From NCBI RefSeq assembly GCF_001907675.1, contig NZ_MPNT01000024.1, forward strand, positions 19,605 through 83,604: DNA of 64,000 nt. Reading direction: 5' to 3'. The stretch comes from Mycobacterium paraffinicum. GTDB taxonomy: Bacteria; Actinomycetota; Actinomycetes; Mycobacteriales; Mycobacteriaceae. The notes beneath the pieces are model-generated. The model saw only the letters and a list, made by a program, of their open reading frames with translations. It was not told where the DNA came from and made no database searches. Made by a program: the position numbers and the translations under genes. Each line of letters starts with the position of its first letter. The stretch's first letter is position 1. Of this stretch, positions 1-64,000 are shown piece by piece.

Positions 1-5
1 ACAGG

Positions 6-26
6 ATTGGCCACCGCACGGCCAAT
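6..26. promoter_or_regulatory. 21-bp perfect inverted repeat upstream of P450
   Basis: ATTGGCC, seven bases, then GGCCAAT. It lies about 85 bp before the first possible start of the P450 gene and could be an operator or the end of a gene cut by the window edge. There is no T-run, so a classical terminator is not supported. Confidence 0.3.
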
Positions 27-109
27 GCCCGTTCCAGGGCAGCACGTCGTACTCCGCGCGTCCCACACACGACGCGACCGCGCTGACGGATGAGCTTGCG
101 AGTCGGCGC

Positions 110-1441
110 GTGCCGACTCGCCGTGGTTATCCGGCGGCTGCAACGATGCGGCGTGACGCACAGCTTGCGTGGGCGTGCGCGCCCATGGTGGCAAAGGCAC
201 TTGGGGCCGCCGTTGCGAAGGCCCGGTCGAGACTGGCCGGCTGCCCTGACCCGAAGCATGTGCAATTCACCGAATTTGACCCGTTGAACCCCGCGATAGC
301 CCGCGACCCGTACCCGCATTACCGAAAGCTTTTGGCGGGCGAGCGGGTGCAGTACAACGCCAAGCGCGACGTCTACATCTTGAGTCGGCACGCCGACGTC
401 CGCGAGGCCGCGCGTAACCATGAGGCACTGTCCAGCGCCCGTGGAGTGACATTTTCACAGGGGTCGCCCCCTTTCCTCCCCACGTCCGATCCGCCCGTGC
501 ACACCGGGATGCGTAAGCAGCTGGCACCGGGCTTGACGCGCGGCGCGATGGAGTCCTGGCGGCCGATGGTCACCCACCTTGCCCGGGAGTTGGTCAGCGG
601 GTTAGTGGCACGGCAATCCGCGGACGTCGTCTCCGCGGTGGCCACACCGATGGCCATGCGCACCATCACCAACGTTCTGGGCGTAGCGGGCGGTGACGAG
701 GCCGCCTTCCGCCGTTTGTCCAACCAGGCGATTTGCATCACCGACGTCACTCTGTCGGGTCCGGGCATGGTTTCGTTGCTGCGGGGGTTTACCGGATTTC
801 GGCAATTGCGTGCGCTGTTCACCCATCGGCGTGACAACGGGTTACTGAGCGAGTCCAGCATTCTCGGGCAGCTCGTCGAGCACGCCGAGCACGGTGGGCT
901 CAGCGACAGCGAATTGTCCTTGTTTGCGGTGTTGTTGCTGGTCGCAGGATATGAGACCACGGCGAATATGATCAGCACCTTGTTTCTCACGCTGGCCGAG
1001 TTTCCAGACCAACTCAGGCTCCTTGCGCAGCGACCAGATCTGATCCCGTCGGCGATCGAGGAGCAACTTCGCTTCATGTCTCCGGTCCAAAACATTTGCC
1101 GCACAACGCGCGTCGACTACGCCGTCGGCGATACCGTCATCCCGGCAGGCTCCCTGGTGATGCTTGCGTGGGCCGCAGCCAATCGTGACCCGCGGCAATA
1201 TGACGACCCCGATGTCTTTCGGGCCGACCGCATTCCGGCCGGGAATCTCGCGTTCGGCTCCGGTATCCACTCGTGTCCCGGGAGCCAGCTGGCGCGGATG
1301 GAGGGCCAGGCGGTACTGGGCGAGATCGTCGCCAACATCGACCGGATAGAGCTGATCGGCCCGCCGGAGTGGACGGCCAATGCCAACCTTCATGGCCTGA
1401 CCCGGCTACGGATCGCCGTGACGCCTGGCGAAACCGTATAG
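110..1441 (+). CDS. Cytochrome P450
   Basis: Haem-thiolate monooxygenase of bacterial length (443 aa from the GTG at 110). All P450 landmarks are visible: the I-helix oxygen-activation motif AGYETTA near residue 280, the ExxR helix (EEQLR) near 317, and the haem-binding loop [10 protein letters not shown] near 382-391 with its cysteine ligand. The N-terminal 25-45 residues before [16 protein letters not shown] are unusually long and basic, so the in-frame ATGs at 146 or 185 are alternative starts; no clear ribosome-binding site decides between them. A sulfotransferase gene follows 16 bp downstream on the same strand, which suggests hydroxylation and then sulfation of one lipid or sterol-like substrate. 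That coupling is inference and the substrate is unknown. Confidence 0.93.
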
Positions 1442-1457
1442 AGATGCGTCGCCAACC

Positions 1458-2606
1458 ATGAGACATCCCGGCTCGGCGTCGCTATTCGTCAGGTGGCGTG
1501 AGTGGGCGGCGCCGGTGTGGATCGGGTGCAATTTCTCGGCATGGATGCGCCTGCTGATCCGCAACCGTTTCGCCGTGCACTGGAGTCGTTGGCACTACGC
1601 GGTTCTTTATACCCTTGTCAGCGTTGTGAATTCGTGTCTGGGGCTTTTGCAGAATATTGTGTTCGCTAGGCGAGTGGCCAACACACGGATCGCCGATCCG
1701 CCCGTCTTCATCGTCGGCCACTGGCGCACCGGCACTACGTTGTTGCACGAGCTGTTGGTACTCGACGATCGACACATCGGTCCCACGGGCTACGAATGCG
1801 TTGCTCCACAACACTTTTTGCTGACCGAGCGGTTCGCGCCGTTGGTGGGGTTCATGGTCTCGAAGCATCGGGCCATGGACAACATGGATTCGAGTCTGTA
1901 TCACCCACAGGAAGACGAGTTCGTCTGGGTCATGCAGGGGCAGCCGTCGCCGTACCTGACACTGGCGTTTCCGAACCGGCCGCCGGAGCACGAGCGGTAT
2001 CTGGATTTGGAGCAGTTGACGGCGCAAGAACTGGAAGCCTGGAAACGGCCCCTCTACCGATTCGTCCAGCAGCTGTACTTCCGCCACCGCAAGACCGTGA
2101 TCCTCAAAAATCCAAACCACAGCTTCCGGATGAAGGTGTTGTTGGACATCTTTCCGCAAGCGAAGTTCATTCATATCGTTCGAGACCCGTACGTGGTCTA
2201 TCCGTCGAGCATTCATCTCCTCAAGTCGTTATCCCGTGTACACAGTCTGCAGAAACCGATATTCGAGGGTTTGGACGAGAGAGTTCTCGCGACCTATGTA
2301 GACCTGTATCGCAAAGTGGACGAAGGGCGAGCACTGGTCGACCCCTCGCGCTTTTACGAACTGCGCTATGAGGAGTTGATCGATGACCCCGAGGGGCAGC
2401 TGCGCCGGCTGTACGACCACCTGGGACTGGGCGATTTCGAGCAGTACCTGCCGCGCCTGCGACAGTATCTCGCCGACCATGAGCACTACGCGACAAACAC
2501 CTACGAACTGACCGCCGAGCAGCGCGCGGTTCTCGATGACCGCTGGGGAGAAGTCATTGACCGCTATGGTTACCGAGTTCCCGCGGCGTCACGGCAAATC
2601 TCTTGA
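1458..2606 (+). CDS. PAPS-dependent sulfotransferase
   Basis: Transfers sulfate from 3'-phosphoadenylyl sulfate to an acceptor hydroxyl. The 5'-phosphosulfate loop is clear ([13 protein letters not shown], about residues 86-98), as is the 3'-phosphate site ([12 protein letters not shown], about 240-251). The length, 382 aa, fits the mycobacterial Sulfotransfer_3-type family (Stf proteins). A hydrophobic stretch around residues 45-60 may hold it near the membrane. It follows the P450 after 16 bp and is probably co-transcribed with it, so the P450 may supply the hydroxyl that is sulfated (inference). The acceptor cannot be read from the sequence. Confidence 0.88.
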
Positions 2607-2669
2607 AGCAAGCGGGTTTCGGCGTGCCGGCACCAACCGTCGGACAAGGTTCCGTTCGCTGGGGGCGAT

Positions 2670-3821
2670 TCACAGTTTCTTGAGCCCGCGGAGGATCTTC
2701 AAGAATGGCGCGTAAGTTGCGAGGCCTTTCCGAAGGGTCGGCTGCAGGATACTCACGTTGTTGACGACCAGGTAGCGCACCCCGTGGTCGCGCCATTGCG
2801 CGGCCCGATCGATGACTTCGTTGGGCGTCCCGGTCAGCAGCACCTCTTTGAGCATTGATGCCGGGACGTCTTTGATGTACGACAACACCGTCTGTTGGTC
2901 CAACGTCTGCGGGATCAGGTCCTGGGCGCCCGAGAAATCATGTCCGAGGGGATGTCGCACGCCATGGTCGGCCCATACCTGGCCCGGAATGATGAGCGCG
3001 AAGGCTTTCGCGGCATCCGAGTTCAATGTCTCCTCCACGTCGTCGCGGCTACGCCCGGTGACGACAAAGATTGACAGCGCCGGCGTGATGGATCCGGGGT
3101 CGCGCCCGGCGTCGGACGCCGCCGTTCGCACCGCTTCGAGACCTGATGCGTAGTCTTCCGGTCGCGAAATCAGCCCGGGGAACCAAGCGTCGGCATATCT
3201 CCCGGTCGCTCGCAGCATCCGCGGCCCCTTGGCGGCGATCCATATCTCGGGCCATTTGCCACGGTAGGGGGGCAGGTCGAACAGCGCGTTACGCAGCGGG
3301 AAGTACGGCGACTCACGCGAGATTAGTTCGCCGCCGGAGTTCCAGAGCGCACGGATTGTGGCGATCGCCTCTTCGAAGCGCGCCACCGGTTTGGTCCAGT
3401 CCACCCCGTAGGGCTCATTGCCCTCTCGCTCTCCGACGCCGATGCCCAGGATGGCGCGGCCGCGGCTCATCAAGTGCAACGTGGCCGCAGCCTGCGCGGT
3501 GACCGCCGGGTGACGTCGATTGGCGTCGGTAACGCCGACACCCAGCCGCAACCGGCCAAAGCCGTTGCGGGAGGCAAGGTATCCAAGCATCGTCCACGGT
3601 TCGAGTTGGGCGTCGACCTTTGGGACGAATTTGGCGACACCAAGGTAGTCCGGCGTTGCGATCGAGCGCGGGTACAGCGAATTCATGTGATCGGCCACCC
3701 AGTAGGAGTCCACACCGGCGGCCGCGGCCATCCGCACGGTCGTGCGAGCGAGCATGGTCGCGGAATACCGAGAATTGAGGAGCTGGGTGCTCAGTCCAAC
3801 TCGGATCTGGTTCACACGCAT
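2670..3821 (-). CDS. F420-dependent phthiodiolone-ketoreductase-like LLM protein
   Basis: Luciferase-like (LLM) F420-dependent oxidoreductase of 383 aa. It closely resembles my recollection of M. tuberculosis Rv2951c, the phthiodiolone/phenolphthiodiolone dimycocerosate ketoreductase: SYWVADHMN near the start, [16 protein letters not shown] in the middle, GKWPEIW, and the C-terminal ILRGLKKL all correspond. The dimycocerosate synthesis genes are not in this window, so it may be a paralogue acting on another long-chain ketone. ATG start at 3821. It lies 64 bp downstream of a four-gene leftward operon and may be its last member. Family placement is strong; the substrate is inferred. Confidence 0.88.
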
Positions 3822-3885
3822 GCCTTTCGCCGAAGTTGAAGCATCGCGGGGGTTCCGGCCCGGTGACTGAACTGGCCCCTACCGG

Positions 3886-4620
3886 TTATCGCCAGGCTTC
3901 CCATCCGACCATGCTGCGCAGCGGTCCGGCAAACGAAGGCCTAACGGCGCCCGATCGCCACCGGTCCTCGAGCAAGGGCGCCAGCGCGTCGGTGGTGGTC
4001 AGCGGGTCGGCGTCAAGGTAAACGACGGTGATGTACTGGAAGTCCGTGCGCCAGCCTCGCGGCAGGTGGCTCCAGCCGGTGCTGGAGCCGAACGTCCACG
4101 CGCCGGCCGTCCCAGGCGCGGCGAGCAGCGCCGGATGGTGTTCGGCGTGCAGCCATTGCAGCCACGTGTCCGGGCGGCGCCCGTCGACGGGTTCCTCGAC
4201 GATGAGGACGACGCCGCGATGCGGCCGAAACGGCACCACCTCGGCGGAGATGAGCGCATGCGGTGCCGATTGCCACTGCAGCAGGCGCAGGCCGGCCACT
4301 TGCAGCGACGGCCGGACGACGGGGAACCGGCCGTTCTCGCGCAGCTCCCGGCCGAGCGTGACGAAGTCGTCGAAGGTTTCCTCGACGGGATCGCCGACCA
4401 GGTAGTGCACCGCGTTGGCGATGTCGGCCAACGGGCCGTGTCCGGCCACGCGGTGCTGCGGATAGTCGCCGTCGGCGATCCAGCGCAACCCGTACACGAT
4501 GCCCGGCAGTTGATACTGCTCCGGCATGTGATCCAGCAGGTGCCAACGCAGGTAGCTGCCGTCGTCGCCGGCCGGCGCGGCGGCGGTGAGGCTGAATACG
4601 CCCGCCCTGACGCGTATCAC
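3886..4620 (-). CDS. EthD-like/dimeric alpha-beta barrel hypothetical protein
   Basis: Protein of 244 aa with two related halves, each carrying a histidine-rich signature (YLRWHLLDHMPEQ near residue 23; WLQWLHAEHHPALL near 155). This resembles EthD-type dimeric alpha-beta-barrel proteins, small accessory proteins often found in catabolic operons. No catalytic motif that I can name is present. Its ATG overlaps the stop of the upstream LLM oxidoreductase by 4 bp (ATGA), so translation is probably coupled. A role in the same degradation pathway is inferred from context only. Confidence 0.7.
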   Translation of the reverse strand: MIRVRAGVFSLTAAAPAGDDGSYLRWHLLDHMPEQYQLPGIVYGLRWIADGDYPQHRVAGHGPLADIANAVHYLVGDPVEETFDDFVTLGRELRENGRFPVVRPSLQVAGLRLLQWQSAPHALISAEVVPFRPHRGVVLIVEEPVDGRRPDTWLQWLHAEHHPALLAAPGTAGAWTFGSSTGWSHLPRGWRTDFQYITVVYLDADPLTTTDALAPLLEDRWRSGAVRPSFAGPLRSMVGWEAWR

Positions 4621-5486
4621 GAGGCGCCCCCGGGGTCATGCAGCTCAGCGAGCGCCTGCAGCTGGTCCAGGTAATGCTGCAGAGAGGTGTGCCGGAAGAC
4701 GGCGGGCACGATCGTGGCGCCGTGGGCGGCGGCTTCCCCGATGGCGTCGCGGGTGCGCTCCGGCTCGTTGACCGGGTCCAGCGGCGCCGGTGGCGGCAGG
4801 ACGACCTCGAACTCCGGGCGAAGCTCGAAGCGGCTCAACCAGTCTCGCGCCTGGCGCAGGCCTACGCTGAAAGGCGCCCAGCCGTCGGCCAGGGTCGCGG
4901 CGCGGCGCAGCGATCGCAACGTGCGCCCGCCCACCCAGATCGGGACACGCTGCTGTACGGCGCACGGGTCAACGACCAGGCCGTCGAACGCATAGAACTC
5001 ACCGCGGTAGGCGGGTTCGGGGACGGACAGCGACGCGCGCAGGGCCTCGATGGCGTCGTCGCCGCGCGGTCCGCGGTCGTCAAAGGGCGCGCCGATGAGG
5101 TCGAACTCTTCTTTGAGGCTGCCGACGCCGACGCCGAGGACGAGCCTGCCGTTGCTGACTTTGTCCAAAGTGCCGTAACGCTTGGCGATCTCGAGCGGAT
5201 GGTGGTACCCGAGCACCAGGACGTTGGTGGCCAACCGGATGCGTCGGGTGCACGCGGCCAGGTAGCCGAAGGTGGCCAGCGGGTCCCAGTAGCGGGCGCC
5301 TCGGCGGTCCAACTCGATGGCGGGCAGCGCGATGTGCTCGCTGCAGGTCAGGTGGTGGTAGCCGAGCCGATCCGCGGTGTCGGCGATGCGGGCCAGGTCC
5401 TCGATCGAGCCGTGCTTTTCCCAGTCGCCGCTGGCCTTCGGAAACATGGTCACCACGGGTGTGGCCACCGAGAGTCGTGGGGTCAT
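4617..5486 (-). CDS. LLM-class F420-dependent oxidoreductase (TIGR03619-like)
   Basis: Luciferase-like monooxygenase-fold protein of 289 aa, expected to use F420H2 or FMN. Typical features are CSEHIALPA near residue 37, LATNVLVLGYHHP and VLGVGVGSLKEEF in the middle, and IWVGGRTLRSLRRAA toward the C-terminus. The frame stays open much further upstream, but the ATG at 5486 is preferred: the protein fold begins there and it overlaps the SDR stop codon by 4 bp (ATGA). It sits third in a leftward run of hydrolase, SDR, LLM and EthD-like genes. Confidence 0.87.
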   Translation of the reverse strand: MTPRLSVATPVVTMFPKASGDWEKHGSIEDLARIADTADRLGYHHLTCSEHIALPAIELDRRGARYWDPLATFGYLAACTRRIRLATNVLVLGYHHPLEIAKRYGTLDKVSNGRLVLGVGVGSLKEEFDLIGAPFDDRGPRGDDAIEALRASLSVPEPAYRGEFYAFDGLVVDPCAVQQRVPIWVGGRTLRSLRRAATLADGWAPFSVGLRQARDWLSRFELRPEFEVVLPPPAPLDPVNEPERTRDAIGEAAAHGATIVPAVFRHTSLQHYLDQLQALAELHDPGGAS

Positions 5487-6265
5487 CCCTGCATGTACCC
5501 TCCGGCGTCGACGGGGATCGATTGGCCGGTGATGGTGCGGCTTTCGTCGCTGGCCAGGAACAACGCCAGGTTGGCGACGTCTTCGGTCGTGGAGATGTCC
5601 TGCAGTGCAACTCCTTTGAGTGCCTTCGTGCGCTGAGTGGCGAAGTCGACCCCCTGCTCGTCCGCGGTGCGTTGCACCCATCGACGCCACAGCTCGGTGT
5701 CGATGGCCCCGGGCACGATGCAGTTGCACCGGATGCCGTGCGGGCCGACCTCCAACGCCACCGCCTTGGTGAACGCCCGCAGCGACGCCTTGGCGGTGAC
5801 GTAGTGGCTCTTGCGGGCGACCCCGGAATAGCCTGCCGTGGAGGAGAAGTTGAGGATCACTCCGCGTCGGCGCGACAGCATCGACTGGTTGAGTACTTCC
5901 CGGGTGCACAGCATCGCGGCGGTGACGTCGATGGCGATGGTGGCGTTCCAGTTGTCCAGCGTCTGCTCCCAGATCCAGCGGTCCTGTCCGGGCGCGGCGG
6001 CGTTATTGCACAGGATGTCGACATGGCCGAATTCGTCGACGGCCCGCGCCACCATGGCCGCGACGTCACTCTCGTCGGTCACGTCCGCGCGCATCGCGAT
6101 GGCTGCGGAACCGGCCGCGCGGGCGGCGTCGCGCACGAGCTCTTCTCGCCGCGCGGCCAGCAGCACCCGGGCGCCTTCCCGCACGAACACCGAACCGAGC
6201 ACGGGTCCCAGGCCGGTGCTGGCCCCGGTGATGATCGCGACCTTGCCGTCGAGCCGGCCCGTCAT
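5483..6265 (-). CDS. Short-chain dehydrogenase/reductase
   Basis: Classical NAD(P)-dependent SDR of about 260 aa. The Rossmann motif TGASTGLG is at residues 13-20, NNAA near 87-90, the active-site serine at 141-142, and the YxxxK pair at Tyr155/Lys159. The C-terminal SIPVDAGGYMQG is the usual SDR tail. ATG 6265 is chosen over the GTG at 6289 because it begins at the conserved core and clears the upstream hydrolase stop at 6273 by 7 bp. It is coupled to the LLM oxidoreductase through an ATGA overlap. It probably oxidises an alcohol or reduces a ketone intermediate. Confidence 0.9.
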   Translation of the reverse strand: MTGRLDGKVAIITGASTGLGPVLGSVFVREGARVLLAARREELVRDAARAAGSAAIAMRADVTDESDVAAMVARAVDEFGHVDILCNNAAAPGQDRWIWEQTLDNWNATIAIDVTAAMLCTREVLNQSMLSRRRGVILNFSSTAGYSGVARKSHYVTAKASLRAFTKAVALEVGPHGIRCNCIVPGAIDTELWRRWVQRTADEQGVDFATQRTKALKGVALQDISTTEDVANLALFLASDESRTITGQSIPVDAGGYMQG

Positions 6266-6272
6266 CGCGCAG

Positions 6273-7070
6273 TCATCTTGCGGGCACACATGTTTCGAGC
6301 CACGCGTGGATTCGTTCGGCGACGGCGAGCCACCCCGGGTCGAGCATCATGTCGTGGCTCATCTTAGGGAAGATTTCCGCGTCGGTGTGGTAGGCGGCCG
6401 CGGTTGCCCGCACTTCCTGCGCCGTGAAGCAGACGTCGTCCTCGGCCCCCAACACCAACAGCGGGGTGGTGACGAGGTGCGGCCTGGGCAAGTCATGCCA
6501 CAGCATGTCGATCGCGATCTTCAGCGCGTATTCCTCGCAGAGTTTCGCGGCATAGCGCGCAACATCGGCTTCGGAGTGCGACCGCGAGAAAAACGTTTCG
6601 CGGGCCAACTCCGGTGTGGCGCCGACGCCGCGCAGCGACCTGGTCATCGCCAGGCCGCTGGCCGTGTACCACGGGTGCCGCTTGAGCCGGCGGGCCAGGA
6701 ATCCCAAGATGCCGCTCGGGGGTGCGGAGGCCAGCAGCACCGCGGCGGCGGCGCCGTGCGATTCCAGATACTTCTGCACGACGAAGCCACCCAGGGAGTG
6801 GCCGATTACGACCGGTCGTTCGGGCAGGCCGTCGGCAACAGCGGCGACGTCGGCAACGAAGTCCGCGATCGAGCAGAGCCGCATCGACTTGGGCGCCGGG
6901 CTGTTTCCGTGACCGCGGAGGCTGACGGCCAGCGCTCGGTGGCCCTTGTCCGCGAAGAACTGCAGGAAATGCTCGTCCCAACACCAGGCGCCGTGCCAGG
7001 CGCCGTGCACGAATAGCACCGGCGGCTTATGGGATTCGCCGCCCGGCGTTCTTTCGATCACTTCGAGCAT
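6273..7070 (-). CDS. Alpha/beta hydrolase, first gene of a catabolic operon
   Basis: Soluble alpha/beta hydrolase of 265 aa. HGAWHGAW (22-29) supplies the oxyanion region and GHSLGG the nucleophile Ser92; an Asp near GAEDDVCFT and a His in KMSHDMM complete a plausible triad. The fold resembles the plant MES/HNL esterase type. The frame continues far upstream, but ATG 7070 has a good GAGGAG ribosome-binding site 8 bp before it. It is the first gene of the leftward set (hydrolase, SDR, LLM, EthD-like) and probably opens the pathway by ester or C-C bond hydrolysis. Confidence 0.88.
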   Translation of the reverse strand: MLEVIERTPGGESHKPPVLFVHGAWHGAWCWDEHFLQFFADKGHRALAVSLRGHGNSPAPKSMRLCSIADFVADVAAVADGLPERPVVIGHSLGGFVVQKYLESHGAAAAVLLASAPPSGILGFLARRLKRHPWYTASGLAMTRSLRGVGATPELARETFFSRSHSEADVARYAAKLCEEYALKIAIDMLWHDLPRPHLVTTPLLVLGAEDDVCFTAQEVRATAAAYHTDAEIFPKMSHDMMLDPGWLAVAERIHAWLETCVPAR

Positions 7071-7178
7071 GAGCGTGACTCCTCGTCGGGCCGCGCCCCC
7101 CGGGTTGGCTGCAACGCCGCTGAGATTAGCCGCTGACGCGCGGGTGGCGGACCGGAATCGCCGAAGCCACGATGTCTC

Positions 7179-8048
7179 GTGGCGTTTACTGGTCCGGTGG
7201 GTGCAGATGGCGAACGACGCACGCTGGTCCTGTCGGCCTTTCCGGCCGAAGCCGACGCGGTGCTGTCGCACACCACGCTCGATCCCGATCCGGTGGTGAT
7301 CGTCGACCGGCGGCATTTCTACCTCGGCTCGATCGCGGGCAAGAGCGTGATCGTGGGGATGACCGGCATCGGCCTGGTGAACGCCGTCGACACCACCGAG
7401 GCCGCGTTGACCCGCTTCGGGATTGGCGCGGTGGTGTTTTCGGGCGTCGCCGGCGGGGCGGCGCGGACCAGGATCGCAGACGTGGCCATACCGGCGCGCT
7501 GGACACTGGACAACGGCGACACCTTTCACCCGGTCGATCCCACCATGCTGGCGACCGCCGAAACGCTCTCTGTCGCACTGGAAAGCGTGACCCGCAGGAT
7601 CGATCTGCGGCGCCGCCCGCAGGTCGTGGTCGGCGGAGACGGTTGCAGCTGGGACAACAACAACGGCGTGGCGTTCCCCTGCATCCCCAACGGCGGAGAC
7701 GTCTTCGGCTGCCAACCGCGCAGCGCGCCCGACCGGTCATTCCGATACACCGGCAACTTCCGGCAGGCGGCGGGCCGGTGGCTGCGAAGCGCCCTGATCA
7801 GCAACATGAACATCGTCTCGGCCGCAGACCCGGCCTTCGACGCGACCGACATGGAGACCGCGGCCGCGCAAACGGTCGCCGACGCGCACGGTGTCCCGTT
7901 CCTCGGCATCCGCGGCATCACGGATGGGCCGGACGACCCGCTTCACCTGCCGGGCTTTCCGTTTCAGTTCTTCTGCTACAAGCGGATCGCGGCGCACAAC
8001 GCCGCCCGGGTCACCGCCGCCCTGCTACGGAGTTGGGGCGGTGGTTAA
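7179..8048 (+). CDS. Nucleoside phosphorylase/MTAN-fold protein
   Basis: Protein of 289 aa with the purine nucleoside phosphorylase/5'-methylthioadenosine nucleosidase fold: [10 protein letters not shown] near residue 66, FSGVAGGA near 88, and the substrate-ribose motif DMETAA at about 224-229 (Asp-Met-Glu). An insert with [17 protein letters not shown] (about 150-167) is unusual for the small housekeeping enzymes. Start is a GTG. The gene converges on sseB and the two share four bases of stop codons (TTAA). Exact substrate unknown; a nucleosidase role is inferred from the fold. Confidence 0.78.
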
Positions 8049-8893
8049 TCGGGGCCGACGGCCACCGGGCGGCCCGGATCCGAACACCACTCGGACCACG
8101 ACCCGGGAAACAGCGCCGCGTCCAAGCCCAACGCCGCGAGCGCCGCGACCGTGACACTGGCCGTGACGCCCGAGCCGCAGTAGGCGCCCAAGGCGCCGTC
8201 ACGCTCGATCCCGCGCTCGGCGAGCAGTTGGGTAAGCGCGTGGTCCCCGACGAACGTGCCGTCGGCGGCCAGGACGGCGGTGCTCGGCAGGTTCGTCGCG
8301 CCGGGGATGTGCCCGGCCGCGGGGTCGAGCGGTTCGACGTCGCCGCGGAAGCGTTCGGGCGCCCGCGCATCGAGCAACGTCACGCCGTCGACTTGATCGG
8401 CCGTCAGCGTAGGGCGGCTCCCGGCGTACAGATCATGGTGTGGCACAGTCACATTCCCGGGTTGCGGGATGACCGGACCGGTTTCGAGGCTGCGGCCGGA
8501 CGCTTGCCAGGCGGGCAGGCCGCCGTCCAAAATGCGGACGTCGGGCAGGCCGGCCGCCGTCAACACCCACCACGCGCGCGCCGAACCGGCGCGATTCCAG
8601 TCGTCATAGACCACCACCGGCGAGTCCTGCCGGACACCCCATCGGCGCGCGGCGGCCTGCAGGTTGCTCCCCGACGGCAGCGGGTGGCGGCCGCGACCGG
8701 CGACCGAGTGGTCGCTGAGCTCCTCCTCGAGGGACGCATACACCGCGCCCGGTATGTGGCCCTCCAGGTAGGCGGGCCGCCCGTCGGGCTCGTCCAGCCG
8801 CCAGCGGACGTCAAGGATGGTTATCGGGGCGCCGGCCTCGATGAGGCCGGCCAACTCCGTGACAGTGATCAAAACCTGGTCGCGAGGTTCCAC
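8045..8893 (-). CDS. sseB: Thiosulfate/3-mercaptopyruvate sulfurtransferase SseB
   Basis: Two-domain rhodanese of 282 aa. The C-terminal domain has the active-site loop YCGSGV with Cys239; the N-terminal domain carries the inactive-type signature [13 protein letters not shown]. The sequence matches my recollection of M. tuberculosis SseB (Rv2291) along its whole length, including [20 protein letters not shown] and FPGSWSEW. It transfers sulfane sulfur from thiosulfate or mercaptopyruvate to a thiophilic acceptor in the cytosol. Start is GTG at 8893. Confidence 0.93.
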
Positions 8894-8983
8894 CGATTCA
8901 GCCTAGCGGCCGGCAAAACCCGCCCCGCTCAGCAAACTGCGGCGTAGCGTCTTACCGAGTAGCACCGCAGATGGAGCAATATC

Positions 8984-9451
8984 ATGGCGCGCATCAGCTA
9001 TGGATTCACCGGATGTCTCGCGGTCGCGTCGGCTCTGCTGACGGCCGCGCCCGCCGAGGCCATACCAAACACCCGCTGCACCCTGACGACACCCGTCCAG
9101 GAAGTGCAGCACGTGTCCCAGCTGCCCCCGGAACTCCTCAAGCTTCTCCCGCCCATCGCCGACATCGGCGCGCCCTTCAACGCGACCGACTCGGTCAGCG
9201 ATCCGACGTTGCCGTTCCGCCGGCTCATCCGCGCCGGCAATCACGATGCGGACTGGTTCGTGTGGTACGAGCACGGCGGGGTCGGATACTCCTGGCAGGC
9301 GGTGATCGCGCGCATCGTGCCGGGCGGCGACCCGAAGGTACTGGCCAACGCCGGAACGATCTCCGACACCCTGTGCAGGCTCACCGACGGCGCCTTGACC
9401 GGAGCGGTCCCGCCGTACCCGCCCGGATCGTGGGCGGCCTCCGACTTCTGA
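8984..9451 (+). CDS. Small exported hypothetical protein
   Basis: 155 aa with a Sec signal peptide: positive start, hydrophobic core, and predicted cleavage after AEA at about residue 26. The mature part has two cysteines that could form a disulfide and several aromatic residues (WFVWYEHGG). A GGAG ribosome-binding site sits 7 bp before the ATG. I do not recognise the family beyond secreted mycobacterial hypothetical proteins. Confidence 0.8.
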   Translation: MARISYGFTGCLAVASALLTAAPAEAIPNTRCTLTTPVQEVQHVSQLPPELLKLLPPIADIGAPFNATDSVSDPTLPFRRLIRAGNHDADWFVWYEHGGVGYSWQAVIARIVPGGDPKVLANAGTISDTLCRLTDGALTGAVPPYPPGSWAASDF

Positions 9452-9457
9452 GCATTC

Positions 9458-9496
9458 AACCGACCGTCGGTCTGGTATACCGACCATCGGTCGGTT
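9458..9496. promoter_or_regulatory. TetR operator, nested palindrome
   Basis: A 39-bp dyad bounded by AACCGACC and GGTCGGTT. It contains a perfect ACCGACC-ATC-GGTCGGT site (9479-9495) and a weaker left copy (9459-9475). It lies 30 bp before the membrane-protein ATG, at the head of the membrane protein-TetR operon, so autoregulation by the TetR product at 9942-10646 is the natural reading (inference). Confidence 0.65.
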
Positions 9497-9526
9497 ATCC
9501 TTGGTGCGAGCCAGGGAGGTGGCGCA

Positions 9527-9958
9527 ATGAGTGCATCCGAGCAATCGCAGATCCGGACCCGCATGTTCGCCCGGGTGTTGGGCCCGTTCATGACGATCGT
9601 GCCGACCACGATCGCGGTGCGCGGTTCATACGTGCAGGAGCTGTTCACGGAGTTCAAGGCAAACCCCATGTGGCCGTGGCTGTATGGGGCCATCCTGCTG
9701 ATGGCCGGCATCTTCATCATCGCCTTTCACCAGTATTGGCGCGGCCTGGCAGCGATCCTGGTGTCGGCGGTGGGCTGGTTCTTCTTCATACGTGGTCTGC
9801 TGTTGTTGACCGTGCCACGGGCCTACGACGCGGCCGGCAACGCCTTCTACAGTTCGGGCGCGACCGCGGCGATATGGGTACTGTTCATCTTCCTCGCCTC
9901 AGTCGGGCTGTACCTGACATACGTCGGCTGGAAGCCCGAGAGTGCCTCGGGTAGTTAA
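9527..9958 (+). CDS. Four-TM hypothetical membrane protein
   Basis: 143 aa with about four hydrophobic segments (near residues 20-36, 43-66, 70-93 and 112-135), so an integral membrane protein. No known catalytic motif. A strong GGGAGGTG ribosome-binding site precedes the ATG. Its 3' end overlaps the downstream TetR gene by 17 bp and the TetR operator-like dyad lies just upstream, so the two form a regulated pair. A transport or membrane-stress function is possible but unproven. Confidence 0.78.
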   Translation: MSASEQSQIRTRMFARVLGPFMTIVPTTIAVRGSYVQELFTEFKANPMWPWLYGAILLMAGIFIIAFHQYWRGLAAILVSAVGWFFFIRGLLLLTVPRAYDAAGNAFYSSGATAAIWVLFIFLASVGLYLTYVGWKPESASGS

Positions 9959-10646
9959 GCATCCCGACATTCGTCGCGCGGAGTTGCTCGATCGGGCGGT
10001 GGCGCTGTTTCTGCGGGACGGATATGACAACGTCAGTCTCAACGACCTGATAGCCGACGCGGGCGTCTCCAAAGGTGCTTTCTACCATTGGTTTCCATCG
10101 AAGGAGGCGTTGATCGCGGCCTTGGCCGAGCGCAGCGCGCGGGCCGCGTTCGCCGGTGTCGAGGATGCGGTCGCCACGTGTGGTGGTGACGCGCTGGACC
10201 GGCTGAACGCGTTGCTGCGGGCCGGATTCGACGTCAAGATGCAGATGAACGTGCCGGAGCAGCTGGCCGCGATGGCGTCGTTGCTGCGACCGGACAACGC
10301 CCATCTCTACGGGCGGATAACGGCGGTCGACGAAGCGCTGGTACGGCCCCTGCTGACGCGCCTGATCGACGAGGGCGTCGCCGAGCGGGTCTTCGACACC
10401 TTCGATCCCGAGGGCGTCGCCGACATGATCTATGGCCTCGCCGCGCGGACGAACTCGACCATCGTCGCGGTGTTGCAGGCGCCCGACGAGTCCGCCCGGG
10501 AGCGCGCGATCGACAGGATGACAAAACGATTCAGGCTGCACGGCCTCGCCATCGACCGCATCCTCGGGCTACCGGACGGAAGCGTCACGACGCTCACGCG
10601 AGCGGAGGTCGAAACGTTGGTTTCCGCGCTGCCGCGCACCTACTAG
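9942..10646 (+). CDS. TetR-family transcriptional regulator
   Basis: 234 aa with an N-terminal TetR helix-turn-helix (LIADAGVSKGAFYHWFPSKE, about residues 31-50) and a divergent ligand-binding C-terminal domain. The GTG start at 9942 overlaps the membrane-protein gene by 17 bp. It probably represses its own operon through the dyad at 9458-9496. The ligand is unknown. Confidence 0.9.
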   Translation: MPRVVKHPDIRRAELLDRAVALFLRDGYDNVSLNDLIADAGVSKGAFYHWFPSKEALIAALAERSARAAFAGVEDAVATCGGDALDRLNALLRAGFDVKMQMNVPEQLAAMASLLRPDNAHLYGRITAVDEALVRPLLTRLIDEGVAERVFDTFDPEGVADMIYGLAARTNSTIVAVLQAPDESARERAIDRMTKRFRLHGLAIDRILGLPDGSVTTLTRAEVETLVSALPRTY

Positions 10647-10648
10647 CG

Positions 10649-11788
10649 CTATGCCGTGTGTTCGGCGTCGCCCTCGTCCACCGTGGGCGCCGCCAACGAG
10701 GCCAGCATGCCCGTCGCCGCCCGATGCCAGGTGAAGTCCTCGGCGCGGCGTCGCGCGGACACGCGACGGTGATGCTCGGGACGGCTGGTGACGGCGCCGA
10801 CCGCCCGCGCGATGGCGGCCGGGTGGTTGTCCGCCGACGCGCCGCTGTCCGGGGTGATGATCTCGGTGAGCGCCGAGGTGCGCGAGACGACGGCCGGCGT
10901 CCCGCAGGCCAGCGATTCCAGCGCGGCCAGCCCGAACGTCTCGTGCGGCCCGGGAGCCAGCGTCACGTCGGCGGACGCCAGCAGCCCGGCCACCGTGTGC
11001 CGGTCGGAGACGAAACCGGTGAAGTCCACCGGCAGCCGGGCCGCCTGGCGTTCCAGCCTGGCCCGCAACGGACCCTCGCCCACCACGACGAGCCGGGCGT
11101 CGACCCCGGCGTGACACAACTCGCCGACGGCGTCGATGCTGCGGTCGACGCGCTTTTCCACCGACAACCGACCGCAATGGACCAGCAGCAGCTGCGTCGG
11201 GGTGGCCCAGCGGCGCCGCAGCAGGTACGAGTGCCGGCGCGGGTGAAAGGTCTGCAGGTCCACGCCCAACGGGACGGTCACCGTGTTCGTCGCGCCGATG
11301 CGGTCGAATTCCTCACGCGCGAAACCGGTGGTGCACACCACGGTGTCGTAGTCGGCCGCGGTGCGCGCGTTGGCCAAATCGGCGAACTTCACCGCGGCGC
11401 GGTGCGGAAGAACCTGTCCCACAAGGCGATCCAGCCGCTCATGGGAGATCATCACCGTCGTGGCGCCGCGGTCGCGCCCCCATCGGCCCAGTGAACGCAG
11501 CGTGAGCCGGTCGGACACCTCCAGAGCGTCGGGTCGCAGGGCCTCCAGGAGCGCCTTGACCGGTCCGGGCAGCACGGCGCGATAGCCGCCGGTGAGGGGA
11601 ATCAGCCGGGCGGGCAGGGTGATTCGGACCACACCGGTGCGCAGCTGGCTGCGCTCGGCGCGCTGGCCGGGAACGATCAGGAAGACCTCGTGGCCGGCGG
11701 CGCAATATTCGGCGCCCAGCCGATCGACCGCGGTGCGAAGGCCGCCCGAGCGAGGGCCATAGAAGTTGGCGACCTGTACAACACGCAT
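10649..11788 (-). CDS. pimC: GT4 glycosyltransferase, PimC-like
   Basis: GT-B glycosyltransferase of 379 aa from ATG 11788. The start VQVANFYGPRSGGLRTAV, the segment TVVCTTGFAREEFDRIGATN and the GT4 acidic motif PHETFGLAALE match my recollection of mycobacterial PimC, the GDP-mannose-dependent phosphatidylinositol mannosyltransferase first described from the RvD1 region of M. tuberculosis CDC1551. It would add the third mannose to Ac-PIM2 at the cytoplasmic membrane face; other strains lack the gene, so its role is redundant or strain-specific. The in-frame GTG at 11818 is an alternative but adds ten residues absent from the family. Confidence 0.85.
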   Translation of the reverse strand: MRVVQVANFYGPRSGGLRTAVDRLGAEYCAAGHEVFLIVPGQRAERSQLRTGVVRITLPARLIPLTGGYRAVLPGPVKALLEALRPDALEVSDRLTLRSLGRWGRDRGATTVMISHERLDRLVGQVLPHRAAVKFADLANARTAADYDTVVCTTGFAREEFDRIGATNTVTVPLGVDLQTFHPRRHSYLLRRRWATPTQLLLVHCGRLSVEKRVDRSIDAVGELCHAGVDARLVVVGEGPLRARLERQAARLPVDFTGFVSDRHTVAGLLASADVTLAPGPHETFGLAALESLACGTPAVVSRTSALTEIITPDSGASADNHPAAIARAVGAVTSRPEHHRRVSARRRAEDFTWHRAATGMLASLAAPTVDEGDAEHTA

Positions 11789-11873
11789 AACGTGAGGACA
11801 CGCGGCGCGCGTGTGCACTCAACAATGTGGACTTGACGCTGGCCTGAACACTCCATGAATTCCGGCGCAGGGG

Positions 11874-12671
11874 CTACTTTGAGCCGCCTTTCGGGCCTTC
11901 GGCTCTGTTGATCCGCTCGGCGATGTCGGTGCCGGACAGCTGGGCGCCGAGGAAGCCACCGGAGGTGGGCAGGCTCAGATGCAGTTGCGAAGCCCCACTG
12001 ACCGCGACGTCCCCGCGCTTGAGGGTGAAATCGAGGATGTGACCGCCGCCGGTGCGGTCAGCGTTGAGGAAGTGCAGGTGATAACCGGCGACCGAGATGC
12101 CCTGCTCGAAGTCGGGGGTGCGGAACCCGACCACGGTGCCCGCCACGTCGGCGAACACCTTCTCGGCCTGCTCCTCGGTGGCCTGGGTCAGCGGCGGGTA
12201 GGGCGGCTGCTGCGCCATCACGGTGCGGGTGTGCAGCTCGGCGAAGTGCCCGGTGATCCGGATGGCGTAGATCAGGTTGGCGCTGGTGATCTGGCGGTCG
12301 ATCGCCTCGGTCACCTCCGCGCGCCCCGTGCGTGTTTGAATCGCGATCTCGAAGTCGCTGTGGAACCGGGTGACCGCCGCGAAGGGACTGCGATCGGTCG
12401 GCGCGGCCCGGCTGGCGGTTCCGTCGGCGCGCAATCGGTAGCAGATGCCGTCGAGGATGACCATTTCGCCGTCGAGGTGATTGAAGGTGCCCAGCCCGAA
12501 GTCGCCGTGGCGCAGGATTTCGGCGACGGTGACCTCACCGTCGTACACACCCTCCAGGAGAGCGCTGATCGTCGAGAATTGATAGACCTCGGCGTCGTCC
12601 GCGCGTTGGTGGGTGAGAAGCGTTGTCGCCCAATGGCGGAAGCGCTCGTAGGCGCTCGGGTGTGTGTCCAT
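11874..12671 (-). CDS. Alpha-acetolactate decarboxylase
   Basis: 265 aa. Converts alpha-acetolactate to acetoin. The zinc-binding stretch GYHLHFLNADRTGGGH (about residues 199-214) supplies the His-x-His and downstream His ligands of this family, and the N-terminal VYQFSTISALLEGVYDGE is the family signature. It starts only 5 bp after the stop of the acetolactate synthase gene, so the pair forms a two-step pyruvate-to-acetoin operon (budA/aldC type). Confidence 0.93.
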   Translation of the reverse strand: MDTHPSAYERFRHWATTLLTHQRADDAEVYQFSTISALLEGVYDGEVTVAEILRHGDFGLGTFNHLDGEMVILDGICYRLRADGTASRAAPTDRSPFAAVTRFHSDFEIAIQTRTGRAEVTEAIDRQITSANLIYAIRITGHFAELHTRTVMAQQPPYPPLTQATEEQAEKVFADVAGTVVGFRTPDFEQGISVAGYHLHFLNADRTGGGHILDFTLKRGDVAVSGASQLHLSLPTSGGFLGAQLSGTDIAERINRAEGPKGGSK

Positions 12672-12676
12672 GATCC

Positions 12677-14359
12677 TTATTCGAAGGGGTCGTCGTGGAG
12701 CTGGGCGGCGAGATCGGTGTTGTGGCTGTAGTCGACGGGGACGTCGATCAGGGAGGGCCCGTCCTCGGCCAGCGCCTGGCGCAGGATGGCGGTGAATTCG
12801 TCGAGCGTCGTCACCCGGTAGCCGCGGGCGCCGAAGGCCGCCGCATACGAGACAAGGTCGTAATCGCTCAGTTGCACACCGGATCTGCGGTCGTACTTGA
12901 GGACTTCCTGGAAGCCGACCATGTCATAGGTGTTGTCCCGGAACACGATGTGGGTGAACGTGAGCCCGAGATGGACGGCGGTCGCGAGTTCCTGCGCGGA
13001 GAACAGGAATCCGCCGTCGCCGGAGACGGACACGACGGGTGTTCCCGGCCGCACCAGGCAGGCGGCCATGGCCCACGGCAGCGCCACGCCCAGGGTCTGT
13101 TGGCCGTTGGAGAAGAGCAGACGCCGCGGCTCGTACACCCGAAAATGGCGGGCCATGTAGATGTAGACGGAGCCGACATCGCAGGTGACGGTGGCGGTGT
13201 CGTCGACTTCCTCGCGCAACCGCAGCAAGACGGCGACGGGGTTCAGGCCCGGGCCCTCGGGAGTGGTCCTGCCGGCCGTGACGTCGATGTCGCTCAACGC
13301 CTTTCGCTGCACGGCGATCTCGCGTTGATAGCTGTCGGTCAGTGTCAGGCCGGCCAGCTTGTCGGTCAGCGAGGTGAGGGTTGCCGCGATGTTGCCCAGC
13401 AGTTCCACCGTGGGCTGGTAGTGGTTGTCGATGTCCGCGGGAACCGAGTCGATGTGCACTACGGTGCGCGCGGCATCGTCGTTCCACAGCACGGGGTCAT
13501 ATTCGACCGAGTCGTACCCGACGGCGACCAGGACGTCGGCGTGTGTGAGGACGACGTCGCCGGGCTGGTTGCGGAAGAGCCCCACCCGGCCCAGGAAGTT
13601 GTCCTCCAACGCGCGGGAGATCACCCCGGCGGCCTGGAAGGTCTCGACGACGGGCAGCCCCGTCGTGGCGACGAGGGCGCGCAGCGCCAGGCAGCTGTCG
13701 GGGTCGGCGCCGCGCATGCCGACCAACAGGGCGGGTCGCCGGGCGGCGCGGATCAGCTCGCTCGCCTCGGCGATGGACGCGGCGGGGGCGGCGGCCAGCG
13801 GGGGAATCGGCTGCCGGCCCGGGATGCTTGCCGTCGTCGGCGCGGCCAAGACATCGGCCGGGAGGACGACGGCGGCCGCGCCGCGAGGTTCGCTGAGCGC
13901 GGCGCGAAACGCGCCGACGGTGGCCTCGGCGGCGTTGTCGGGGTCGTTGACCTCGCCGGTGAACTTGGTGACCGTCCTGAGCATGGCGGCCGCATCCATG
14001 GACTGATGCGTGCGCTTGAGGCGATCCACTCGCCGCACCGCACCGCACAGCGCCACCACCGGATCCTGTTCGGTGTTGGCGGTCAACAGACCGGTGGCGA
14101 GGTTGGTGGTGCCGGGGCCGGACGTCACCAGCACCACGCCGGGGGTGCCGGTGAGGCGACCGATCGCCGCGGCCATGAAGGCGGCGTTCTGTTCGTGGCG
14201 GCACACCACCAGCTGCGGGCCGGAGTCCAGCAGCGCGTCGTAGACGGCGTCGATCTTCGCGCCCGGGACGCCGAAGACGTACTGCACGCCCTGCGCCGAT
14301 AGGACGTCGACGACTTGCTGCGCGCTGCGCACGGCGTCACCGCGATTCGTGGGGGCCAT
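12677..14359 (-). CDS. alsS: Catabolic acetolactate synthase
   Basis: ThDP-dependent enzyme of 560 aa that condenses two pyruvates to acetolactate. Visible are the catalytic-Glu motif [11 protein letters not shown] near residue 55, SGPGTTN near 80, and the ThDP/Mg motif beginning [14 protein letters not shown] and ending FRDNTYDM near 440-470. Its partner is a decarboxylase gene and no regulatory ilvN-like subunit is nearby, which fits the catabolic AlsS type rather than branched-chain amino-acid synthesis. ATG 14359 is preferred; a TTG at 14371 would add four residues. Confidence 0.92.
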
Positions 14360-14409
14360 CCATCCAGCCAAGCATGCGTCGCGGTGTGGTGCGACTTCGT
14401 CGCCTCGGG

Positions 14410-14440
14410 TTGACCATCCATGAGTAGCTCGGTGTATGGT
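14410..14440 (+). promoter_or_regulatory. Possible sigma-A promoter, leaderless
   Basis: TTGACC at 14410-14415 and TATGGT at 14435-14440, spaced 19 bp (slightly long). The start codon at 14449 falls where transcription would begin, so a leaderless mRNA is possible. Confidence 0.35.
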
Positions 14441-14448
14441 CTGAAGTT

Positions 14449-15618
14449 GTGACGATCGAGAGCGTGCGGCCGGTTGAGCTCAACGAAGATCTGACGCGGC
14501 GGGCCTTGCGGCTGGTGTTGGACAAGACGACCGACCTGGCGGCCGACGTGCTGCGGGTGCCGTTGCACTATTACCGCGACGCGAAAGTCGCCGAAGTGGA
14601 GGAATCGCAGATCCTGCGGCGGACCCCGCTGGCGATCTTGCCCAGCGTGCAGGTGCCCGGCCCGAACGACTTCGAAGTTCGCTCGGTGCTGGGCAGTTCG
14701 TTGTTGGTGACCCGGGATCGCGCCGGGGTGAGCCACGTGTTGCTGAACTATTGCCGCCACCGCGGCGCGATGCCGGCCTGTGGCGCGGGCAACGCCTCCC
14801 GGTTCACCTGTCCGTATCACGCGTGGACCTACAAGAACACCGGGGAATTGTTCAGCGTCCCAGGCAAATCCGGTTTCACCGGCATGAACACCGACGATTA
14901 TGGGCTGGTGGAGTTGCCCAGTCAGGAGGCCTACGGGTTCATCTGGGCGGTGCTGAGCGCCGACGCATCCATCGACGTCGACGCGCACCTGGGCCCGCTG
15001 TGCTCACAGCTGGCCGAACTCGACTATGGATCCTTCGGGTACCACACGCATCGCGAATTCACCTCCGAGGTCTCGTGGAAGGGCGCGCTAGAGGCGTTCG
15101 CGGAGGGTTACCATTTTCCGTTTGTCCACGGCGAGAGCCTGATTGGCCAGAACGCGTTGCCCAACGTGGCGATCTACGACGAGTACGGCAAGCATCACCG
15201 GCTGGGGTTTCCGTTCAATTGGATCGTCAACCTCGCCGCCGACCCGAGCGGATCGTGGGACGTGCGGGACAACATGGGCTTGATCTATTGGATCTATCCG
15301 AACCTGATCCTGGCCAACAGCAACGTGGGCGTGGAGGTCATCGACATCCTGCCGGCCGGCGCCCCAACGCGGTGCACCGTGCGGCACAGCTGGCTGGCGC
15401 GCGTCCCCGCGACCAGTGACGACCAGCGCGTCGGCTACGACATGATCTATGACGCGGTGCACGCGGCGGTGCGTGACGAGGACTTTGCGATGCTGCCGCA
15501 GTGCGGCGAGGGCGTGCGTCAGGGTCAACACGACCATATGGTCATCGGCCGCAACGAGATCGGCGTGCAACACATGATCAGAGTGTTCGCCGAAGAAATT
15601 GGCGTCGCGGTGGGTTGA
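14449..15618 (+). CDS. Rieske non-haem iron oxygenase, alpha-subunit type
   Basis: 389 aa. The Rieske [2Fe-2S] ligands are in [13 protein letters not shown] (Cys-x-His) and FTCPYHAW (Cys-x2-His), about residues 101-126. The mononuclear iron site is seen in [15 protein letters not shown] (two His) with a later acidic residue near RDEDFAML. It would dihydroxylate or monooxygenate an aromatic or alicyclic compound with electrons from a reductase not encoded nearby. Start is GTG. A TetR gene follows 38 bp downstream. Confidence 0.92.
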
Positions 15619-15656
15619 GTTCTCGTGCGACCATATTGCCCGTGAGGGCACCGTAG

Positions 15657-16292
15657 ATGCGCAGACACGGTTGGGCCGGCGCGTTGCCGTCGAGCGACGA
15701 GGAAGCCATTGCGCGAATCATCGCCGCGGCGAGCCGCGCGATCGAGCAGTCAGGCGCAGACATCAAGATCAGCGATATCGCGCGCGATCTGGGGGTCACC
15801 CGCCAAACGGTGTACCGCTATTTCCCGAGTACCGATGCCTTGCTGGCGGCGACGGCGTTGTCGGAAGTGGGTCCGTCCCTCGACCGGTTGGCGGCCCACC
15901 TGGAGCCCATTCACGACCCCGCGGAGGCGGTGGTCGAGGGCATTGCGCACACACTCGAATTGCTTCCCCAGGACAAATATCTGGGGCTGCTGTTGACCTC
16001 CGAGAAGGCCGCTGCCTACTCGGCCAGCGTGACCTCCGATATTGCGCTGTCCCTCGGGCGCTCGATCATCGACCGCTTCAACGTGGACTGGGACGGCGCC
16101 GGCCTCACCGATGACAGGCGCGACGGTTTGGTCGAATTCATGCTCCGGGTTCTGCAATCGTTCATCGTCGATCCCGGACGACCGCCGCGGTCGGGGACCA
16201 AACTGCGGGATTACCTGCGCCAGTGGGTCGCTCCCGCGATCACCCATTTCCAGCCCGTCGCAGGCGATTCCAGTGTGCGTCCTGGGCTTTGA
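15657..16292 (+). CDS. TetR-family transcriptional regulator
   Basis: 211 aa with an N-terminal helix-turn-helix (IARDLGVTRQTVYRYFPSTD, about residues 41-60). GAGGG lies 10 bp before the ATG. It is downstream of the Rieske oxygenase and probably controls it; no palindrome that I would call an operator was found in front of the Rieske gene. The last codons form the left arm of a 15-bp inverted repeat that continues past the stop codon. Confidence 0.9.
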   Translation: MRRHGWAGALPSSDEEAIARIIAAASRAIEQSGADIKISDIARDLGVTRQTVYRYFPSTDALLAATALSEVGPSLDRLAAHLEPIHDPAEAVVEGIAHTLELLPQDKYLGLLLTSEKAAAYSASVTSDIALSLGRSIIDRFNVDWDGAGLTDDRRDGLVEFMLRVLQSFIVDPGRPPRSGTKLRDYLRQWVAPAITHFQPVAGDSSVRPGL

Positions 16293-16343
16293 GGGTGCGC
16301 CCATGGAGGCGACACGCCGAGCGGCGCCGCCCAGGACGCACAC
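16273..16343. repeat. Long inverted repeat/possible bidirectional terminator
   Basis: GTGTGCGTCCTGGGC (16273-16287) and its exact complement GCCCAGGACGCACAC (16329-16343), 41 bp apart, between two convergent genes. The loop contains a 25-bp sequence (16308-16332) that recurs exactly at 18610-18634. It may act as a terminator for both convergent genes, but the repeated core marks it as a dispersed intergenic element. Confidence 0.75.
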
Positions 16344-16349
16344 GCGAAC

Positions 16350-17873
16350 CTAACCGATGGACTCGTCTCCAAACCAGCGCCGCAGCGCCGCGTGCAGGGC
16401 CGCTTGGTCGGCCGGCCCGAATTGGTTCGCCGCCCAGGCGACGTATCCGTCGGGTCGGATCAGCAGCGCCGCGGCGGGTGAGTCGTCGACCGTCGCGGTC
16501 ACGACGTCCACCCGGTCGGCCCAGCCCGACGCGGTCGCCCCGACGCCGCCGTCGATGTCGAGCAGCACCGGGCGCGCGGCGTGCAGCAGCTCGGTGACCC
16601 GCCGGCCGTCCGCGAGGATCAGTTCGGGCACGGGCCACCCCGACAAGGGGTGGTCGTCACCGACGTCGTACCGGACGTCGGTGCCGGCCAGCAACGCGGC
16701 CATGTGCCTGGCCACGTCGGGCAGGGTGAAAAGTTCGCCCAACAGCGAGCGGAGCGCGGCGACCTCGGGGCCCGGCGCCATGAGAGCGGTCTGCGACAGT
16801 GAGTGCATCACGACCCGCTCACCCACGGGGTGGCGTTCTGACTCGTAGGTATCGAGCAATCCTGGGGGCGCCCAGCCGTTGAGGTGTGCCGCGAGCTTCC
16901 ACCCCAGGTTCATCGTGTCCTGCAGGCCCAGGTTCAGGCCGGGCCCGCCCATGGCGCTGTGCACGTGGGCGGCGTCGCCGAGCAGCAGGACCCGTCCGTC
17001 GCGGTAGCGCTCGGCGTGGCGGGTGTTCTGTCCGTTAATGCGGCGAAGGGCATGCGGACCCTGGCCTTTCGGTTCTTCGAACGGCAGATCCACGCCGATG
17101 ATGCGACGCGCGCTGTCGCGCAGTTCGACCAGGGTCAACGGCTCGTCCTCGACGGGCGGCGCGAACTCGATGGTGCCGAGCAGCGCGTCGCCGGGTTCGA
17201 ACTGGGCAAAGATAATGCCACCGTTGTCAAACCGATTGTGGCCGAATGCGATCCGCCCGAACCCGGGGACGTCGAGGCCGCCGTCGGCGTGCCGGAGTCC
17301 GTCGGGGATGTGCACGTGGGCGAGCCGGGCCACGGTCTGCGATGTGTAGCCGGGAAAATCGATGCCCACCGTCTTGCGCACCAGGCTGCGTCCGCCGTCG
17401 GCGCCTACCAGGTAGCGAGCGTCCAGCTGGCATTCGCGGTCGCCCGAGGACACCGTGAGCACAACGGATTCGGGCCTCTGCTGCAATCCCGCGAGTTCGT
17501 GTCCCCAGCGCAGGTCCACCCCCAGATCGCGGGCCCGCTTCTCCAGCAGCCGCACCAGTCGGGGTTGCGGCATGACCATCGCATACATCGGATTATCTTG
17601 CAGGCCTGAAAGATCCAGCGTCATGGCGGCGAAGATCCAGCCGTCGGTCGGCCGTGGTGGTTCACTGTCTCCGGTGAAGGACCGATACAGCCCGCGCATG
17701 TCGAGGGTCCGAACCACCTGCCCGACAAGCCCGTTGGCCTTCGGCTCGGAGCTGGGCCCGGGCAGCACATCCAGCACGACGGGTCGGAGCCCGGCCAGCG
17801 CAAGTTCACACGCCAGCATCAGTCCGTTGGGCCCGGCACCGGAGATGACGATGTCGGTTTGTTCGGCGGTCAC
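16350..17873 (-). CDS. FAD-dependent aromatic monooxygenase
   Basis: Group A flavoprotein hydroxylase (PHBH/rifampicin-monooxygenase type), 507 aa. The FAD dinucleotide motif ISGAGPNGLMLACELALAG is at about residues 10-28, a DG-type motif lies in LVGADGGRSLVR near 157-168, and the second FAD motif GDAAHVHSAMGGPGLN is near 298-313. The C-terminal thioredoxin-like extension is common in antibiotic and polyketide hydroxylases. The GTG start overlaps the upstream TetR stop (GTGA), so regulator and enzyme form one operon behind the twin operators at 18533-18564. It probably hydroxylates an aromatic xenobiotic or antibiotic. Confidence 0.9.
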   Translation of the reverse strand: MTAEQTDIVISGAGPNGLMLACELALAGLRPVVLDVLPGPSSEPKANGLVGQVVRTLDMRGLYRSFTGDSEPPRPTDGWIFAAMTLDLSGLQDNPMYAMVMPQPRLVRLLEKRARDLGVDLRWGHELAGLQQRPESVVLTVSSGDRECQLDARYLVGADGGRSLVRKTVGIDFPGYTSQTVARLAHVHIPDGLRHADGGLDVPGFGRIAFGHNRFDNGGIIFAQFEPGDALLGTIEFAPPVEDEPLTLVELRDSARRIIGVDLPFEEPKGQGPHALRRINGQNTRHAERYRDGRVLLLGDAAHVHSAMGGPGLNLGLQDTMNLGWKLAAHLNGWAPPGLLDTYESERHPVGERVVMHSLSQTALMAPGPEVAALRSLLGELFTLPDVARHMAALLAGTDVRYDVGDDHPLSGWPVPELILADGRRVTELLHAARPVLLDIDGGVGATASGWADRVDVVTATVDDSPAAALLIRPDGYVAWAANQFGPADQAALHAALRRWFGDESIG

Positions 17874-18511
17874 GGTTTCTCCTTGCGCTTGACGGGTTCG
17901 GGCAGGCCCGCGCTGACGGCGTCAAAGCCGGAACGAATCAGGTCGGTGATCGGGACCGGCGGGTCGGCCCGCGCATAGGCCTCCGCGGCGGCGTCGCCGA
18001 CGGCGCGCACGACCGCCACGACCAGTCGGGGGTACAAGTCCCGTTCGGGGTCGGTGCCGGTGCGTTCGGCGATCACCGCGAGCCATTCATCGAATAGCTC
18101 CTGCGGCAATGCGTTACGGACCTGAGGGTTCATCAGCATCTTGCGCACCTCGACCAGCTCCTGGCGGCTGGGCGCCTGGTTTTCCTCGCCGTGGACCTCG
18201 CCGAAGTCGGCTTCCAGGGGCTCGAGCACCACGTGCGTGATCGCTGACCACAGCGGCTCGTCGGCGGGGCGTTGTCGCAGCGCGGCAATGCTGCGGCGCA
18301 TCCGCTCGGTCTGTCGGTAGGCGAGCGCCTCGTATTTGCCACCGAAGTAATTGTTGAAGGTGCGCAACGAAACTCCGGCCAGGTTGGCGATTTCCTCGCG
18401 CGTCACGTTGTCGAGTCCGCGTTCGAAGGCGAGGTTGAGCGCGGCATCGCTGAGTGCGCGCCGGGTGTCGGCCTTCTTGCGCTCGCGCAGTCCGCGCGGC
18501 TGTTCGGTCAC
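17870..18511 (-). CDS. TetR-family regulator of the FAD-monooxygenase operon
   Basis: 213 aa from the GTG at 18511. N-terminal TetR HTH: EIANLAGVSLRTFNNYFGGK near residues 36-55. The open frame continues upstream through palindromic non-coding DNA, so the GTG before TEQPRGLRERKK is the correct start. First gene of a two-gene operon; its stop overlaps the start of the monooxygenase. Twin TTGCC-N5-GGCAA palindromes lie 22-53 bp upstream of the start codon. Confidence 0.9.
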   Translation of the reverse strand: MTEQPRGLRERKKADTRRALSDAALNLAFERGLDNVTREEIANLAGVSLRTFNNYFGGKYEALAYRQTERMRRSIAALRQRPADEPLWSAITHVVLEPLEADFGEVHGEENQAPSRQELVEVRKMLMNPQVRNALPQELFDEWLAVIAERTGTDPERDLYPRLVVAVVRAVGDAAAEAYARADPPVPITDLIRSGFDAVSAGLPEPVKRKEKP

Positions 18512-18532
18512 GACGACCAGGATACGAAAAAA

Positions 18533-18564
18533 TTGCCTGGCGGGCAATTTTGCCCATAAGGCAA
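18533..18564. promoter_or_regulatory. Twin TetR operators TTGCC-N5-GGCAA
   Basis: Two 15-bp palindromes of identical form, TTGCCTGGCGGGCAA (18533-18547) and TTGCCCATAAGGCAA (18550-18564), set 17 bp apart. Together they build a 32-bp dyad, and the left one is extended by AAAA/TTTT flanks (18529-18551). Directly upstream of the TetR start at 18511. Confidence 0.75.
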
Positions 18565-18570
18565 GTTGCG

Positions 18571-18649
18571 TCGCGGGTGCGCTCAGGGCTTCGCGGGTGC
18601 GCTCAGGGCGGCGACACGCCGAGCGGCGCCGCCCGGGACGCACGCGCGA
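18571..18649. repeat. Dispersed palindromic repeat, second copy
   Basis: TCGCGGGTGCGCTCAGGGC occurs twice in tandem (18571-18589 and 18591-18609). It is followed by a 25-bp core (18610-18634) identical to 16308-16332, then GGGACGCACGCGCGA. The 19-bp units are imperfect reverse complements of the right flank, so this copy has the same stem-loop design as the one at 16273-16343. No gene is present here. Confidence 0.75.
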
Positions 18650-18677
18650 TGGGGCGAAGGCCCACGCTCGGCCGTCC

Positions 18678-19865
18678 TCAGCGCTTGCCCCAGTCCCACG
18701 GCGGCGTGGTCAGCAGGCCTTGGCCGGCGACGCGCGTCTCGCCCCACTCCTTGTACAGCTCGATCTCGACGGCTTGGTCGCTACCGTCGGCGTCGGCCAC
18801 CGGCACGGTGTCCAGGAATTCGAGCAGCGCCCGAGAATGGGTGACCACCAAGACCTGCGTCCGCGCGGCGGCGGTACGGATGAGCCCCGCGAGCGGCCGC
18901 ACCAGGTCCGGATGCAGCGAGGTCTCCGGTTCGTTGAGCACCATCAGCGACGGCGCCTGCGGGCTGGACAACGCCGCGGCCCAGAGCAGGAATCGCAGTG
19001 TGCCGTCCGATAATTCGGCCGAGCGCAGCGGGCGCAGCATGCCGCGCTGCCGCAGCTGCAGGTCGAACAGCCCGTCGTGAACGGCGACCGAAACCGTGGC
19101 GCCGTCGAACGCGTCGGCGACGGCGCGGCTCAGGTCGTCGAAGCTCGCCTCGATGATCGTCTGGATCGCGGCGGCCAGATCGCTGCCGTCGTCGGCCAAC
19201 ACCGGGGTGCGTGTTCCCACTTGTGGGTGGCGCGCGGGCGCGTCCGCGTCGACCCGGAAACCGTCGTAAAACCGCCACTCCCGTAGGCGCTCGCGCACGG
19301 CGGCGAGCTCGGGAAGCGCATGCGGGTGCGCGTACTCGGCCAGCACGCTGCGGTACAACGGCAGCGACCGCGACAGTTCGTCGAATCCGCGGGTGTCGGC
19401 GCTGACCTCGACGAAACTCGCGGCGCGGCGCACCAGAGTCGCGCCGGTGCGCAACACCGGGCCGGCGAAGACGGCCTCGCGCTTGATCTCGGGATCGCGG
19501 GCGAAGGCCGAGTCGGCTCGCCCCGTCGACACCGGGATCCCCAGGTCGACGAGATAACCGAAATCGCTTGCAGCAAAGCCCAATTCGAGGGACACCGGCC
19601 GGGTGCGGACCGTGCCCTGGGCCTTGCCCGTCCGGCGGGCGCCCTTGAGCTCCTCGGGGCCGGCCCACAGTGCGGACTGCAGGCCGCCCTCGCGGGCGAG
19701 CGAGGCGATCACCTCCCCGCGGCCGCAGTCGGCCAGCAGCCGCAGTGCCCGGTACAGCGACGACTTGCCTGCGCCGTTGGCGCCGGTGACCACCGACAGC
19801 CGACCCAGCGGCAGGATCACCTCGCGCAGCGAGCGATAGCCGCGGATTGCCACCGTCTGCAACAT
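18678..19865 (-). CDS. RecF/OLD-like AAA ATPase
   Basis: 395 aa predicted ATPase of the COG4637/AAA_21 type. Walker A is GANGAGKSS (28-36); the ABC-like signature lies in ELSDGTLRFLLWAAAL and Walker B in LMVLNEPETSLHP near residues 305-320, followed by a switch His in VVTHSRALLEF. No nuclease or Toprim domain is fused. Such proteins occur alone in genomes or as half of defence pairs; here no partner nuclease is adjacent, so function is open. It lies 33 bp downstream of the antiporter gene on the same strand. Confidence 0.85.
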   Translation of the reverse strand: MLQTVAIRGYRSLREVILPLGRLSVVTGANGAGKSSLYRALRLLADCGRGEVIASLAREGGLQSALWAGPEELKGARRTGKAQGTVRTRPVSLELGFAASDFGYLVDLGIPVSTGRADSAFARDPEIKREAVFAGPVLRTGATLVRRAASFVEVSADTRGFDELSRSLPLYRSVLAEYAHPHALPELAAVRERLREWRFYDGFRVDADAPARHPQVGTRTPVLADDGSDLAAAIQTIIEASFDDLSRAVADAFDGATVSVAVHDGLFDLQLRQRGMLRPLRSAELSDGTLRFLLWAAALSSPQAPSLMVLNEPETSLHPDLVRPLAGLIRTAAARTQVLVVTHSRALLEFLDTVPVADADGSDQAVEIELYKEWGETRVAGQGLLTTPPWDWGKR

Positions 19866-19898
19866 GGGGCCGACTGTACGGTCGACGACCGACGGGCC

Positions 19899-21494
19899 CT
19901 ACTCCTCGTCCGCCGCGTCGAGCAGCTGCACTTCCTCGAGGTCCATCTCGTGCTGCAGCTCGCGCAGCACGATGTCGTCGATCAGGTTCTGGTTGCGTAG
20001 CGTCGTGAGCTCGCGTCGCCTCTGCTCCAGCACGCCCAGGCGCACCCGCCGGACCAGCTCCTTCTTCTTGGCGAGGTGGCCGTTCGCCGAACCGCCTTCG
20101 GTGGCCACGGCCAGCGCGGCCCTCTCCTCGTATTCCTTCTCCAGCCGGCGACGCAGCTCGTCGCTAACGCCGACCTCGTCGGCGACGGTGGGCAGCGCGT
20201 TGAGCGCCGCTTGGACGCTCCTCGTTCGCGCCAGCTCCAATTCCTCGACGTACGCGACGTCCTCGGGCATCTTCGCCCAGCGGACCACCGCGGGCAAGGT
20301 GGTCCCTTGGACCAGAACGGTGGTCAGAATGACGACGACCACGATGAAGATGATGAGGCTGCGATCGGGGAAGGGTGCGCCGCTGAGGGTGGTCATCGGA
20401 ACGGCCAGCGCCGCCGCAAGCGATACGGCGCCGCGGAATCCGGCCCAGGCCGTGACGAAGCGCTGACGCCAGCTGACCCGGCGTTCGCGCTGCGCCTCGC
20501 GACGATCGATCAGTCGGATCAGCACGACGGTGATCTCGCCCCAGAAGATCCGCGACAGGATCACCACCGCGGTAACCGCGAGGGCGATGAACAAGGCGTG
20601 CCGCACCCCGCCGTCGACGCCGGCGATGCCGTGCAGCGCGTTGGGTATCTGGACGCCGACGAACACCCACAACGAGCCGTTGAGCAGGAACGTCACGCTA
20701 TCCCAGAAGGCATACGCCTGCAGGCGCGAGCGCGCCCGGATCACCACCGGCCCGGCGTAGGCAAGCACCAGGGCGGAGACCATGACCGCGACCACCCCGC
20801 TGCACTCCATGCTCTGCGCCAGCAAGAACGCCGCGAACGGCGTCAGCAGGCTCAAGGCCCCTTCCTCCTGGGGCGCGTCGAGCCGCTTGCGCAGCAACGT
20901 CACCGCCCCGCCGACCAACAGCCCGGCGGCGATGCCGCCCAGGTAGGAGCCGACGAATCGGCCGACCAGGTCGATCGGGGTGATCGCGGAACCCCCGATC
21001 GCGACGTGGACGGTGACGGCGAACAGGACTAGGGCGGTGCCGTCGTTAATGAGACTCTCGGCCTTGAGCACGGTCACCGACCGGCGGGGCAACTTCTTCG
21101 CGAGGCCCGCCACCGCGGCCGCGTCCGTGGGGGAGAGCACGGCGCCCAGGACGGCGGCCGCGTGGGAGTCCATGCCCAGCGCCCGCGCCGTCCACGAGAC
21201 CGCGACGGCCGTCGCGATCACCAGGCCGACACTGAGGAACACGATGATGCGCGCGTTCGCCCGGATCTCGCGGAAGCTGGTGTTCAGGCCCTCCCAGTAC
21301 AGGATCGCCGGCAGGAAGAGCAGCAGCACGATCTCGCCGTTGACGTGCACATGCGCGAAGTTGGGAATGAGCCCCAGCAACGTGCCGAGCACGATGAGCA
21401 GCACCGGGGGACCGACGCGATAACGCCGGCCGAGAACCGTCCCGAGGATGACGGTGGAGACGAGCGCAACGATCAGGACGAGGCCAAACACCAA
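19899..21494 (-). CDS. CPA1-family Na+/H+ antiporter (YjcE/NhaP-like)
   Basis: 531 aa with about 12 hydrophobic segments in the first 400 residues. CPA1 signatures visible: LLFLPAILYWEGLNTS near residue 57, the ion-binding region GAVLSPTDAAAV near 117-128, and SLINDGTALVLF near 147-158 with its Asp. The C-terminal 130 residues are charged and helical (cytoplasmic regulatory tail). It exchanges cytoplasmic Na+ or K+ for protons. It resembles M. tuberculosis YjcE (Rv2287). The start is TTG at 21494 or the next codon GTG. Confidence 0.92.
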   Translation of the reverse strand: MVFGLVLIVALVSTVILGTVLGRRYRVGPPVLLIVLGTLLGLIPNFAHVHVNGEIVLLLFLPAILYWEGLNTSFREIRANARIIVFLSVGLVIATAVAVSWTARALGMDSHAAAVLGAVLSPTDAAAVAGLAKKLPRRSVTVLKAESLINDGTALVLFAVTVHVAIGGSAITPIDLVGRFVGSYLGGIAAGLLVGGAVTLLRKRLDAPQEEGALSLLTPFAAFLLAQSMECSGVVAVMVSALVLAYAGPVVIRARSRLQAYAFWDSVTFLLNGSLWVFVGVQIPNALHGIAGVDGGVRHALFIALAVTAVVILSRIFWGEITVVLIRLIDRREAQRERRVSWRQRFVTAWAGFRGAVSLAAALAVPMTTLSGAPFPDRSLIIFIVVVVILTTVLVQGTTLPAVVRWAKMPEDVAYVEELELARTRSVQAALNALPTVADEVGVSDELRRRLEKEYEERAALAVATEGGSANGHLAKKKELVRRVRLGVLEQRRRELTTLRNQNLIDDIVLRELQHEMDLEEVQLLDAADEE

Positions 21495-21669
21495 CCCATC
21501 CTGCCGGACATGATGGGATTGCGCGGCTTGGGGTTTGACCGGCCCGGCGGCCAGCCAGCTCTGCGGGCGGTCTCATCAGTCACATGGGCACCGTGCGGCG
21601 GGCATGTGGTGACTCTCGAAAGCGATAGCGCCGGCGATATCAAATCCGAGAACCGTGGACCGGTTGAAC

Positions 21670-22728
21670 TCAGGTGCAGTCGCAGCAGCAGTCGTCGCAG
21701 TCGCAGCAACAATCGCAGCCGTCGCAGCAGCACCAGCAACCGGTCCCGTCCCCGCCGCGGCTCGACTTGCGCCCCGGGTTCGGCGTTCCCTCCTCGGCCC
21801 CCGGCTGGATCGGCTGGTCACCGAAATTGATCGGCTCCTGCTGACCGTGCGGCGTTCCGCTCTGTGCGCTGAAACCGGCCTGGACGAAGGTGCGCTTGAT
21901 CGCGCGGCGCACCTCGCCGGTCAACAGCCGATCGACCAGCCGTCCGTCGGTGAACGACACGTCGGCCAGCGCCAGCTCGATGCCCAGCACCGCGTCGTCA
22001 CAGAGGGCGCGCGCAGCCGCGACGGGAGTTGCGGTCGCCGCCAACGGGTTCCACTTCCCGCGCGCCACGTCGTCCCGGTAGTCCTCGACCGCGTCGAGCA
22101 GGTGCGCCACCCGGCCGAACAGCCGCCCCACCTCGCGCAACGGCGCCGCGTTGTCCGGGCGGCCGGCCAGCACCGCGGTGTGCGCGAACGCCTCCGCGAC
22201 GGCGGTCTCGGTCGGCTCGGTCACCAGCAGCAGCGAGCTGCCCGGACCCGCCTGGGCTTCGAGCGCGGCCTGGCGGTCCATAGCGGCGACGAGCACGCCG
22301 GTGTCAAAGCCCAGGACGTGACCGGTGTCGGTGCCCTGGCGCACCCAACGTTCGGCGATGCGGCGCGCCGCCGGTCGCACCCCGGCCACGCCGACCATGC
22401 CGTCGCGGTCGTCGACGTGGTCACGGACCCGGGCCGCGGCCAGCGCCAGCGACACCACCGCGGCCAGTCGCACGCAGTCACCGGTGGCCACGTCCGCGCG
22501 CCGCATCCCGCGTAGCGGGCAACGCCCGGCGGTGCGGCGAGCCGGCTGCCCGGGGGACTGCGCTTCGACCAGCAATGAGACCACCAGGCCGTCGTAGTTG
22601 GTGGCGACGCGGGCGGCCTGGCCGTAATCATCGCGCAGCGCCAGACACAATCCGCACAATTGGGCTGTCCAGGCGGCCGCCAGCTCGCCGCCGAGCCGGT
22701 GACGGCAGGGCCGGATGATGCCAAACAT
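21670..22728 (-). CDS. DUF5685-like protein with cysteine-rich tail
   Basis: 352 aa, mostly helical and alanine-rich, beginning MFGIIRPCRH and with a CGLCLALRDDYG motif near residues 25-36, which resembles DUF5685 proteins. HLLDAVEDYRDDVARGKWNP near 210-229 recalls acidic helices of prenyl-synthase-like folds. The last 22 residues hold 13 cysteines, six aspartates and little else (WCCCDGCDCCCDCDDCC within it), an obvious metal-binding or thiol-rich tail. A Gly/Pro-rich linker joins it to the body. The tail is encoded by a repetitive CAG/TCG tract (21672-21740), so its length may vary between strains. Function unknown. Confidence 0.8.
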   Translation of the reverse strand: MFGIIRPCRHRLGGELAAAWTAQLCGLCLALRDDYGQAARVATNYDGLVVSLLVEAQSPGQPARRTAGRCPLRGMRRADVATGDCVRLAAVVSLALAAARVRDHVDDRDGMVGVAGVRPAARRIAERWVRQGTDTGHVLGFDTGVLVAAMDRQAALEAQAGPGSSLLLVTEPTETAVAEAFAHTAVLAGRPDNAAPLREVGRLFGRVAHLLDAVEDYRDDVARGKWNPLAATATPVAAARALCDDAVLGIELALADVSFTDGRLVDRLLTGEVRRAIKRTFVQAGFSAQSGTPHGQQEPINFGDQPIQPGAEEGTPNPGRKSSRGGDGTGCWCCCDGCDCCCDCDDCCCDCT

Positions 22729-22835
22729 GCACAGAAGCTACCGGACCCACAGCAAACGCGCGATCGAAACGCCGGGGATGGGATGGTCTCGTGGGCGGCG
22801 GCATGGCAACGGGGCTCCAGGACATAATGGGCTCG

Positions 22836-23279
22836 ATGACTGTCGGGAAGATCAAGCTCTTGGTGACCGTCGCGATGCTCGTTTCGCCGATGTTGGTGGG
22901 CTGCCACTTCGCGTCCAGAAACCCGCCGTCGACCAAGACGCTCGAGGTGCCCATGAACGAGGTGCTCACGCAGAGCGTCGTCACGCAGAGCATCGCCCTG
23001 GCCGTCGGCAACACGCTCGTCGTGAAGTTGGGCTCGAACTACACCACCCCGTACCGGTGGGCGCCGGAGATGAAGATCGGCGATCCCGGCGTCCTCAAGC
23101 AGGAGAGCCACGAGTTCGTGCCACCGAGTTCCGACGCGCTGGGAGCCCCCGGGACCGAGGTGTGGAAATTCACGGCGTTGAGGCCGGGGACGACCACGAT
23201 CGGTACCGATTACACCAGCTTCGTCGGCAAGGACACCAAGCCGTCGTGCACGTACACGGCCAACGTCACGGTGAAGTAA
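22836..23279 (+). CDS. Chagasin-like (I42) protease-inhibitor lipoprotein
   Basis: 147 aa from ATG 22836. A lipoprotein signal peptide ends in the lipobox LVGC (Cys23). The mature domain shows the I42 chagasin pattern: SNYTTPYRW in the first loop (the NPTTG-like loop), and GAPGTEVWKFTALRPG corresponding to the GxxG-W-F second loop. Chagasin-type inhibitors block papain-like cysteine proteases. Anchored outside the membrane, it could act on envelope or host cysteine proteases; that target is inference. Two ATGs further upstream in frame would hide the signal peptide and are less likely. Confidence 0.75.
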   Translation: MTVGKIKLLVTVAMLVSPMLVGCHFASRNPPSTKTLEVPMNEVLTQSVVTQSIALAVGNTLVVKLGSNYTTPYRWAPEMKIGDPGVLKQESHEFVPPSSDALGAPGTEVWKFTALRPGTTTIGTDYTSFVGKDTKPSCTYTANVTVK

Positions 23280-23325
23280 ACGGTCTGGCAAACGAGTGCG
23301 AGCGCGTCGCGCTGCGGCTACGGTC

Positions 23326-23811
23326 TTGGACGTGTTCGGCTTTCTGCGCGATTTGTCCGAGATCGGCAAACTCCCCGCGCCGCTGCGCGACGAGCTCGAG
23401 GCCGAGGGGATGATCTTCAGCGCGGGCAAGGTGGGGGTGAGCCGACACTTCGGCGGCCATGTGCCAGGCGTCCATTCGGCCTCGGGCGTGTCCCGCTACA
23501 CGGGCGCGTTCGCCTTCACCACCGCGCGGATCTTTGCCACGCTTACGACGCGCGGGGACGCCAACCTGCGATCCATCGATTGCCCGTGGGACACCGGCAA
23601 GGGGCCGGCCAAGGCCACGATTACCCGCAAAGGCCTCAAGCTCGAAATCGACTTGCACGGCGTCGATCCCGCCTTCAGCGGGTCGATGAAGCTCAATTAC
23701 CGGAAGACGATCCCCGACGAGGTGCTGGAAAAGCTGCCGACTACGACGCTGCGATTTCCGGTGCAGCCGGTGTTCGTGTACCGGGCGGTCGGCGTGCGTC
23801 CCAAAAGTTAG
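23326..23811 (+). CDS. Conserved hypothetical protein
   Basis: About 161 aa; begins near DVFGFLRDLSEIGKLPAP. Soluble, beta-rich, no signal peptide, no catalytic motif recognised. The pattern GVSRHFGGHVPGVH followed by alternating hydrophobic strands suggests a lipid- or ligand-binding beta fold, but this is a guess. Start uncertain: TTG 23326, GTG 23332 or the upstream ATG-like start at 23296; no ribosome-binding site decides. Confidence 0.65.
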   Translation: MDVFGFLRDLSEIGKLPAPLRDELEAEGMIFSAGKVGVSRHFGGHVPGVHSASGVSRYTGAFAFTTARIFATLTTRGDANLRSIDCPWDTGKGPAKATITRKGLKLEIDLHGVDPAFSGSMKLNYRKTIPDEVLEKLPTTTLRFPVQPVFVYRAVGVRPKS

Positions 23812-23887
23812 GCTGCCGCAAGCCTTTTCGCTACGCCGCGGCGGGGCGCAGCATGCGCCCGCCGACGAGCGCCGACATGACCACCCC

Positions 23888-24316
23888 TTACCGCGTAACG
23901 GTTTTCACGGCCGGGTGGATCCCCAGCGCGTGGCTGACGAGACCGATGCCGGCTCCCAGGATGGGCCAGATCGGCCAGAAGTAGGTGGCGCCCGTGGTCG
24001 CGGCGACGGCGGCCCACACGGTGAGCACGATGACGGTCATCAGTAGGTAGGCGGCGAGGTGAATGCGCACGCTGCGGCGCGCGGCCTCGACGCGGGCGGC
24101 GCGGCGGCGCGGGTCCGCGCGCCGGATCCGCTCGAGCGGCAGGTCGGCGAGGAGCTCGCGGAGCTCGGCGGTGGTGTGCGCACCGAACACGGCCTGCACT
24201 CGCTGCTCGTATTCGTCCAGACCCAGGTAGCCCTGCGCGAGCGCCTGGCCCAGGCGTGCGGCCGCCCTCTCCCGGTCGCGGTCGCCGGCGCGGGGGGTCA
24301 TGAGTTGCTGGTCCAT
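23888..24316 (-). CDS. DUF1707 protein with two TM segments
   Basis: 142 aa. The N-terminal DUF1707/SHOCT-like domain has the typical RERAAARLGQALAQGYLGLDEYEQRVQAVFGAHT pattern (only its outline is given: RE..A...L..A...G.L...EYE.R...A..A.T). Two membrane segments follow (about residues 86-106 and 110-128). A GGAAGGGG ribosome-binding site precedes ATG 24316. It is divergent from the TetR gene at 24378 and they share the palindromes at 24346-24379, so it is a likely TetR target. Function unknown. Confidence 0.85.
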   Translation of the reverse strand: MDQQLMTPRAGDRDRERAAARLGQALAQGYLGLDEYEQRVQAVFGAHTTAELRELLADLPLERIRRADPRRRAARVEAARRSVRIHLAAYLLMTVIVLTVWAAVAATTGATYFWPIWPILGAGIGLVSHALGIHPAVKTVTR

Positions 24317-24345
24317 TTCGTCCCCTTCCGAAGATGTGAATGGCT

Positions 24346-24379
24346 TTAACATAGTCCGCAATGTTAATCTCGTCAACAT
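24346..24379. promoter_or_regulatory. Divergent TetR operator
   Basis: TTAACAT-N8-ATGTTAA (24346-24367), with the right arm shared by a second dyad ATGTT-N9-AACAT (24361-24379) that reaches the TetR start codon. It lies between the two divergent genes and is well placed to block both promoters. Confidence 0.65.
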
Positions 24380-24998
24380 GGCACGTGCGCGCAAATTGTC
24401 GACCGGGGCGAAGCGTCGGGACAGCTACCACCACGGCGACCTGAAACGCGCCCTGACCAGCGCCGCGCTGTCGCTGGTGGCCGAGAAGGGGCCGAAGGGG
24501 TTCACGCTGACCGAGGCCGCGCGGCGCGCCGGCGTCAGCGCCGCCGCGCCCTATCGGCACTTCGCCGACAAGGCCGCGCTGCTGGCGACCGTGGCGGCGC
24601 AGGGCTTCGGCGACCTGCATGCGGAACTGACCGAGGCGGCCTCCACCGAGGACCCGAAGGAACGGGTGGTCGACCTCGGCCGCGCGTATGTGCGCTGGGC
24701 GGTCGCCCACCCGGATCACTACCGGGTGATGTTCGGCGCCGAGCTCTCCAAGGCCGACCACCCCGAGCTGGCCGTCGCCGGGGAGCAGGCGTTCGGCGAC
24801 CTACTCGACGCGATCGCGGCGTGCCAGGATGCGGGCGTCGTAAAAGGCCGGGACCCACGCGAACTCGCCGCGCCGCTCTGGTCGCTGGTGCACGGCGTCG
24901 CGTCCCTGGCGATCGGCGGCGAGTTCGGCGCCGTCGGCATCGAGCGGGACCCGGAGGCCATCATCGCCGGGGTGGTGGCCCAAATGCTCGGCAGCTAG
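24378..24998 (+). CDS. TetR-family regulator with WHG-type C-terminal domain
   Basis: 206 aa. HTH: AARRAGVSAAAPYRHFADKA near residues 42-61. The C-terminal half (RAYVRWAVAHPDHYRVMF and LWSLVHGVASLAIGG) is the WHG-type TetR ligand domain. ATG 24378 is used because upstream sequence is the operator. Its stop overlaps that of the convergent esterase gene by 4 bp (CTAG). Confidence 0.9.
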   Translation: MARARKLSTGAKRRDSYHHGDLKRALTSAALSLVAEKGPKGFTLTEAARRAGVSAAAPYRHFADKAALLATVAAQGFGDLHAELTEAASTEDPKERVVDLGRAYVRWAVAHPDHYRVMFGAELSKADHPELAVAGEQAFGDLLDAIAACQDAGVVKGRDPRELAAPLWSLVHGVASLAIGGEFGAVGIERDPEAIIAGVVAQMLGS

Positions 24999-26269
24999 GC
25001 CACGTTGGCCTGGCGGCGCGTCGCGTACACCTCGGCCAGGAATTGCTCGACGGCGACCGCGGTGTGCACCGCGCGTGCCGAGCCGAAGATGTCGAAAGCG
25101 TGTTGGGTGAACGGCAATTCGGCGTACACGACGGACTGGGTGCTGACCTTCCGCAGTCGTTCGACGAACGCGCGCGCCTGCTCGACGGGCACCAGCGAGT
25201 CGTTGCGGCCGTGCAGGACGAAGAATGGGGGAGCGTCGGCGGAAACGTGGTTGACCGGCGACGCGGTGATGAACGGCTGCATGTTCGTCGAGGGCCGTTG
25301 CTTGACAACGGATTTGACTAGCAGCGCCGGCATCATCGGATGCATCGCGTCGTTGAACCGGGTGAAGTCGTAGATGCCGTAGAACGGCACGGCCGCCTGC
25401 ACCCGCGTGTCGGCGTCCTCGAAGCCGGGCTGAAACTCCGGCAGGTTGGGCGTGAGCGCGGCCAGCGACGAGAGGTGGCCGCCGGCCGAACCGCCGGTGA
25501 TGGCGATGAATTCGGGATCGCCGCCGTACTCGGCGATGTGCGCCTTGACCCACGCCAGGGCGCGCTTGACGTCGACGATGTGGTCGGGCCAGGTGTTGCG
25601 CGGGCTGTGCCGGTAGTTGATCGACACGCAGACCCAGCCCAACTCCGCGAGGTGGCTCATCAACGGATGGGCTTGTCCGCGTTTGTTTCCCGTCGTCCAG
25701 GCGCCGCCCGGGATCTGGAAGAGCACCGGGGCCTTGCCGGTGGGGTCCAGATCGGGACGACGCCAGATGTCCAGGTAATTGGCGCTGCCGTATTCCCCGT
25801 AGCTGATGTTGGAGTCGTGGGCGTAGTCGCGATAGATGCGCATCATCCGCAACACCCCCGGCGTCTTGGCGGTGCCGCCGCCCGCCGGCCGGCGCCACAG
25901 ATCTCCCGATTCGGTGAGCCGCGACGCGCCCAGGCCCTGGTCCAACGCCTCCGTCAGCGGAATGTTGGCCTGGTGCCCGGCGCGGCTGAAGTTCAGCAGG
26001 CCCAGCGCGGAAACCCCCGCCACCGTCCACGCCGCGAATCGCACCGGCCGGGTGAGGCGTCGGGCCGTCAACGCCAAACCGCCGAGCTGGCTGACGAGCG
26101 TTTGCAGGGGCAACTCGGTGACGACCACGCCGAACATGAACGAGAACAGCGAGGCGTATCCGCTGCGCGCCAACGGCCGGTAGGCGTTGAGCGTGGACAC
26201 CGCGGTCACCGCCGTGACCACGAGCGACCCAATCTGCCGGATGACATGCATGATTCGAGCTGTCCGCAT
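24995..26269 (-). CDS. lipM: LipM-like esterase/lipase
   Basis: 424 aa. The N-terminal 90 residues carry two to three hydrophobic segments, so it is membrane-anchored. The catalytic domain is an HSL-type alpha/beta hydrolase with GGSAGG (nucleophile Ser261), a PGGAWTTG oxyanion loop (187-194), Asp in HGRNDSLVP and His in TQHAFD. Overall it resembles mycobacterial LipM (Rv2284); LipQ is a related alternative. It probably hydrolyses short or medium-chain esters at the membrane. Confidence 0.78.
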   Translation of the reverse strand: MRTARIMHVIRQIGSLVVTAVTAVSTLNAYRPLARSGYASLFSFMFGVVVTELPLQTLVSQLGGLALTARRLTRPVRFAAWTVAGVSALGLLNFSRAGHQANIPLTEALDQGLGASRLTESGDLWRRPAGGGTAKTPGVLRMMRIYRDYAHDSNISYGEYGSANYLDIWRRPDLDPTGKAPVLFQIPGGAWTTGNKRGQAHPLMSHLAELGWVCVSINYRHSPRNTWPDHIVDVKRALAWVKAHIAEYGGDPEFIAITGGSAGGHLSSLAALTPNLPEFQPGFEDADTRVQAAVPFYGIYDFTRFNDAMHPMMPALLVKSVVKQRPSTNMQPFITASPVNHVSADAPPFFVLHGRNDSLVPVEQARAFVERLRKVSTQSVVYAELPFTQHAFDIFGSARAVHTAVAVEQFLAEVYATRRQANVA

Positions 26270-26382
26270 GGGCTCACCTTACGAGGTGAGGTTTTGGGAT
26301 CGGTAGGCGCGCGTACGGTGCTTACTTACCGCACACGACCGCTGCGTCGAGCAGCGCCCCGGACGGAACGGACCCAGCATCG

Positions 26383-27051
26383 ATGACCATAGCCAGGAAG
26401 GCTCCGATCGCGGCGGCCGCCTGTGTCCTGACCGCGTTGGCGTGCGGCTGGACGGCCAACGCGCAATCGGCGTGCGCCGACCTCGGCGGAACCGTCGACG
26501 AACACCAGATCTGCCGGGGGCACATCGTGACGACCAACTACACGCTCGACCTGAGCTTTCCCGTCGACTATCCCGACCAGCAGCCGCTCGCCGACTACGT
26601 GACTCACACCCGAGACGAGTGGGCCGACGACGCGAAGGCACATCCGCCCACCGGCCGGGCGTACCTGCTGACCATCACGGGGAAGGCGTACCGGTCCGGC
26701 ACGCCCAATGCCGGGACCCAATCCGTGGTGATCGACACCAACCAGGACCTCGGCGCCCACCCGGTGACTTCGTACAAGGCGTTCAACTACGACCTGGGCA
26801 AGCGCGCGCCCATCACCTTCGACACGCTGTTCAAGCCGGGCTCCAACCCGCTGAACGTGCTCAACCCGATCGTCCGGCGCGAGCTGGGTCCACTGCCGTT
26901 CGGCGACCCCGGGGTCGACGCGTACCAGAACTTCGCGATCACCGACGACGCCGTGATCTTCTTCTTCAGCCAGGGTGAGGTGCTGGCGCAGGTCGACGGA
27001 CCCCAGCGGCTGTCGGTACCGCGTACCGAACTCGCATCGCTGCTGGCGTGA
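26383..27051 (+). CDS. Secreted MPT64/TB22.2-like protein
   Basis: 222 aa with a signal peptide cleaved near ANAQS (about residue 28). The mature protein follows the MPT64 family closely: CADLGGTVDEHQIC (disulfide pair), FPVDYPDQQPLADYV, SYKAFNYDLGKRAPITFDTL, YQNFAITDDAVIFFF and a VPRTELASLLA end. It matches TB22.2 (Rv3036c) better than MPT64 itself as I recall them. Exported beta-grasp/DUF3298-type antigen with no known enzyme activity. Confidence 0.88.
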   Translation: MTIARKAPIAAAACVLTALACGWTANAQSACADLGGTVDEHQICRGHIVTTNYTLDLSFPVDYPDQQPLADYVTHTRDEWADDAKAHPPTGRAYLLTITGKAYRSGTPNAGTQSVVIDTNQDLGAHPVTSYKAFNYDLGKRAPITFDTLFKPGSNPLNVLNPIVRRELGPLPFGDPGVDAYQNFAITDDAVIFFFSQGEVLAQVDGPQRLSVPRTELASLLA

Positions 27052-27057
27052 CGCGGC

Positions 27058-27384
27058 CTAGGTGGCCTCGGCCCGGCTTTCGAGGTTCTTGACCGGGGCG
27101 GGGTCGTTCTCGGTCAGCCCGACCTTCGCGGCGCCGCCCGGGGAGCCCAGTTCGGCGAAGAAGTCGGCGTTGATCTGGGTGTACTCGCTGTACTCGCCCG
27201 GGACGTCGTCCTCGTAATAGATGGACTCCACCGGGCACACCGGCTCGCAGGCGCCGCAGTCGACGCACTCGTCGGGGTGGATGTAGAGCATCCGCGCGCC
27301 CTCATAGATGCAGTCGACGGGACATTCCTCGATGCACGCCTTGTCCTTGATGTCGACGCAGGGTTCGGCGATCACGTATGCCAC
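27058..27384 (-). CDS. fdxC: 7Fe ferredoxin FdxC-like
   Basis: 108 aa ferredoxin. Cys 9, 17, 21, 25 and Cys 40, 43, 46, 50 give the [3Fe-4S]/[4Fe-4S] pattern (CIEECPVDC and CVDCGACEPVCP). The body and tail (TQINADFFAELGSPGGA, then VGLTENDP) match M. tuberculosis FdxC (Rv1177) more than FdxA. GTG start with a GGAAGGA ribosome-binding site. It is divergent from the LysR gene and shares its upstream region with the LysR box at 27498-27524. NirA is ferredoxin-dependent, so this protein is a plausible electron donor to it (inference). Confidence 0.9.
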   Translation of the reverse strand: MAYVIAEPCVDIKDKACIEECPVDCIYEGARMLYIHPDECVDCGACEPVCPVESIYYEDDVPGEYSEYTQINADFFAELGSPGGAAKVGLTENDPAPVKNLESRAEAT

Positions 27385-27497
27385 GAGCGTTGTCCTTCCT
27401 TGTCTGGCTGGCTAATTTAGCGCGGCCGATGCGCTACCGGCCAGGGTCATCCTTCCCATCGTTCTCGCCGCCACCCGGCGCGAGTAGGGCACGCGGC

Positions 27498-27524
27498 GTT
27501 GTGGAGTCACAAGCTATCGTTGTG
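27498..27524. promoter_or_regulatory. Candidate LysR box (copy 1)
   Basis: GTTGTG-GAGT-CACAA-GCTATC(with G)-GTTGTG: the two GTTGTG units start 21 bp apart, at 27498 and 27519. The same spacing and sequence pattern occurs at 31827-31853 in front of nirA. It lies between the divergent fdxC and LysR genes. Confidence 0.65.
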
Positions 27525-27554
27525 GCACACGAATCGATTGTGATGTGATCAGCC

Positions 27555-28490
27555 ATGCCGCTCAGCCCCCGGATGCCGGAGCTCGCCTCGTTCGAGGTGT
27601 TTCTGGCGATCGCCGAGACCGGCAGCCTGGGCCGCGCCGCGCGCGAACTCGGGCTGACGCAGCAGGCGATTTCCCGGCGGCTCGCATCGATGGAGGCGCA
27701 GATCGGGGTGACGCTGGCGGTGCGGACCACGCGCGGTTCGCAGCTGACGCCGGCGGGCCTGGTCGTCGCGGACTGGGCGAGACGATTGCTCGAGGTCGCC
27801 ACGGAGATCGACGCCGGCATGGGTTCGCTGCGCAAGGAGGGCCGCGAGCGGGTCCGGGTGGCGGCTTCGCAGACGATCTCCGAGCAGCTGATGCCGCACT
27901 GGCTGTTGTCGCTGCAGGCCGAGGCGACGCGACGCGGCGGCTCTGCGCCGCAGGTGATTTTGACGGCCACCAACAGCGAGCACGCCATCGCCGCGGTCCG
28001 CGACGGCAGCGTCGATCTCGGCTTCGTCGAGAACCCCGGCACGCCAACGGGATTGGGCACCTGCGTGGTGGGGCAGGACGAACTGGTGATCGTGGTGCCG
28101 CCGGGCCACAAGTGGACCCGACGTAGCGTGACCGCCCGCGAGCTGGCGCAGACGCCATTGGTCGCGCGCGAACCGCATTCGGGCATCCGCGATTCGCTGA
28201 CGGTTGCGCTGCGCCGCGTGCTGGGCGACGACATGGAACAGGCTGCGCCGGTGCTGGAGTTGACGTCGGCCGCCGCGATGCGCGCGGCCGTTCTTGCCGG
28301 CGCGGGACCGGCGGCGATGAGCCGGCTGGCGGTGGCCGACGACCTCGCGGTCGGGCGGCTGAGCGCGGTCACCATCCCGAAGTTGGACCTGCGCCGCAAG
28401 TTTCGCGCCATCTGGGTGGGTGGGCGCACGCCGCCGGCCGGGGCGGTGCGAGACATGGTGAGCCACATCGTCAGCCGGGTGAAAGCCTAA
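27555..28490 (+). CDS. LysR-family regulator, likely of sulfite-reduction genes
   Basis: 311 aa. N-terminal winged HTH (AARELGLTQQAISRRLASME, about residues 33-52) followed by a periplasmic-binding-protein-like effector domain. It lies between ferredoxin fdxC and the leftward nirA-cysH-chelatase operon, with which it converges at its 3' end. Its upstream region carries an inverted/direct repeat that is duplicated in front of nirA, so it is the best candidate activator of both (a functional counterpart of CysB/Cbl). The effector is unknown; O-acetylserine or a sulfur compound is possible. Confidence 0.9.
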   Translation: MPLSPRMPELASFEVFLAIAETGSLGRAARELGLTQQAISRRLASMEAQIGVTLAVRTTRGSQLTPAGLVVADWARRLLEVATEIDAGMGSLRKEGRERVRVAASQTISEQLMPHWLLSLQAEATRRGGSAPQVILTATNSEHAIAAVRDGSVDLGFVENPGTPTGLGTCVVGQDELVIVVPPGHKWTRRSVTARELAQTPLVAREPHSGIRDSLTVALRRVLGDDMEQAAPVLELTSAAAMRAAVLAGAGPAAMSRLAVADDLAVGRLSAVTIPKLDLRRKFRAIWVGGRTPPAGAVRDMVSHIVSRVKA

Positions 28491-28535
28491 ACCGTCCCGC
28501 GAGTGTCGATTTGTCGTGAGGTTTCGGGGGCGGAT

Positions 28536-29252
28536 TCAGGCGGCGGCGTCGGCTTCCAGCGCCCCGTCGTAGCGGTCGAGCACCGTCTCGGCGACGAGCC
28601 GATGCGCGCCGAGCGGCGCGGCCATCGGAATGCCGTTGTCGCGCGCGAAGGTTGAGACGCCGTCGGTGAGCAGTCCCGGCGCCAGGAACCAGGGCGCGAT
28701 GACCAGCCGGCGCGCACCGCGGCGGCGCAGGTGGGCGGCGGCTTTGTGGACCGATGCCTCCGGTCGGGTGGCGAACGCCGTCGTCGCCCCGGCCCACCGG
28801 GTGCCGACGGCCAGCCTGGACGCCACCTTCGCGGTGCGCACGTTCGCGGCGGCGTTCGACGAGCCGATGGCGACGACCATGACCCCCAGCTCGTCGTCGT
28901 CCGGGGAAACCCCGACGTCGCCGAGGCGTTCGCGCAGCACGGACACCAGCCGCTCGTCCTCGCCGAGGACGTCGGCCTGCCGGATGCCGTGGGCCCCGGC
29001 CTCGGCGATCTGCGTCGGGATGTCCAGGCGCGCGTGGTAGGCACTGGCCAGCAGGAACGGGGCAACGACCGCGCGGCGGCTGTCCGGCAGGCCGGCCAGC
29101 ACGTCGACGAAGTTCGGCTCGTTGAGCTCGAGGAACGCCAGTCGCACGTCGAGGTCGGGGCGCATGCTCGCCAGCCGATCGGCCAGCGCTCGCGCGTTGG
29201 CGCCCGAGCGCGGGTCCCGGCTGCCGTGGGCGGTGAGTACGAGCGTGCTCAT
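28536..29252 (-). CDS. Sirohydrochlorin chelatase (CbiX/SirB-like)
   Basis: 238 aa from ATG 29252, which overlaps the cysH stop codon by 4 bp (ATGA). The N-terminal TAHGSRDPRSGANARALA has the catalytic His, and a second similar half (VVAIGSSNAAANV, LVIAPWFLAPG) is typical of the two-lobed CbiX fold. It inserts Fe2+ (or Co2+) into sirohydrochlorin. In this operon it would make the sirohaem that NirA needs. It is equivalent to M. tuberculosis Rv2393 (che1) in position and length. Confidence 0.88.
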   Translation of the reverse strand: MSTLVLTAHGSRDPRSGANARALADRLASMRPDLDVRLAFLELNEPNFVDVLAGLPDSRRAVVAPFLLASAYHARLDIPTQIAEAGAHGIRQADVLGEDERLVSVLRERLGDVGVSPDDDELGVMVVAIGSSNAAANVRTAKVASRLAVGTRWAGATTAFATRPEASVHKAAAHLRRRGARRLVIAPWFLAPGLLTDGVSTFARDNGIPMAAPLGAHRLVAETVLDRYDGALEADAAA

Positions 29253-29986
29253 GATGCGTGCAACCCGCATTCGATCTTGTTTCGTCCCCTCCAGCGCCCG
29301 CTGCGAGGATCGTCACCCTCGGCCGGCTTGCTGGTGCAGGGCGCGCAGCCGATGGACGGGTAGCCCTCCTCGACCAGCGGGTTGACCAACACGTTGTTGC
29401 GCTGGATGTAGTCCTGGACGTCGTCGTCGGTCCAGGCCGCGATCGGGTTGACCTTGATGACCTTGAACGACTCGTCGAAGCTGATCAGCGGCGCGTCGGC
29501 GCGGGTGGCGGCCTCCACCCGGCGCAGCCCGCTCACCCAGGCGGCGTAGCCGCGCAGCGCGCGGCGCAGGGGGAGAACCTTGCGCAGGCGGCAGCATTCG
29601 TTGGGGTCGCGGGCGAACAGGTCCTTGCCCCGCAGCTCGTCCTGCTCGGCGACGGTGTGCTCGGGCGTGACGTTGAGCAAGTGGATGTCGTACACGGACT
29701 CGACCGCGTCGCGGGTGCCGATCGTTTCGGCGAAGTGGTAGCCGGTGTCCAGGAACAGCACCGGCACGCCCGGGCGCACGGCGGACGCGAGCGAAATCAC
29801 CACGGCGTCTTGCATATTGGCCGCCACCACATATTTGCAGTTGGCTCCTTCGCGGGGGCCGTCGACGCCGCCGAAGTGTTCGTCGGTCCAGCGCAGGACA
29901 TCGGTGGCTTCGGCGTCCGCCATCTCGGCCGCGCCGCGTTCGGCCAGTTTGCGCAGCTGCTCTTCGGTGAAGTTCATCGCCACCAT
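29249..29986 (-). CDS. cysH: APS/PAPS reductase CysH
   Basis: 245 aa. Reduces adenylyl sulfate to sulfite. Two cysteine pairs, Cys131-Cys132 (ECCRLRK) and Cys214/Cys217 (GCAPCT), bind the [4Fe-4S] cluster that marks the APS-specific type, and Cys240 in IECGLH is the catalytic thiol. SxDxG-like LFLDTGYHF near 77-85 belongs to the nucleotide site. Second gene of the operon, 16 bp after nirA and coupled to the chelatase gene. A second in-frame ATG at 29977 is possible. Confidence 0.95.
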   Translation of the reverse strand: MVAMNFTEEQLRKLAERGAAEMADAEATDVLRWTDEHFGGVDGPREGANCKYVVAANMQDAVVISLASAVRPGVPVLFLDTGYHFAETIGTRDAVESVYDIHLLNVTPEHTVAEQDELRGKDLFARDPNECCRLRKVLPLRRALRGYAAWVSGLRRVEAATRADAPLISFDESFKVIKVNPIAAWTDDDVQDYIQRNNVLVNPLVEEGYPSIGCAPCTSKPAEGDDPRSGRWRGRNKIECGLHAS

Positions 29987-30002
29987 GGCGGGTCCTCAGC
30001 TC

Positions 30003-31670
30003 CTATCGCAGATCGGCCTCGTCGGCGCGCAGGGCCCAGGCGGCGAAACGCTCATCGCCGTCGCGCTGCTCGAGGAACTTGCGGGTCACGCGGTCGATGT
30101 AGTCGCCGAGCTCGTCGCTGGTCACCTTGTGCTGGCGCAACTTTCGGCCGAAGCCACTGGCTTCGCCGAGGCCGCCGCCCAGGTGGACCTGGAAGCCTTC
30201 GACGGAGTTGCCCTGGCCGTCGTCGATCCACTGGCCTTTGAAGCCGATGTCGGCGACCTGAATGCGCGCGCACGAGTTGGGGCAGCCGTTGAGGTGGACG
30301 CTGATCGGCACGTCGAGCTTGGAGTCGACGTCGGCCAGCCGCTGCTCCAGCTCGGGCACCAAAGTCTGTGTGCGGACGCGGGTTTCGGCGAAGGACAGCT
30401 TGCAGAACTCGATGCCGGTGCAGGCCATGGTGTTCTTGCGCCACGCGGAGGGGCGCGATGGCAGGCCCAGCGCGTCCAGGGCGGCGACGGTCTCGTCGAC
30501 TTTGTCGTCGGGCACGTCGAGGATGACCAGCTTCTGGAACGGGGTCAGCCGGGCGCGGTCGGAGCCGATCTTCTCCATCAGGTCGGCCACCGCCGACAGG
30601 GTGGTGCCCGAAACGCGTCCGGCGATCGGGGCGACGCCAATCGCGTTGAGCCCGTTCTTGATCTTCTGCACACCGACGTGGTCGATGGTGTGCTTGACCG
30701 GTGCGGGGGCCGGGCCGTCGATCAGCCGGCGGTTCAGGTATTCCTGTTCGAGAACCTCACGGAACTTCTCGACGCCCCAGTCCTTGATCAGGAACTTCAG
30801 CCGCGCCTTGGCGCGCATCCGCCGGTAGCCGTAGTCACGGAACAGCCGGGTCACGGCCTCCCACACGTCGGGCACCTCGTCCAGCGGCACCCACACCCCG
30901 ACCCGCTGGGCCAGCATCGGGTTGGTCGACAGGCCGCCGCCCACCCACAGGTCCAGGCCGGGGCCGTGCTCGGGGTGGTTGACGCCGATGAACGCGACGT
31001 CGTGGGTTTCGTGGGAGACGTCCTGCAGGCCCGACACCGCGGTTTTGTATTTGCGCGGGAGGTTGGCGTACTCGGGGTTGTTCAGGGAGCGCCGGACGAT
31101 CTCGTCGATCGCGGGGGTCGGGTCGAGTACCTCGTCGAGCGCGTCGCCGGCCAGCGGCGACCCGTGGATGCCACGCGGGCAGTCGCCGCAGGCCTCGGTG
31201 GTCTGCAGGCCCACTTCGTCGAGGCGGCGCCAGATCTCGGGCACGTCCTCGATGCGGATCCAGTGCAGCTGCAGGTTTTCCCGGTCGCTGATGTCGGCGG
31301 TGTCGCGGGCGAATTCCGTCGAGATCTGGCCCAAGGTGCGCATCGAGCGCGCCGTCAACGGCTTGCCGTCGGTGCGGACCCGCATCATGAAGTACTTGGC
31401 TTCGATCTTGTCGGTGTTGTCGTCACCGGTCCAGCTGCCGTCGTAACCCTGCTCGCGTTGCGTGTACAGGCCCATCCAGCGGAAGCGCCCGCGCAGGTCG
31501 GAGTGGTCGATGCTGTCGAAGCCCTGCTTGGCGTAGACGTTGACGATGCGGTCGCGCACGTTCAGCGGCGCGTCGTCGTTCTTGATCTTCTCGGTGTCGT
31601 TGAGCGGTTCGCGGTCACCCAGTGCCCACTGGCCTTCGCTGCGGGTCTTGGCGGGGCGTGCTGCGGTCAT
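30003..31670 (-). CDS. nirA: Ferredoxin-dependent sulfite reductase NirA
   Basis: 555 aa. Six-electron reduction of sulfite to sulfide for cysteine synthesis. The sirohaem/[4Fe-4S] ligands are in MACTGIEFCKLSF and NGCPNSCARIQ (two Cys each). Tyr69 and Cys161 (in TEACGDCPRGIHG) fall at exactly the positions of the Tyr-Cys covalent link reported for M. tuberculosis NirA, so this is sulfite rather than nitrite reductase. AGGAG precedes the ATG. First gene of nirA-cysH-chelatase. Confidence 0.95.
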   Translation of the reverse strand: MTAARPAKTRSEGQWALGDREPLNDTEKIKNDDAPLNVRDRIVNVYAKQGFDSIDHSDLRGRFRWMGLYTQREQGYDGSWTGDDNTDKIEAKYFMMRVRTDGKPLTARSMRTLGQISTEFARDTADISDRENLQLHWIRIEDVPEIWRRLDEVGLQTTEACGDCPRGIHGSPLAGDALDEVLDPTPAIDEIVRRSLNNPEYANLPRKYKTAVSGLQDVSHETHDVAFIGVNHPEHGPGLDLWVGGGLSTNPMLAQRVGVWVPLDEVPDVWEAVTRLFRDYGYRRMRAKARLKFLIKDWGVEKFREVLEQEYLNRRLIDGPAPAPVKHTIDHVGVQKIKNGLNAIGVAPIAGRVSGTTLSAVADLMEKIGSDRARLTPFQKLVILDVPDDKVDETVAALDALGLPSRPSAWRKNTMACTGIEFCKLSFAETRVRTQTLVPELEQRLADVDSKLDVPISVHLNGCPNSCARIQVADIGFKGQWIDDGQGNSVEGFQVHLGGGLGEASGFGRKLRQHKVTSDELGDYIDRVTRKFLEQRDGDERFAAWALRADEADLR

Positions 31671-31735
31671 GATGTCTCCTTCGCGGTGCGGAACGGCTTT
31701 GGGCTGCTGGCCGCGGCATCGACGCGATGATGTTG

Positions 31736-31780
31736 TCAGTCAGAGGTGAGAGCGGGCGCTTCGTTGCGCCCACGTCTCAT
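31736..31780 (-). CDS. Leader peptide ORF upstream of nirA (14 aa)
   Basis: ATG at 31780 to TGA at 31736 encodes MRRGRNEAPALTSD, ending 65 bp before the nirA start. A -10-like CACTAT (31787-31792) sits six bases before the ATG, so the message would be leaderless. The coding bases include a hairpin (GTGGGCGC-AACGAA-GCGCCCGC, 31752-31773). It contains no cysteine, so it is not of the known polycysteine attenuator type of mycobacteria. Expression is unproven. Confidence 0.35.
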   Translation of the reverse strand: MRRGRNEAPALTSD

Positions 31781-31786
31781 GACTTC

Positions 31787-31792
31787 ATAGTG
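31787..31792 (-). promoter_or_regulatory. Possible nirA -10 element
   Basis: CACTAT on the minus strand, six bases before the leader ATG at 31780. Only three of six positions match TATAAT. The call rests mostly on the position of the LysR box about 60 bp upstream of the implied start. Confidence 0.3.
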
Positions 31793-31826
31793 CCGAGGCC
31801 AGGCGTGCGGGAGTAGAGGTCGCGCC

Positions 31827-31853
31827 GTTGTGAGGGCACAACCGTTGGTTGTG
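31827..31853. promoter_or_regulatory. Candidate LysR box (copy 2, nirA promoter)
   Basis: GTTGTG-AGGG-CACAAC-CGTTG-GTTGTG; the GTTGTG units start at 31827 and 31848, again 21 bp apart. It is centred about 60 bp upstream of the putative nirA transcript start at 31780, the normal place for a LysR activator. The rest of the 311-bp gap up to 31981 shows nothing else I can name. Confidence 0.65.
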
Positions 31854-31981
31854 TGCGCGGGTTCACTGATCGACGATCCCCTCGAATTCGCCGGCAAAAT
31901 TCCGCGCCGCAAAACCGAGGTCGCCCTAGGTCGGCGGGCGTAGCATCAGCTCACGCTCAACGGCGAGCGAGGGCAAACAAC

Positions 31982-32797
31982 ATGAACGACACCCACACCG
32001 ACTCGACCGACGTCGACAAATGGGACCGCGATCTGACCGAGCACGTCGTCGCGCTGACCCGGCCGATCGTCAAAAGGTATTTCCGTTCCGAGGTCCGCGG
32101 CCTGGACAACATTCCGGAAGGCCCGTCGCTGGTGGTGGGCAACCATTCCGGCGGCATGTTCACGTTCGACCTGTCGGTGTTCGCCGTCGACTATTACGAC
32201 ACCTACGGCTACGACCGACCCCTCTACGCGCTGGCGTTCGACACCATCTTCTCCGGACCGGCCGCCGAGTTCTTCCGGCGCACCGGGGTGATCCGGGCAA
32301 CGCGCGAGAACGCCGCGAAGGCGCTGGCCTCGGGCGCGGTCGTGCTGGTCTTCCCGGGCGGCGACTACGACGTGTACCGGCCGACCTTGCAGGAGAATGT
32401 GATCGACTTCGACGGCCGGACCGGCTACATCACCACGGCCCTGGAGGCGAACGTTCCGATCGTGCCGGCCGTCTCGATCGGGGGGCAGGAGAGCCAGCTG
32501 TTCCTGACGCGTGGGCAGTGGCTGGCGCGGCTGCTCCGGCTGACCAAGTTCGAGCGCCGGTTCTTCCGAACGAACATCATGCCGGTCACGTTTGGTTTTC
32601 CGTTCGGGTTCAGCGTTCTCGCGCCGGTCAACATGCCGCTGCCCACCAAGATCGTCACCGAGGTGTTGCCGCCGATCGACCTGGGCCACTTCGGCGACGC
32701 TCCCGACATCAAGCGGCTCGATGCGCACGTGCGCTGGACCATGCGGAAGGGACTCAAAGCCCTTGCCGCCCAACGCCATTTCCCGGTTATCGGTTAA
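31982..32797 (+). CDS. PlsC-like 1-acyl-glycerol-phosphate acyltransferase
   Basis: 271 aa from ATG 31982. LPLAT motif I is GNHSGGMFTFD (a longer-spaced variant of NHx4D, near residue 55-65), motif III-like FPGGDYDVYRP near 124-134, and IVPAVSIGG near 160. No obvious TM helix beyond a central hydrophobic strand. It probably esterifies a lysophospholipid or related acceptor at the inner membrane. Its stop shares TTAA with the convergent oxidase gene. Confidence 0.83.
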   Translation: MNDTHTDSTDVDKWDRDLTEHVVALTRPIVKRYFRSEVRGLDNIPEGPSLVVGNHSGGMFTFDLSVFAVDYYDTYGYDRPLYALAFDTIFSGPAAEFFRRTGVIRATRENAAKALASGAVVLVFPGGDYDVYRPTLQENVIDFDGRTGYITTALEANVPIVPAVSIGGQESQLFLTRGQWLARLLRLTKFERRFFRTNIMPVTFGFPFGFSVLAPVNMPLPTKIVTEVLPPIDLGHFGDAPDIKRLDAHVRWTMRKGLKALAAQRHFPVIG

Positions 32798-34173
32798 CCG
32801 GCCGCGAACACCACATCGGGGTTGAGGATGCCCGCCGGGTCGAAGCTGTGCTTGATGCGGCGCATCAGGTCGACCTTGACCGGGTCTTCGAGTTCGAGGT
32901 AGTAGGGGGTCTTGGCGCGGCCCAGGCCGTGCTCGCCGGAGATCGCGCCACCCAATTCCATTGCCAGCGCGAAGATGTCGGTCAGCAGCTTCTTGCGCGT
33001 GTCGGGGTCCTTGCAGAAGATGGCCAGGTGCACGTTGCCGTCGCCGGCGTGCCCGCAACCGGCCGCGGCGCCGCCGGCGGCAGCCGCCAGGCCGCGCACG
33101 GCCGAGAGGAATTTGGGCATCGCGCCGCGCGGCACCACCGTGTCGATGAGGTCGTCGGCGCCGACCGCCTTCAACGTCCAGAACGCCTTCTCGCGCGCCT
33201 CGATCAGCTTGCGGGCCGAACCGCCCTCGAGCACGTAGGCGTCCACGGCGCCCAGCTCGGCCAGCAGCTCGCCGGCGTTCTCGACGTCCTCGTCCAGCCG
33301 GTCGGCGGACCGGTTCTCAAGTGCCACAACCAGATAGGCGTCGCAACTGTCGCGGACGTTGTCGGGGATGCCCAGCTCGAGGTTTTGTTGGTGCACGAGC
33401 GCGGCCATCGTCACGTTGTCGATGTACTCCAGGATGTAGGGCGCGAGGCCGCTGCCCACGACCTTGGGGACCGCCGACATGATCTGGTCGAAGTCGGCGA
33501 ACGGGGCGAGCAGGGCCGCGTTGTGGTCGAGGCGCGGATGTAGCTTGACGGTCACCTCGGTGGCCAGGGCCAGGGTGCCCTCGGAGCCGACGATGAGCTG
33601 GGTCAGGTCGTAGCCGGTGGAGATCTTGGCGATCTTGCCGCCGGTGCGGATCAGTTCGCCCGTCGGCAGCGCCGCCTGCAGCCCGAGCACGTTGTGGCGG
33701 GCGATGCCGTACTTGACCGCGTTCATGCCGCCGGCGTTGGTGCCGACGTTGCCGCCGACGCTGGACGACAGCTCGCCCGGGTGGACCATGTAGCGCAGGC
33801 CGGTGTCGGCGGTCGCGGCGTCCAGCTCGGTGAGCGTGACCCCGGGCTGGACGACGGCGACCTGGTTGGTGGTGTCGACCTCGAGCACGGCGTTCATTCG
33901 TTCGAAGGAGATGAGCAGCCCGTCGGCCCGCGGGATCGCGGCGCCCGACAGGCCGGTGCCCGAGCCGCGTGCCGTCACCGGCACGCCACTGTCCGAGGCG
34001 GCCTTCAGTAGCTGCGAAACCGCTTCCGCCGAGGCCGGTTTGGCGACGTACGCCGGCCGTTGCGGCGGTTTCGTCAGCACCTCGTCATGCCAGTAGTCCT
34101 CGGGGATGGTGTCGCCGGTCAGCAGGTTGTGCTGGCCGACGATTTCGGCGAATCGTGCCGTCATGTCGCTCAT
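32794..34173 (-). CDS. FAD-linked glycolate/D-lactate oxidase family protein
   Basis: 459 aa of the GlcD/vanillyl-alcohol-oxidase superfamily. The FAD-binding PCMH domain includes TARGSGTGLSGAAIP near residues 66-80 and HPGELSSSVGGNVGTNAGG near 130-148. The C-terminal metal/substrate site is GCGHAGDGNVHL near 355-366, and SGEHGLGRAK follows. It oxidises a 2-hydroxyacid such as D-lactate, glycolate or 2-hydroxyglutarate. Good ribosome-binding site (GAAGGTGAGG) before ATG 34173. Confidence 0.9.
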   Translation of the reverse strand: MSDMTARFAEIVGQHNLLTGDTIPEDYWHDEVLTKPPQRPAYVAKPASAEAVSQLLKAASDSGVPVTARGSGTGLSGAAIPRADGLLISFERMNAVLEVDTTNQVAVVQPGVTLTELDAATADTGLRYMVHPGELSSSVGGNVGTNAGGMNAVKYGIARHNVLGLQAALPTGELIRTGGKIAKISTGYDLTQLIVGSEGTLALATEVTVKLHPRLDHNAALLAPFADFDQIMSAVPKVVGSGLAPYILEYIDNVTMAALVHQQNLELGIPDNVRDSCDAYLVVALENRSADRLDEDVENAGELLAELGAVDAYVLEGGSARKLIEAREKAFWTLKAVGADDLIDTVVPRGAMPKFLSAVRGLAAAAGGAAAGCGHAGDGNVHLAIFCKDPDTRKKLLTDIFALAMELGGAISGEHGLGRAKTPYYLELEDPVKVDLMRRIKHSFDPAGILNPDVVFAAG

Positions 34174-34187
34174 TGGAGCCTCACCTT

Positions 34188-34844
34188 CTACCGATTCACC
34201 TTATCCGGAGTGAGGTGATCGACGGGTGTTCGCACATGGCCGCGGACGATCGGCACGCAATCGTCGGGGAGGTCCGTGGTGACCTCGATGCCGGACTCGT
34301 CGAGCTCATCGAGGAACCTCGGTAGCTGCTCCATCGCGCCGGTGGGCAGGTCGTGCAGGACCACCACGGTGTGCCGTTGGCTGTGGGCATCGGTAAGCGC
34401 CCGGCCCACCCAACCGCGGGGGTCGACCCAGTCGCGCGGGACGCTGTTCCACAGCACGCACGTGTACTGCTCCGCGACGAGGTGGTCGACCGCCGTCGCA
34501 TTCAGGCAGCGCCGTTCCAGTGCGCCCTCAGTTCCCCATGGCCTGAAGTAGCGATCGGCATCGCCGAATTCGTCCAAAATCTCTTGTGCGCCGCCGATTT
34601 CGTGAATGGTCTCGGCGGCAGAGAGCTCGCCCAGGGGCCGGCCGTGAGTGAAGGAGTGGTTGCCGATCCGGTGCCCCTCGCGCACGGCCCGCTCCAGTAA
34701 TCCGCGTCCCATGGGGGAGCGGACGCTTTGCCCAACGACGAAGAAGATGGCGGACAGCTCACGGTCGGCGAGGACGTTGAGAACCTCGTCCGTGACACCG
34801 GCGGTCGGGCCGTTGTCAAAGGTCAACGTGATCTTTGATCGCAT
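34188..34844 (-). CDS. Polysaccharide deacetylase (NodB) family protein
   Basis: 218 aa from ATG 34844. NodB motif 1 is TFDNGP with Asp10 (Asn instead of the second Asp), motif 2 is GNHSFTHG with His63 and His67, and YFRPWGTEG is motif 3. The Asp-to-Asn change in motif 1 keeps the catalytic base but loses one possible metal ligand, so activity on acetylated sugars or peptidoglycan is uncertain. No signal peptide, so it acts in the cytoplasm or on small substrates. It precedes the oxidase gene by 14 bp on the same strand. Confidence 0.85.
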   Translation of the reverse strand: MRSKITLTFDNGPTAGVTDEVLNVLADRELSAIFFVVGQSVRSPMGRGLLERAVREGHRIGNHSFTHGRPLGELSAAETIHEIGGAQEILDEFGDADRYFRPWGTEGALERRCLNATAVDHLVAEQYTCVLWNSVPRDWVDPRGWVGRALTDAHSQRHTVVVLHDLPTGAMEQLPRFLDELDESGIEVTTDLPDDCVPIVRGHVRTPVDHLTPDKVNR

Positions 34845-34864
34845 CACCCGACAGCCTACCTTGC

Positions 34865-34884
34865 CTGACTGATCGATCAGACAG
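34865..34884. promoter_or_regulatory. TetR operator
   Basis: CTGACTGATCGATCAGACAG, a 20-bp palindrome broken at one base pair position only, with a perfect CTGATCGATCAG core. It lies 12 bp before the TetR ATG at 34897 and 20 bp before the divergent deacetylase start, so it may control both directions. Confidence 0.7.
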
Positions 34885-34896
34885 TATCGTGGGCGG

Positions 34897-35520
34897 ATGA
34901 CCGCGGCGGTGTCCAGCTCCGAGTTGCCCGCCGGCGACGCGCGGCAGCGCATCCTGCAGACGACGATCCAGTGCTTCTGCGCGTACGGCTACGAAAAGTC
35001 CTCGATGAAGCTGATCTCGACGAAGGCCGGCGTCTCGCAGACGCTGCTGCACTACCACTTCGAGACCAAGGAAAAGCTCTTCCAGGCCGCGATCGACGAC
35101 ATGGCCAAACGCATGTTCGCGACGGCGGCGACCCGACTGCCGCACCGGACGTCGGTGCGGGAGGGTCTGACCGGGGCGGCCGGCCTGATGTACGCCCTAT
35201 TCATCGACAACATCGACGCGGTCACGTTCATGGTGGAGTTCGCCGCGGCGGCCAACCACAACGAGTTCCTGCGGACCGCGTATGTCGACTATCGCGATAA
35301 ACAGCGGCGGCAGCTCGGCGAGGCGTTTCGCCGCATCGCCGGCGACGGCGTGCCGCAGCGCCTGATCGACGAGTCGGTGCGCCTCTTCGAGACCGTGCTG
35401 CTGGGCATGTCGATGCAGCGGCCGTTCGTTTCCGACACGTCGGCCTTTCGCCGCGACTTCGACGTGTTCGCCCAACTGCTCGCGGCCCGCATCACCGCAG
35501 GATTGGAACCAGGGCGATGA
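34897..35520 (+). CDS. TetR-family regulator
   Basis: 207 aa. HTH: LISTKAGVSQTLLHYHFETK near residues 39-58. The C-terminal half resembles TetR_C ligand domains of fatty-acid or aromatic type. Its stop codon overlaps the ATG of the downstream fusion gene (ATGA), so they are translated together, and a near-perfect palindrome sits in front of it. Confidence 0.92.
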   Translation: MTAAVSSSELPAGDARQRILQTTIQCFCAYGYEKSSMKLISTKAGVSQTLLHYHFETKEKLFQAAIDDMAKRMFATAATRLPHRTSVREGLTGAAGLMYALFIDNIDAVTFMVEFAAAANHNEFLRTAYVDYRDKQRRQLGEAFRRIAGDGVPQRLIDESVRLFETVLLGMSMQRPFVSDTSAFRRDFDVFAQLLAARITAGLEPGR

Positions 35521-37340
35521 CCACGAACCTCACCGAGCAACCGATGGTCGAAGACACCGTGACCGGATCCGGGGGCAAGCGAATCTTCGTGCGCCGCTAC
35601 GACAATCCCACCGCCGACTACGTCTTGGTGCTGGTGCACGGCACCGCCGGCAACAGCGAGAGTTACGACGCGTTCGCCGAGCACGTGCGGCGCAATTACC
35701 GGGCGGCGGTCTATTCGTTCGACCTGACCGGGCACGGCCGCACCGAGGGCGAGCCGGGGGTGTTCAGCTTCGAGGACTTCCTCGAAGACACCAGGGCCGT
35801 CACCGATTACGCGGCGCTGCGCACGTCCCTCCCCATCGTCGTGCACGGCGCGAGCCAGGGCGGGGAAGTCGCGTTCCACGCGCTCGACGCGTGCCCGGCC
35901 GTGACGGCCGGCGTGTGCATGAACATCCTGCTGAACGACGAGATCCCGATGAGCCCGGCGATCCGGTTGTTCCGGTCGCGCCCGGCGAAGTGGGCGGCGG
36001 ACAAGCTCGGTGATCGGCTGCAGGTCCCATTAAGACGGGTCATCGACTTCAGGGCCGCCTACCAGGAAGACCCCGGGCTGCTGGACACGAGGAAGAAAGA
36101 CCCGTTCTACGTCTGGCGGTACGGGCTCAAGAGCTACCACTCGGTGTTCAACTACGTGCCGCCAAAACCCGCCGCCGCCAACACCAAACCCGTCCTGATC
36201 ACCTGCGGGCAGCACGACGAGATCGTCGGCCCCGAGCACTGCCGGGCATGCTTCGAGCGGATCGGCGGGACCAAGGATTTCTTCATCATGCCCGGCGGCG
36301 GGCATCAGCTCATGCTGTTCGACACGGTCGTGTACAGCCGCGTGATCGACTCGTGGATCCGGGAACGCGTGCTCGGGGACGCCCCGTCGTGGGAGCCGCC
36401 GATCGAACCCGAAGAGCGACGCTTCTTCGAGTTCCTCGACCGCGAACGGGCCAACGACGCAACAGGCGAGCCCGAGTACCGCTACTCGGTGATCGACCGC
36501 GCGCTGATGCGGATCAGCAACGGCACGATCGAGCGCGGCGTGCGCTACTTCTCCAACGCCGAGGTCAGCGAACAGTGGCGCTTCACCGCCGACCTTGTCG
36601 GCGAAATCGACTACGCCGCATGGGAATTCCTCCGCGACTACCTTCCGTCCGTCGACGGTCGGCGCCCGAGGATGGCGGTGATCGGGTGCGGCCGTGGTGG
36701 GGCGATCGAGGGATTGCTCAAACGCTATCCGGAGTTGGGCCAATGGGACATCGTGGGCGTCGACGTCGACTATAAATCGATCGACGCGGCCCGCAAGCGG
36801 TTCGCCGACACGGACGGGGTGAGCTTCGTCGTCGGCGACGCGCGTGACCCGGAGGTGTTGGGGACCAATCGATTCGACCTGGTCTACCAGCACGGGGTGC
36901 TCGACCACTGCACCGAACACCGCCGCCTGATGGACAGCGTCTTTCGCGCGCTGCGGCCGGGCGGCCGGATGTTCTACGTCGCACCGGACCGCAACGTGTG
37001 CACCTGGCTGTGTTTCGTGACCGTCGGGCCGCTGTTCGTGTTCGGTCTGCGCAAGACCAACCACGACTTCCGGCGATTCCCTCGCCCCGCCGAGTTGAAC
37101 GCCATGCTTGCGCAGACCGGTTTCGAGCTGCTGCCCCGGCGAGGCCGGCCGCACGCCCCCGCCATGGTCGGGGTCGAATACAAGTCGGGGATGAACCCGT
37201 TCCCCGTCAAGAAATCGGTGCGCACCCGCGCCCTAGGCGAGGAGATCTTCGAGCACACCGAGCCCCGGTGGTGGCTGAGGAACGGCTTCGTCGGAGAGTA
37301 TGCGGGAGCGGTCCAAAAGCCGCTGATTAACGCCCGTTGA
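35517..37340 (+). CDS. Alpha/beta hydrolase-methyltransferase fusion
   Basis: 607 aa two-domain protein. Residues 20-290 are an alpha/beta hydrolase: oxyanion HGTAGN (41-46), nucleophile in HGASQGG (Ser113), a late Asp in CGQHDEIVG and His in GGGHQLML. Residues 380-540 are a class I SAM methyltransferase: VIGCGRGGAIEGLL (motif I, from about 387), IVGVDVDYKS, then VVGDARDP and FDLVYQHGVLDHC. A 90-residue linker joins them (EYRYSVIDRALMRISNG). The hydrolase half resembles monoacylglycerol-lipase-type lysophospholipases. A single protein that releases and then methylates an acid or alcohol is the obvious hypothesis. Co-transcribed with, and probably repressed by, the TetR gene upstream. Confidence 0.85.
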   Translation: MTTNLTEQPMVEDTVTGSGGKRIFVRRYDNPTADYVLVLVHGTAGNSESYDAFAEHVRRNYRAAVYSFDLTGHGRTEGEPGVFSFEDFLEDTRAVTDYAALRTSLPIVVHGASQGGEVAFHALDACPAVTAGVCMNILLNDEIPMSPAIRLFRSRPAKWAADKLGDRLQVPLRRVIDFRAAYQEDPGLLDTRKKDPFYVWRYGLKSYHSVFNYVPPKPAAANTKPVLITCGQHDEIVGPEHCRACFERIGGTKDFFIMPGGGHQLMLFDTVVYSRVIDSWIRERVLGDAPSWEPPIEPEERRFFEFLDRERANDATGEPEYRYSVIDRALMRISNGTIERGVRYFSNAEVSEQWRFTADLVGEIDYAAWEFLRDYLPSVDGRRPRMAVIGCGRGGAIEGLLKRYPELGQWDIVGVDVDYKSIDAARKRFADTDGVSFVVGDARDPEVLGTNRFDLVYQHGVLDHCTEHRRLMDSVFRALRPGGRMFYVAPDRNVCTWLCFVTVGPLFVFGLRKTNHDFRRFPRPAELNAMLAQTGFELLPRRGRPHAPAMVGVEYKSGMNPFPVKKSVRTRALGEEIFEHTEPRWWLRNGFVGEYAGAVQKPLINAR

Positions 37341-37463
37341 GCAGCGGGTTTCGATTCGGGACTGGGTGGCTATCCGGAACCAGCAGGGCAGTCAGCTTTC
37401 CGACAGGAGATCGACACGGACCTCCAAGGAACTCAGTCCTACCGCGGCCAGGGCAGTAACGGA

Positions 37464-38612
37464 GTGCTCCTGGTGCCAGGCGGTCTCCTTGGCGACGGTC
37501 GGTACGAGCTGCGCGGTGTCCTGGGCCGCGGGGCGATGGCCGAGGTACGCGACGGGTGGGACCGCAAGCTGAACCGGCCCGTCGCCATCAAGCTGCTCTA
37601 TCCCGGCGTGGCCGAGCGGCCGGACAACCGCTCGCGGTTCGACACGGAGGGGCGTCTCGCCGCGCGGCTGACCGGGCGGCACGTCGTGGTGGTCCACGAC
37701 GTCGGTGACCATTACGGGCTGCCGTTCATCGTCATGGAGCGGTTACCCGGCGTGACGCTGGCCGACCACATCGCCCGCGGGCCGCTGCCGGTGTCCTTCG
37801 TGTACGCCGTGCTCGACGGCGTCCTGGACGCCCTGACCGAGGCGCACAGCGCCGGCATCCTGCACCGAGACGTCAAGCCCGGCAACATCTTGTTCACCGC
37901 CGCGGGTGAACCCAAGCTCGCCGACTTCGGCATCGCCAAGACGTCCGGCGCCGCCTACACCCGGGCGGGCGAGGTCGTCGGCAGCATGGCCTACCTGAGC
38001 CCGGAGCGGCTGACGTCCAAGCCGGGCACGGTGGTCGACGACCTGTACGCCGTCGGCGTGGTGGGCTACGAGGCGCTGACCGGGCGGCGGCCGTTCCCGC
38101 AGGAGGACCTGGGCGCGCTGGCGCACGCGATCCTGCACGAGACGCCGCCGCCGCTGGCCGCGCTACGCCCGGATGTGCCGCCCAACCTCGCCGCCGCGAT
38201 CGAACGGGCCATGGCGCGCGACCCCAAGTGGCGGTTCGACCAGGCCGCCGCAATGCGAGCCACGCTGGCCGGCGCCGCGCACCCGGCGATGCCCACCGGC
38301 ACCCGGGTGATGGAGGCGCCGCCGCCAGCCGTGCTGACCTACACGCCCGCGCGGCTGGAGCCAGACAGTCCCCGGCGCAAATGGTGGATCGCGGCGATCG
38401 CTGCCGCGTTCGCGCTGGCGCTCCTGTTGTTCGCCATCGATCCGCCGTTCTCGGCGCCACCCCCGGCGCCCACGACGACGACGACCACGCCGGCGCCGCC
38501 CCCGACGACCACCGCCACCACCACACCGAGCAGCAGCACCCCGCAGCCGGCGCCCCCGCCGGGTCCACCCGGTCACGGGGGCCCTAAGCACAAAGGCGGG
38601 CACGGCGGCTGA
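37464..38612 (+). CDS. Membrane Ser/Thr protein kinase
   Basis: 382 aa PknB-type kinase. Gly loop LGRGAMAEV (20-28), Lys43 in VAIKLL, catalytic HRDVKPGN with Asp136, DFGIAK near 154, and SPERL closing a full-length activation loop that includes several Thr/Ser. One TM helix follows (about 306-326), then a Thr/Pro-rich extracellular tail ending GGPKHKGGHGG. It has no PASTA repeats. Start is a GTG at 37464 (another at 37473). All catalytic residues are present, so it is predicted active. Confidence 0.92.
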   Translation: MLLVPGGLLGDGRYELRGVLGRGAMAEVRDGWDRKLNRPVAIKLLYPGVAERPDNRSRFDTEGRLAARLTGRHVVVVHDVGDHYGLPFIVMERLPGVTLADHIARGPLPVSFVYAVLDGVLDALTEAHSAGILHRDVKPGNILFTAAGEPKLADFGIAKTSGAAYTRAGEVVGSMAYLSPERLTSKPGTVVDDLYAVGVVGYEALTGRRPFPQEDLGALAHAILHETPPPLAALRPDVPPNLAAAIERAMARDPKWRFDQAAAMRATLAGAAHPAMPTGTRVMEAPPPAVLTYTPARLEPDSPRRKWWIAAIAAAFALALLLFAIDPPFSAPPPAPTTTTTTPAPPPTTTATTTPSSSTPQPAPPPGPPGHGGPKHKGGHGG

Positions 38613-38831
38613 TTTGAAAGATGCGTTGCGAGAAGCAGTGCCCGTCCCCTGGCATGGTCGAAAGTGGGTTCGGCGGGCTGCCACCTAATTCGCCCGCTAC
38701 AGGTCCTCACCCTTATCCCGCACACCTTGGACCACAAGTGGCCGTTGCTAGGCGAAATCCCCGAAGAATTCGAAGGGCCACGCGGATGACGACCGAGGTC
38801 GGCGGCTACCAGCTGTGACAATGGAGACAAC

Positions 38832-39239
38832 ATGACTCAGCCCGATGACCGGCATCTAGGGCACAACAAGCCGGAAATTAACGCCGAAGAATTCCTGCGA
38901 AAGGAGCTGCTGCTCGACGGGCAGGCAATGTGTATCCCGATGGCGCAGGTCACATCCATCATGAGACGTCATCGCCTCGCCGATACCGTCGAGGACGAGC
39001 AAAACTTGGTGCTGCGCACGATTCGATCCCTGCTCGACGACGGCCTCATGAAGATCGGCGACATACTCGGCGCTTCTGATGAACGAGTGGTGCCTTGGGA
39101 TCTCTCGATCGATGCCGCCATGGAGCGCCTTCGCGATCTTTTCGTCGGCCACTACGACGAGCCCACGCTGTGGGATTTGGCGGTCTGGTTCCAATTGACA
39201 CCCGACGGCGAAAAAGTGGCCGAGTCATTGAAAGGCTGA
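38832..39239 (+). CDS. Conserved hypothetical protein
   Basis: 135 aa, soluble, acidic, mostly helical, with a GGAG ribosome-binding site before the ATG. No signal peptide or known motif. The end ERLRDLFVGHYDEPTLWDLA resembles other small mycobacterial hypothetical proteins. It lies between two kinase genes; a role as kinase substrate or partner is possible but only positional. Confidence 0.7.
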   Translation: MTQPDDRHLGHNKPEINAEEFLRKELLLDGQAMCIPMAQVTSIMRRHRLADTVEDEQNLVLRTIRSLLDDGLMKIGDILGASDERVVPWDLSIDAAMERLRDLFVGHYDEPTLWDLAVWFQLTPDGEKVAESLKG

Positions 39240-39245
39240 CAGTAG

Positions 39246-39416
39246 TTCAACCGTCACCTTTATTACTACGACTACCGCGGCGTCGTCGACGCCGACACCG
39301 GTGCCGTCTACGGGTGGCCGGACGGTCCGATCAATGCCACCCCGCAGCCGCCGCCAGCCGGAACACCCAACTTCACCTGCGGCCTATTCTGGTGTCCGGT
39401 GCCGCCGCACGCGTGA
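39246..39416 (+). pseudogene. Remnant 3' end of a coding gene
   Basis: A 56-codon open stretch ending at TGA 39414 reads FNRHLYYYDYRGVVDADTG, then a Pro-rich linker and CGLFWCPVPPHA. It looks like a real protein C-terminus (aromatic, two Cys), but it is preceded immediately by an in-frame TAG and has no start codon. It is therefore a gene fragment, probably left by recombination between the kinase genes. Confidence 0.5.
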
Positions 39417-39495
39417 GCCGCCGCACGTTAGGTCGGCGCCCGATTCGGGAACCCGCACGGTTGGACCTTTACGACCTAACGAAAGGACTGCCCCA

Positions 39496-40929
39496 TTGAC
39501 CGCGCGGCTTGGCACCCGGCTCGGGCCCTACGAGCTGCGATCGCTGATCGGAGCGGGTGTGACGGGCGAGGTCTACCGCGCGCACGACACGGTTAGGGAC
39601 CGGACGGTCGCGGTCAAGCTGGTATCCGCCGACATCGCCGCGGAACCCGGCTTCCAGCAACGCTTTCGACAGGACTGCGGTGTTGCCGCGCGGTTGGAGG
39701 AGCCGCATGTCATCCCGGTGCACGACTTCGGTTCGATCAACGGGGTTTGTTATGTCGACATGCAGCTGGTCGACGGCGGCAGCCTCAGGAATCTGCTGCG
39801 CGAGCGGGGGCCACTGGAAGCGTCGCGCGCCGCGTCGATCGCCGCGCAGGTGGCGCGGGCGCTGGACGCCTCGCACGCCGCCGGGCTGGTGCATTTGGCT
39901 GTTCGGCCCGAAAACGTGCTGCTGACCCGGGACCACTTCGCGTATCTCGTCGACTTCGGTCTCGGGCACGGCGACCCGTCGCGGGTGTATATGGCGCCCG
40001 AGCGCTTCACCACCGGCCGGGTCGGGCCGCAGACCGACGTGTACTCCCTGGCGTGCCTGCTCTACGAGTGCCTGACCGGTCAGCCTCCGTTCGAGGCGTC
40101 CGACCCGGCCGAGCTGAGGAGCGCCCACCTGCTCTCGCCGGCGCCGCGACCCAGCATCATGCGCCGTGGCGTGGGCCGGGCCTTCGACGACGTCATCGCC
40201 GTCGGCATGGCCAAACAGCGCACGGAGCGGTTCGCCTCCGCGGGTGAACTCGCCCGGGCGGCGAGCGAGGCCGTGAACGCGGCCTACGAGCGGGTCACGG
40301 TCGGTGCTAGCGCGGGGCCTCTTGGCACTCGTCCGTTCGAGGCGATCCACCCGAACCCGGATGACACCGGCTTCAGTCCGTATCCGGTTGTGGCAACCCC
40401 GCCTTCGCCACGACCGCCTCGTTTGGGTGGCCGCGCGCCGCTGGTGGCGGCCGGGGCGGCGGTGGCGCTGGTGGTCGTCGGGCTGATCGTGGCGCTGGTG
40501 TCGGCGCTTGTCGACCATGGTTCGCCGCCGCCTCGGACGGCTCAGGCGCCATCGCCGGCGCCGTCCAGCCCGCCGCCGCCGAAGACGCCGACGTTGTCGG
40601 CTCCGGTGCGCGGCGCCGACGGGTTAGGTTTCGTCGGCGAGACCGCCCGCTGTGACCCGGGTAATCCGCCGGCCGCCGTCGTGCGGACCGCCAAGTCGCT
40701 GGCCGTAGTGTGCCAAAACCTCAGCGGCAGTTACTACTACCGCGGCGAGCGGATCAGCGACGGCGCCCACATCGAGCTGTCCAATGCCGAGCGGGTCGGG
40801 GATGGGTTCGACGTGACCAACCCGGTTGACGGCGTCGTCTATGAGGTGCGGCCGAGTCGGCTCCGGATCATCAGCGGCAGCCACGTCGATTCGTCCGAGC
40901 CGGTGCTGCAGTACGCGACGGCGTCGTGA
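39496..40929 (+). CDS. Membrane pseudokinase of the STPK family
   Basis: 477 aa from a TTG start with a GAAAGGA ribosome-binding site. The kinase fold is recognisable: ATP-binding Lys41 in VAVKLV, DFG at about 153, APERF. The catalytic loop, however, reads HLAVRPEN instead of HRDxKPEN, so the catalytic Asp is Ala135 and the Arg before it is Leu134. The activation segment between DFG and APE is only about 11 residues, with no Thr phospho-sites. One TM helix follows (about 315-340), then a Pro/Ser-rich linker and a 110-residue extracellular domain with two cysteines. Predicted catalytically dead, perhaps a scaffold or sensor. Confidence 0.85.
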   Translation: MTARLGTRLGPYELRSLIGAGVTGEVYRAHDTVRDRTVAVKLVSADIAAEPGFQQRFRQDCGVAARLEEPHVIPVHDFGSINGVCYVDMQLVDGGSLRNLLRERGPLEASRAASIAAQVARALDASHAAGLVHLAVRPENVLLTRDHFAYLVDFGLGHGDPSRVYMAPERFTTGRVGPQTDVYSLACLLYECLTGQPPFEASDPAELRSAHLLSPAPRPSIMRRGVGRAFDDVIAVGMAKQRTERFASAGELARAASEAVNAAYERVTVGASAGPLGTRPFEAIHPNPDDTGFSPYPVVATPPSPRPPRLGGRAPLVAAGAAVALVVVGLIVALVSALVDHGSPPPRTAQAPSPAPSSPPPPKTPTLSAPVRGADGLGFVGETARCDPGNPPAAVVRTAKSLAVVCQNLSGSYYYRGERISDGAHIELSNAERVGDGFDVTNPVDGVVYEVRPSRLRIISGSHVDSSEPVLQYATAS

Positions 40930-41040
40930 TCACGCCGGCCGGCTGCCGATCTCCAGGCCGGCTAGCTTGCAGGTGCCGCGAACACCACCCGGCCGTATTC
41001 CCTTACCCGGCAAGGCAATCGACCGGCGAGGTGGACGCCG

Positions 41041-42198
41041 TCATCGCTTTGCGGCCAGGCCCGACTGCACGAGCGCGTCGTCGATGAAGCGCTGCACCGG
41101 CCGCGAGCGGAAGAATCCGGTGTGGCCGCCTGGGTACCACTGGATTTCGGGCTTGCCCCAGTGCTCCCAAAGCCGGGTGACCTGGTCGCGCGGGTGTACC
41201 AGCCGGTCGGCGAGGCCGGCATAGATGAAGCGGCCCTTTTGCGGCACGCGCGGGGTCAAGGCCAGCGGCGAGATCATCCGGCCGAGGGGCTTGGCCGCGT
41301 TCATGGTGTGGCCTAGCGCGGCATGGCCGCTGAGGCCGGCGTGGCGGCCGACCAGGTTCACCAGGTCGACGGCCGGCACCCCCAGGATGGCGCAGGTGAG
41401 GCCGTCGTCGAGGCTGGCGACGAGCGACGAGATCAACCCGCCGAGGGAGATGCCGTTGACCCCGATCGCCGCGTCGGACTGCTGGGCGCGAATCCAGGCG
41501 ATTAGCCGCCGGATGTCCCAGACCGCTTGGGCGGCGCCGTGGACGTCGTCGAGCACGTTCTCGCTGGGGAACTTTGGTCCGCTCGCTCTTGGGCCGTGCA
41601 AAGGAAGCACGGGGAGAACGACGTTCAGGTCGAGATCCCGGTACAGGTGCCAGGCGTGGAACAGCATCGGGTCGAGCGCGGCGCGGCCCATCTCGGCGCC
41701 GTGGATGCAGATCAGCCAGGGCCGCGGGCGGCGGTGCCGGAACATCAGGGCGTATTCGCGGTAGTTGCCGGTGTAGGTGCGCCACCGTTCCCGGCCGGGT
41801 TCGCCGTCGTGGGGTTCGTAGTCGCTGTCGAAGGACAGCCGCTCGTAGTTGCGTCCCATGCTGCTCACGCGCTTGACCGTGACGTCGGTCAGGGGTGGGG
41901 GCGGGGCGAAGAAGCCCTCGGGATTGTCGAGCCAGCCCTTTTCGCCGTAGAACTCTTGTGCGGCAAGCACTTCCCTGTCGATGCGTTCGAGTGTTTGTGC
42001 GTCGGGGGCCCGGCGGAGCATGCTGAAGCCGCTCAGCAGGATCTCGTCGCGGAATGCCTGCGCCGCGAGCGCGATGGTGGGCCGGGCCACCGGTAGCTCG
42101 TCGGGTTCGCGATCCAGGTAGGTGCCCCAGGAGCGGGCGTAGAAGCCGCCGGTGCGGGTGAACGGCCCGAGTAGTTGCGTGATCGGGTTGGCGGGCAT
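41041..42198 (-). CDS. Alpha/beta hydrolase (ABHD18-like)
   Basis: 385 aa. The nucleophile motif is NGISLGG with Ser251; LICIHGAEMGRAALDP near 162-177 forms the oxyanion region; GLADRLVHP and GGHTGFF supply Asp and His. The long N-terminal cap (about 150 residues) is unlike small hydrolases and resembles ABHD18/DUF2048-type proteins. Its ATG directly abuts the stop of the upstream P450 gene, so the two are co-transcribed and probably act on the same substrate. Confidence 0.83.
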   Translation of the reverse strand: MPANPITQLLGPFTRTGGFYARSWGTYLDREPDELPVARPTIALAAQAFRDEILLSGFSMLRRAPDAQTLERIDREVLAAQEFYGEKGWLDNPEGFFAPPPPLTDVTVKRVSSMGRNYERLSFDSDYEPHDGEPGRERWRTYTGNYREYALMFRHRRPRPWLICIHGAEMGRAALDPMLFHAWHLYRDLDLNVVLPVLPLHGPRASGPKFPSENVLDDVHGAAQAVWDIRRLIAWIRAQQSDAAIGVNGISLGGLISSLVASLDDGLTCAILGVPAVDLVNLVGRHAGLSGHAALGHTMNAAKPLGRMISPLALTPRVPQKGRFIYAGLADRLVHPRDQVTRLWEHWGKPEIQWYPGGHTGFFRSRPVQRFIDDALVQSGLAAKR

Positions 42199-43452
42199 CT
42201 AGCCTCGCTTGGCTCCGGGGGTGAAGGTGACCGGCAGATTGGCGAGCCCGGCCATGCTGGGGTTGCCGAGATATTGGTCGACGTTGTCGACGTCGACTCG
42301 GTAGTCGGGGATGCGGTCGAGCACGGCCCTGACCATGACTTCGGCCATCAGCCGGGCGAGGTGCGAGCCGATGCAGCGGTGCGGGCCGAGCCCGAATGCG
42401 ACGTGCCGGTTGGGCGCGCGGTCGAGGATGATCTCGTCGGGCTGGGGGAATTCCTTTTCGTCGTGGTTGGCCGAGAGCCAGCTGATGACGACTCTGTCGT
42501 TCTTTCTCAGGCGTTGGCCGTTTAGCTCGACATCGTGAGTGACTGTGCGGCTGAGGGTTTGGTTGACGGAGAAGTAGCGCAGGAATTCGTCGGTGGCGGT
42601 GCGGTAGAGCTCGGGGTAGTCGATGAGTTGTTGTCTCAGGTGTGGGTGCGTTCCCAGGTGATGGAGCGTCAGCGCGGTCTGGGAGGTAGTGGTGTCGACG
42701 CCGCCGCCGATCAAGTTCCAGAGGATGTTGAGCAGCTGTTCGTCGGTGAGGCGGTGGCCATCGAACTCGAACTGGAGGAGGAAGCTGGTCAGGTCGTCTT
42801 CCGGTTTGGCCCGTCTGCTGGCCGCGTATTCGAGGACCTCTTCCATCATCTTCGGGACTTTGCCGATGGCGTCCAGGTACTCCGGGCTGTCCTGCGGGAC
42901 GGCCATGACGGAGTGAAAGAGATGGGCGTACAGGTGCCAGTTGTCGAGGGGCAGACCCATCAGCTTCATGGTGAGGATGGCGGGGACCGGGCTGGCGTAA
43001 TCGAGGACGAGGTCCATGCGGCCGTCTTCGATTTTCTGGTCGAGGAACTCATGCGCCTTGTGTTCCATGAAGGGCTTGAGTTTCTGGACGGCGCCGGGGG
43101 AGAAGAACGGCGCCAGCGCGTGGCGTAGGGCCTGGTGGTAGGGGCCGTCGACCTCGCCGATGCCCAGGGCCGGCTGGCCTTCGGGACGCGGGACGCCCAT
43201 CTCGCCCTGGTAGTCGACGCCGTCTTCGGAGTTGGGTTCGTACTTGTGGGCGAAGGTGTCGCCGTCTCTGGCCGTGCGGCTCACCGCGTCGTAGCTGCTG
43301 AGGAACCAGAAGCCGCCGTAGTTCTCGTTCCAAGCGACGGGGCACTTGCTTCTCAGATCTTTGTTGATGGCCAGTTCATTGAGGTTGAACGCGTCGGAGT
43401 GATGGTCGAAGTCGACGATGGCGTCTTCGGCGACGTCGGGACGGGTTGTCAT
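42199..43452 (-). CDS. Cytochrome P450
   Basis: 417 aa. I-helix GGGVDTTTS near residue 245, ExxR in DEFLRYFS near 289, haem loop FGLGPHRCIG with Cys360. Good GGAGGA ribosome-binding site before the ATG. First gene of a P450-hydrolase pair. The AT-rich 84-bp gap upstream is divergent with the VOC gene and must hold both promoters. Substrate unknown; likely a steroid or lipid by comparison with other mycobacterial P450s. Confidence 0.94.
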   Translation of the reverse strand: MTTRPDVAEDAIVDFDHHSDAFNLNELAINKDLRSKCPVAWNENYGGFWFLSSYDAVSRTARDGDTFAHKYEPNSEDGVDYQGEMGVPRPEGQPALGIGEVDGPYHQALRHALAPFFSPGAVQKLKPFMEHKAHEFLDQKIEDGRMDLVLDYASPVPAILTMKLMGLPLDNWHLYAHLFHSVMAVPQDSPEYLDAIGKVPKMMEEVLEYAASRRAKPEDDLTSFLLQFEFDGHRLTDEQLLNILWNLIGGGVDTTTSQTALTLHHLGTHPHLRQQLIDYPELYRTATDEFLRYFSVNQTLSRTVTHDVELNGQRLRKNDRVVISWLSANHDEKEFPQPDEIILDRAPNRHVAFGLGPHRCIGSHLARLMAEVMVRAVLDRIPDYRVDVDNVDQYLGNPSMAGLANLPVTFTPGAKRG

Positions 43453-43536
43453 TTGGTTTGTCCTCCACCGCGACCTGGCTGCTTTTTACACTATCTTTGC
43501 ATTATTACGCGCCGGGTTCCGCCGAGAAAGGCCACG

Positions 43537-43989
43537 ATGAGTAGTCACCGGACGACCTTCAACCACGTCGGATTGTGCGTCTCCGATCGCGAGCGGTCGC
43601 GGCGGTTCTACGAGAATGTGCTCGGCTTTCAGTTCTGGTGGGAGCTCGATCCGCCCGACGGCCCTACGTCCAAGCTGGTGCAGCTTCCCGAGCCGCTCGG
43701 GGTGCACGCGACCTATCTGGTGCGCGACGGTTTTGTGCTCGAACTCATGGACTACTCAAGGCGTCAGGTTCACGCCGGGTCGGAACGCGTCATGGATCAG
43801 GTTGGGCTGACGCATATCTCGTTTTCGGTGTCCGATCTCAGCAGTGCGTTGGAGAAGGTCGAGGAGTTCGGGGGAACGGTGGTCGAGGGGACGGTCAACG
43901 GCGCGATGGCGATGATCCGCGATCCGGATGGGCAACTGCTTGAGCTGCTTTCGGATGGGTGGTTGTCGGCATTGCCGCCTCGGCCTTAG
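43537..43989 (+). CDS. VOC/glyoxalase-fold protein
   Basis: 150 aa from ATG 43537. One VOC domain with two beta-alpha-beta-beta-beta modules: FNHVGLCVSDRERSRRFYEN at the start (metal His in the first strand), LTHISFSVSDL in the second half, and MIRDPDGQLLELL near the C-terminus with the final metal Glu. It could be a glyoxalase, dioxygenase or resistance protein. It is divergent from the P450 operon and may belong to the same pathway. Confidence 0.85.
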   Translation: MSSHRTTFNHVGLCVSDRERSRRFYENVLGFQFWWELDPPDGPTSKLVQLPEPLGVHATYLVRDGFVLELMDYSRRQVHAGSERVMDQVGLTHISFSVSDLSSALEKVEEFGGTVVEGTVNGAMAMIRDPDGQLLELLSDGWLSALPPRP

Positions 43990-44404
43990 AGCGGTTCCTT
44001 TCAAGGCGGTGGCAGTCATGCCGCTGGCCAAGGACACATCCTCCGTTGATCGCGGATTCTGGCCCCGCCCGTCTCCGCCTAACAAGTGATGCCGCTCAAG
44101 AGCTCAAGAGCTCAAGAGCTCAATAGCCGCTAGCCGCACCCGGCCGCGCGGCAACGCTTCGGCATAGCAACTCACAGCTTGAAAGCCGTGTCGAAATCCC
44201 GATACTTGTCGCACTATCAACATAGGCTTCTATCTGCGCTGTTCCGCCAAAGCTCCTAATCGCTTTGACCTGCGAGAATAGTGTCTGCTCCAGCCATAAT
44301 TGAAAACGATTAGCAATAACGCGGTCCTACGGCAAGGGGATTCACTTGAACATGAGAGAACCGACGACCGCCTCCCCCGCCAACCTCAGCACGAGGGTCG
44401 TGTG
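43990..44404. other. Intergenic junction before the restriction island
   Basis: 415 bp without a gene. It contains the 8-bp tandem repeat at 44094-44123 and then clearly AT-richer DNA leading into hsdM. No tRNA, integrase or att-like repeat is visible. This is the probable left boundary of the island. Confidence 0.5.
44094..44123 (+). repeat. 8-bp tandem repeat GCTCAAGA
   Basis: GCTCAAGA is repeated three times and followed by GCTCAA. A short microsatellite at the left junction of the island; the array is too short and has no spacers to be CRISPR. Confidence 0.85.
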
Positions 44405-45979
44405 ATGGTAGCGGCTCCTGCAACAAAGGAGGCTCAGCGCGCCGAGCTCCACAAGACGATATGGCGCATCGCTAACGAGCTCCGCGGCAGCGTGGACGGC
44501 TGGGACTTCAAGAGCTACGTGCTCGGCATGCTCTTCTACCGCTTTATCTCCGAGAACCTCACCGCGTACCTCAACGAGCAGGAGCGTGCAGCCGGACAAC
44601 CCGACTTCGACTATGCCGCGCTCGGCGACGCAGACGCGGAGTTCGGCCGCGAAGAGACAGTCAAGGAAAAGGGCTTCTACATCCTGCCATCCGAGCTGTT
44701 CGCCAACGTCCGCAAGCGCGCCGGCAAGGACGAGAACCTGAACGAGACGCTTCAGAAGGTCTTCAAGAATATCGAAGGTTCGGCCGTCGGTGCCGACAGC
44801 GAGGACGATCTCAAGGGCCTCTTCGACGACCTCGACGTCAACAGCGCGAAGCTCGGCAGCACCGTTGCCAGGCGCAACGAGAGGCTCGTGAAGCTGCTCG
44901 ACGCTATTGGCGATCTGAACCTCGGTGACTTCAGTGACCACGCCATCGACTCGTTCGGCGACGCCTACGAGTACCTCATGACCATGTACGCGTCGAGCGC
45001 CGGCAAGTCCGGTGGTGAGTTCTTTACACCGCAGGAGGTTTCGGAGCTGCTGGCTCGCATCACGGTAGTTGGTAAGAAGTCGGTCAACAAGGTGTACGAC
45101 CCAGCCTGTGGATCGGGCTCGTTGCTGCTGAAATTCGCCAAGGTGCTTGGTAAAGACAACGTGCGCCGAGGCTTTTTCGGCCAGGAGATCAACCTGACCA
45201 CCTACAACCTGGCACGCATCAACATGTTTTTGCACGACGTCAACTTCGAAAAATTCGACATCGCGCACGCCGACACGTTGACCGACCCGCAGCACTGGGA
45301 TGATGAGCCCTTCGAGGCGATCGTGTCCAATCCTCCTTACTCGATTAGATGGGCCGGGGACAGCAACCCGCTACTCATCAACGACCAGCGCTTCGCGCCC
45401 GCTGGCATACTCGCCCCAAAAAGCAAGGCCGACTTGGCGTTCACCATGCACATGCTTAGCTGGTTAGCCGTGAACGGAACGGCGGCGATAGTTCAGTTCC
45501 CGGGAGCACTCTTCCGTGGCGGTGCGGAGCAGAAGATCCGCAAGTACCTCGTCGACAACAACTACGTCGACACGGTAGTTCAGCTCCCTCCAGATCTGTT
45601 CTTCGGCACAACGATCCAGACCTGCATCTTGGTGCTCAAGAAGTCGAAGAAGGACACTGCTGTGCTTTTCATCGACGGATCGCATGACTGTAAACGCTTC
45701 GGCAACAAGAACAAGCTCCTGCCAGACCACCAACAGCACGTCATTGATGCTTTCACGATGCGTGAGGATGTAGACCACTTCGCTCGGCTCGTACCAAGCA
45801 ACGAAATCGCCGATAACGATTACAAGCTCACACCAACGTCCTATGTCGAGAAGGAGAACTCTGGCGAAGCTATCGACATCACCGTGCTAAACGCCGAAAT
45901 AGCCGAGATCGTCGCGCGCCAAGCCGAGATTAGGGAGCGGCTCGACGCAACCGTTGCAGAGCTGGAGAGTGCATCTTGA
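44405..45979 (+). CDS. hsdM: Type I restriction-modification DNA methylase HsdM
   Basis: 524 aa N6-adenine methyltransferase. The N-terminal HsdM domain has GWDFKSYVLGMLFYRFISEN (about 30-49). SAM motif I is DPACGSGSLLLKFAK (from about 232) and the catalytic motif IV is NPPYSIRW (from about 309). ATG 44405 has GAGG nine bases upstream; the frame is open from 44300 but not in protein-like sequence. Coding sequence here is visibly less GC-rich than the chromosome around it. Overlaps hsdS by 4 bp. Confidence 0.95.
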   Translation: MVAAPATKEAQRAELHKTIWRIANELRGSVDGWDFKSYVLGMLFYRFISENLTAYLNEQERAAGQPDFDYAALGDADAEFGREETVKEKGFYILPSELFANVRKRAGKDENLNETLQKVFKNIEGSAVGADSEDDLKGLFDDLDVNSAKLGSTVARRNERLVKLLDAIGDLNLGDFSDHAIDSFGDAYEYLMTMYASSAGKSGGEFFTPQEVSELLARITVVGKKSVNKVYDPACGSGSLLLKFAKVLGKDNVRRGFFGQEINLTTYNLARINMFLHDVNFEKFDIAHADTLTDPQHWDDEPFEAIVSNPPYSIRWAGDSNPLLINDQRFAPAGILAPKSKADLAFTMHMLSWLAVNGTAAIVQFPGALFRGGAEQKIRKYLVDNNYVDTVVQLPPDLFFGTTIQTCILVLKKSKKDTAVLFIDGSHDCKRFGNKNKLLPDHQQHVIDAFTMREDVDHFARLVPSNEIADNDYKLTPTSYVEKENSGEAIDITVLNAEIAEIVARQAEIRERLDATVAELESAS

Positions 45980-47205
45980 GCCGCATCGGCGACCTAAGCG
46001 AGCAACTGTGCCCCGACGGCGTTCCATACAAGGTGGTTGGGGACATCGCAACTGTAGTTCGAGGTGCGTCGCCGCGACCGATCCAGAAGTTCATCACAGA
46101 TGACGAAAACGGTGTTCCCTGGATCAAAATTGGCGATGTTCCAGCTGGTGGCAAGTACATCACCAGGACCGCGCAACGGATAACCGGCGACGGTGCTGTG
46201 AAGTCGCGTCGTGTGTATCCCGGCGACTTCGTGCTATCCAATTCGATGAGTTTCGGACGTCCCTACATCTCGAAGATTGAGGGCTGCATTCACGACGGTT
46301 GGCTCGCGATCAGTGACTTCAGTGAGTCGTTCCTGCCCGACTTCTTGTATCACTTGCTGGGATCGCCGCGGATACAGAAGGAGTTCGGCCGTCGGGCGGG
46401 CTTAGGTACGGTTCAGAACCTTAATGCTGACATCGTCAAGGCTGTTGCTCTTCCAGTACCGCCTCTTGAGGTGCAGGGAGCGATTAGCGATGTGCTAGAC
46501 CTCTTCGGTTCTCTAGGTGTGAAACTAGAGGCTGAACTACAGGCACGCCGACGCCAATACGTCTATTACCGCGATTCTCTTTTTCGCTTCTCGAACGCGA
46601 CCGGCGTTGAGCGGCACCCGCTAGGTGATGTTGGTCAGTTCATCAGAGGGCGGCGATTTACTAAAGATGACGTCGTCAACGTCGGCATCCCGAGCATCCA
46701 CTACGGCGAGATTTATACGCACTACGGGGTTGCCACCGACTCGGTCATCTCGCACGTGCGGAATGAACTCGCCGACCAACTTCGCTACGCCCAGTCTGGC
46801 GATGTTGTGTTTGCGGCTGTCGGCGAGACCGTCGAAGATGTTGCAAAGGCTGTTGCCTGGCTTGGCGACGCGCTTGTGGCAATTCACGACGATACGTTCT
46901 TGTTCCGGAGTGAGCTGAACCCGAAGTACGTCTCTTACTTCGCACAGACAGCTGATTTTCATGGGCAGAAGAACAAGTATGTCGCGCGGGCTAAGGTGAA
47001 TCGGCTTTCCGGCGAAAGCCTTGCGAAGATCGAGATACCCGTGCCGTCACTCGAAGAGCAGAAAAGGGTTGTCGACATCCTCGACAAGTTCGATGCTCTC
47101 GTAAGCGACTCGTCGGGTGGCCTGGGCGCTGAGATAAATGCTCGTCGTAAGCAGTACGAGTACTACCGCGACCGTCTGCTCACATTCGAGGAGCTGCTGA
47201 CATGA
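45976..47205 (+). CDS. hsdS: Type I specificity subunit HsdS
   Basis: 409 aa with two target-recognition domains, each followed by a coiled-coil spacer ending in ARRRQYVYYRD (near 195) and ARRKQYEYYRD (near 395). These internal repeats are the hallmark of HsdS. TTG start within the hsdM stop (TTGA) and ATGA overlap with hsdR, so the three subunits are translationally coupled. The recognition sequence cannot be predicted by eye. Confidence 0.93.
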   Translation: MSRIGDLSEQLCPDGVPYKVVGDIATVVRGASPRPIQKFITDDENGVPWIKIGDVPAGGKYITRTAQRITGDGAVKSRRVYPGDFVLSNSMSFGRPYISKIEGCIHDGWLAISDFSESFLPDFLYHLLGSPRIQKEFGRRAGLGTVQNLNADIVKAVALPVPPLEVQGAISDVLDLFGSLGVKLEAELQARRRQYVYYRDSLFRFSNATGVERHPLGDVGQFIRGRRFTKDDVVNVGIPSIHYGEIYTHYGVATDSVISHVRNELADQLRYAQSGDVVFAAVGETVEDVAKAVAWLGDALVAIHDDTFLFRSELNPKYVSYFAQTADFHGQKNKYVARAKVNRLSGESLAKIEIPVPSLEEQKRVVDILDKFDALVSDSSGGLGAEINARRKQYEYYRDRLLTFEELLT

Positions 47206-50200
47206 GTGACGTAAAGCATTATGAGCCAGTTGCTTTCAGTGACCAAAGCACGGTCGTCGCCGAGTACGTACCGGATGGCAAGGCCGCGACGGAGTACCAG
47301 TCCGAAACCCAGCTCGAAAATGAGTTCATCAAGATCTTGCGGTCGCAAGAGTACGAGTACCTTCCGATCAAAACCGAGCTGGATCTCATCGCGAACCTGC
47401 GCAGCCAGCTTGAGGCGTTGAACGGCATCACGTTCAGTGACTCCGAGTGGAAACGCTTTTTCACGGAGAAGATCGCCGGTGCCAACGAAGGTATCGAGGA
47501 CAAGACCGTTCGTGTCCAGGAGGACTACGTCCAGCTCCTCACGCGCGACGACGGCTCGATTAAGAACGTCAAGCTCATCGATAAGACGAACATTCACGAC
47601 AACAAGCTCCAGATCATCAACCAATACGAAGTCGGCCAGAGTGAGGGTGCCAAGCACGCCAATCGCTATGACGTGACGGTTTTGGTCAATGGCCTTCCGA
47701 TGGTGCACATCGAGCTCAAGCGCCGCGGCGTCGACATTCGCGAGGCCTTCAACCAGATAAACCGCTACCAGCGCGACAGTTTCTGGGCCGGATCCGGCCT
47801 ATTCGACTATGTGCAGCTCTTCGTCATCAGCAACGGCACTCTGACGAAGTACTACAGCAACACCACCCGTCGCCAGCACATCAGCGAGGCGGCCGGCTCG
47901 AAGAAGGCAAAGAAGACCAGCAACTCGTACGAGTTCACGTCATCGTGGGCGGATGCCACCAACAAGCCGATTCAAGACTTAACTGCCTTTGCGACGACGT
48001 TTTTCGCGCGGCACACGCTCCTCAGCATCCTGACGGAGTACTGTGTGCTGACCGCCGACCGGATGCTCCTGGTGATGCGTCCGTATCAGATCGTTGCCAC
48101 CGAACGCATCCTGCAACGGATCGACATCTCGACCAACTACAAGCAACTCGGAACTTTGTCCGCCGGTGGCTACATCTGGCACACCACCGGTTCGGGCAAG
48201 ACCCTGACGTCATTCAAGACAGCCCAGCTCGCCTCGAAACTCACCAGCATCGAAAAGGTGCTCTTTGTGGTCGACCGAAAGGATCTCGACTACCAGACTA
48301 TGCGCGAGTACGACCGCTTCGAGAAGGGCGCGGCGAACTCCAACACATCGACCCGCGTGCTGAAAAAACAACTCGAAGATCCGAGCGCCAAGATCATCAT
48401 CACAACCATCCAGAAGCTCGCGACCTTCATCAACGCGCCTGCGAACAAGAACCATGCGATCTTTAACGGGCACGTCGTGATCATCTTCGACGAGTGCCAC
48501 CGCTCGCAGTTTGGCGACATGCACACGGCGATCACCAAGGCGTTCAAGCGGTACAACCTCTTCGGTTTCACCGGCACGCCGATCTTCGCCGTGAATGCAA
48601 GAACTGGAGGCAACGCGCAGCTACGGACAACGCCTCAAGCGTTCGGGTGCTACTGGCACGGTGATCCGCGTAACTGTCCGCCTGAGCCGCATCCAACGGC
48701 GGCACACACCTACACCATCGTCGACGCCATTAACGACAAAAACGTCCTGCCGTTCCGCATTGACTACGTCAATACCGTAAAGATGTCGGAGGACGTAGCC
48801 GACGAAAAGGTCTCGGCCATCGACACCGAGCGGGCGCTCCTGGCGCCAGAGCGCATCCGCCAGGTCGTCGAGTACACGCTGGAGCACTTCGACCAGAAGA
48901 CGAGACGCCAAGAGAGCTATTCGCTCGGTGAGCGACGCGTGCGTGGCTTCAATGCCCTCTTCGCGACCGCCTCGATTGAGGCCGCGCGCATGCACTACAA
49001 CCAGTTCGCCATCCAACAGGAAGAGTTGTCGCCGGATAAGCGCCTCAAGGTCGGGTTGATCTACTCCTACGCCTCCAACGAAGCGGTCGAGGACGGCGCA
49101 CTTGATGAGGAAGAGTTCGAAACCGACCAGCTCAGTTCGTCCGCCCGTGACTTCCTCGAGGACGCGATTCAGGACTATAACGACCTCTACGGCACGAGCT
49201 TCGATACTTCCTCGGACAAGTTTCAGAACTACTACAAAGATCTGTCACTACGGCTGAAGAACCGCGAGATCGACGTAGTCATCGTGGTCAACATGTTTCT
49301 AACTGGTTTTGACGCCACGACGCTCAACACGCTGTGGGTCGACAAGAACCTGCGTGCCCACGGCCTCATCCAGGCGTACTCGCGCACCAACCGAATCCTG
49401 AACTCGGTCAAGACTTATGGCAACATCATCAGCTTCCGTGACCTTGAGGAAGAGACCAACGACGCCATCGCGCTGTTCGGCAACAAAGACGCCGGCGGCA
49501 TCGTGTTGCTCAAGCCGTACGCGGACTATTACACCGAGTACACCGAGAAGGTCACTGAACTGCTGCAGCAGTTCCCGCTGGGTACGCAAATTGTTGGTCA
49601 GAGCGCACAGAAGGAGTTCATCGCGCTGTTCGGCCAAATCCTGAGGCTGCAGAACATCCTCGTTTCGTTCGATGAATTCGTTGGCAACGAAATCCTGACC
49701 GATCGCCAGGCGCAGGACTACCGCAGTGTCTACCTCGACCTCTACGCGGAGTTCCGGAAGGACAAGGATGCCGACAAAGAGTCGATCATCGACGATGTCG
49801 TCTTCGAGATCGAGCTCATCAAGCAAGTCGAAATCAACGTCGATTACATCCTGATGCTCGTGCAGAAGTACCGCGACGCGCACGGTGACGGCGAAGACAA
49901 GGAGATCCGTGCCGAGATCAGCCGGGCTGTCGACGCCAGCCCGAGCCTCCGCAACAAGAAAGACCTCATCGAGGACTTCGTCGACTCAATCTCAGCCACT
50001 GGCGAAATTGACGAAGAGTGGCGCGAATACGTCGCTTCCAAGAAGGCCGAGGAGCTCAATCGAATCATTGATGAAGAGGGTCTCAAGCCAGAGGAAACGC
50101 GCAAGTTTGTCGAGACTGCCTTCCGCGATGGCGCTATTCAGTCGACTGGCACGGCCATCACCAAAGTGCTTCCGCCCGTTAGTCGCTTCGCTGCCGGAGG

Positions 50201-50300
50201 TGGCCATGGCGAGAAGAAGCAGCGCGTCCTAACCAAGCTCGGCGCATTCTTCGAGCGCTTCTTTGGACTGAGCTCAAGCGAAGCGCAGGCTGATGACTAG
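47202..50300 (+). CDS. hsdR: Type I restriction endonuclease subunit HsdR
   Basis: 1032 aa. The N-terminal PD-(D/E)xK nuclease is seen in NRYDVTVLV (Asp157) and VHIELKRRG (Glu171-x-Lys173). The helicase motor has Walker A TTGSGKTLTSF (about 327) and the DEAH-type FDECHRSQFG (about 427), with FTGTPIF and later RTNR-type motifs. All catalytic residues are present. Its stop lies inside the first codons of a small downstream gene that looks like a detached HsdR tail domain. Confidence 0.95.
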   Translation: MSDVKHYEPVAFSDQSTVVAEYVPDGKAATEYQSETQLENEFIKILRSQEYEYLPIKTELDLIANLRSQLEALNGITFSDSEWKRFFTEKIAGANEGIEDKTVRVQEDYVQLLTRDDGSIKNVKLIDKTNIHDNKLQIINQYEVGQSEGAKHANRYDVTVLVNGLPMVHIELKRRGVDIREAFNQINRYQRDSFWAGSGLFDYVQLFVISNGTLTKYYSNTTRRQHISEAAGSKKAKKTSNSYEFTSSWADATNKPIQDLTAFATTFFARHTLLSILTEYCVLTADRMLLVMRPYQIVATERILQRIDISTNYKQLGTLSAGGYIWHTTGSGKTLTSFKTAQLASKLTSIEKVLFVVDRKDLDYQTMREYDRFEKGAANSNTSTRVLKKQLEDPSAKIIITTIQKLATFINAPANKNHAIFNGHVVIIFDECHRSQFGDMHTAITKAFKRYNLFGFTGTPIFAVNARTGGNAQLRTTPQAFGCYWHGDPRNCPPEPHPTAAHTYTIVDAINDKNVLPFRIDYVNTVKMSEDVADEKVSAIDTERALLAPERIRQVVEYTLEHFDQKTRRQESYSLGERRVRGFNALFATASIEAARMHYNQFAIQQEELSPDKRLKVGLIYSYASNEAVEDGALDEEEFETDQLSSSARDFLEDAIQDYNDLYGTSFDTSSDKFQNYYKDLSLRLKNREIDVVIVVNMFLTGFDATTLNTLWVDKNLRAHGLIQAYSRTNRILNSVKTYGNIISFRDLEEETNDAIALFGNKDAGGIVLLKPYADYYTEYTEKVTELLQQFPLGTQIVGQSAQKEFIALFGQILRLQNILVSFDEFVGNEILTDRQAQDYRSVYLDLYAEFRKDKDADKESIIDDVVFEIELIKQVEINVDYILMLVQKYRDAHGDGEDKEIRAEISRAVDASPSLRNKKDLIEDFVDSISATGEIDEEWREYVASKKAEELNRIIDEEGLKPEETRKFVETAFRDGAIQSTGTAITKVLPPVSRFAAGGGHGEKKQRVLTKLGAFFERFFGLSSSEAQADD

Positions 50301-50579
50301 CCGCAACGGCGCCGCCGCCGTTCTGGAGATGGACGACGTTGCCCGTGCAGAGGCCGCGTGCGAACTGGTCACCACTGTCCGCGCAATAGCGACCATCGAC
50401 TGGAACCTCAGGGACAGCGGGGAGGCTGCCATGCCTTCCAAAATCCGGCGCATCTCGCAAACGACGACTACCTGCCGGCCTGGGGGGAGAAAGCGATCCA
50501 ACTTGTGCTGCAACAGGCCAAGCTAGTTCCAGCCGAGTTTGAGGCGCAGGAAGACTGGGGGGAGCGTCTACTAATATGA
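50293..50579 (+). pseudogene. Frameshifted small HsdR-tail (DUF3387-like) gene
   Basis: ATG at 50293 overlaps the hsdR stop by 8 bp. The frame encodes VRAIATIDWNLRDS, the sequence expected for the C-terminal tail domain of type I R subunits (Pfam PF11867-like), then runs off after KIRRI. The matching second half, LANDDYLPAWGEKAIQLVL, continues in another frame to a TGA at 50577-50579 that overlaps the next ATG. Reading ATC-CTC-GCA at 50452-50459 needs one extra C, so a single-base deletion near 50454 splits a roughly 95-aa protein. It could be a real mutation or a sequencing error; no homopolymer is at the site. Confidence 0.65.
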
Positions 50580-53350
50580 CGGTCCGGCGAATGCCTCGTG
50601 GATCGGAGTGGCGGAAGTGGGACCTACATCTCCACTCTCCAGGAACCAAGCTCGGGGACGGTTACGGCGCACCACCTGATCTCGACCGGTTCTGCCGAAT
50701 GCTTGAGGAGTCTGATGTCCAAGTATTTGGCATTACTGATTATTTCAGCGCAGACGGGTTCCTTGCAGTGGCCAAGCATTACGGCGAACTATTCCCGCAG
50801 TCCGAGAAGGTGCTGCTGCCCAACATCGAGTTGCGCTTGAATGAGACCGTCAACGGAGAAAATCAGGACGTCCACATTCACCTCCTCCTGCGACCAGACG
50901 TTTCTGAGGAAATGGTGACGAAGCTTCTCTCGGAGCTGAAGACGACTACAACCGATGCCGGCGGACGTCACCTGAGGTGCACTGAACTCCAACACCGGGC
51001 GCAGTTTGAGCGCGCAACGGTGACTCGCAAGGACATTCACGATGCGATTACGGAGACATTTGGTAGCAAGGCGGTGCGAGACGACAACGTGCTGGTGCTC
51101 GTGCCTTCTAACAACGACGGCATACGCGCACGCAGCGGCCAGCGCCGAAGAGAAAACCTAGCGGATGAGATTGACAAGTTCGCGGACGCCATCTATGGAA
51201 ACAGTCGGAACGTCGCCTACTTCTTGCGTAACGACCGTTATGGGAACGGGGCGCAAGAGTCCAAACCCAAGCCAGTCTTCGCATGCTGTGACGCGCACTC
51301 ATTCGAACAGCTTGAGCTATGGTTGGGCAAGACGGTGGAAACCCAGGACACGCGCAAGGAAACCACCTGGATCAAGGCCGACCCGACTTTCGAAGGGTTA
51401 CAGCAGACGCTCGTAGAGCCGGAGCATCGTGTCCGAATCCAGACATCAAAACCGGATGCGAAAGAGCCCTATAAAGTCATCTCAGCTGTGCACTTCGATG
51501 GCGGAGGATTTCCGGCGACCATCGTCCTAAACCCGAACCTCGTATCGATCATCGGCAGTCGATCATCAGGCAAGTCGGCCCTGATGGCCTACATCGCCCA
51601 TGCAGTAGATCCCGGGTACACGGTAGGACAACAGATTGCAAGTGGGTTGATGCAGGATGGAAAGGCTGGACCCGCCGCGGCATTGACTTGGGAAGACGTC
51701 TCCGACATCGCTTGCACTGTTGAGTGGGCAGATCCGGCCGTGAAAGAAGGCAAGATCATCTACATTCCTCAGAATTCGCTGTTTGCGGTGAGTGAGCGGC
51801 CCGATGAAATCACTGCGAAGATTCAGCCAGCGCTCTACCGGATGGATTCTAATCTGAAGACGGCACACCAGCGCATGCAGGCCGACACAGAATCGAGCCA
51901 ATTGATCATCAGCGATGCAGTTGATGAATGGTTTCGGCTGGCCGATCGAATCGCTGACGCGCGAAGTGAGCTTCGTGACCTTGGTGATCCTGCCGCGATC
52001 GCGTCAACTCGTGACGACCTAGCCGCACGTGTTGCGAATCTCCGCGCAGCTTCCGCGTTATCTCCGGATGATGTTGAAAATTACCAACGCTTGGTAGATC
52101 AGTTAGCAGCCAACTCCTCTCGACGCGCAGCCATCCGCCAAGAGACTGCCGCGATTGCACCGTACCTGTCGGCGACTGATAGCGACTACGTGACGACAGG
52201 GGTCTCGGCTGAGGTTCGGCTAACTCCGTTACCTGACGTCTTTCCGCAAAACCTCGAGAGTCAGCTCACTCGAATTGTGGCGGAAGCTGTGGCGCCGCTG
52301 AGACAGTCAATCGACGGCGCAATCATTGGCTACCAGCGCGCGTTGGGCCAGGAAGCGAGTCAGCTAGAAGAGGAAGAACGGTCGTTGCGAGAAGCCAACG
52401 CCGACTTAATCGCCCGAAACCAGTCGAACGTGGAGCTTGAAGAGGTAGTCAAAGCGCACAAGCGCCAGGAGGAACTACTTAACAAGGTTACTTCAAAGCA
52501 GAAGAACCTCAAGGAATTATTGGCTACACAGGACGCTCAGGTCGAAGCGATACGGACAGAGCGCGCGGTGCTCAGCAAGCACATTGAGGAATTTGCGATG
52601 CGGTTCCGTTCAAGCGACCGCACCCTTGATGGGATGGAGTTCGGCATCGAGTATGAGGTGACAACAGAGGCGTTGCAAGCGGTGTCACAGGGATTTAATC
52701 GACAAGAGAACACTCCGTACTTCGAGCGATCCTCTGAACTTCTCAAAATCGAATCGGTGTTGGCCGACCCTGCTGCGTTCTTGAAGAGCCTGCGGGACGG
52801 AACCCAAAAGGTGCGCATTGGTAGCAGTCTCCCTCATCTTGCGGCGAGAGCCCTGATGATCGCCCCTGACGTGAGATTCATCGCGACGCTGGAAGGGGAC
52901 CGCATCGGTGGGTTCGAGCGATCCTCGATGACTCCGGGTAAACAGGCTCTGTTCGCGCTCAGCCTCATGCTTAATGAGTCTGATGAGGCATGGCCTCTCT
53001 TGATCGACCAACCCGAAGACGATCTAGATAGTCGATCGATCTTTGACACGATCGTGCCCTACCTCGTCCAGCGCAAGCGTGACCGTCAAATCTTGATGGT
53101 CAGCCACGATGCAAACCTGGTTGTGGGTGCTGACTCCGAGCAAGTCGTGGTCGCAAACCGCCACGGGAACGATCGCCGGAATCGTGATGACAAAGCATTC
53201 GCCTACATGACCGGGTCACTAGAACATACCGCCCCTGAGGTTGCGAGCGACTATGTCCTGGAGTCCTGCGGAATAAGAGAACACGCCTGCAAGATCCTCG
53301 ACGGGGGCGAGACGGCATTCCAGAAACGACGCGACAAATACAAAATCTAG
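50576..53350 (+). CDS. TrlF-family PHP/SMC-like ATPase
   Basis: 924 aa. N-terminal PHP metal-phosphoesterase domain with WDLHLHSPGT (His/His) and FGITDYFS. Then an SMC/RecN-like ATPase: Walker A IIGSRSSGKSALM (about 325-337), a long coiled coil (about 590-690, RQEELLNKVTSKQKNL), signature TPGKQALFALSLML and Walker B LLIDQPEDDLDSR (about 808-820). The architecture is that of TrlF-type proteins found with type I restriction systems. Its ATG overlaps the stop of the frameshifted tail gene. Probably an accessory nuclease-ATPase in defence; mechanism not established. Confidence 0.85.
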   Translation: MTVRRMPRGSEWRKWDLHLHSPGTKLGDGYGAPPDLDRFCRMLEESDVQVFGITDYFSADGFLAVAKHYGELFPQSEKVLLPNIELRLNETVNGENQDVHIHLLLRPDVSEEMVTKLLSELKTTTTDAGGRHLRCTELQHRAQFERATVTRKDIHDAITETFGSKAVRDDNVLVLVPSNNDGIRARSGQRRRENLADEIDKFADAIYGNSRNVAYFLRNDRYGNGAQESKPKPVFACCDAHSFEQLELWLGKTVETQDTRKETTWIKADPTFEGLQQTLVEPEHRVRIQTSKPDAKEPYKVISAVHFDGGGFPATIVLNPNLVSIIGSRSSGKSALMAYIAHAVDPGYTVGQQIASGLMQDGKAGPAAALTWEDVSDIACTVEWADPAVKEGKIIYIPQNSLFAVSERPDEITAKIQPALYRMDSNLKTAHQRMQADTESSQLIISDAVDEWFRLADRIADARSELRDLGDPAAIASTRDDLAARVANLRAASALSPDDVENYQRLVDQLAANSSRRAAIRQETAAIAPYLSATDSDYVTTGVSAEVRLTPLPDVFPQNLESQLTRIVAEAVAPLRQSIDGAIIGYQRALGQEASQLEEEERSLREANADLIARNQSNVELEEVVKAHKRQEELLNKVTSKQKNLKELLATQDAQVEAIRTERAVLSKHIEEFAMRFRSSDRTLDGMEFGIEYEVTTEALQAVSQGFNRQENTPYFERSSELLKIESVLADPAAFLKSLRDGTQKVRIGSSLPHLAARALMIAPDVRFIATLEGDRIGGFERSSMTPGKQALFALSLMLNESDEAWPLLIDQPEDDLDSRSIFDTIVPYLVQRKRDRQILMVSHDANLVVGADSEQVVVANRHGNDRRNRDDKAFAYMTGSLEHTAPEVASDYVLESCGIREHACKILDGGETAFQKRRDKYKI

Positions 53351-53871
53351 GATGCATCCGGTGGAGAATGCACGCGCGCCGATCATTACTGTGGATGATC
53401 ACTCGCCGATCGTGCAGCGCCTTCTAGAGTCTGTCTTCCCTGTTGCCGAGTGTCGCGGCGACGGCGCGGATGGAAAGTCGGTCATAGACGTAGAGTCGCG
53501 CGGTTGGATTTTGTTCTGCCGTCGGTCGCGGCAAGTCGTGGTGCTTTGTCGATTCGCTTGACGAGCCGTCTCAATCCCTGTGTGTCGTAGTTGAATAACC
53601 TCTTCGCAGGCCGGACCCAGGGCAGACATAATTTCGTTGCCTCGGTGGCGGCCAGATCGGCTACCTAAGCAAGGCAGTCAAACTAGCTTTCGATGCGTGA
53701 GTGCGAGCAAAGCGAGGGGAGACCGTCGCGTATCAGCTGGTGGGGTAGGTGAGCGGGGTTCTTGCACTAATAGAACACGCGCCAGACGGGGTCGACGGCT
53801 GCGGCCGTCCTTCGGTGGGCGGCGGCGAGTGCAATTAAGCTGAACGGGTCGCTGAACCAGATGGGGGTTTC
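53351..53871. other. Intergenic, no convincing gene
   Basis: 521 bp. A 69-codon open frame starts directly after the trlF-type gene (53352-53561) but has no ribosome-binding site and a composition unlike a protein; a minus-strand frame overlaps it. A small GC hairpin (GACGGC-TGCG-GCCGTC, 53794-53809) lies before the next gene and may be part of its promoter region. Confidence 0.5.
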
Positions 53872-55971
53872 GTGAAGGCTGTTGACTCGCACTTGCTGAC
53901 GCTGCTCAAGAAGAGCAGTCAGTTTGTGGTTCCGATCTACCAGAGGGTCTATTCATGGCAGAGGTCGGAGTGCGAGCAGCTCTGGTCGGACATCTTCAGG
54001 GCCGGCAGCTATGAGAAACTTGGCGCTCATTTCACAGGCTCGATTGTGTATGTGGCCAAGGATCAATCCACCCTCACCTCGTCCCAACCCGACCTCATCA
54101 TCGATGGGCAGCAGCGCATTACTACGGTCACGTTGCTTCTTGCAGCTCTGGCTGACCGGCTCGACAAGCTGCCTGAGGCGGAGCGCCAGCCATGGGAAGG
54201 TTTCTCTCCGAAGAAGATTCGCAACCGCTACCTGCTCAACGACGATGAAGAGGGAGAGCGGCAATATAAGCTCATCTTGTCGCAGAGTGACAAGGATGCG
54301 CTGCTGGCTGTGATTCAAGGCGTGGAGCCAAACGGCGATGCACCCACACGTGTGATTGATAATTACCGCTTCTTCCGCGAGAAGCTCGCCGATCCGAAGC
54401 TCGACCTTGCCGTGGTATGTCGCGGTCTCGACAAACTTGTCGTTGTCGATGTGACGCTGACGAGGAACGTCGACAATCCGCAACTGGTCTTCGAAGCGAT
54501 GAACTCGACCGGTAGAAAGCTCTCGCAGGTAGATCTAATTCGAAATTACGTCCTTATGGATCTGCCGCCGAAGGAGCAGGAGAAGCTCTACGCGAACTAC
54601 TGGCGGCCGATGGAACTCGACTTCACTGATTCGGTTGAGAGCCGGTTCGACGAATTTGTACGCCATTACTTGACTGTAAAGACAGGTGAAATCCCTCGGC
54701 TAGGCGATATCTACGAGGCTTTCAAGGATTATGCGATTACATTGAGCGCCGAAGGCGGAACAATCGAAACCTTGGTCATCGAACTTCGTCAATACGCCCG
54801 ACGCTACTGCGCGATGGCGCTCGGTGTTGAAAAAGACGAAAAGCTACATCGTGCATTCAAAGACCTCGATCAGATCAAGGCCGAGGTGGTATACCCGTTC
54901 CTGCTTGAGGTGTACAGCGACTACGAACTCAGGACTATCTCCTGCGACGACTTCCTCGAGATCGTACAGATGGTCTCGTCCTACGTCTTCCGCCGCGCCG
55001 TGTGTCGTGTGCCGACAAATTCGCTCAACAAGACATTTGCTGCGTTTCACTTGTCGATTCGCAAAGGCCAGTATCTCGAAAGCGTGAAGGCGCACTTCCT
55101 TGGCTTGAAGAGTTACAGAGCGTTTCCTAGTGATGGAGAGTTCCGGACGGCCCTTGTGACCACAGACCTCTACAACTTCCGGCGACGCTCCTACTTCTTA
55201 CGCATGCTCGAGAATCATGGCCGCAAGGAGCACGTGACGATCGAGGACTACACCATCGAGCACATCCTTCCGCAGAACGAAAAGCTTTCAAAGGAGTGGC
55301 AAGCAGCCCTCGGGGATGATTGGCAAGCGATACAGCAGAAGTACGTTCATAGCTTGGGCAACTTGACGTTGACGGGATATAACTCAGAGTACTCCGACCA
55401 TCCGTTCGTGACTAAGCGCGACATGAAGGGCGGGTTTAAGGAAAGCCCACTCCGACTCAATAAAGGCTTAGGTCAGTTAGAGACTTGGAACGTAACTGAA
55501 ATCGAGGCGCGCGCTGAACGTCTCGCGAAAGATGCCCTCGTGATCTGGCCGCGACCCGAACTACCCGAGGAGATAATCGCGCAGTATCGCCAACCGAGAA
55601 CTGAATCGGGCTTCACGATTGAAGATCATCCCTACCTCTTATCGCCTGATCGACGCGATTTATTTGAGCGCTTGAGTAACGAGGCGCTATCGCTTGACCC
55701 AGCGATCACCAGGCAGTTCCTCAAGCTGTATGTGGCTTTCAAAGCCGAGACGAACTTCTTGGATGTGGTCCCCCAAAAGGCAAGACTCCGCCTGAGCCTC
55801 AACATCCCGATCGATTCGCTGCATGACGAACGTGGAATGGCCGAAGACGTCAGCCGAAAAGGCCACTGGGGCAACGGGCCTACAGAGGTCGCCTTAGACG
55901 AGAAAGCCGACTTCGGCTACGTCATGGGACTGGTCCGACAGGCTTACGAGTACCAGATGGGCGGAGACTAG
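53872..55971 (+). CDS. DUF262-DUF1524 GmrSD-like restriction protein
   Basis: 699 aa. DUF262 (ParB/GmrS-like) domain: VPIYQRVYSWQ (20-30) and IIDGQQRITTV (about 76-86), the nucleotide-binding/ATPase signature. DUF1524 HNH nuclease: YTIEHILPQNEKLS (from about 460) and LGNLTLTGYNSEYSD. A C-terminal DUF5655-like domain follows (from about 590). This is the single-chain form of the type IV modification-dependent enzyme GmrSD, which cuts phage DNA with modified bases. GTG start. Last gene of the island. Confidence 0.9.
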   Translation: MKAVDSHLLTLLKKSSQFVVPIYQRVYSWQRSECEQLWSDIFRAGSYEKLGAHFTGSIVYVAKDQSTLTSSQPDLIIDGQQRITTVTLLLAALADRLDKLPEAERQPWEGFSPKKIRNRYLLNDDEEGERQYKLILSQSDKDALLAVIQGVEPNGDAPTRVIDNYRFFREKLADPKLDLAVVCRGLDKLVVVDVTLTRNVDNPQLVFEAMNSTGRKLSQVDLIRNYVLMDLPPKEQEKLYANYWRPMELDFTDSVESRFDEFVRHYLTVKTGEIPRLGDIYEAFKDYAITLSAEGGTIETLVIELRQYARRYCAMALGVEKDEKLHRAFKDLDQIKAEVVYPFLLEVYSDYELRTISCDDFLEIVQMVSSYVFRRAVCRVPTNSLNKTFAAFHLSIRKGQYLESVKAHFLGLKSYRAFPSDGEFRTALVTTDLYNFRRRSYFLRMLENHGRKEHVTIEDYTIEHILPQNEKLSKEWQAALGDDWQAIQQKYVHSLGNLTLTGYNSEYSDHPFVTKRDMKGGFKESPLRLNKGLGQLETWNVTEIEARAERLAKDALVIWPRPELPEEIIAQYRQPRTESGFTIEDHPYLLSPDRRDLFERLSNEALSLDPAITRQFLKLYVAFKAETNFLDVVPQKARLRLSLNIPIDSLHDERGMAEDVSRKGHWGNGPTEVALDEKADFGYVMGLVRQAYEYQMGGD

Positions 55972-56013
55972 CTCCGAACGGCATTTGGCTGCACAAGTCC
56001 ACGAAGGGCATCG

Positions 56014-56973
56014 ATGAGCGGAACTGACGAGACCACCATCGCGGTGACCGGATTGCACCCCGTCGGGCGCGGCGTGCAACGCCCGGAACATGTTGTGGTG
56101 GCCGGCGATGGCCGGGTGTTCGCCTCCGATAAGGCTTCAGCCGTGGCAGAACTCGTTGATGAGCACACAGTCCGGCATATCGGACGGGCGGGCGGCGAGC
56201 CAAACGGGATCGCGCTCGACGGCAACGGCCACTTTCTGATCGCCAATTGGGGCCTGGGTGTGCTGCAGGATCTCGACGCGGCGACTGGCGAGATTACGGC
56301 GGTGTTAGGCGACCAACTCGACGGACGCCCGCTGCGGTGGCTGAACTTCGTTCTGGTGGATTCCGTTGACGCGCTGTGGTGTTCGGTGAGCACGATGGCG
56401 GACGACCTTTTGGATACCATTGCGCGCGGCACCGCGGGCGGGTTCATCTTTCGCGTCGCACCGGATCGCCAGTCGGCACGAGTGGTCGCCGACGCGGTGA
56501 GCTTCCCGAACTGCATGGCGCTGGATCGCAACGAGGACTACCTGTATGTTGTCCGCACGCTGGCCGCCGACGTGGTGCGGTTTCCGATCGCAGGCGAAAC
56601 GCTCGGCCCCCAAGAGCCATTCGGTCCGGCGCTGGGGGAGCGGCGCCCCGACGAGTATGGCCCCGACGCCGGCCGGCACCTGGGCGATCCGGAGGTCGGC
56701 AAAAGATGGGGGATGGCAGACGGGTGCGCGTTCGACGCCGAGGGAAACCTCTGGGTGACACTGGTTCTCGCCAACAGGATCGTCGCGATCAGCCCGGATG
56801 GCCGGGCGACAACCGTGATCGAAGACCCCGAAGGTGCACTATTAAACGGCCCGACCAGCATCGCCTGGGGCGGGCACGACATGCGCGACATCTACATCGG
56901 CTCGATCACGGTGCCCTACGTGCTCAAGGGCAGAAGCTCGGTGCCGGGCCTGCCGCTGATCCATCAGCGTTAA
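56014..56973 (+). CDS. SMP-30/gluconolactonase-like beta-propeller
   Basis: 319 aa. The six-bladed propeller pattern is seen in VSFPNCMALDRNEDYLYV and WGMADGCAFDAEGNLWVTL, typical of the SMP-30/LRE family with divalent-metal Glu/Asn/Asp ligands. Expected to hydrolyse a lactone. Ribosome-binding site GAAGGG before the ATG. First gene after the island, and back to high GC. It converges on an SDR gene with a shared TTAA. Confidence 0.85.
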   Translation: MSGTDETTIAVTGLHPVGRGVQRPEHVVVAGDGRVFASDKASAVAELVDEHTVRHIGRAGGEPNGIALDGNGHFLIANWGLGVLQDLDAATGEITAVLGDQLDGRPLRWLNFVLVDSVDALWCSVSTMADDLLDTIARGTAGGFIFRVAPDRQSARVVADAVSFPNCMALDRNEDYLYVVRTLAADVVRFPIAGETLGPQEPFGPALGERRPDEYGPDAGRHLGDPEVGKRWGMADGCAFDAEGNLWVTLVLANRIVAISPDGRATTVIEDPEGALLNGPTSIAWGGHDMRDIYIGSITVPYVLKGRSSVPGLPLIHQR

Positions 56974-57818
56974 CCGCCCGACGGCCCGGGCCTCATGAAG
57001 TCCGGCAACGCCGCCTCAGGGTCCAAAGGGATCATCGACTCGCCCAGCCCCCACAGCTGCCGAATGGTGGCGCCGCCGTCCACGACGAGCGTCTGACCGG
57101 TGATGCGGGCGGCCAGCTCGGAGGACAGGAACAACGCGGCGTTGGCGATGTCATGCGCGCGGGGCGCCGCCAGCGGGTTGATCCCGTTGACGGCAAACTC
57201 ACCGGGCGGCTGGTCCTCGTTGCCGGACCCAACGTTGCCCGGTGCCACCGCATTGGCGCGAATCCCGTACCGGCCCAACTCATCCGCGAAGGTCTTCACC
57301 AGCGAGATGACGCCGGCCTTGGCGGCGCCGTAGGCGGCGTGGTAGGTCGCTGACGCAATCCCGTCGACCGACGCGATCGCCACCAACGAGCCGCCGCTGC
57401 CCTGGGCGATCATGTACCGCGCCGCGGCCTGAAACAGGTAGAACACCTGAGTCAGGTTGTAATGGATTGCCGTATCCCACAATTGGGGCGTGAAGTCCTC
57501 GACCTTCGACCAGGTCGCGCCACCGATGATGTCGACGCACACGTCGACACCGCCCAGCGCCGCCTCGACATCGTCGATCGCCCGACCGACCTGCTCGGGG
57601 TCGGTCATGTCGGCGACGATCGGGACGGCGTGACCGCCGTGGCCGACGATCTCCCCGGCAATCTGCTCCGCGCGGCCTTCGTCGATGTCGACGCAGGCCA
57701 CCGAGGCGCCCGCGTCGGCCAGGGCCAGCGACGTGAACCAGCCGTGGCCCGCGCGCTCGGGGATGTAGCCCGCGCCCGACACCACCGCCCGCTTGCCCGA
57801 GAGCCCCAAATCGATCAC
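56970..57818 (-). CDS. Short-chain dehydrogenase/reductase
   Basis: 282 aa from GTG 57818, which has a perfect AGGAGG ribosome-binding site. The cofactor loop is the unusual SGAGYIPERAGHG rather than TGxxxGIG, with ACVDIDEG giving the Asp for NAD. YGAAKAGV holds Tyr/Lys of the active site. The C-terminal extension (LWGLGESMIPLDPEAALPDF) exceeds ordinary SDR length. Likely an NAD-dependent alcohol dehydrogenase, possibly paired with the convergent lactonase. Confidence 0.9.
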   Translation of the reverse strand: MIDLGLSGKRAVVSGAGYIPERAGHGWFTSLALADAGASVACVDIDEGRAEQIAGEIVGHGGHAVPIVADMTDPEQVGRAIDDVEAALGGVDVCVDIIGGATWSKVEDFTPQLWDTAIHYNLTQVFYLFQAAARYMIAQGSGGSLVAIASVDGIASATYHAAYGAAKAGVISLVKTFADELGRYGIRANAVAPGNVGSGNEDQPPGEFAVNGINPLAAPRAHDIANAALFLSSELAARITGQTLVVDGGATIRQLWGLGESMIPLDPEAALPDFMRPGPSGG

Positions 57819-57921
57819 GCCGACCTCCTGTGCGGGCCGAACGCCGTTGATGGTCGACGGCCGTACTGGTGGAGTATCGAGGCGGCCTCGAGCACAGTCA
57901 ACGACGACGCGCTGCGCGGAG

Positions 57922-59187
57922 TCAGCACGCCGGCTGGTGTTCCTCGAGTTCGGTCGCCGCAGAATGTTCCCCGCCACGTCCGCCCCGGAACGGCTCGACC
58001 GCATGCGCGCCCAACCACACGAGCCCTCGGCCCACGCCCACAAGTGCGTGCCCGGTTACGCCCCCGACGGCCCCGAGCGTGGCTAACGCGGCATCCAAAA
58101 CGCTTGGGATGTGGAAGTCCTCCCACGTCTCGACCTGGTGCTGGCGGGCCTTCGCGAAGCGGTCGAGCTCGTCGCGCACGGCGCCGCCCTGCTTGGCCAG
58201 CTCCCGCACCGCCCAGAACCGGAAACCGTCAACCGCCTTGGACTTCCCGAACCGGTCGAGGATCTCCTTGGCGCTGCGGTAGATGTCGAGGTCCTCGCGC
58301 AGATGATGGTCGACCAGCCCGCGAGCCTCGTCGATCGCCCGCAGCAGCTGATCGGGCTCCGTGGCCTCGATGCGCGCGAGGTTCAGCCGCTGCCACTTGT
58401 GCAACGCCTCCTCGGCGATCACCAGCAGGCTCAGGGTGTCGCCAAGCAGGTTGTCGTCGATGGCATTTCGCAGCTTCCCGGCGCGCTGTTGCACACCCAG
58501 CGTGTGGTCGAAGGACGCCAGGATGCGGCTGACATGGTTGCGCAGCTGCTCGACGGCGACGTTGAGCGCCGGCCCCAGGGCGGCCACCGAATCCCAGTAC
58601 GCATCGGGCAGCGACCCGTACTTCTCCAGCGAGTCGACCATCCGCGAAACGGTCACGCTGTTGCCCAGGACGTCGCCGGCGCGCTGCGCCCGGGCGACCT
58701 CGAGCACCGCCTCGACCTTGTCCTCCACCCGCCGGACGGCGTCCTCCACCTCGGTCACCGCGGACTTCAACGCCATCTGCACGGCCAGCATCTGCGCCGA
58801 GAGCATCACCTCCGGCCCGAGCAGTTCGGGCCGCCAGTGCAGCTGCGCCAGGAGCTCGCCGGCGTCGGCGCCCGTCGTCAACCGGAAGAAGCCGTCGGCG
58901 ACGGGAACCAGGTTGCCTTCCCTGAGCGCGTCCACGGTGTCGCGGTGCAGCTGCACGTACTTGCCGGAGTCGGCCAGCAGCGAGGCGAGCCCGGCGATCG
59001 CCGCGTTCGCGAGCGAGGCGCTGTCGATGCCGGCGACCCGCATGGCCTGGCCGGCCGTCGCGCGCAGCCGGGTCAGATAGGACTCGACGGCGGCAGGGTC
59101 ACCGCCCAGCAGGAGGGACTCGTCGTGCAACGACACCACAACCTCGTCGGCATCGATCGCCGCCGGCCGCTCGGACACTTCGGTCAC
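57922..59187 (-). CDS. Coiled-coil hypothetical protein
   Basis: 421 aa from GTG 59187 with an AGGGGG ribosome-binding site. Almost wholly helical, with long heptad-like stretches (VTEVEDAVRRVEDKVEAVLE near 150) and a glycine-rich, hydrophobic segment near residues 375-400 (LGAVGGVTGHALVGVGRGL) that could insert in a membrane. No catalytic motif. I do not recognise the family; it resembles toxin-like or dynamin-like accessory proteins only in general shape. Confidence 0.75.
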   Translation of the reverse strand: MTEVSERPAAIDADEVVVSLHDESLLLGGDPAAVESYLTRLRATAGQAMRVAGIDSASLANAAIAGLASLLADSGKYVQLHRDTVDALREGNLVPVADGFFRLTTGADAGELLAQLHWRPELLGPEVMLSAQMLAVQMALKSAVTEVEDAVRRVEDKVEAVLEVARAQRAGDVLGNSVTVSRMVDSLEKYGSLPDAYWDSVAALGPALNVAVEQLRNHVSRILASFDHTLGVQQRAGKLRNAIDDNLLGDTLSLLVIAEEALHKWQRLNLARIEATEPDQLLRAIDEARGLVDHHLREDLDIYRSAKEILDRFGKSKAVDGFRFWAVRELAKQGGAVRDELDRFAKARQHQVETWEDFHIPSVLDAALATLGAVGGVTGHALVGVGRGLVWLGAHAVEPFRGGRGGEHSAATELEEHQPAC

Positions 59188-59390
59188 GGCACCCCCTGAT
59201 CCTTCGGCCGAGCAAAACGGCCAAGAGTTAACAGGAATTTCTCGGCTAGCAAATCCGGACATTACACGCATGCGTTAGCCATGCCCACCGGTTCGCCGCG
59301 TGTTCGGAAGGAATTCACCGGGGAACACGGCGCCGGGCGCGGGACGCACCTCACCCGGCCGGACCGGGCCCACCCGTAACCTTGCAGCTT

Positions 59391-59948
59391 GTGACCCCGC
59401 GCAAGCCCCCTCGCCTGACGGTCGAGGACTGGCTGCAGGCGGGTTACGCGCTGCTCGCCGAGCAGGGGGTGCGCGCCCTGAAGATCGAGCGCCTCTGCCA
59501 GCAGGCGGGCGTCACCCGCGGCAGCTTCTACTGGCACTTCCAAGACATGGACAGCTATCGGGCCGCGCTGGTCGACTCGTGGAACACCTTCCTGGAAAAG
59601 GACCGCCAGTCGCTGGCCGAACTCGACGCGCTGCCACCCCGCGAACGCCTGTCCGCGATGATGACCTCGCTGACCAGCCCGGGGCACTGGACGCTGGAAC
59701 GCGCGATGCGCGAATGGGCGCGCACCGACCCGGCCGCGGCCGCCAACATCCGCGCCGCCGACCGGCGCCTGCTGCGCGCCGTCACCAAGGCCTACAGCGA
59801 TTACGGCTTCAGCCTCGAGGACGCCAAGCTGCGCGGGCAGCTGACCTTCGCCGCCGGCATCGGGCTGCTGCACCTGGCCGGCTCGGCCCAGCAGGCGCAA
59901 AAAGCCTCGCAGCGAGAAGGATTCCTCGAGCTGATGCTCAAGGACTAA
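59391..59948 (+). CDS. TetR-family regulator
   Basis: 185 aa from GTG 59391 (a TTG at 59382 is the alternative). HTH: LCQQAGVTRGSFYWHFQDMD near residues 35-54. The C-terminal domain is short. It converges with the flavoprotein gene, sharing CTAA at the stops, so it may regulate that gene or something further away. Confidence 0.88.
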   Translation: MTPRKPPRLTVEDWLQAGYALLAEQGVRALKIERLCQQAGVTRGSFYWHFQDMDSYRAALVDSWNTFLEKDRQSLAELDALPPRERLSAMMTSLTSPGHWTLERAMREWARTDPAAAANIRAADRRLLRAVTKAYSDYGFSLEDAKLRGQLTFAAGIGLLHLAGSAQQAQKASQREGFLELMLKD

Positions 59949-61114
59949 ACCATCGCGATCGGGGAAATCTTGGCGCCAATCGCCAACGCGCCGGCCAACT
60001 CTCGGCTGGTGTCGTAGTCGAACACCACATGCCCGGCCGCGATGTCCACGTCGCGCTTGAAGCGCTGCAGCGGGTTGGACAGGAACTGCGCGCTCGCGCC
60101 GGAGGCATCCAGCAGATCGGCGATGACGGCCCGGCTCTCGTGCACCGTATGGGCGGCGGCCAGCCGGGCGTGGGCCCGCACCGAGCGGGTCACCCGCTCG
60201 CCACGCGCGACGAGGTCTTCGATGCCCTCGGCGGTCTCGTCGACCATCGCCCTCAACGCCCGTAGCCGCACCCGCGCGCTCGCGAGCCGGATCTGGGCGG
60301 TGGGCTGATCCTTCTGCGCCACACCGCTATACGCCAGCACGCGCATGCCCAGCCGCTCGGCGAACAGCTCGGTCACCCGCTCGGCGGCGCCGAGCACCGG
60401 CATCGACGCCACCAACGCGAGCGCGGGCACCATCGGCCACCGGTAGGTCGGCGCGTCATGGGCCCGCGCGCCCGGCGCCGTCCCGGCATAGATGTCGGCC
60501 ACCGAGACCATGCGGTGCTCGGGCACGAGGACGTCGGTGACGACGACGTCGTGGGAGCCGGTGCCCCGCATCCCGGCGGTGTGCCAGGTGTCGGCGACCT
60601 CGACCTGGTCGGCGGGCACCAGCACCAGCGCCGGATCGATGCGGTCCGGCCGCTCGACGAGTGCCCCGACTATCACCCAGTCCGCGTCCATCGCGCCGGT
60701 GGCCCACGCCCACCGGCCGGTCAGGCGCACCCCGCCGTCGGCCGGGGCGCCGCGGCCGGTGGGGGCCAGGGGAGCGGGCGCCAGCACCGGTCCGGAGGCG
60801 AACACCTCCTCCTGCACCCGCATGTCGAACAGTGACAGCAGCCAGTTGTGCAGGGCGTAGAACCCGAGCGTCCAGGCGCTGGACGCGCACCCGTGCGCCA
60901 TCCGCCGAATCGGTTGCAGCAGTTCGGGAAACGGCGCCTCGACGCCGCCGAAGCGCGCCGGCAGCAACAGTCGGAACAGGTCGGTCTCCTTGAACTCGCT
61001 GACCGTCGCCGCGGGCAGCCGACGCAGCCGCTCGGCCTCGTCGGCGCGCTCGGCCAGCCGCGCGACGAACCCATCGGTGATCCCGTACGCCGGGCGTGCG
61101 TCGACCGCGGACAT
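59945..61114 (-). CDS. Acyl-CoA-dehydrogenase-fold flavoprotein (HsaA/DszC-like)
   Basis: 389 aa from ATG 61114. N-terminal helical ACAD domain, middle beta domain (GRWAWATGAMDADWVIVGAL) and a C-terminal helix bundle ending NPLQRFKRDVDIAAGHVVFD, the pattern of group D flavin monooxygenases such as HsaA and DszC rather than true acyl-CoA dehydrogenases. It would use reduced flavin to hydroxylate a substrate; a flavin reductase is not adjacent. The dyad at 61118-61148 lies directly in front of the start codon. Confidence 0.85.
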   Translation of the reverse strand: MSAVDARPAYGITDGFVARLAERADEAERLRRLPAATVSEFKETDLFRLLLPARFGGVEAPFPELLQPIRRMAHGCASSAWTLGFYALHNWLLSLFDMRVQEEVFASGPVLAPAPLAPTGRGAPADGGVRLTGRWAWATGAMDADWVIVGALVERPDRIDPALVLVPADQVEVADTWHTAGMRGTGSHDVVVTDVLVPEHRMVSVADIYAGTAPGARAHDAPTYRWPMVPALALVASMPVLGAAERVTELFAERLGMRVLAYSGVAQKDQPTAQIRLASARVRLRALRAMVDETAEGIEDLVARGERVTRSVRAHARLAAAHTVHESRAVIADLLDASGASAQFLSNPLQRFKRDVDIAAGHVVFDYDTSRELAGALAIGAKISPIAMV

Positions 61115-61117
61115 GGC

Positions 61118-61148
61118 GCGACGGTACCATACTATTTTGTACGGTCGC
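61118..61148. promoter_or_regulatory. Possible operator in front of flavoprotein gene
   Basis: GCGACGGTAC, 11 bases, GTACGGTCGC: ten-base arms with one mismatch, starting four bases upstream of the ATG at 61114. The AT-rich centre (ACTATTTTGTA) may contain the -10 box. A TetR-type site is plausible, possibly for the regulator at 59391. Confidence 0.5.
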
Positions 61149-61173
61149 GTAAGGGGTTCGAGCACAACGACTC

Positions 61174-61587
61174 TCAGCCGAGGTCGTAGGAGTCGCGCGA
61201 CACGCGGAAGTAGTGCCCGGTGCTGCTGTCGGTGCACGTCATGCCCGACGGCTCGCTGTCGCAGGTGAGGGTGCCCGCGGAGAGGGTCTGGCCGTAGTCG
61301 AGCGTCTGCTCGCCAGGGACCCGCAGGGTGTCGCCGTGGCAATGGATGGCGGCCGGCTGACCCTGGTCGAGGACGAAGCGGTTGCCCCAGGCGAGATGCT
61401 TACCGCACTCCGGTGGCGGCGGTGGCTGGTAGTCGAAATCGCTGATGTCGCACGCGACTCCCGGGCTGCCCAGAACGCAGTAGATGTTGCCCGACGGGGA
61501 CTGGAAGTTCAGGGAGTCGGCGCGTGCGATAGCGGGCGTCGCGGTGGCGGCCACGACCGCCGCGATGACGAGCGCATGCCTGATCAT
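61174..61587 (-). CDS. Secreted DUF6636-like protein, paralogue A
   Basis: 137 aa. Signal peptide cleaved after ARA (about residue 23). The mature protein has six cysteines, begins LNFQSPSGNIYCVLG and ends TCTDSSTGHYFRVSRDSYDL. The same frame of motifs is found in the divergent gene at 61691, so they are paralogues. Disulfide-rich exported protein, function unknown. Confidence 0.83.
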   Translation of the reverse strand: MIRHALVIAAVVAATATPAIARADSLNFQSPSGNIYCVLGSPGVACDISDFDYQPPPPPECGKHLAWGNRFVLDQGQPAAIHCHGDTLRVPGEQTLDYGQTLSAGTLTCDSEPSGMTCTDSSTGHYFRVSRDSYDLG

Positions 61588-61690
61588 TTGCTGAGCGTAA
61601 GCTCGGACCTCGTGGGCCGGGAGTGGTAAGCCGGAAATAAGTTTGCGAGACGACCTTCACCCGGCCGCCCGAGAGGGCTACAACTGCATC

Positions 61691-62119
61691 ATGGGCGCGA
61701 AAATGATCGCCGCGGTCCCGGTTCTGGCGGCCGCGACCGTGGCGGGCCGGGCGCACGCGGACCCGTTCTTCCACTTCCAGTCGCCCTCGGGCGACGTCAC
61801 CTGCGTGATGGCGCAGTTCGAGGGCATCGCGCCGCGCGCGTCCTGCGGCGTCACCGACCCCGCCTACGTGATGCCACCGCGCCCGCAGTCCTGCATGGGG
61901 GCATTCGGCGATCAGGTCGACATCGTCCAGGGCAGCTGGCCGGCTATGGTCTGCCACACGGACACCACCCGCGACACCGGATTGCCGACGCTGCAAGTCG
62001 GCGACACCCGATCGGTGGCTTCACTCACCTGCAAGAGCGAACCCGCCGCCGTCACCTGCACCGACTCCAGCACCGGTCATTTCTTCCGCCTCTCGCGCGA
62101 GGCCTTCAACTTGAAGTAG
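61691..62119 (+). CDS. Secreted DUF6636-like protein, paralogue B
   Basis: 142 aa from ATG 61691. Signal peptide ends at AHADP. FHFQSPSGDVTCVMA, then six or so cysteines, and CTDSSTGHFFRLSREAFNLK at the end, matching paralogue A. The pair is divergent around a 103-bp shared promoter region, an inverted duplication of one ancestral gene. Confidence 0.83.
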   Translation: MGAKMIAAVPVLAAATVAGRAHADPFFHFQSPSGDVTCVMAQFEGIAPRASCGVTDPAYVMPPRPQSCMGAFGDQVDIVQGSWPAMVCHTDTTRDTGLPTLQVGDTRSVASLTCKSEPAAVTCTDSSTGHFFRLSREAFNLK

Positions 62120-62329
62120 CTAGTTCGACCGCGCTCGCAGTTGCTCCCGGGTGTGCTTCTCCACGAACAGCGGAACGAATTCGCGGACGCGGCTGTACGT
62201 GAACCGCGCGCGTTCTTCGCGGATGACGGCGTCGACGACCTCCGAAGGGATATGCGGGAACTCCTCGACGAGTTGCCGCTCGATATCCGCCAACAGCGCC
62301 TCTTCGTTGACCTGCGTGACCTTACCCAT
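62120..62329 (-). CDS. Small three-helix-bundle protein
   Basis: 69 aa from ATG 62329. Entirely helical and charged: IERQLVEEFPHIPSEVVDAV and FVEKHTREQLRARS. It resembles the short mycobacterial proteins annotated as three-helix bundle dimerization domain. No enzyme motif. A GTG two codons upstream (62335) is the alternative start. Converges with paralogue B, with adjacent stop codons. Confidence 0.75.
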   Translation of the reverse strand: MGKVTQVNEEALLADIERQLVEEFPHIPSEVVDAVIREERARFTYSRVREFVPLFVEKHTREQLRARSN

Positions 62330-62415
62330 GAGCACCGGGTTCCCGACGGCCCCGCGTCGTCAAACGGGTCCTCGCCGCTATCGCGTTAAGTGGTTGCTGC
62401 GATCACGTAAACCTA

Positions 62416-62437
62416 TAACAGAGCGGACGCTCTGTTA
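62416..62437. promoter_or_regulatory. Perfect 22-bp TetR operator
   Basis: TAACAGAGCG-GA-CGCTCTGTTA, 10-bp perfect arms, ending 10 bp before the TetR ATG at 62448. Strong candidate for autoregulation of the TetR-enoyl-CoA hydratase operon. Confidence 0.75.
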
Positions 62438-62447
62438 CTATGACCGA

Positions 62448-63074
62448 ATGCCGCGCCCCCGCGTTCACGACCAGGACCAGATCCTGGACGCCGTCGAACG
62501 GCTCGCGGTGCGGTCAGGGCCGGCATCGGTCACAATCCGAGCCGTCAGCGACGCGACCGGCGTCTCCAACGGTGCGCTGTACCACACCTTCGGCTCGCGG
62601 GCGGGACTCGTCGGGCGCGCTTGGCTGCGTGCAGGACACCGATTCCTCTGTGCGCAAAGCGAATCGATCGACGCCGCCCCCGAGGGGGACGGCGTCGCCG
62701 CCGTGGTCGCGGCGGCCGAGGCGCCGGCCGTCTTCGCCGAAACCCACACCGAGTCGTCGCAACTCCTGTTGACGGTGCGCCGCGACGAGCTGCTGGGGCC
62801 GGACATGCCGCCCGACATCGCGACGCAGCTGCGTGACCTGGACCGGTCGCTGGTGGAGACGATGATCCTGCTGGCCCGCCGCCTGTGGGACCGCACGGAT
62901 GCCGCGGCCGTCGACGTCGTCACCACCTGCATCGTCGACCTACCGACCGCGATCCTGTTGCGCCGCAACCGGATCCACGAACCCGACGCGCGCGAACGGC
63001 TGCGCGCCGCGGTCACAGCCGTGCTCGACGTCGGGGAGCCCCGACGCAGGACCAGAGAAAGGGCAACGACATGA
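62448..63074 (+). CDS. TetR-family regulator
   Basis: 208 aa from ATG 62448. HTH: VSDATGVSNGALYHTFGSRA near residues 33-52. The frame stays open upstream but across the operator, so the inner ATG is right. Stop overlaps the enoyl-CoA hydratase ATG by 4 bp. A regulator of fatty-acid or acyl-CoA metabolism is likely from its partner gene. Confidence 0.9.
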   Translation: MPRPRVHDQDQILDAVERLAVRSGPASVTIRAVSDATGVSNGALYHTFGSRAGLVGRAWLRAGHRFLCAQSESIDAAPEGDGVAAVVAAAEAPAVFAETHTESSQLLLTVRRDELLGPDMPPDIATQLRDLDRSLVETMILLARRLWDRTDAAAVDVVTTCIVDLPTAILLRRNRIHEPDARERLRAAVTAVLDVGEPRRRTRERATT

Positions 63075-63727
63075 CACCGACATTCAGCTGGGACGACAAG
63101 ATCGCGATTCTGCACCTCGGCGACGACGAGAACCGGTTCTCGCCAGAGTTTCTCGACGCGATCAACGGGCAGCTCGACGAAATCCAACAGGCGGGCGCGC
63201 AGGGCTTGGTCACCACCGGGGGCGGCAAGTTCTACACCAACGGGCTGGATCTGGACTGGCTGGGCGCGCACGCCGACCAGACCCAGGCCTACGTCGGGCG
63301 GGTGCAGGCCCTGCTGGCCCGCGTCCTCACCCTCCCGATGCCGACCGCCGCCGCGGTGACTGGGCACGCGTTCGGCGCCGGTGCCATGCTCGCCATGGCC
63401 CACGACGTGCGGGTGATGCGTGCCGACCGGGGATTCTTCTGCTTCCCCGAGGTCGACATCCGCATCCCCTTCACCGACGGCATGGCCGCGCTGATCCAGG
63501 CCAAGCTCACGCCCCGCGCCGCGGTCGCCTCGATGACGACCGGGCGGCGGTTCGGTGGGCAAGAGGCCGCCGAATTCGGCATCGTCGACGCGACCGCCGC
63601 CGAGGCCGACGTGACCGCCGCGGCGACCGACCTGCTGCGCCCCCTGGGCGGCAAGGACGCCGGCACACTCGGCGCGATCAAGAAGACCATGTTCCGCGAG
63701 CCGGCCCGGGCGCTGACCGACGTCTGA
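63071..63727 (+). CDS. Enoyl-CoA hydratase/isomerase family protein
   Basis: 218 aa crotonase-fold protein, shorter than the usual 250-260. The oxyanion-hole regions are TTGGGKFYTNGLDL near residues 48-61 and TGHAFGAGAMLAMAHD near 96-111; FPEVDIRIPF follows where the catalytic Glu of hydratases would lie. The C-terminal trimerisation helices are truncated compared with EchA proteins. Coupled to the TetR gene (ATGA overlap). Confidence 0.88.
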   Translation: MTPTFSWDDKIAILHLGDDENRFSPEFLDAINGQLDEIQQAGAQGLVTTGGGKFYTNGLDLDWLGAHADQTQAYVGRVQALLARVLTLPMPTAAAVTGHAFGAGAMLAMAHDVRVMRADRGFFCFPEVDIRIPFTDGMAALIQAKLTPRAAVASMTTGRRFGGQEAAEFGIVDATAAEADVTAAATDLLRPLGGKDAGTLGAIKKTMFREPARALTDV

Positions 63728-63879
63728 GCCCGCGTGACATTTGCGTTAACGCCCAACTGATTTCGCTCACCGTCGTGAACCAAACGCCTTCGGCGGCCGT
63801 CTGCATTGTGTCGCAGTTCCCCAAAGACGCTTGGAGACTTGGTGATCGCAACACAGTTGATTCGGCCCATTGGGGGAAC

Positions 63880-64000
63880 GTCCCCGGGTGTGGTGTAAGT
63901 AGCGGCGTGTCGGTGCCGATGTAGAGGGGCCATCGCGTGAGTCTCTGTGGTGAAACGACCAAGGATCACTACCGAGAGGAACATCGCGATGGCCCTGGAT
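63880..64000 (+). mobile_element. Possible left end of an IS256-family element (partial)
   Basis: The last bases begin an ORF at 63990 (MALD, GAGAGGA ribosome-binding site) cut by the window end. IS256-family transposases of actinobacteria often start MALDQSALLE, and the upstream GTGTGGTGTAAGTA and GTGAAACGACCAAGG look like the leader of such elements as I remember them. Only four codons are visible, so the call is tentative. The 63728-63879 gap holds the palindrome GCGTTAACGC (63743-63752) and nothing else I can name. Confidence 0.4.

Follow-up and report, generated by a model that had tools for sequence, protein, structure and literature searches.

A YeiE/FinR-like LysR regulator predicted to control a second sulfite reductase and its electron supply in slow-growing mycobacteria

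What switches on the sulfite reductase operon at this locus, and to which signal would its regulator respond? The window, by which we mean the whole 64,000-nucleotide stretch of Mycobacterium paraffinicum DNA that was analysed, comes from a slow-growing Mycobacterium and carries two copies of one operator-like box. An earlier note on this DNA had proposed a self-contained sulfite-reduction regulon with a CysB-like activator, and our gene calls agree with the layout on which that proposal was built. The LysR-type regulator gene (lysR; 27555-28490, forward strand) lies by copy 1 and converges on a reverse-strand operon (28536-31670) that encodes a CbiX-type chelatase (che; 28536-29270), an adenylylsulfate/phosphoadenylylsulfate reductase (cysH; 29249-29986) and a ferredoxin-dependent siroheme sulfite reductase (nirA; 30003-31670). 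Also adjoining copy 1, as the note had it, is fdxC (27058-27384, reverse strand), which encodes an FdxA-type actinobacterial ferredoxin and is divergent from lysR. The NirA protein of the window matches M. tuberculosis NirA (1zj8) with 1014 bits. No Rfam family scored above threshold between 26000 and 33000; a guanidine-III match within fdxC reached 20.4 bits, below its cut-off of 36, and was dropped.

Both boxes read GTTGTG-N4-CACAA-N6-GTTGTG on the forward strand (copy 1, 27498-27524; copy 2, 31827-31853). The earlier note had placed them correctly, including the step of exactly 21 bp from the start of the first half-site to that of the third in both copies, but its last spacer was one base too long: the form GTTGTG-N4-CACAA-N7-GTTGTG has no match in the window and was rejected in favour of the N6 form, which has two exact matches. 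For the latter, 0.12 matches are expected at three mismatches or fewer, and none of 100 shuffled sequences held two or more, even at that tolerance. LysR-type regulators are defined by dyad sites with a T-N11-A core, and TTGTG-N4-CACAA contains T-N11-A twice. With its conservation in relatives, the box looks like a real operator. The lysR start codon is 30 bp to the right of copy 1. From the end of copy 2 it is about 157 bp to the ATG of nirA but about 47 bp to the inferred transcription start, so that the distance of about 60 bp to a predicted start given in the note holds for the box centre relative to that transcription start and not for the ATG.

The direction in which each copy acts can be read from the promoters of the family. 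Towards the target gene, the unit runs CACAAC-N6-TTGTG-N4-CACAAC, followed by CTAC starting 11 or 12 bases past the last CACAA and, downstream of this, by a −10-like element that ends about 40 bases on; judged by eye, these promoters have no good −35. Among 84 distinct box-gene rows (nirA 32, pntA 17, TDT 10, flavoprotein 9, fdxC 7, fprA 4, SUOX 4 and cysH 1), which come from related species and do not count as independent events, 80 have CTA where the layout puts it, and 78 likewise have the AT of the −10-like element. One common box orientation is seen in 80 of 83 target rows, and in the three rows of the other orientation (L079, L082 and L155) the same triple half-site has been read a second time, with overlap; the L155 box seems to serve both directions. 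Thirteen boxes had no assigned target: 10 of them have CTA, nine have both elements, and neither is present in L085 or in the second readings of L079 and L082.

In the window, both inferred promoters lie on the reverse strand. That of nirA (31787-31816) has CTAC at 31813-31816, the −10-like CACTAT at 31787-31792 and a start near 31780, relative to which copy 2, directed towards nirA, occupies about −47 to −73. That of fdxC (27458-27487) has CTAC at 27484-27487 and the −10-like AACGAT at 27458-27463, at the distances from the box that are fixed in the family. Since the window promoters fit the box-CTAC-(−10) layout and orientation of the family, copy 1 points at fdxC on the reverse strand and most likely drives it, with lysR divergent. 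Autoregulation of lysR is also probable, because copy 1 lies just upstream of this gene too.

The box recurs before lysR/fdxC and before nirA in relatives, with spacers that drift. A first survey, in which genome contigs were scanned with the window LysR, found 42 loci, all but one in mycobacteria; the closest named regulators are those of Mycobacterium sp. HNNTM2301 (98%) and E183 (97%). Co-occurrence was counted over distinct LysR proteins in 96 loci, using a 15-letter box at one mismatch or fewer within about 4 kb of lysR. A box was present for every one of the 44 proteins with 71% identity or more, for 33 of 33 at 61-70%, for one of 12 at 55-60% and for neither of the two below 50%. These loci held 135 boxes, against 0 for the reversed pattern. 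Box and LysR remain together across several gene contexts, and in a tree the LysR proteins group largely by target; on the order of YeiE, CysB and Nac the tree is silent, because all of these sit on very long branches.

Across a genus sample of 198 genomes, the LysR is found in 68, with a close form (at least 71% identical) in 27. A 17-letter pattern at one mismatch or fewer occurs in 41 genomes, including all 27 with the close LysR and 39 of the 68 with any (Fisher p 2e-20). Its reversed control gave scattered matches, up to two per genome at one mismatch, and isolated single matches, such as that in G035, may be due to chance. At two mismatches the reversed pattern outnumbers the real one in several genomes, and since it matches at random, two-mismatch matches count for nothing. 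The extended pattern, box plus CTAC, occurs in 54 of the 198 genomes, of which 53 have the LysR (Fisher p 4e-33); reversed, it has no match in any of the 198. Because it tracks the LysR in this way, the pattern is not one that sits at many unrelated promoters, and the regulon idea of the earlier note came through its genome search.

The regulator itself has the expected LysR domains (N-terminal HTH_1, PF00126, 71.4 bits; C-terminal LysR_substrate, PF03466, 117.5 bits). Compared with E. coli YeiE, CysB, Cbl and Nac, it is nearest to YeiE, at 110 bits and 32% identity, against 36.2 bits for CysB and 25.4 bits for Cbl. With 147 bits it falls far short of the 480 bits that the NCBIfam YeiE equivalog (NF040889) requires, and a model for a selenium-associated LysR scores slightly higher (150.9 bits). 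We set aside a first structure model built from 24 close sequences (pLDDT 44.3) and used one from 40 sequences (pLDDT 90.3). In the VIA-align list for this model YeiE domains come on top, tied with ACIAD0746 of Acinetobacter, and in the ranking of Foldseek itself full-length ACIAD0746 and CcmR come first, with a YeiE domain at rank 19. Glu159 corresponds to Glu145 of YeiE, the residue named in the title of PDB 7fdf (YeiE E145S), and all 65 other mycobacterial rows have it too. It cannot separate sulfite from sulfate or O-acetylserine as ligand, because CysB and Cbl carry its counterpart. One relative at 83% is named 'CysJI operon transcriptional activator' by its source. By sequence and fold the regulator is YeiE/FinR-like, closer to YeiE than to CysB. 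On these grounds we rejected the CysB-like label of the earlier note and kept its sulfite-reduction regulon.

The targets in relatives extend this set. Many related loci have an fprA gene separating the box from fdxC, and in the window fdxC comes directly after the box; the L019 fprA product is an FprA by sequence (745 bits against M. tuberculosis FprA, 1lqt). Nine relatives were searched at two mismatches or fewer, and in five of them pntA is preceded, at a distance of about 190 bp, by one more site with 0 or 1 mismatch. In fetched sequence from the 198-genome sample, such sites at one mismatch or fewer were found in 21 of the 27 close-LysR genomes and in G056, in which no LysR was found. A search for PntA in 23 genomes gave one match in 22 and two in one; three genomes whose best match was 45-47% identical were excluded. 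When the sequence upstream of pntA was inspected in the remaining 20, six of the 11 close-LysR genomes had the box and five lacked it, and of the nine others one had it, namely G056. We infer that pntA is a third regulon target in the kin, and for the window we take this from relatives. NADPH supply, ferredoxin reductase, ferredoxin and sulfite reductase would therefore belong to one regulon.

In sister clades the same LysR family and box stand beside other neighbours, namely a SLAC1/TDT transporter, a SorA/SUOX-like molybdoprotein and a flavoprotein, and one genome has a second lysR adjoining fprA. The SorA and TDT names hold at family level only, because the models matched below their cut-offs. 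Some SLAC1-family proteins, such as yeast Ssu1, export sulfite. Judged from these gene assignments, the common theme of the sister-clade targets is sulfite handling, whether by reduction, export or oxidation.

NirA was found in 194 of the 198 genomes. Two or more matches occur in 27, of which 25 are close-LysR genomes (out of 27). The two close-LysR genomes that depart from this are G055, in which the cluster shows cysH but no nirA, and G008, which has the window-type copy alone; conversely, G016 and G148 have two nirA genes without a close LysR. From these relatives, nirA of the window would be a second copy. Its counterpart, the housekeeping-type nirA, had no box at three mismatches or fewer in any of 20 fetched regions, and 18 of these 20 contain a short ORF with a CSCxC run at its end. 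In M. smegmatis, cysteine-run short ORFs are described as cysteine-responsive attenuators of operons (PMC9031893). The ORF before housekeeping nirA resembles these leaderless poly-cysteine attenuators, whereas none of 39 window-type nirA leaders has such a cysteine-run ORF. A leaderless short ORF before nirA in the window was rejected, as its start codon, judged by eye, is not conserved in relatives.

A candidate hairpin (31748-31778, reverse strand) would form at the start of the predicted nirA transcript and shows compensatory changes in hand-picked relatives. The count covers 22 hand-picked leaders of 35 distinct ones and omits near-duplicates as well as some leaders in which the hairpin fails to form or requires gaps (including L006, L007, L028, L030 and L035); within these 22, pairs changed on both sides were not above shuffles (172/500). 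For all 35 leaders RNAalifold gives a weak consensus (−6.0), and folding gives z of −2 or below in 18, z above 0 in three and a mean of −2.0.

Taken together, we think it likely that the regulator is a YeiE/FinR-type activator, sensing sulfite, that acts on nirA-cysH-che and fdxC via the box. The operator with its conservation and orientation, the layout of the promoters, the set of targets and the relatedness to YeiE can be read from the sequences themselves. A LysR multimer would bind the three alternating half-sites at about −47 to −73 and activate promoters with the fixed CTAC and −10-like element. In the window this would reach fdxC through copy 1 and nirA-cysH-che through copy 2, with lysR controlling itself through copy 1, and in relatives the regulon would add fprA, before fdxC, and pntA. 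Excess sulfite is predicted to induce the second sulfite reductase together with its whole electron route, in which electrons would pass from PntAB to NADPH, FprA, FdxC and finally NirA, for which Che, by inference, would supply siroheme. Slow-growing mycobacteria thus probably possess a second sulfite-reducing set with its electron supply that is turned on when sulfite builds up. We also lean, with less confidence, towards a broader picture: a mycobacterial family of sulfite-sensing LysR proteins with one promoter grammar and an output swapped by clade (reduce, export or oxidise), and slow growers whose two NirA copies are controlled differently, the housekeeping one by cysteine-run attenuation and the second by induction with sulfite.

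Other readings of the locus account for parts of these data. A CysB-like activator that senses cysteine need, through O-acetylserine or sulfide, and drives sulfate assimilation would explain cysH within the nirA operon, and the pocket Ser/Thr and Glu are common to CysB. Its likeness to CysB in sequence and fold is weaker, however, the sister clades pair the box with an exporter or a sulfite-oxidase-like gene and no assimilation genes, the cysteine-type leader belongs to the housekeeping nirA instead, and 14 loci have no cysH match in the operon yet keep nirA and the box; we regard this reading as unlikely. About equally improbable is a FinR-type redox switch, in which oxidants rather than sulfite activate the regulator, and ferredoxin, NADPH and NirA restore redox balance. 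P. aeruginosa FinR is described as activating fprA after paraquat and hypochlorite (PMC5302815), and fprA, fdxC and pntA are redox genes, but no invariant or near-invariant cysteine is present in the LysR of 24 aligned close relatives, and the exporter and sulfite-oxidase-like targets do not fit such a switch.

Nitrite as the signal, with NirA as a nitrite reductase, is very unlikely. The best NCBIfam match of NirA is ferredoxin--nitrite reductase (below cut-off), the name under which the M. tuberculosis structure was also deposited, but the operon includes cysH and the sister targets are of sulfite type. In addition, the window protein keeps Tyr69 and Cys161 of M. tuberculosis NirA, a sulfite reductase whose site is marked by these two residues. 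We give just as little credence to real boxes bound by another regulator, with the LysR as a bystander, for which G056 speaks, with its pntA box and no LysR found, against the near-complete presence of the LysR among extended-pattern genomes and its persistence beside the box through several gene contexts.

Sulfite-responsive LysR regulators are already known in other bacteria, and the sulfite-sensing activator that we favour resembles several of them. YeiE has been described as a sulfite-binding regulator of sulfite reductase with cysJI and yeiH as targets, and the same source presents FinR as the YeiE homolog of Pseudomonas and states that sulfite alters its binding (PMC12880088). Enterobacterial YeiE shares the pocket residues, beyond the sequence and fold likeness above, and differs in its targets and in its distance from the window protein. 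P. aeruginosa finR is divergent from fprA, and the box between them consists of three alternating half-sites and covers −46 to −83 of fprA, just upstream of its −35 and overlapping the finR promoter (PMC5302815). This arrangement, a divergent fprA with the box between, is seen in relatives such as L019, L027, L030 and L034; the window has no fprA between fdxC and lysR. The FinR half-site is TATCCA and that of the mycobacterial box TTGTG, and the regulon here adds the second nirA-cysH-che and pntA; the likeness to FinR is drawn from its published description. The same holds for B. subtilis CysL, described as a LysR activator of a sulfite reductase operon (PMC5322559). CysB and Cbl share the LysR fold and sulfur-gene targets, but by sequence the window regulator does not belong to their subfamily. 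A 2011 review describes CysB/Cbl counterparts for M. tuberculosis sulfur metabolism as then unidentified (PMC3141025), and among the titles and abstract openings that our literature search returned, none concerned a mycobacterial LysR regulator of sulfite reduction.

For many nontuberculous mycobacteria, this analysis yields a predicted regulator with its exact operator, promoter layout and target list. It would tie transhydrogenase to sulfite reduction, divide duplicated enzymes between two control logics and hint at a role for a flavoprotein family without a name, and it suggests how mycobacteria may meet sulfite stress.

The three-half-site operator GTTGTG-N4-CACAA-N6-GTTGTG (the box) is kept upstream of nirA in related loci where cysH had no match between nirA and the chelatase gene: L009-L011, L013-L018, L020, L021, L032, L036 and L040. 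The inferred nirA transcript carries a hairpin at its 5' end (31748-31778, minus strand). Across all 35 nirA leaders the mean folding z was -2.0. Among 22 leaders hand-picked from these 35, 93.6% of hairpin cells pair and 15 cells carry changes on both sides, each value reached in 0 of 500 shuffles; the number of pairs with both-side changes showed no excess over shuffles in the same 22 (172/500). The leader hairpin is a possible second layer of control, at the RNA level.

Housekeeping nirA regions, which lack the box at up to three mismatches, encode a conserved short peptide of the type RRHIDLKRVCSCxC (L207-L222, L224 and L226). In L207, the genes of this region adjoin an apparent ABC transporter of the sulfate type, judged by eye.

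The box also sits upstream of the LysR-type regulator gene lysR in L182, L184 and L185, where a sulfatase-like gene (by eye) lies downstream in the same direction. Genome G068 has two lysR copies, one adjoining the ferredoxin reductase gene fprA and the other adjoining nirA (L200, L201), and boxes are present at both.

Beyond these genes, the box recurrently precedes members of one flavoprotein family (L155:5301-6497, L152:3170-4264, L280:1609-2838 and L283:1990-3060), and on the L280 and L283 stretches no lysR match was found. The two flavoproteins tested, those of L155 and L152, matched Pyr_redox_2/3 weakly, and NCBIfam gives the L155 protein no name. Near the flavoprotein gene, a small predicted protein, presumably DUF202-like, adjoins the box (L152:6834-7340 and L153:6600-7004). 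The flavoprotein family behind the box is perhaps a new sulfite-handling enzyme.
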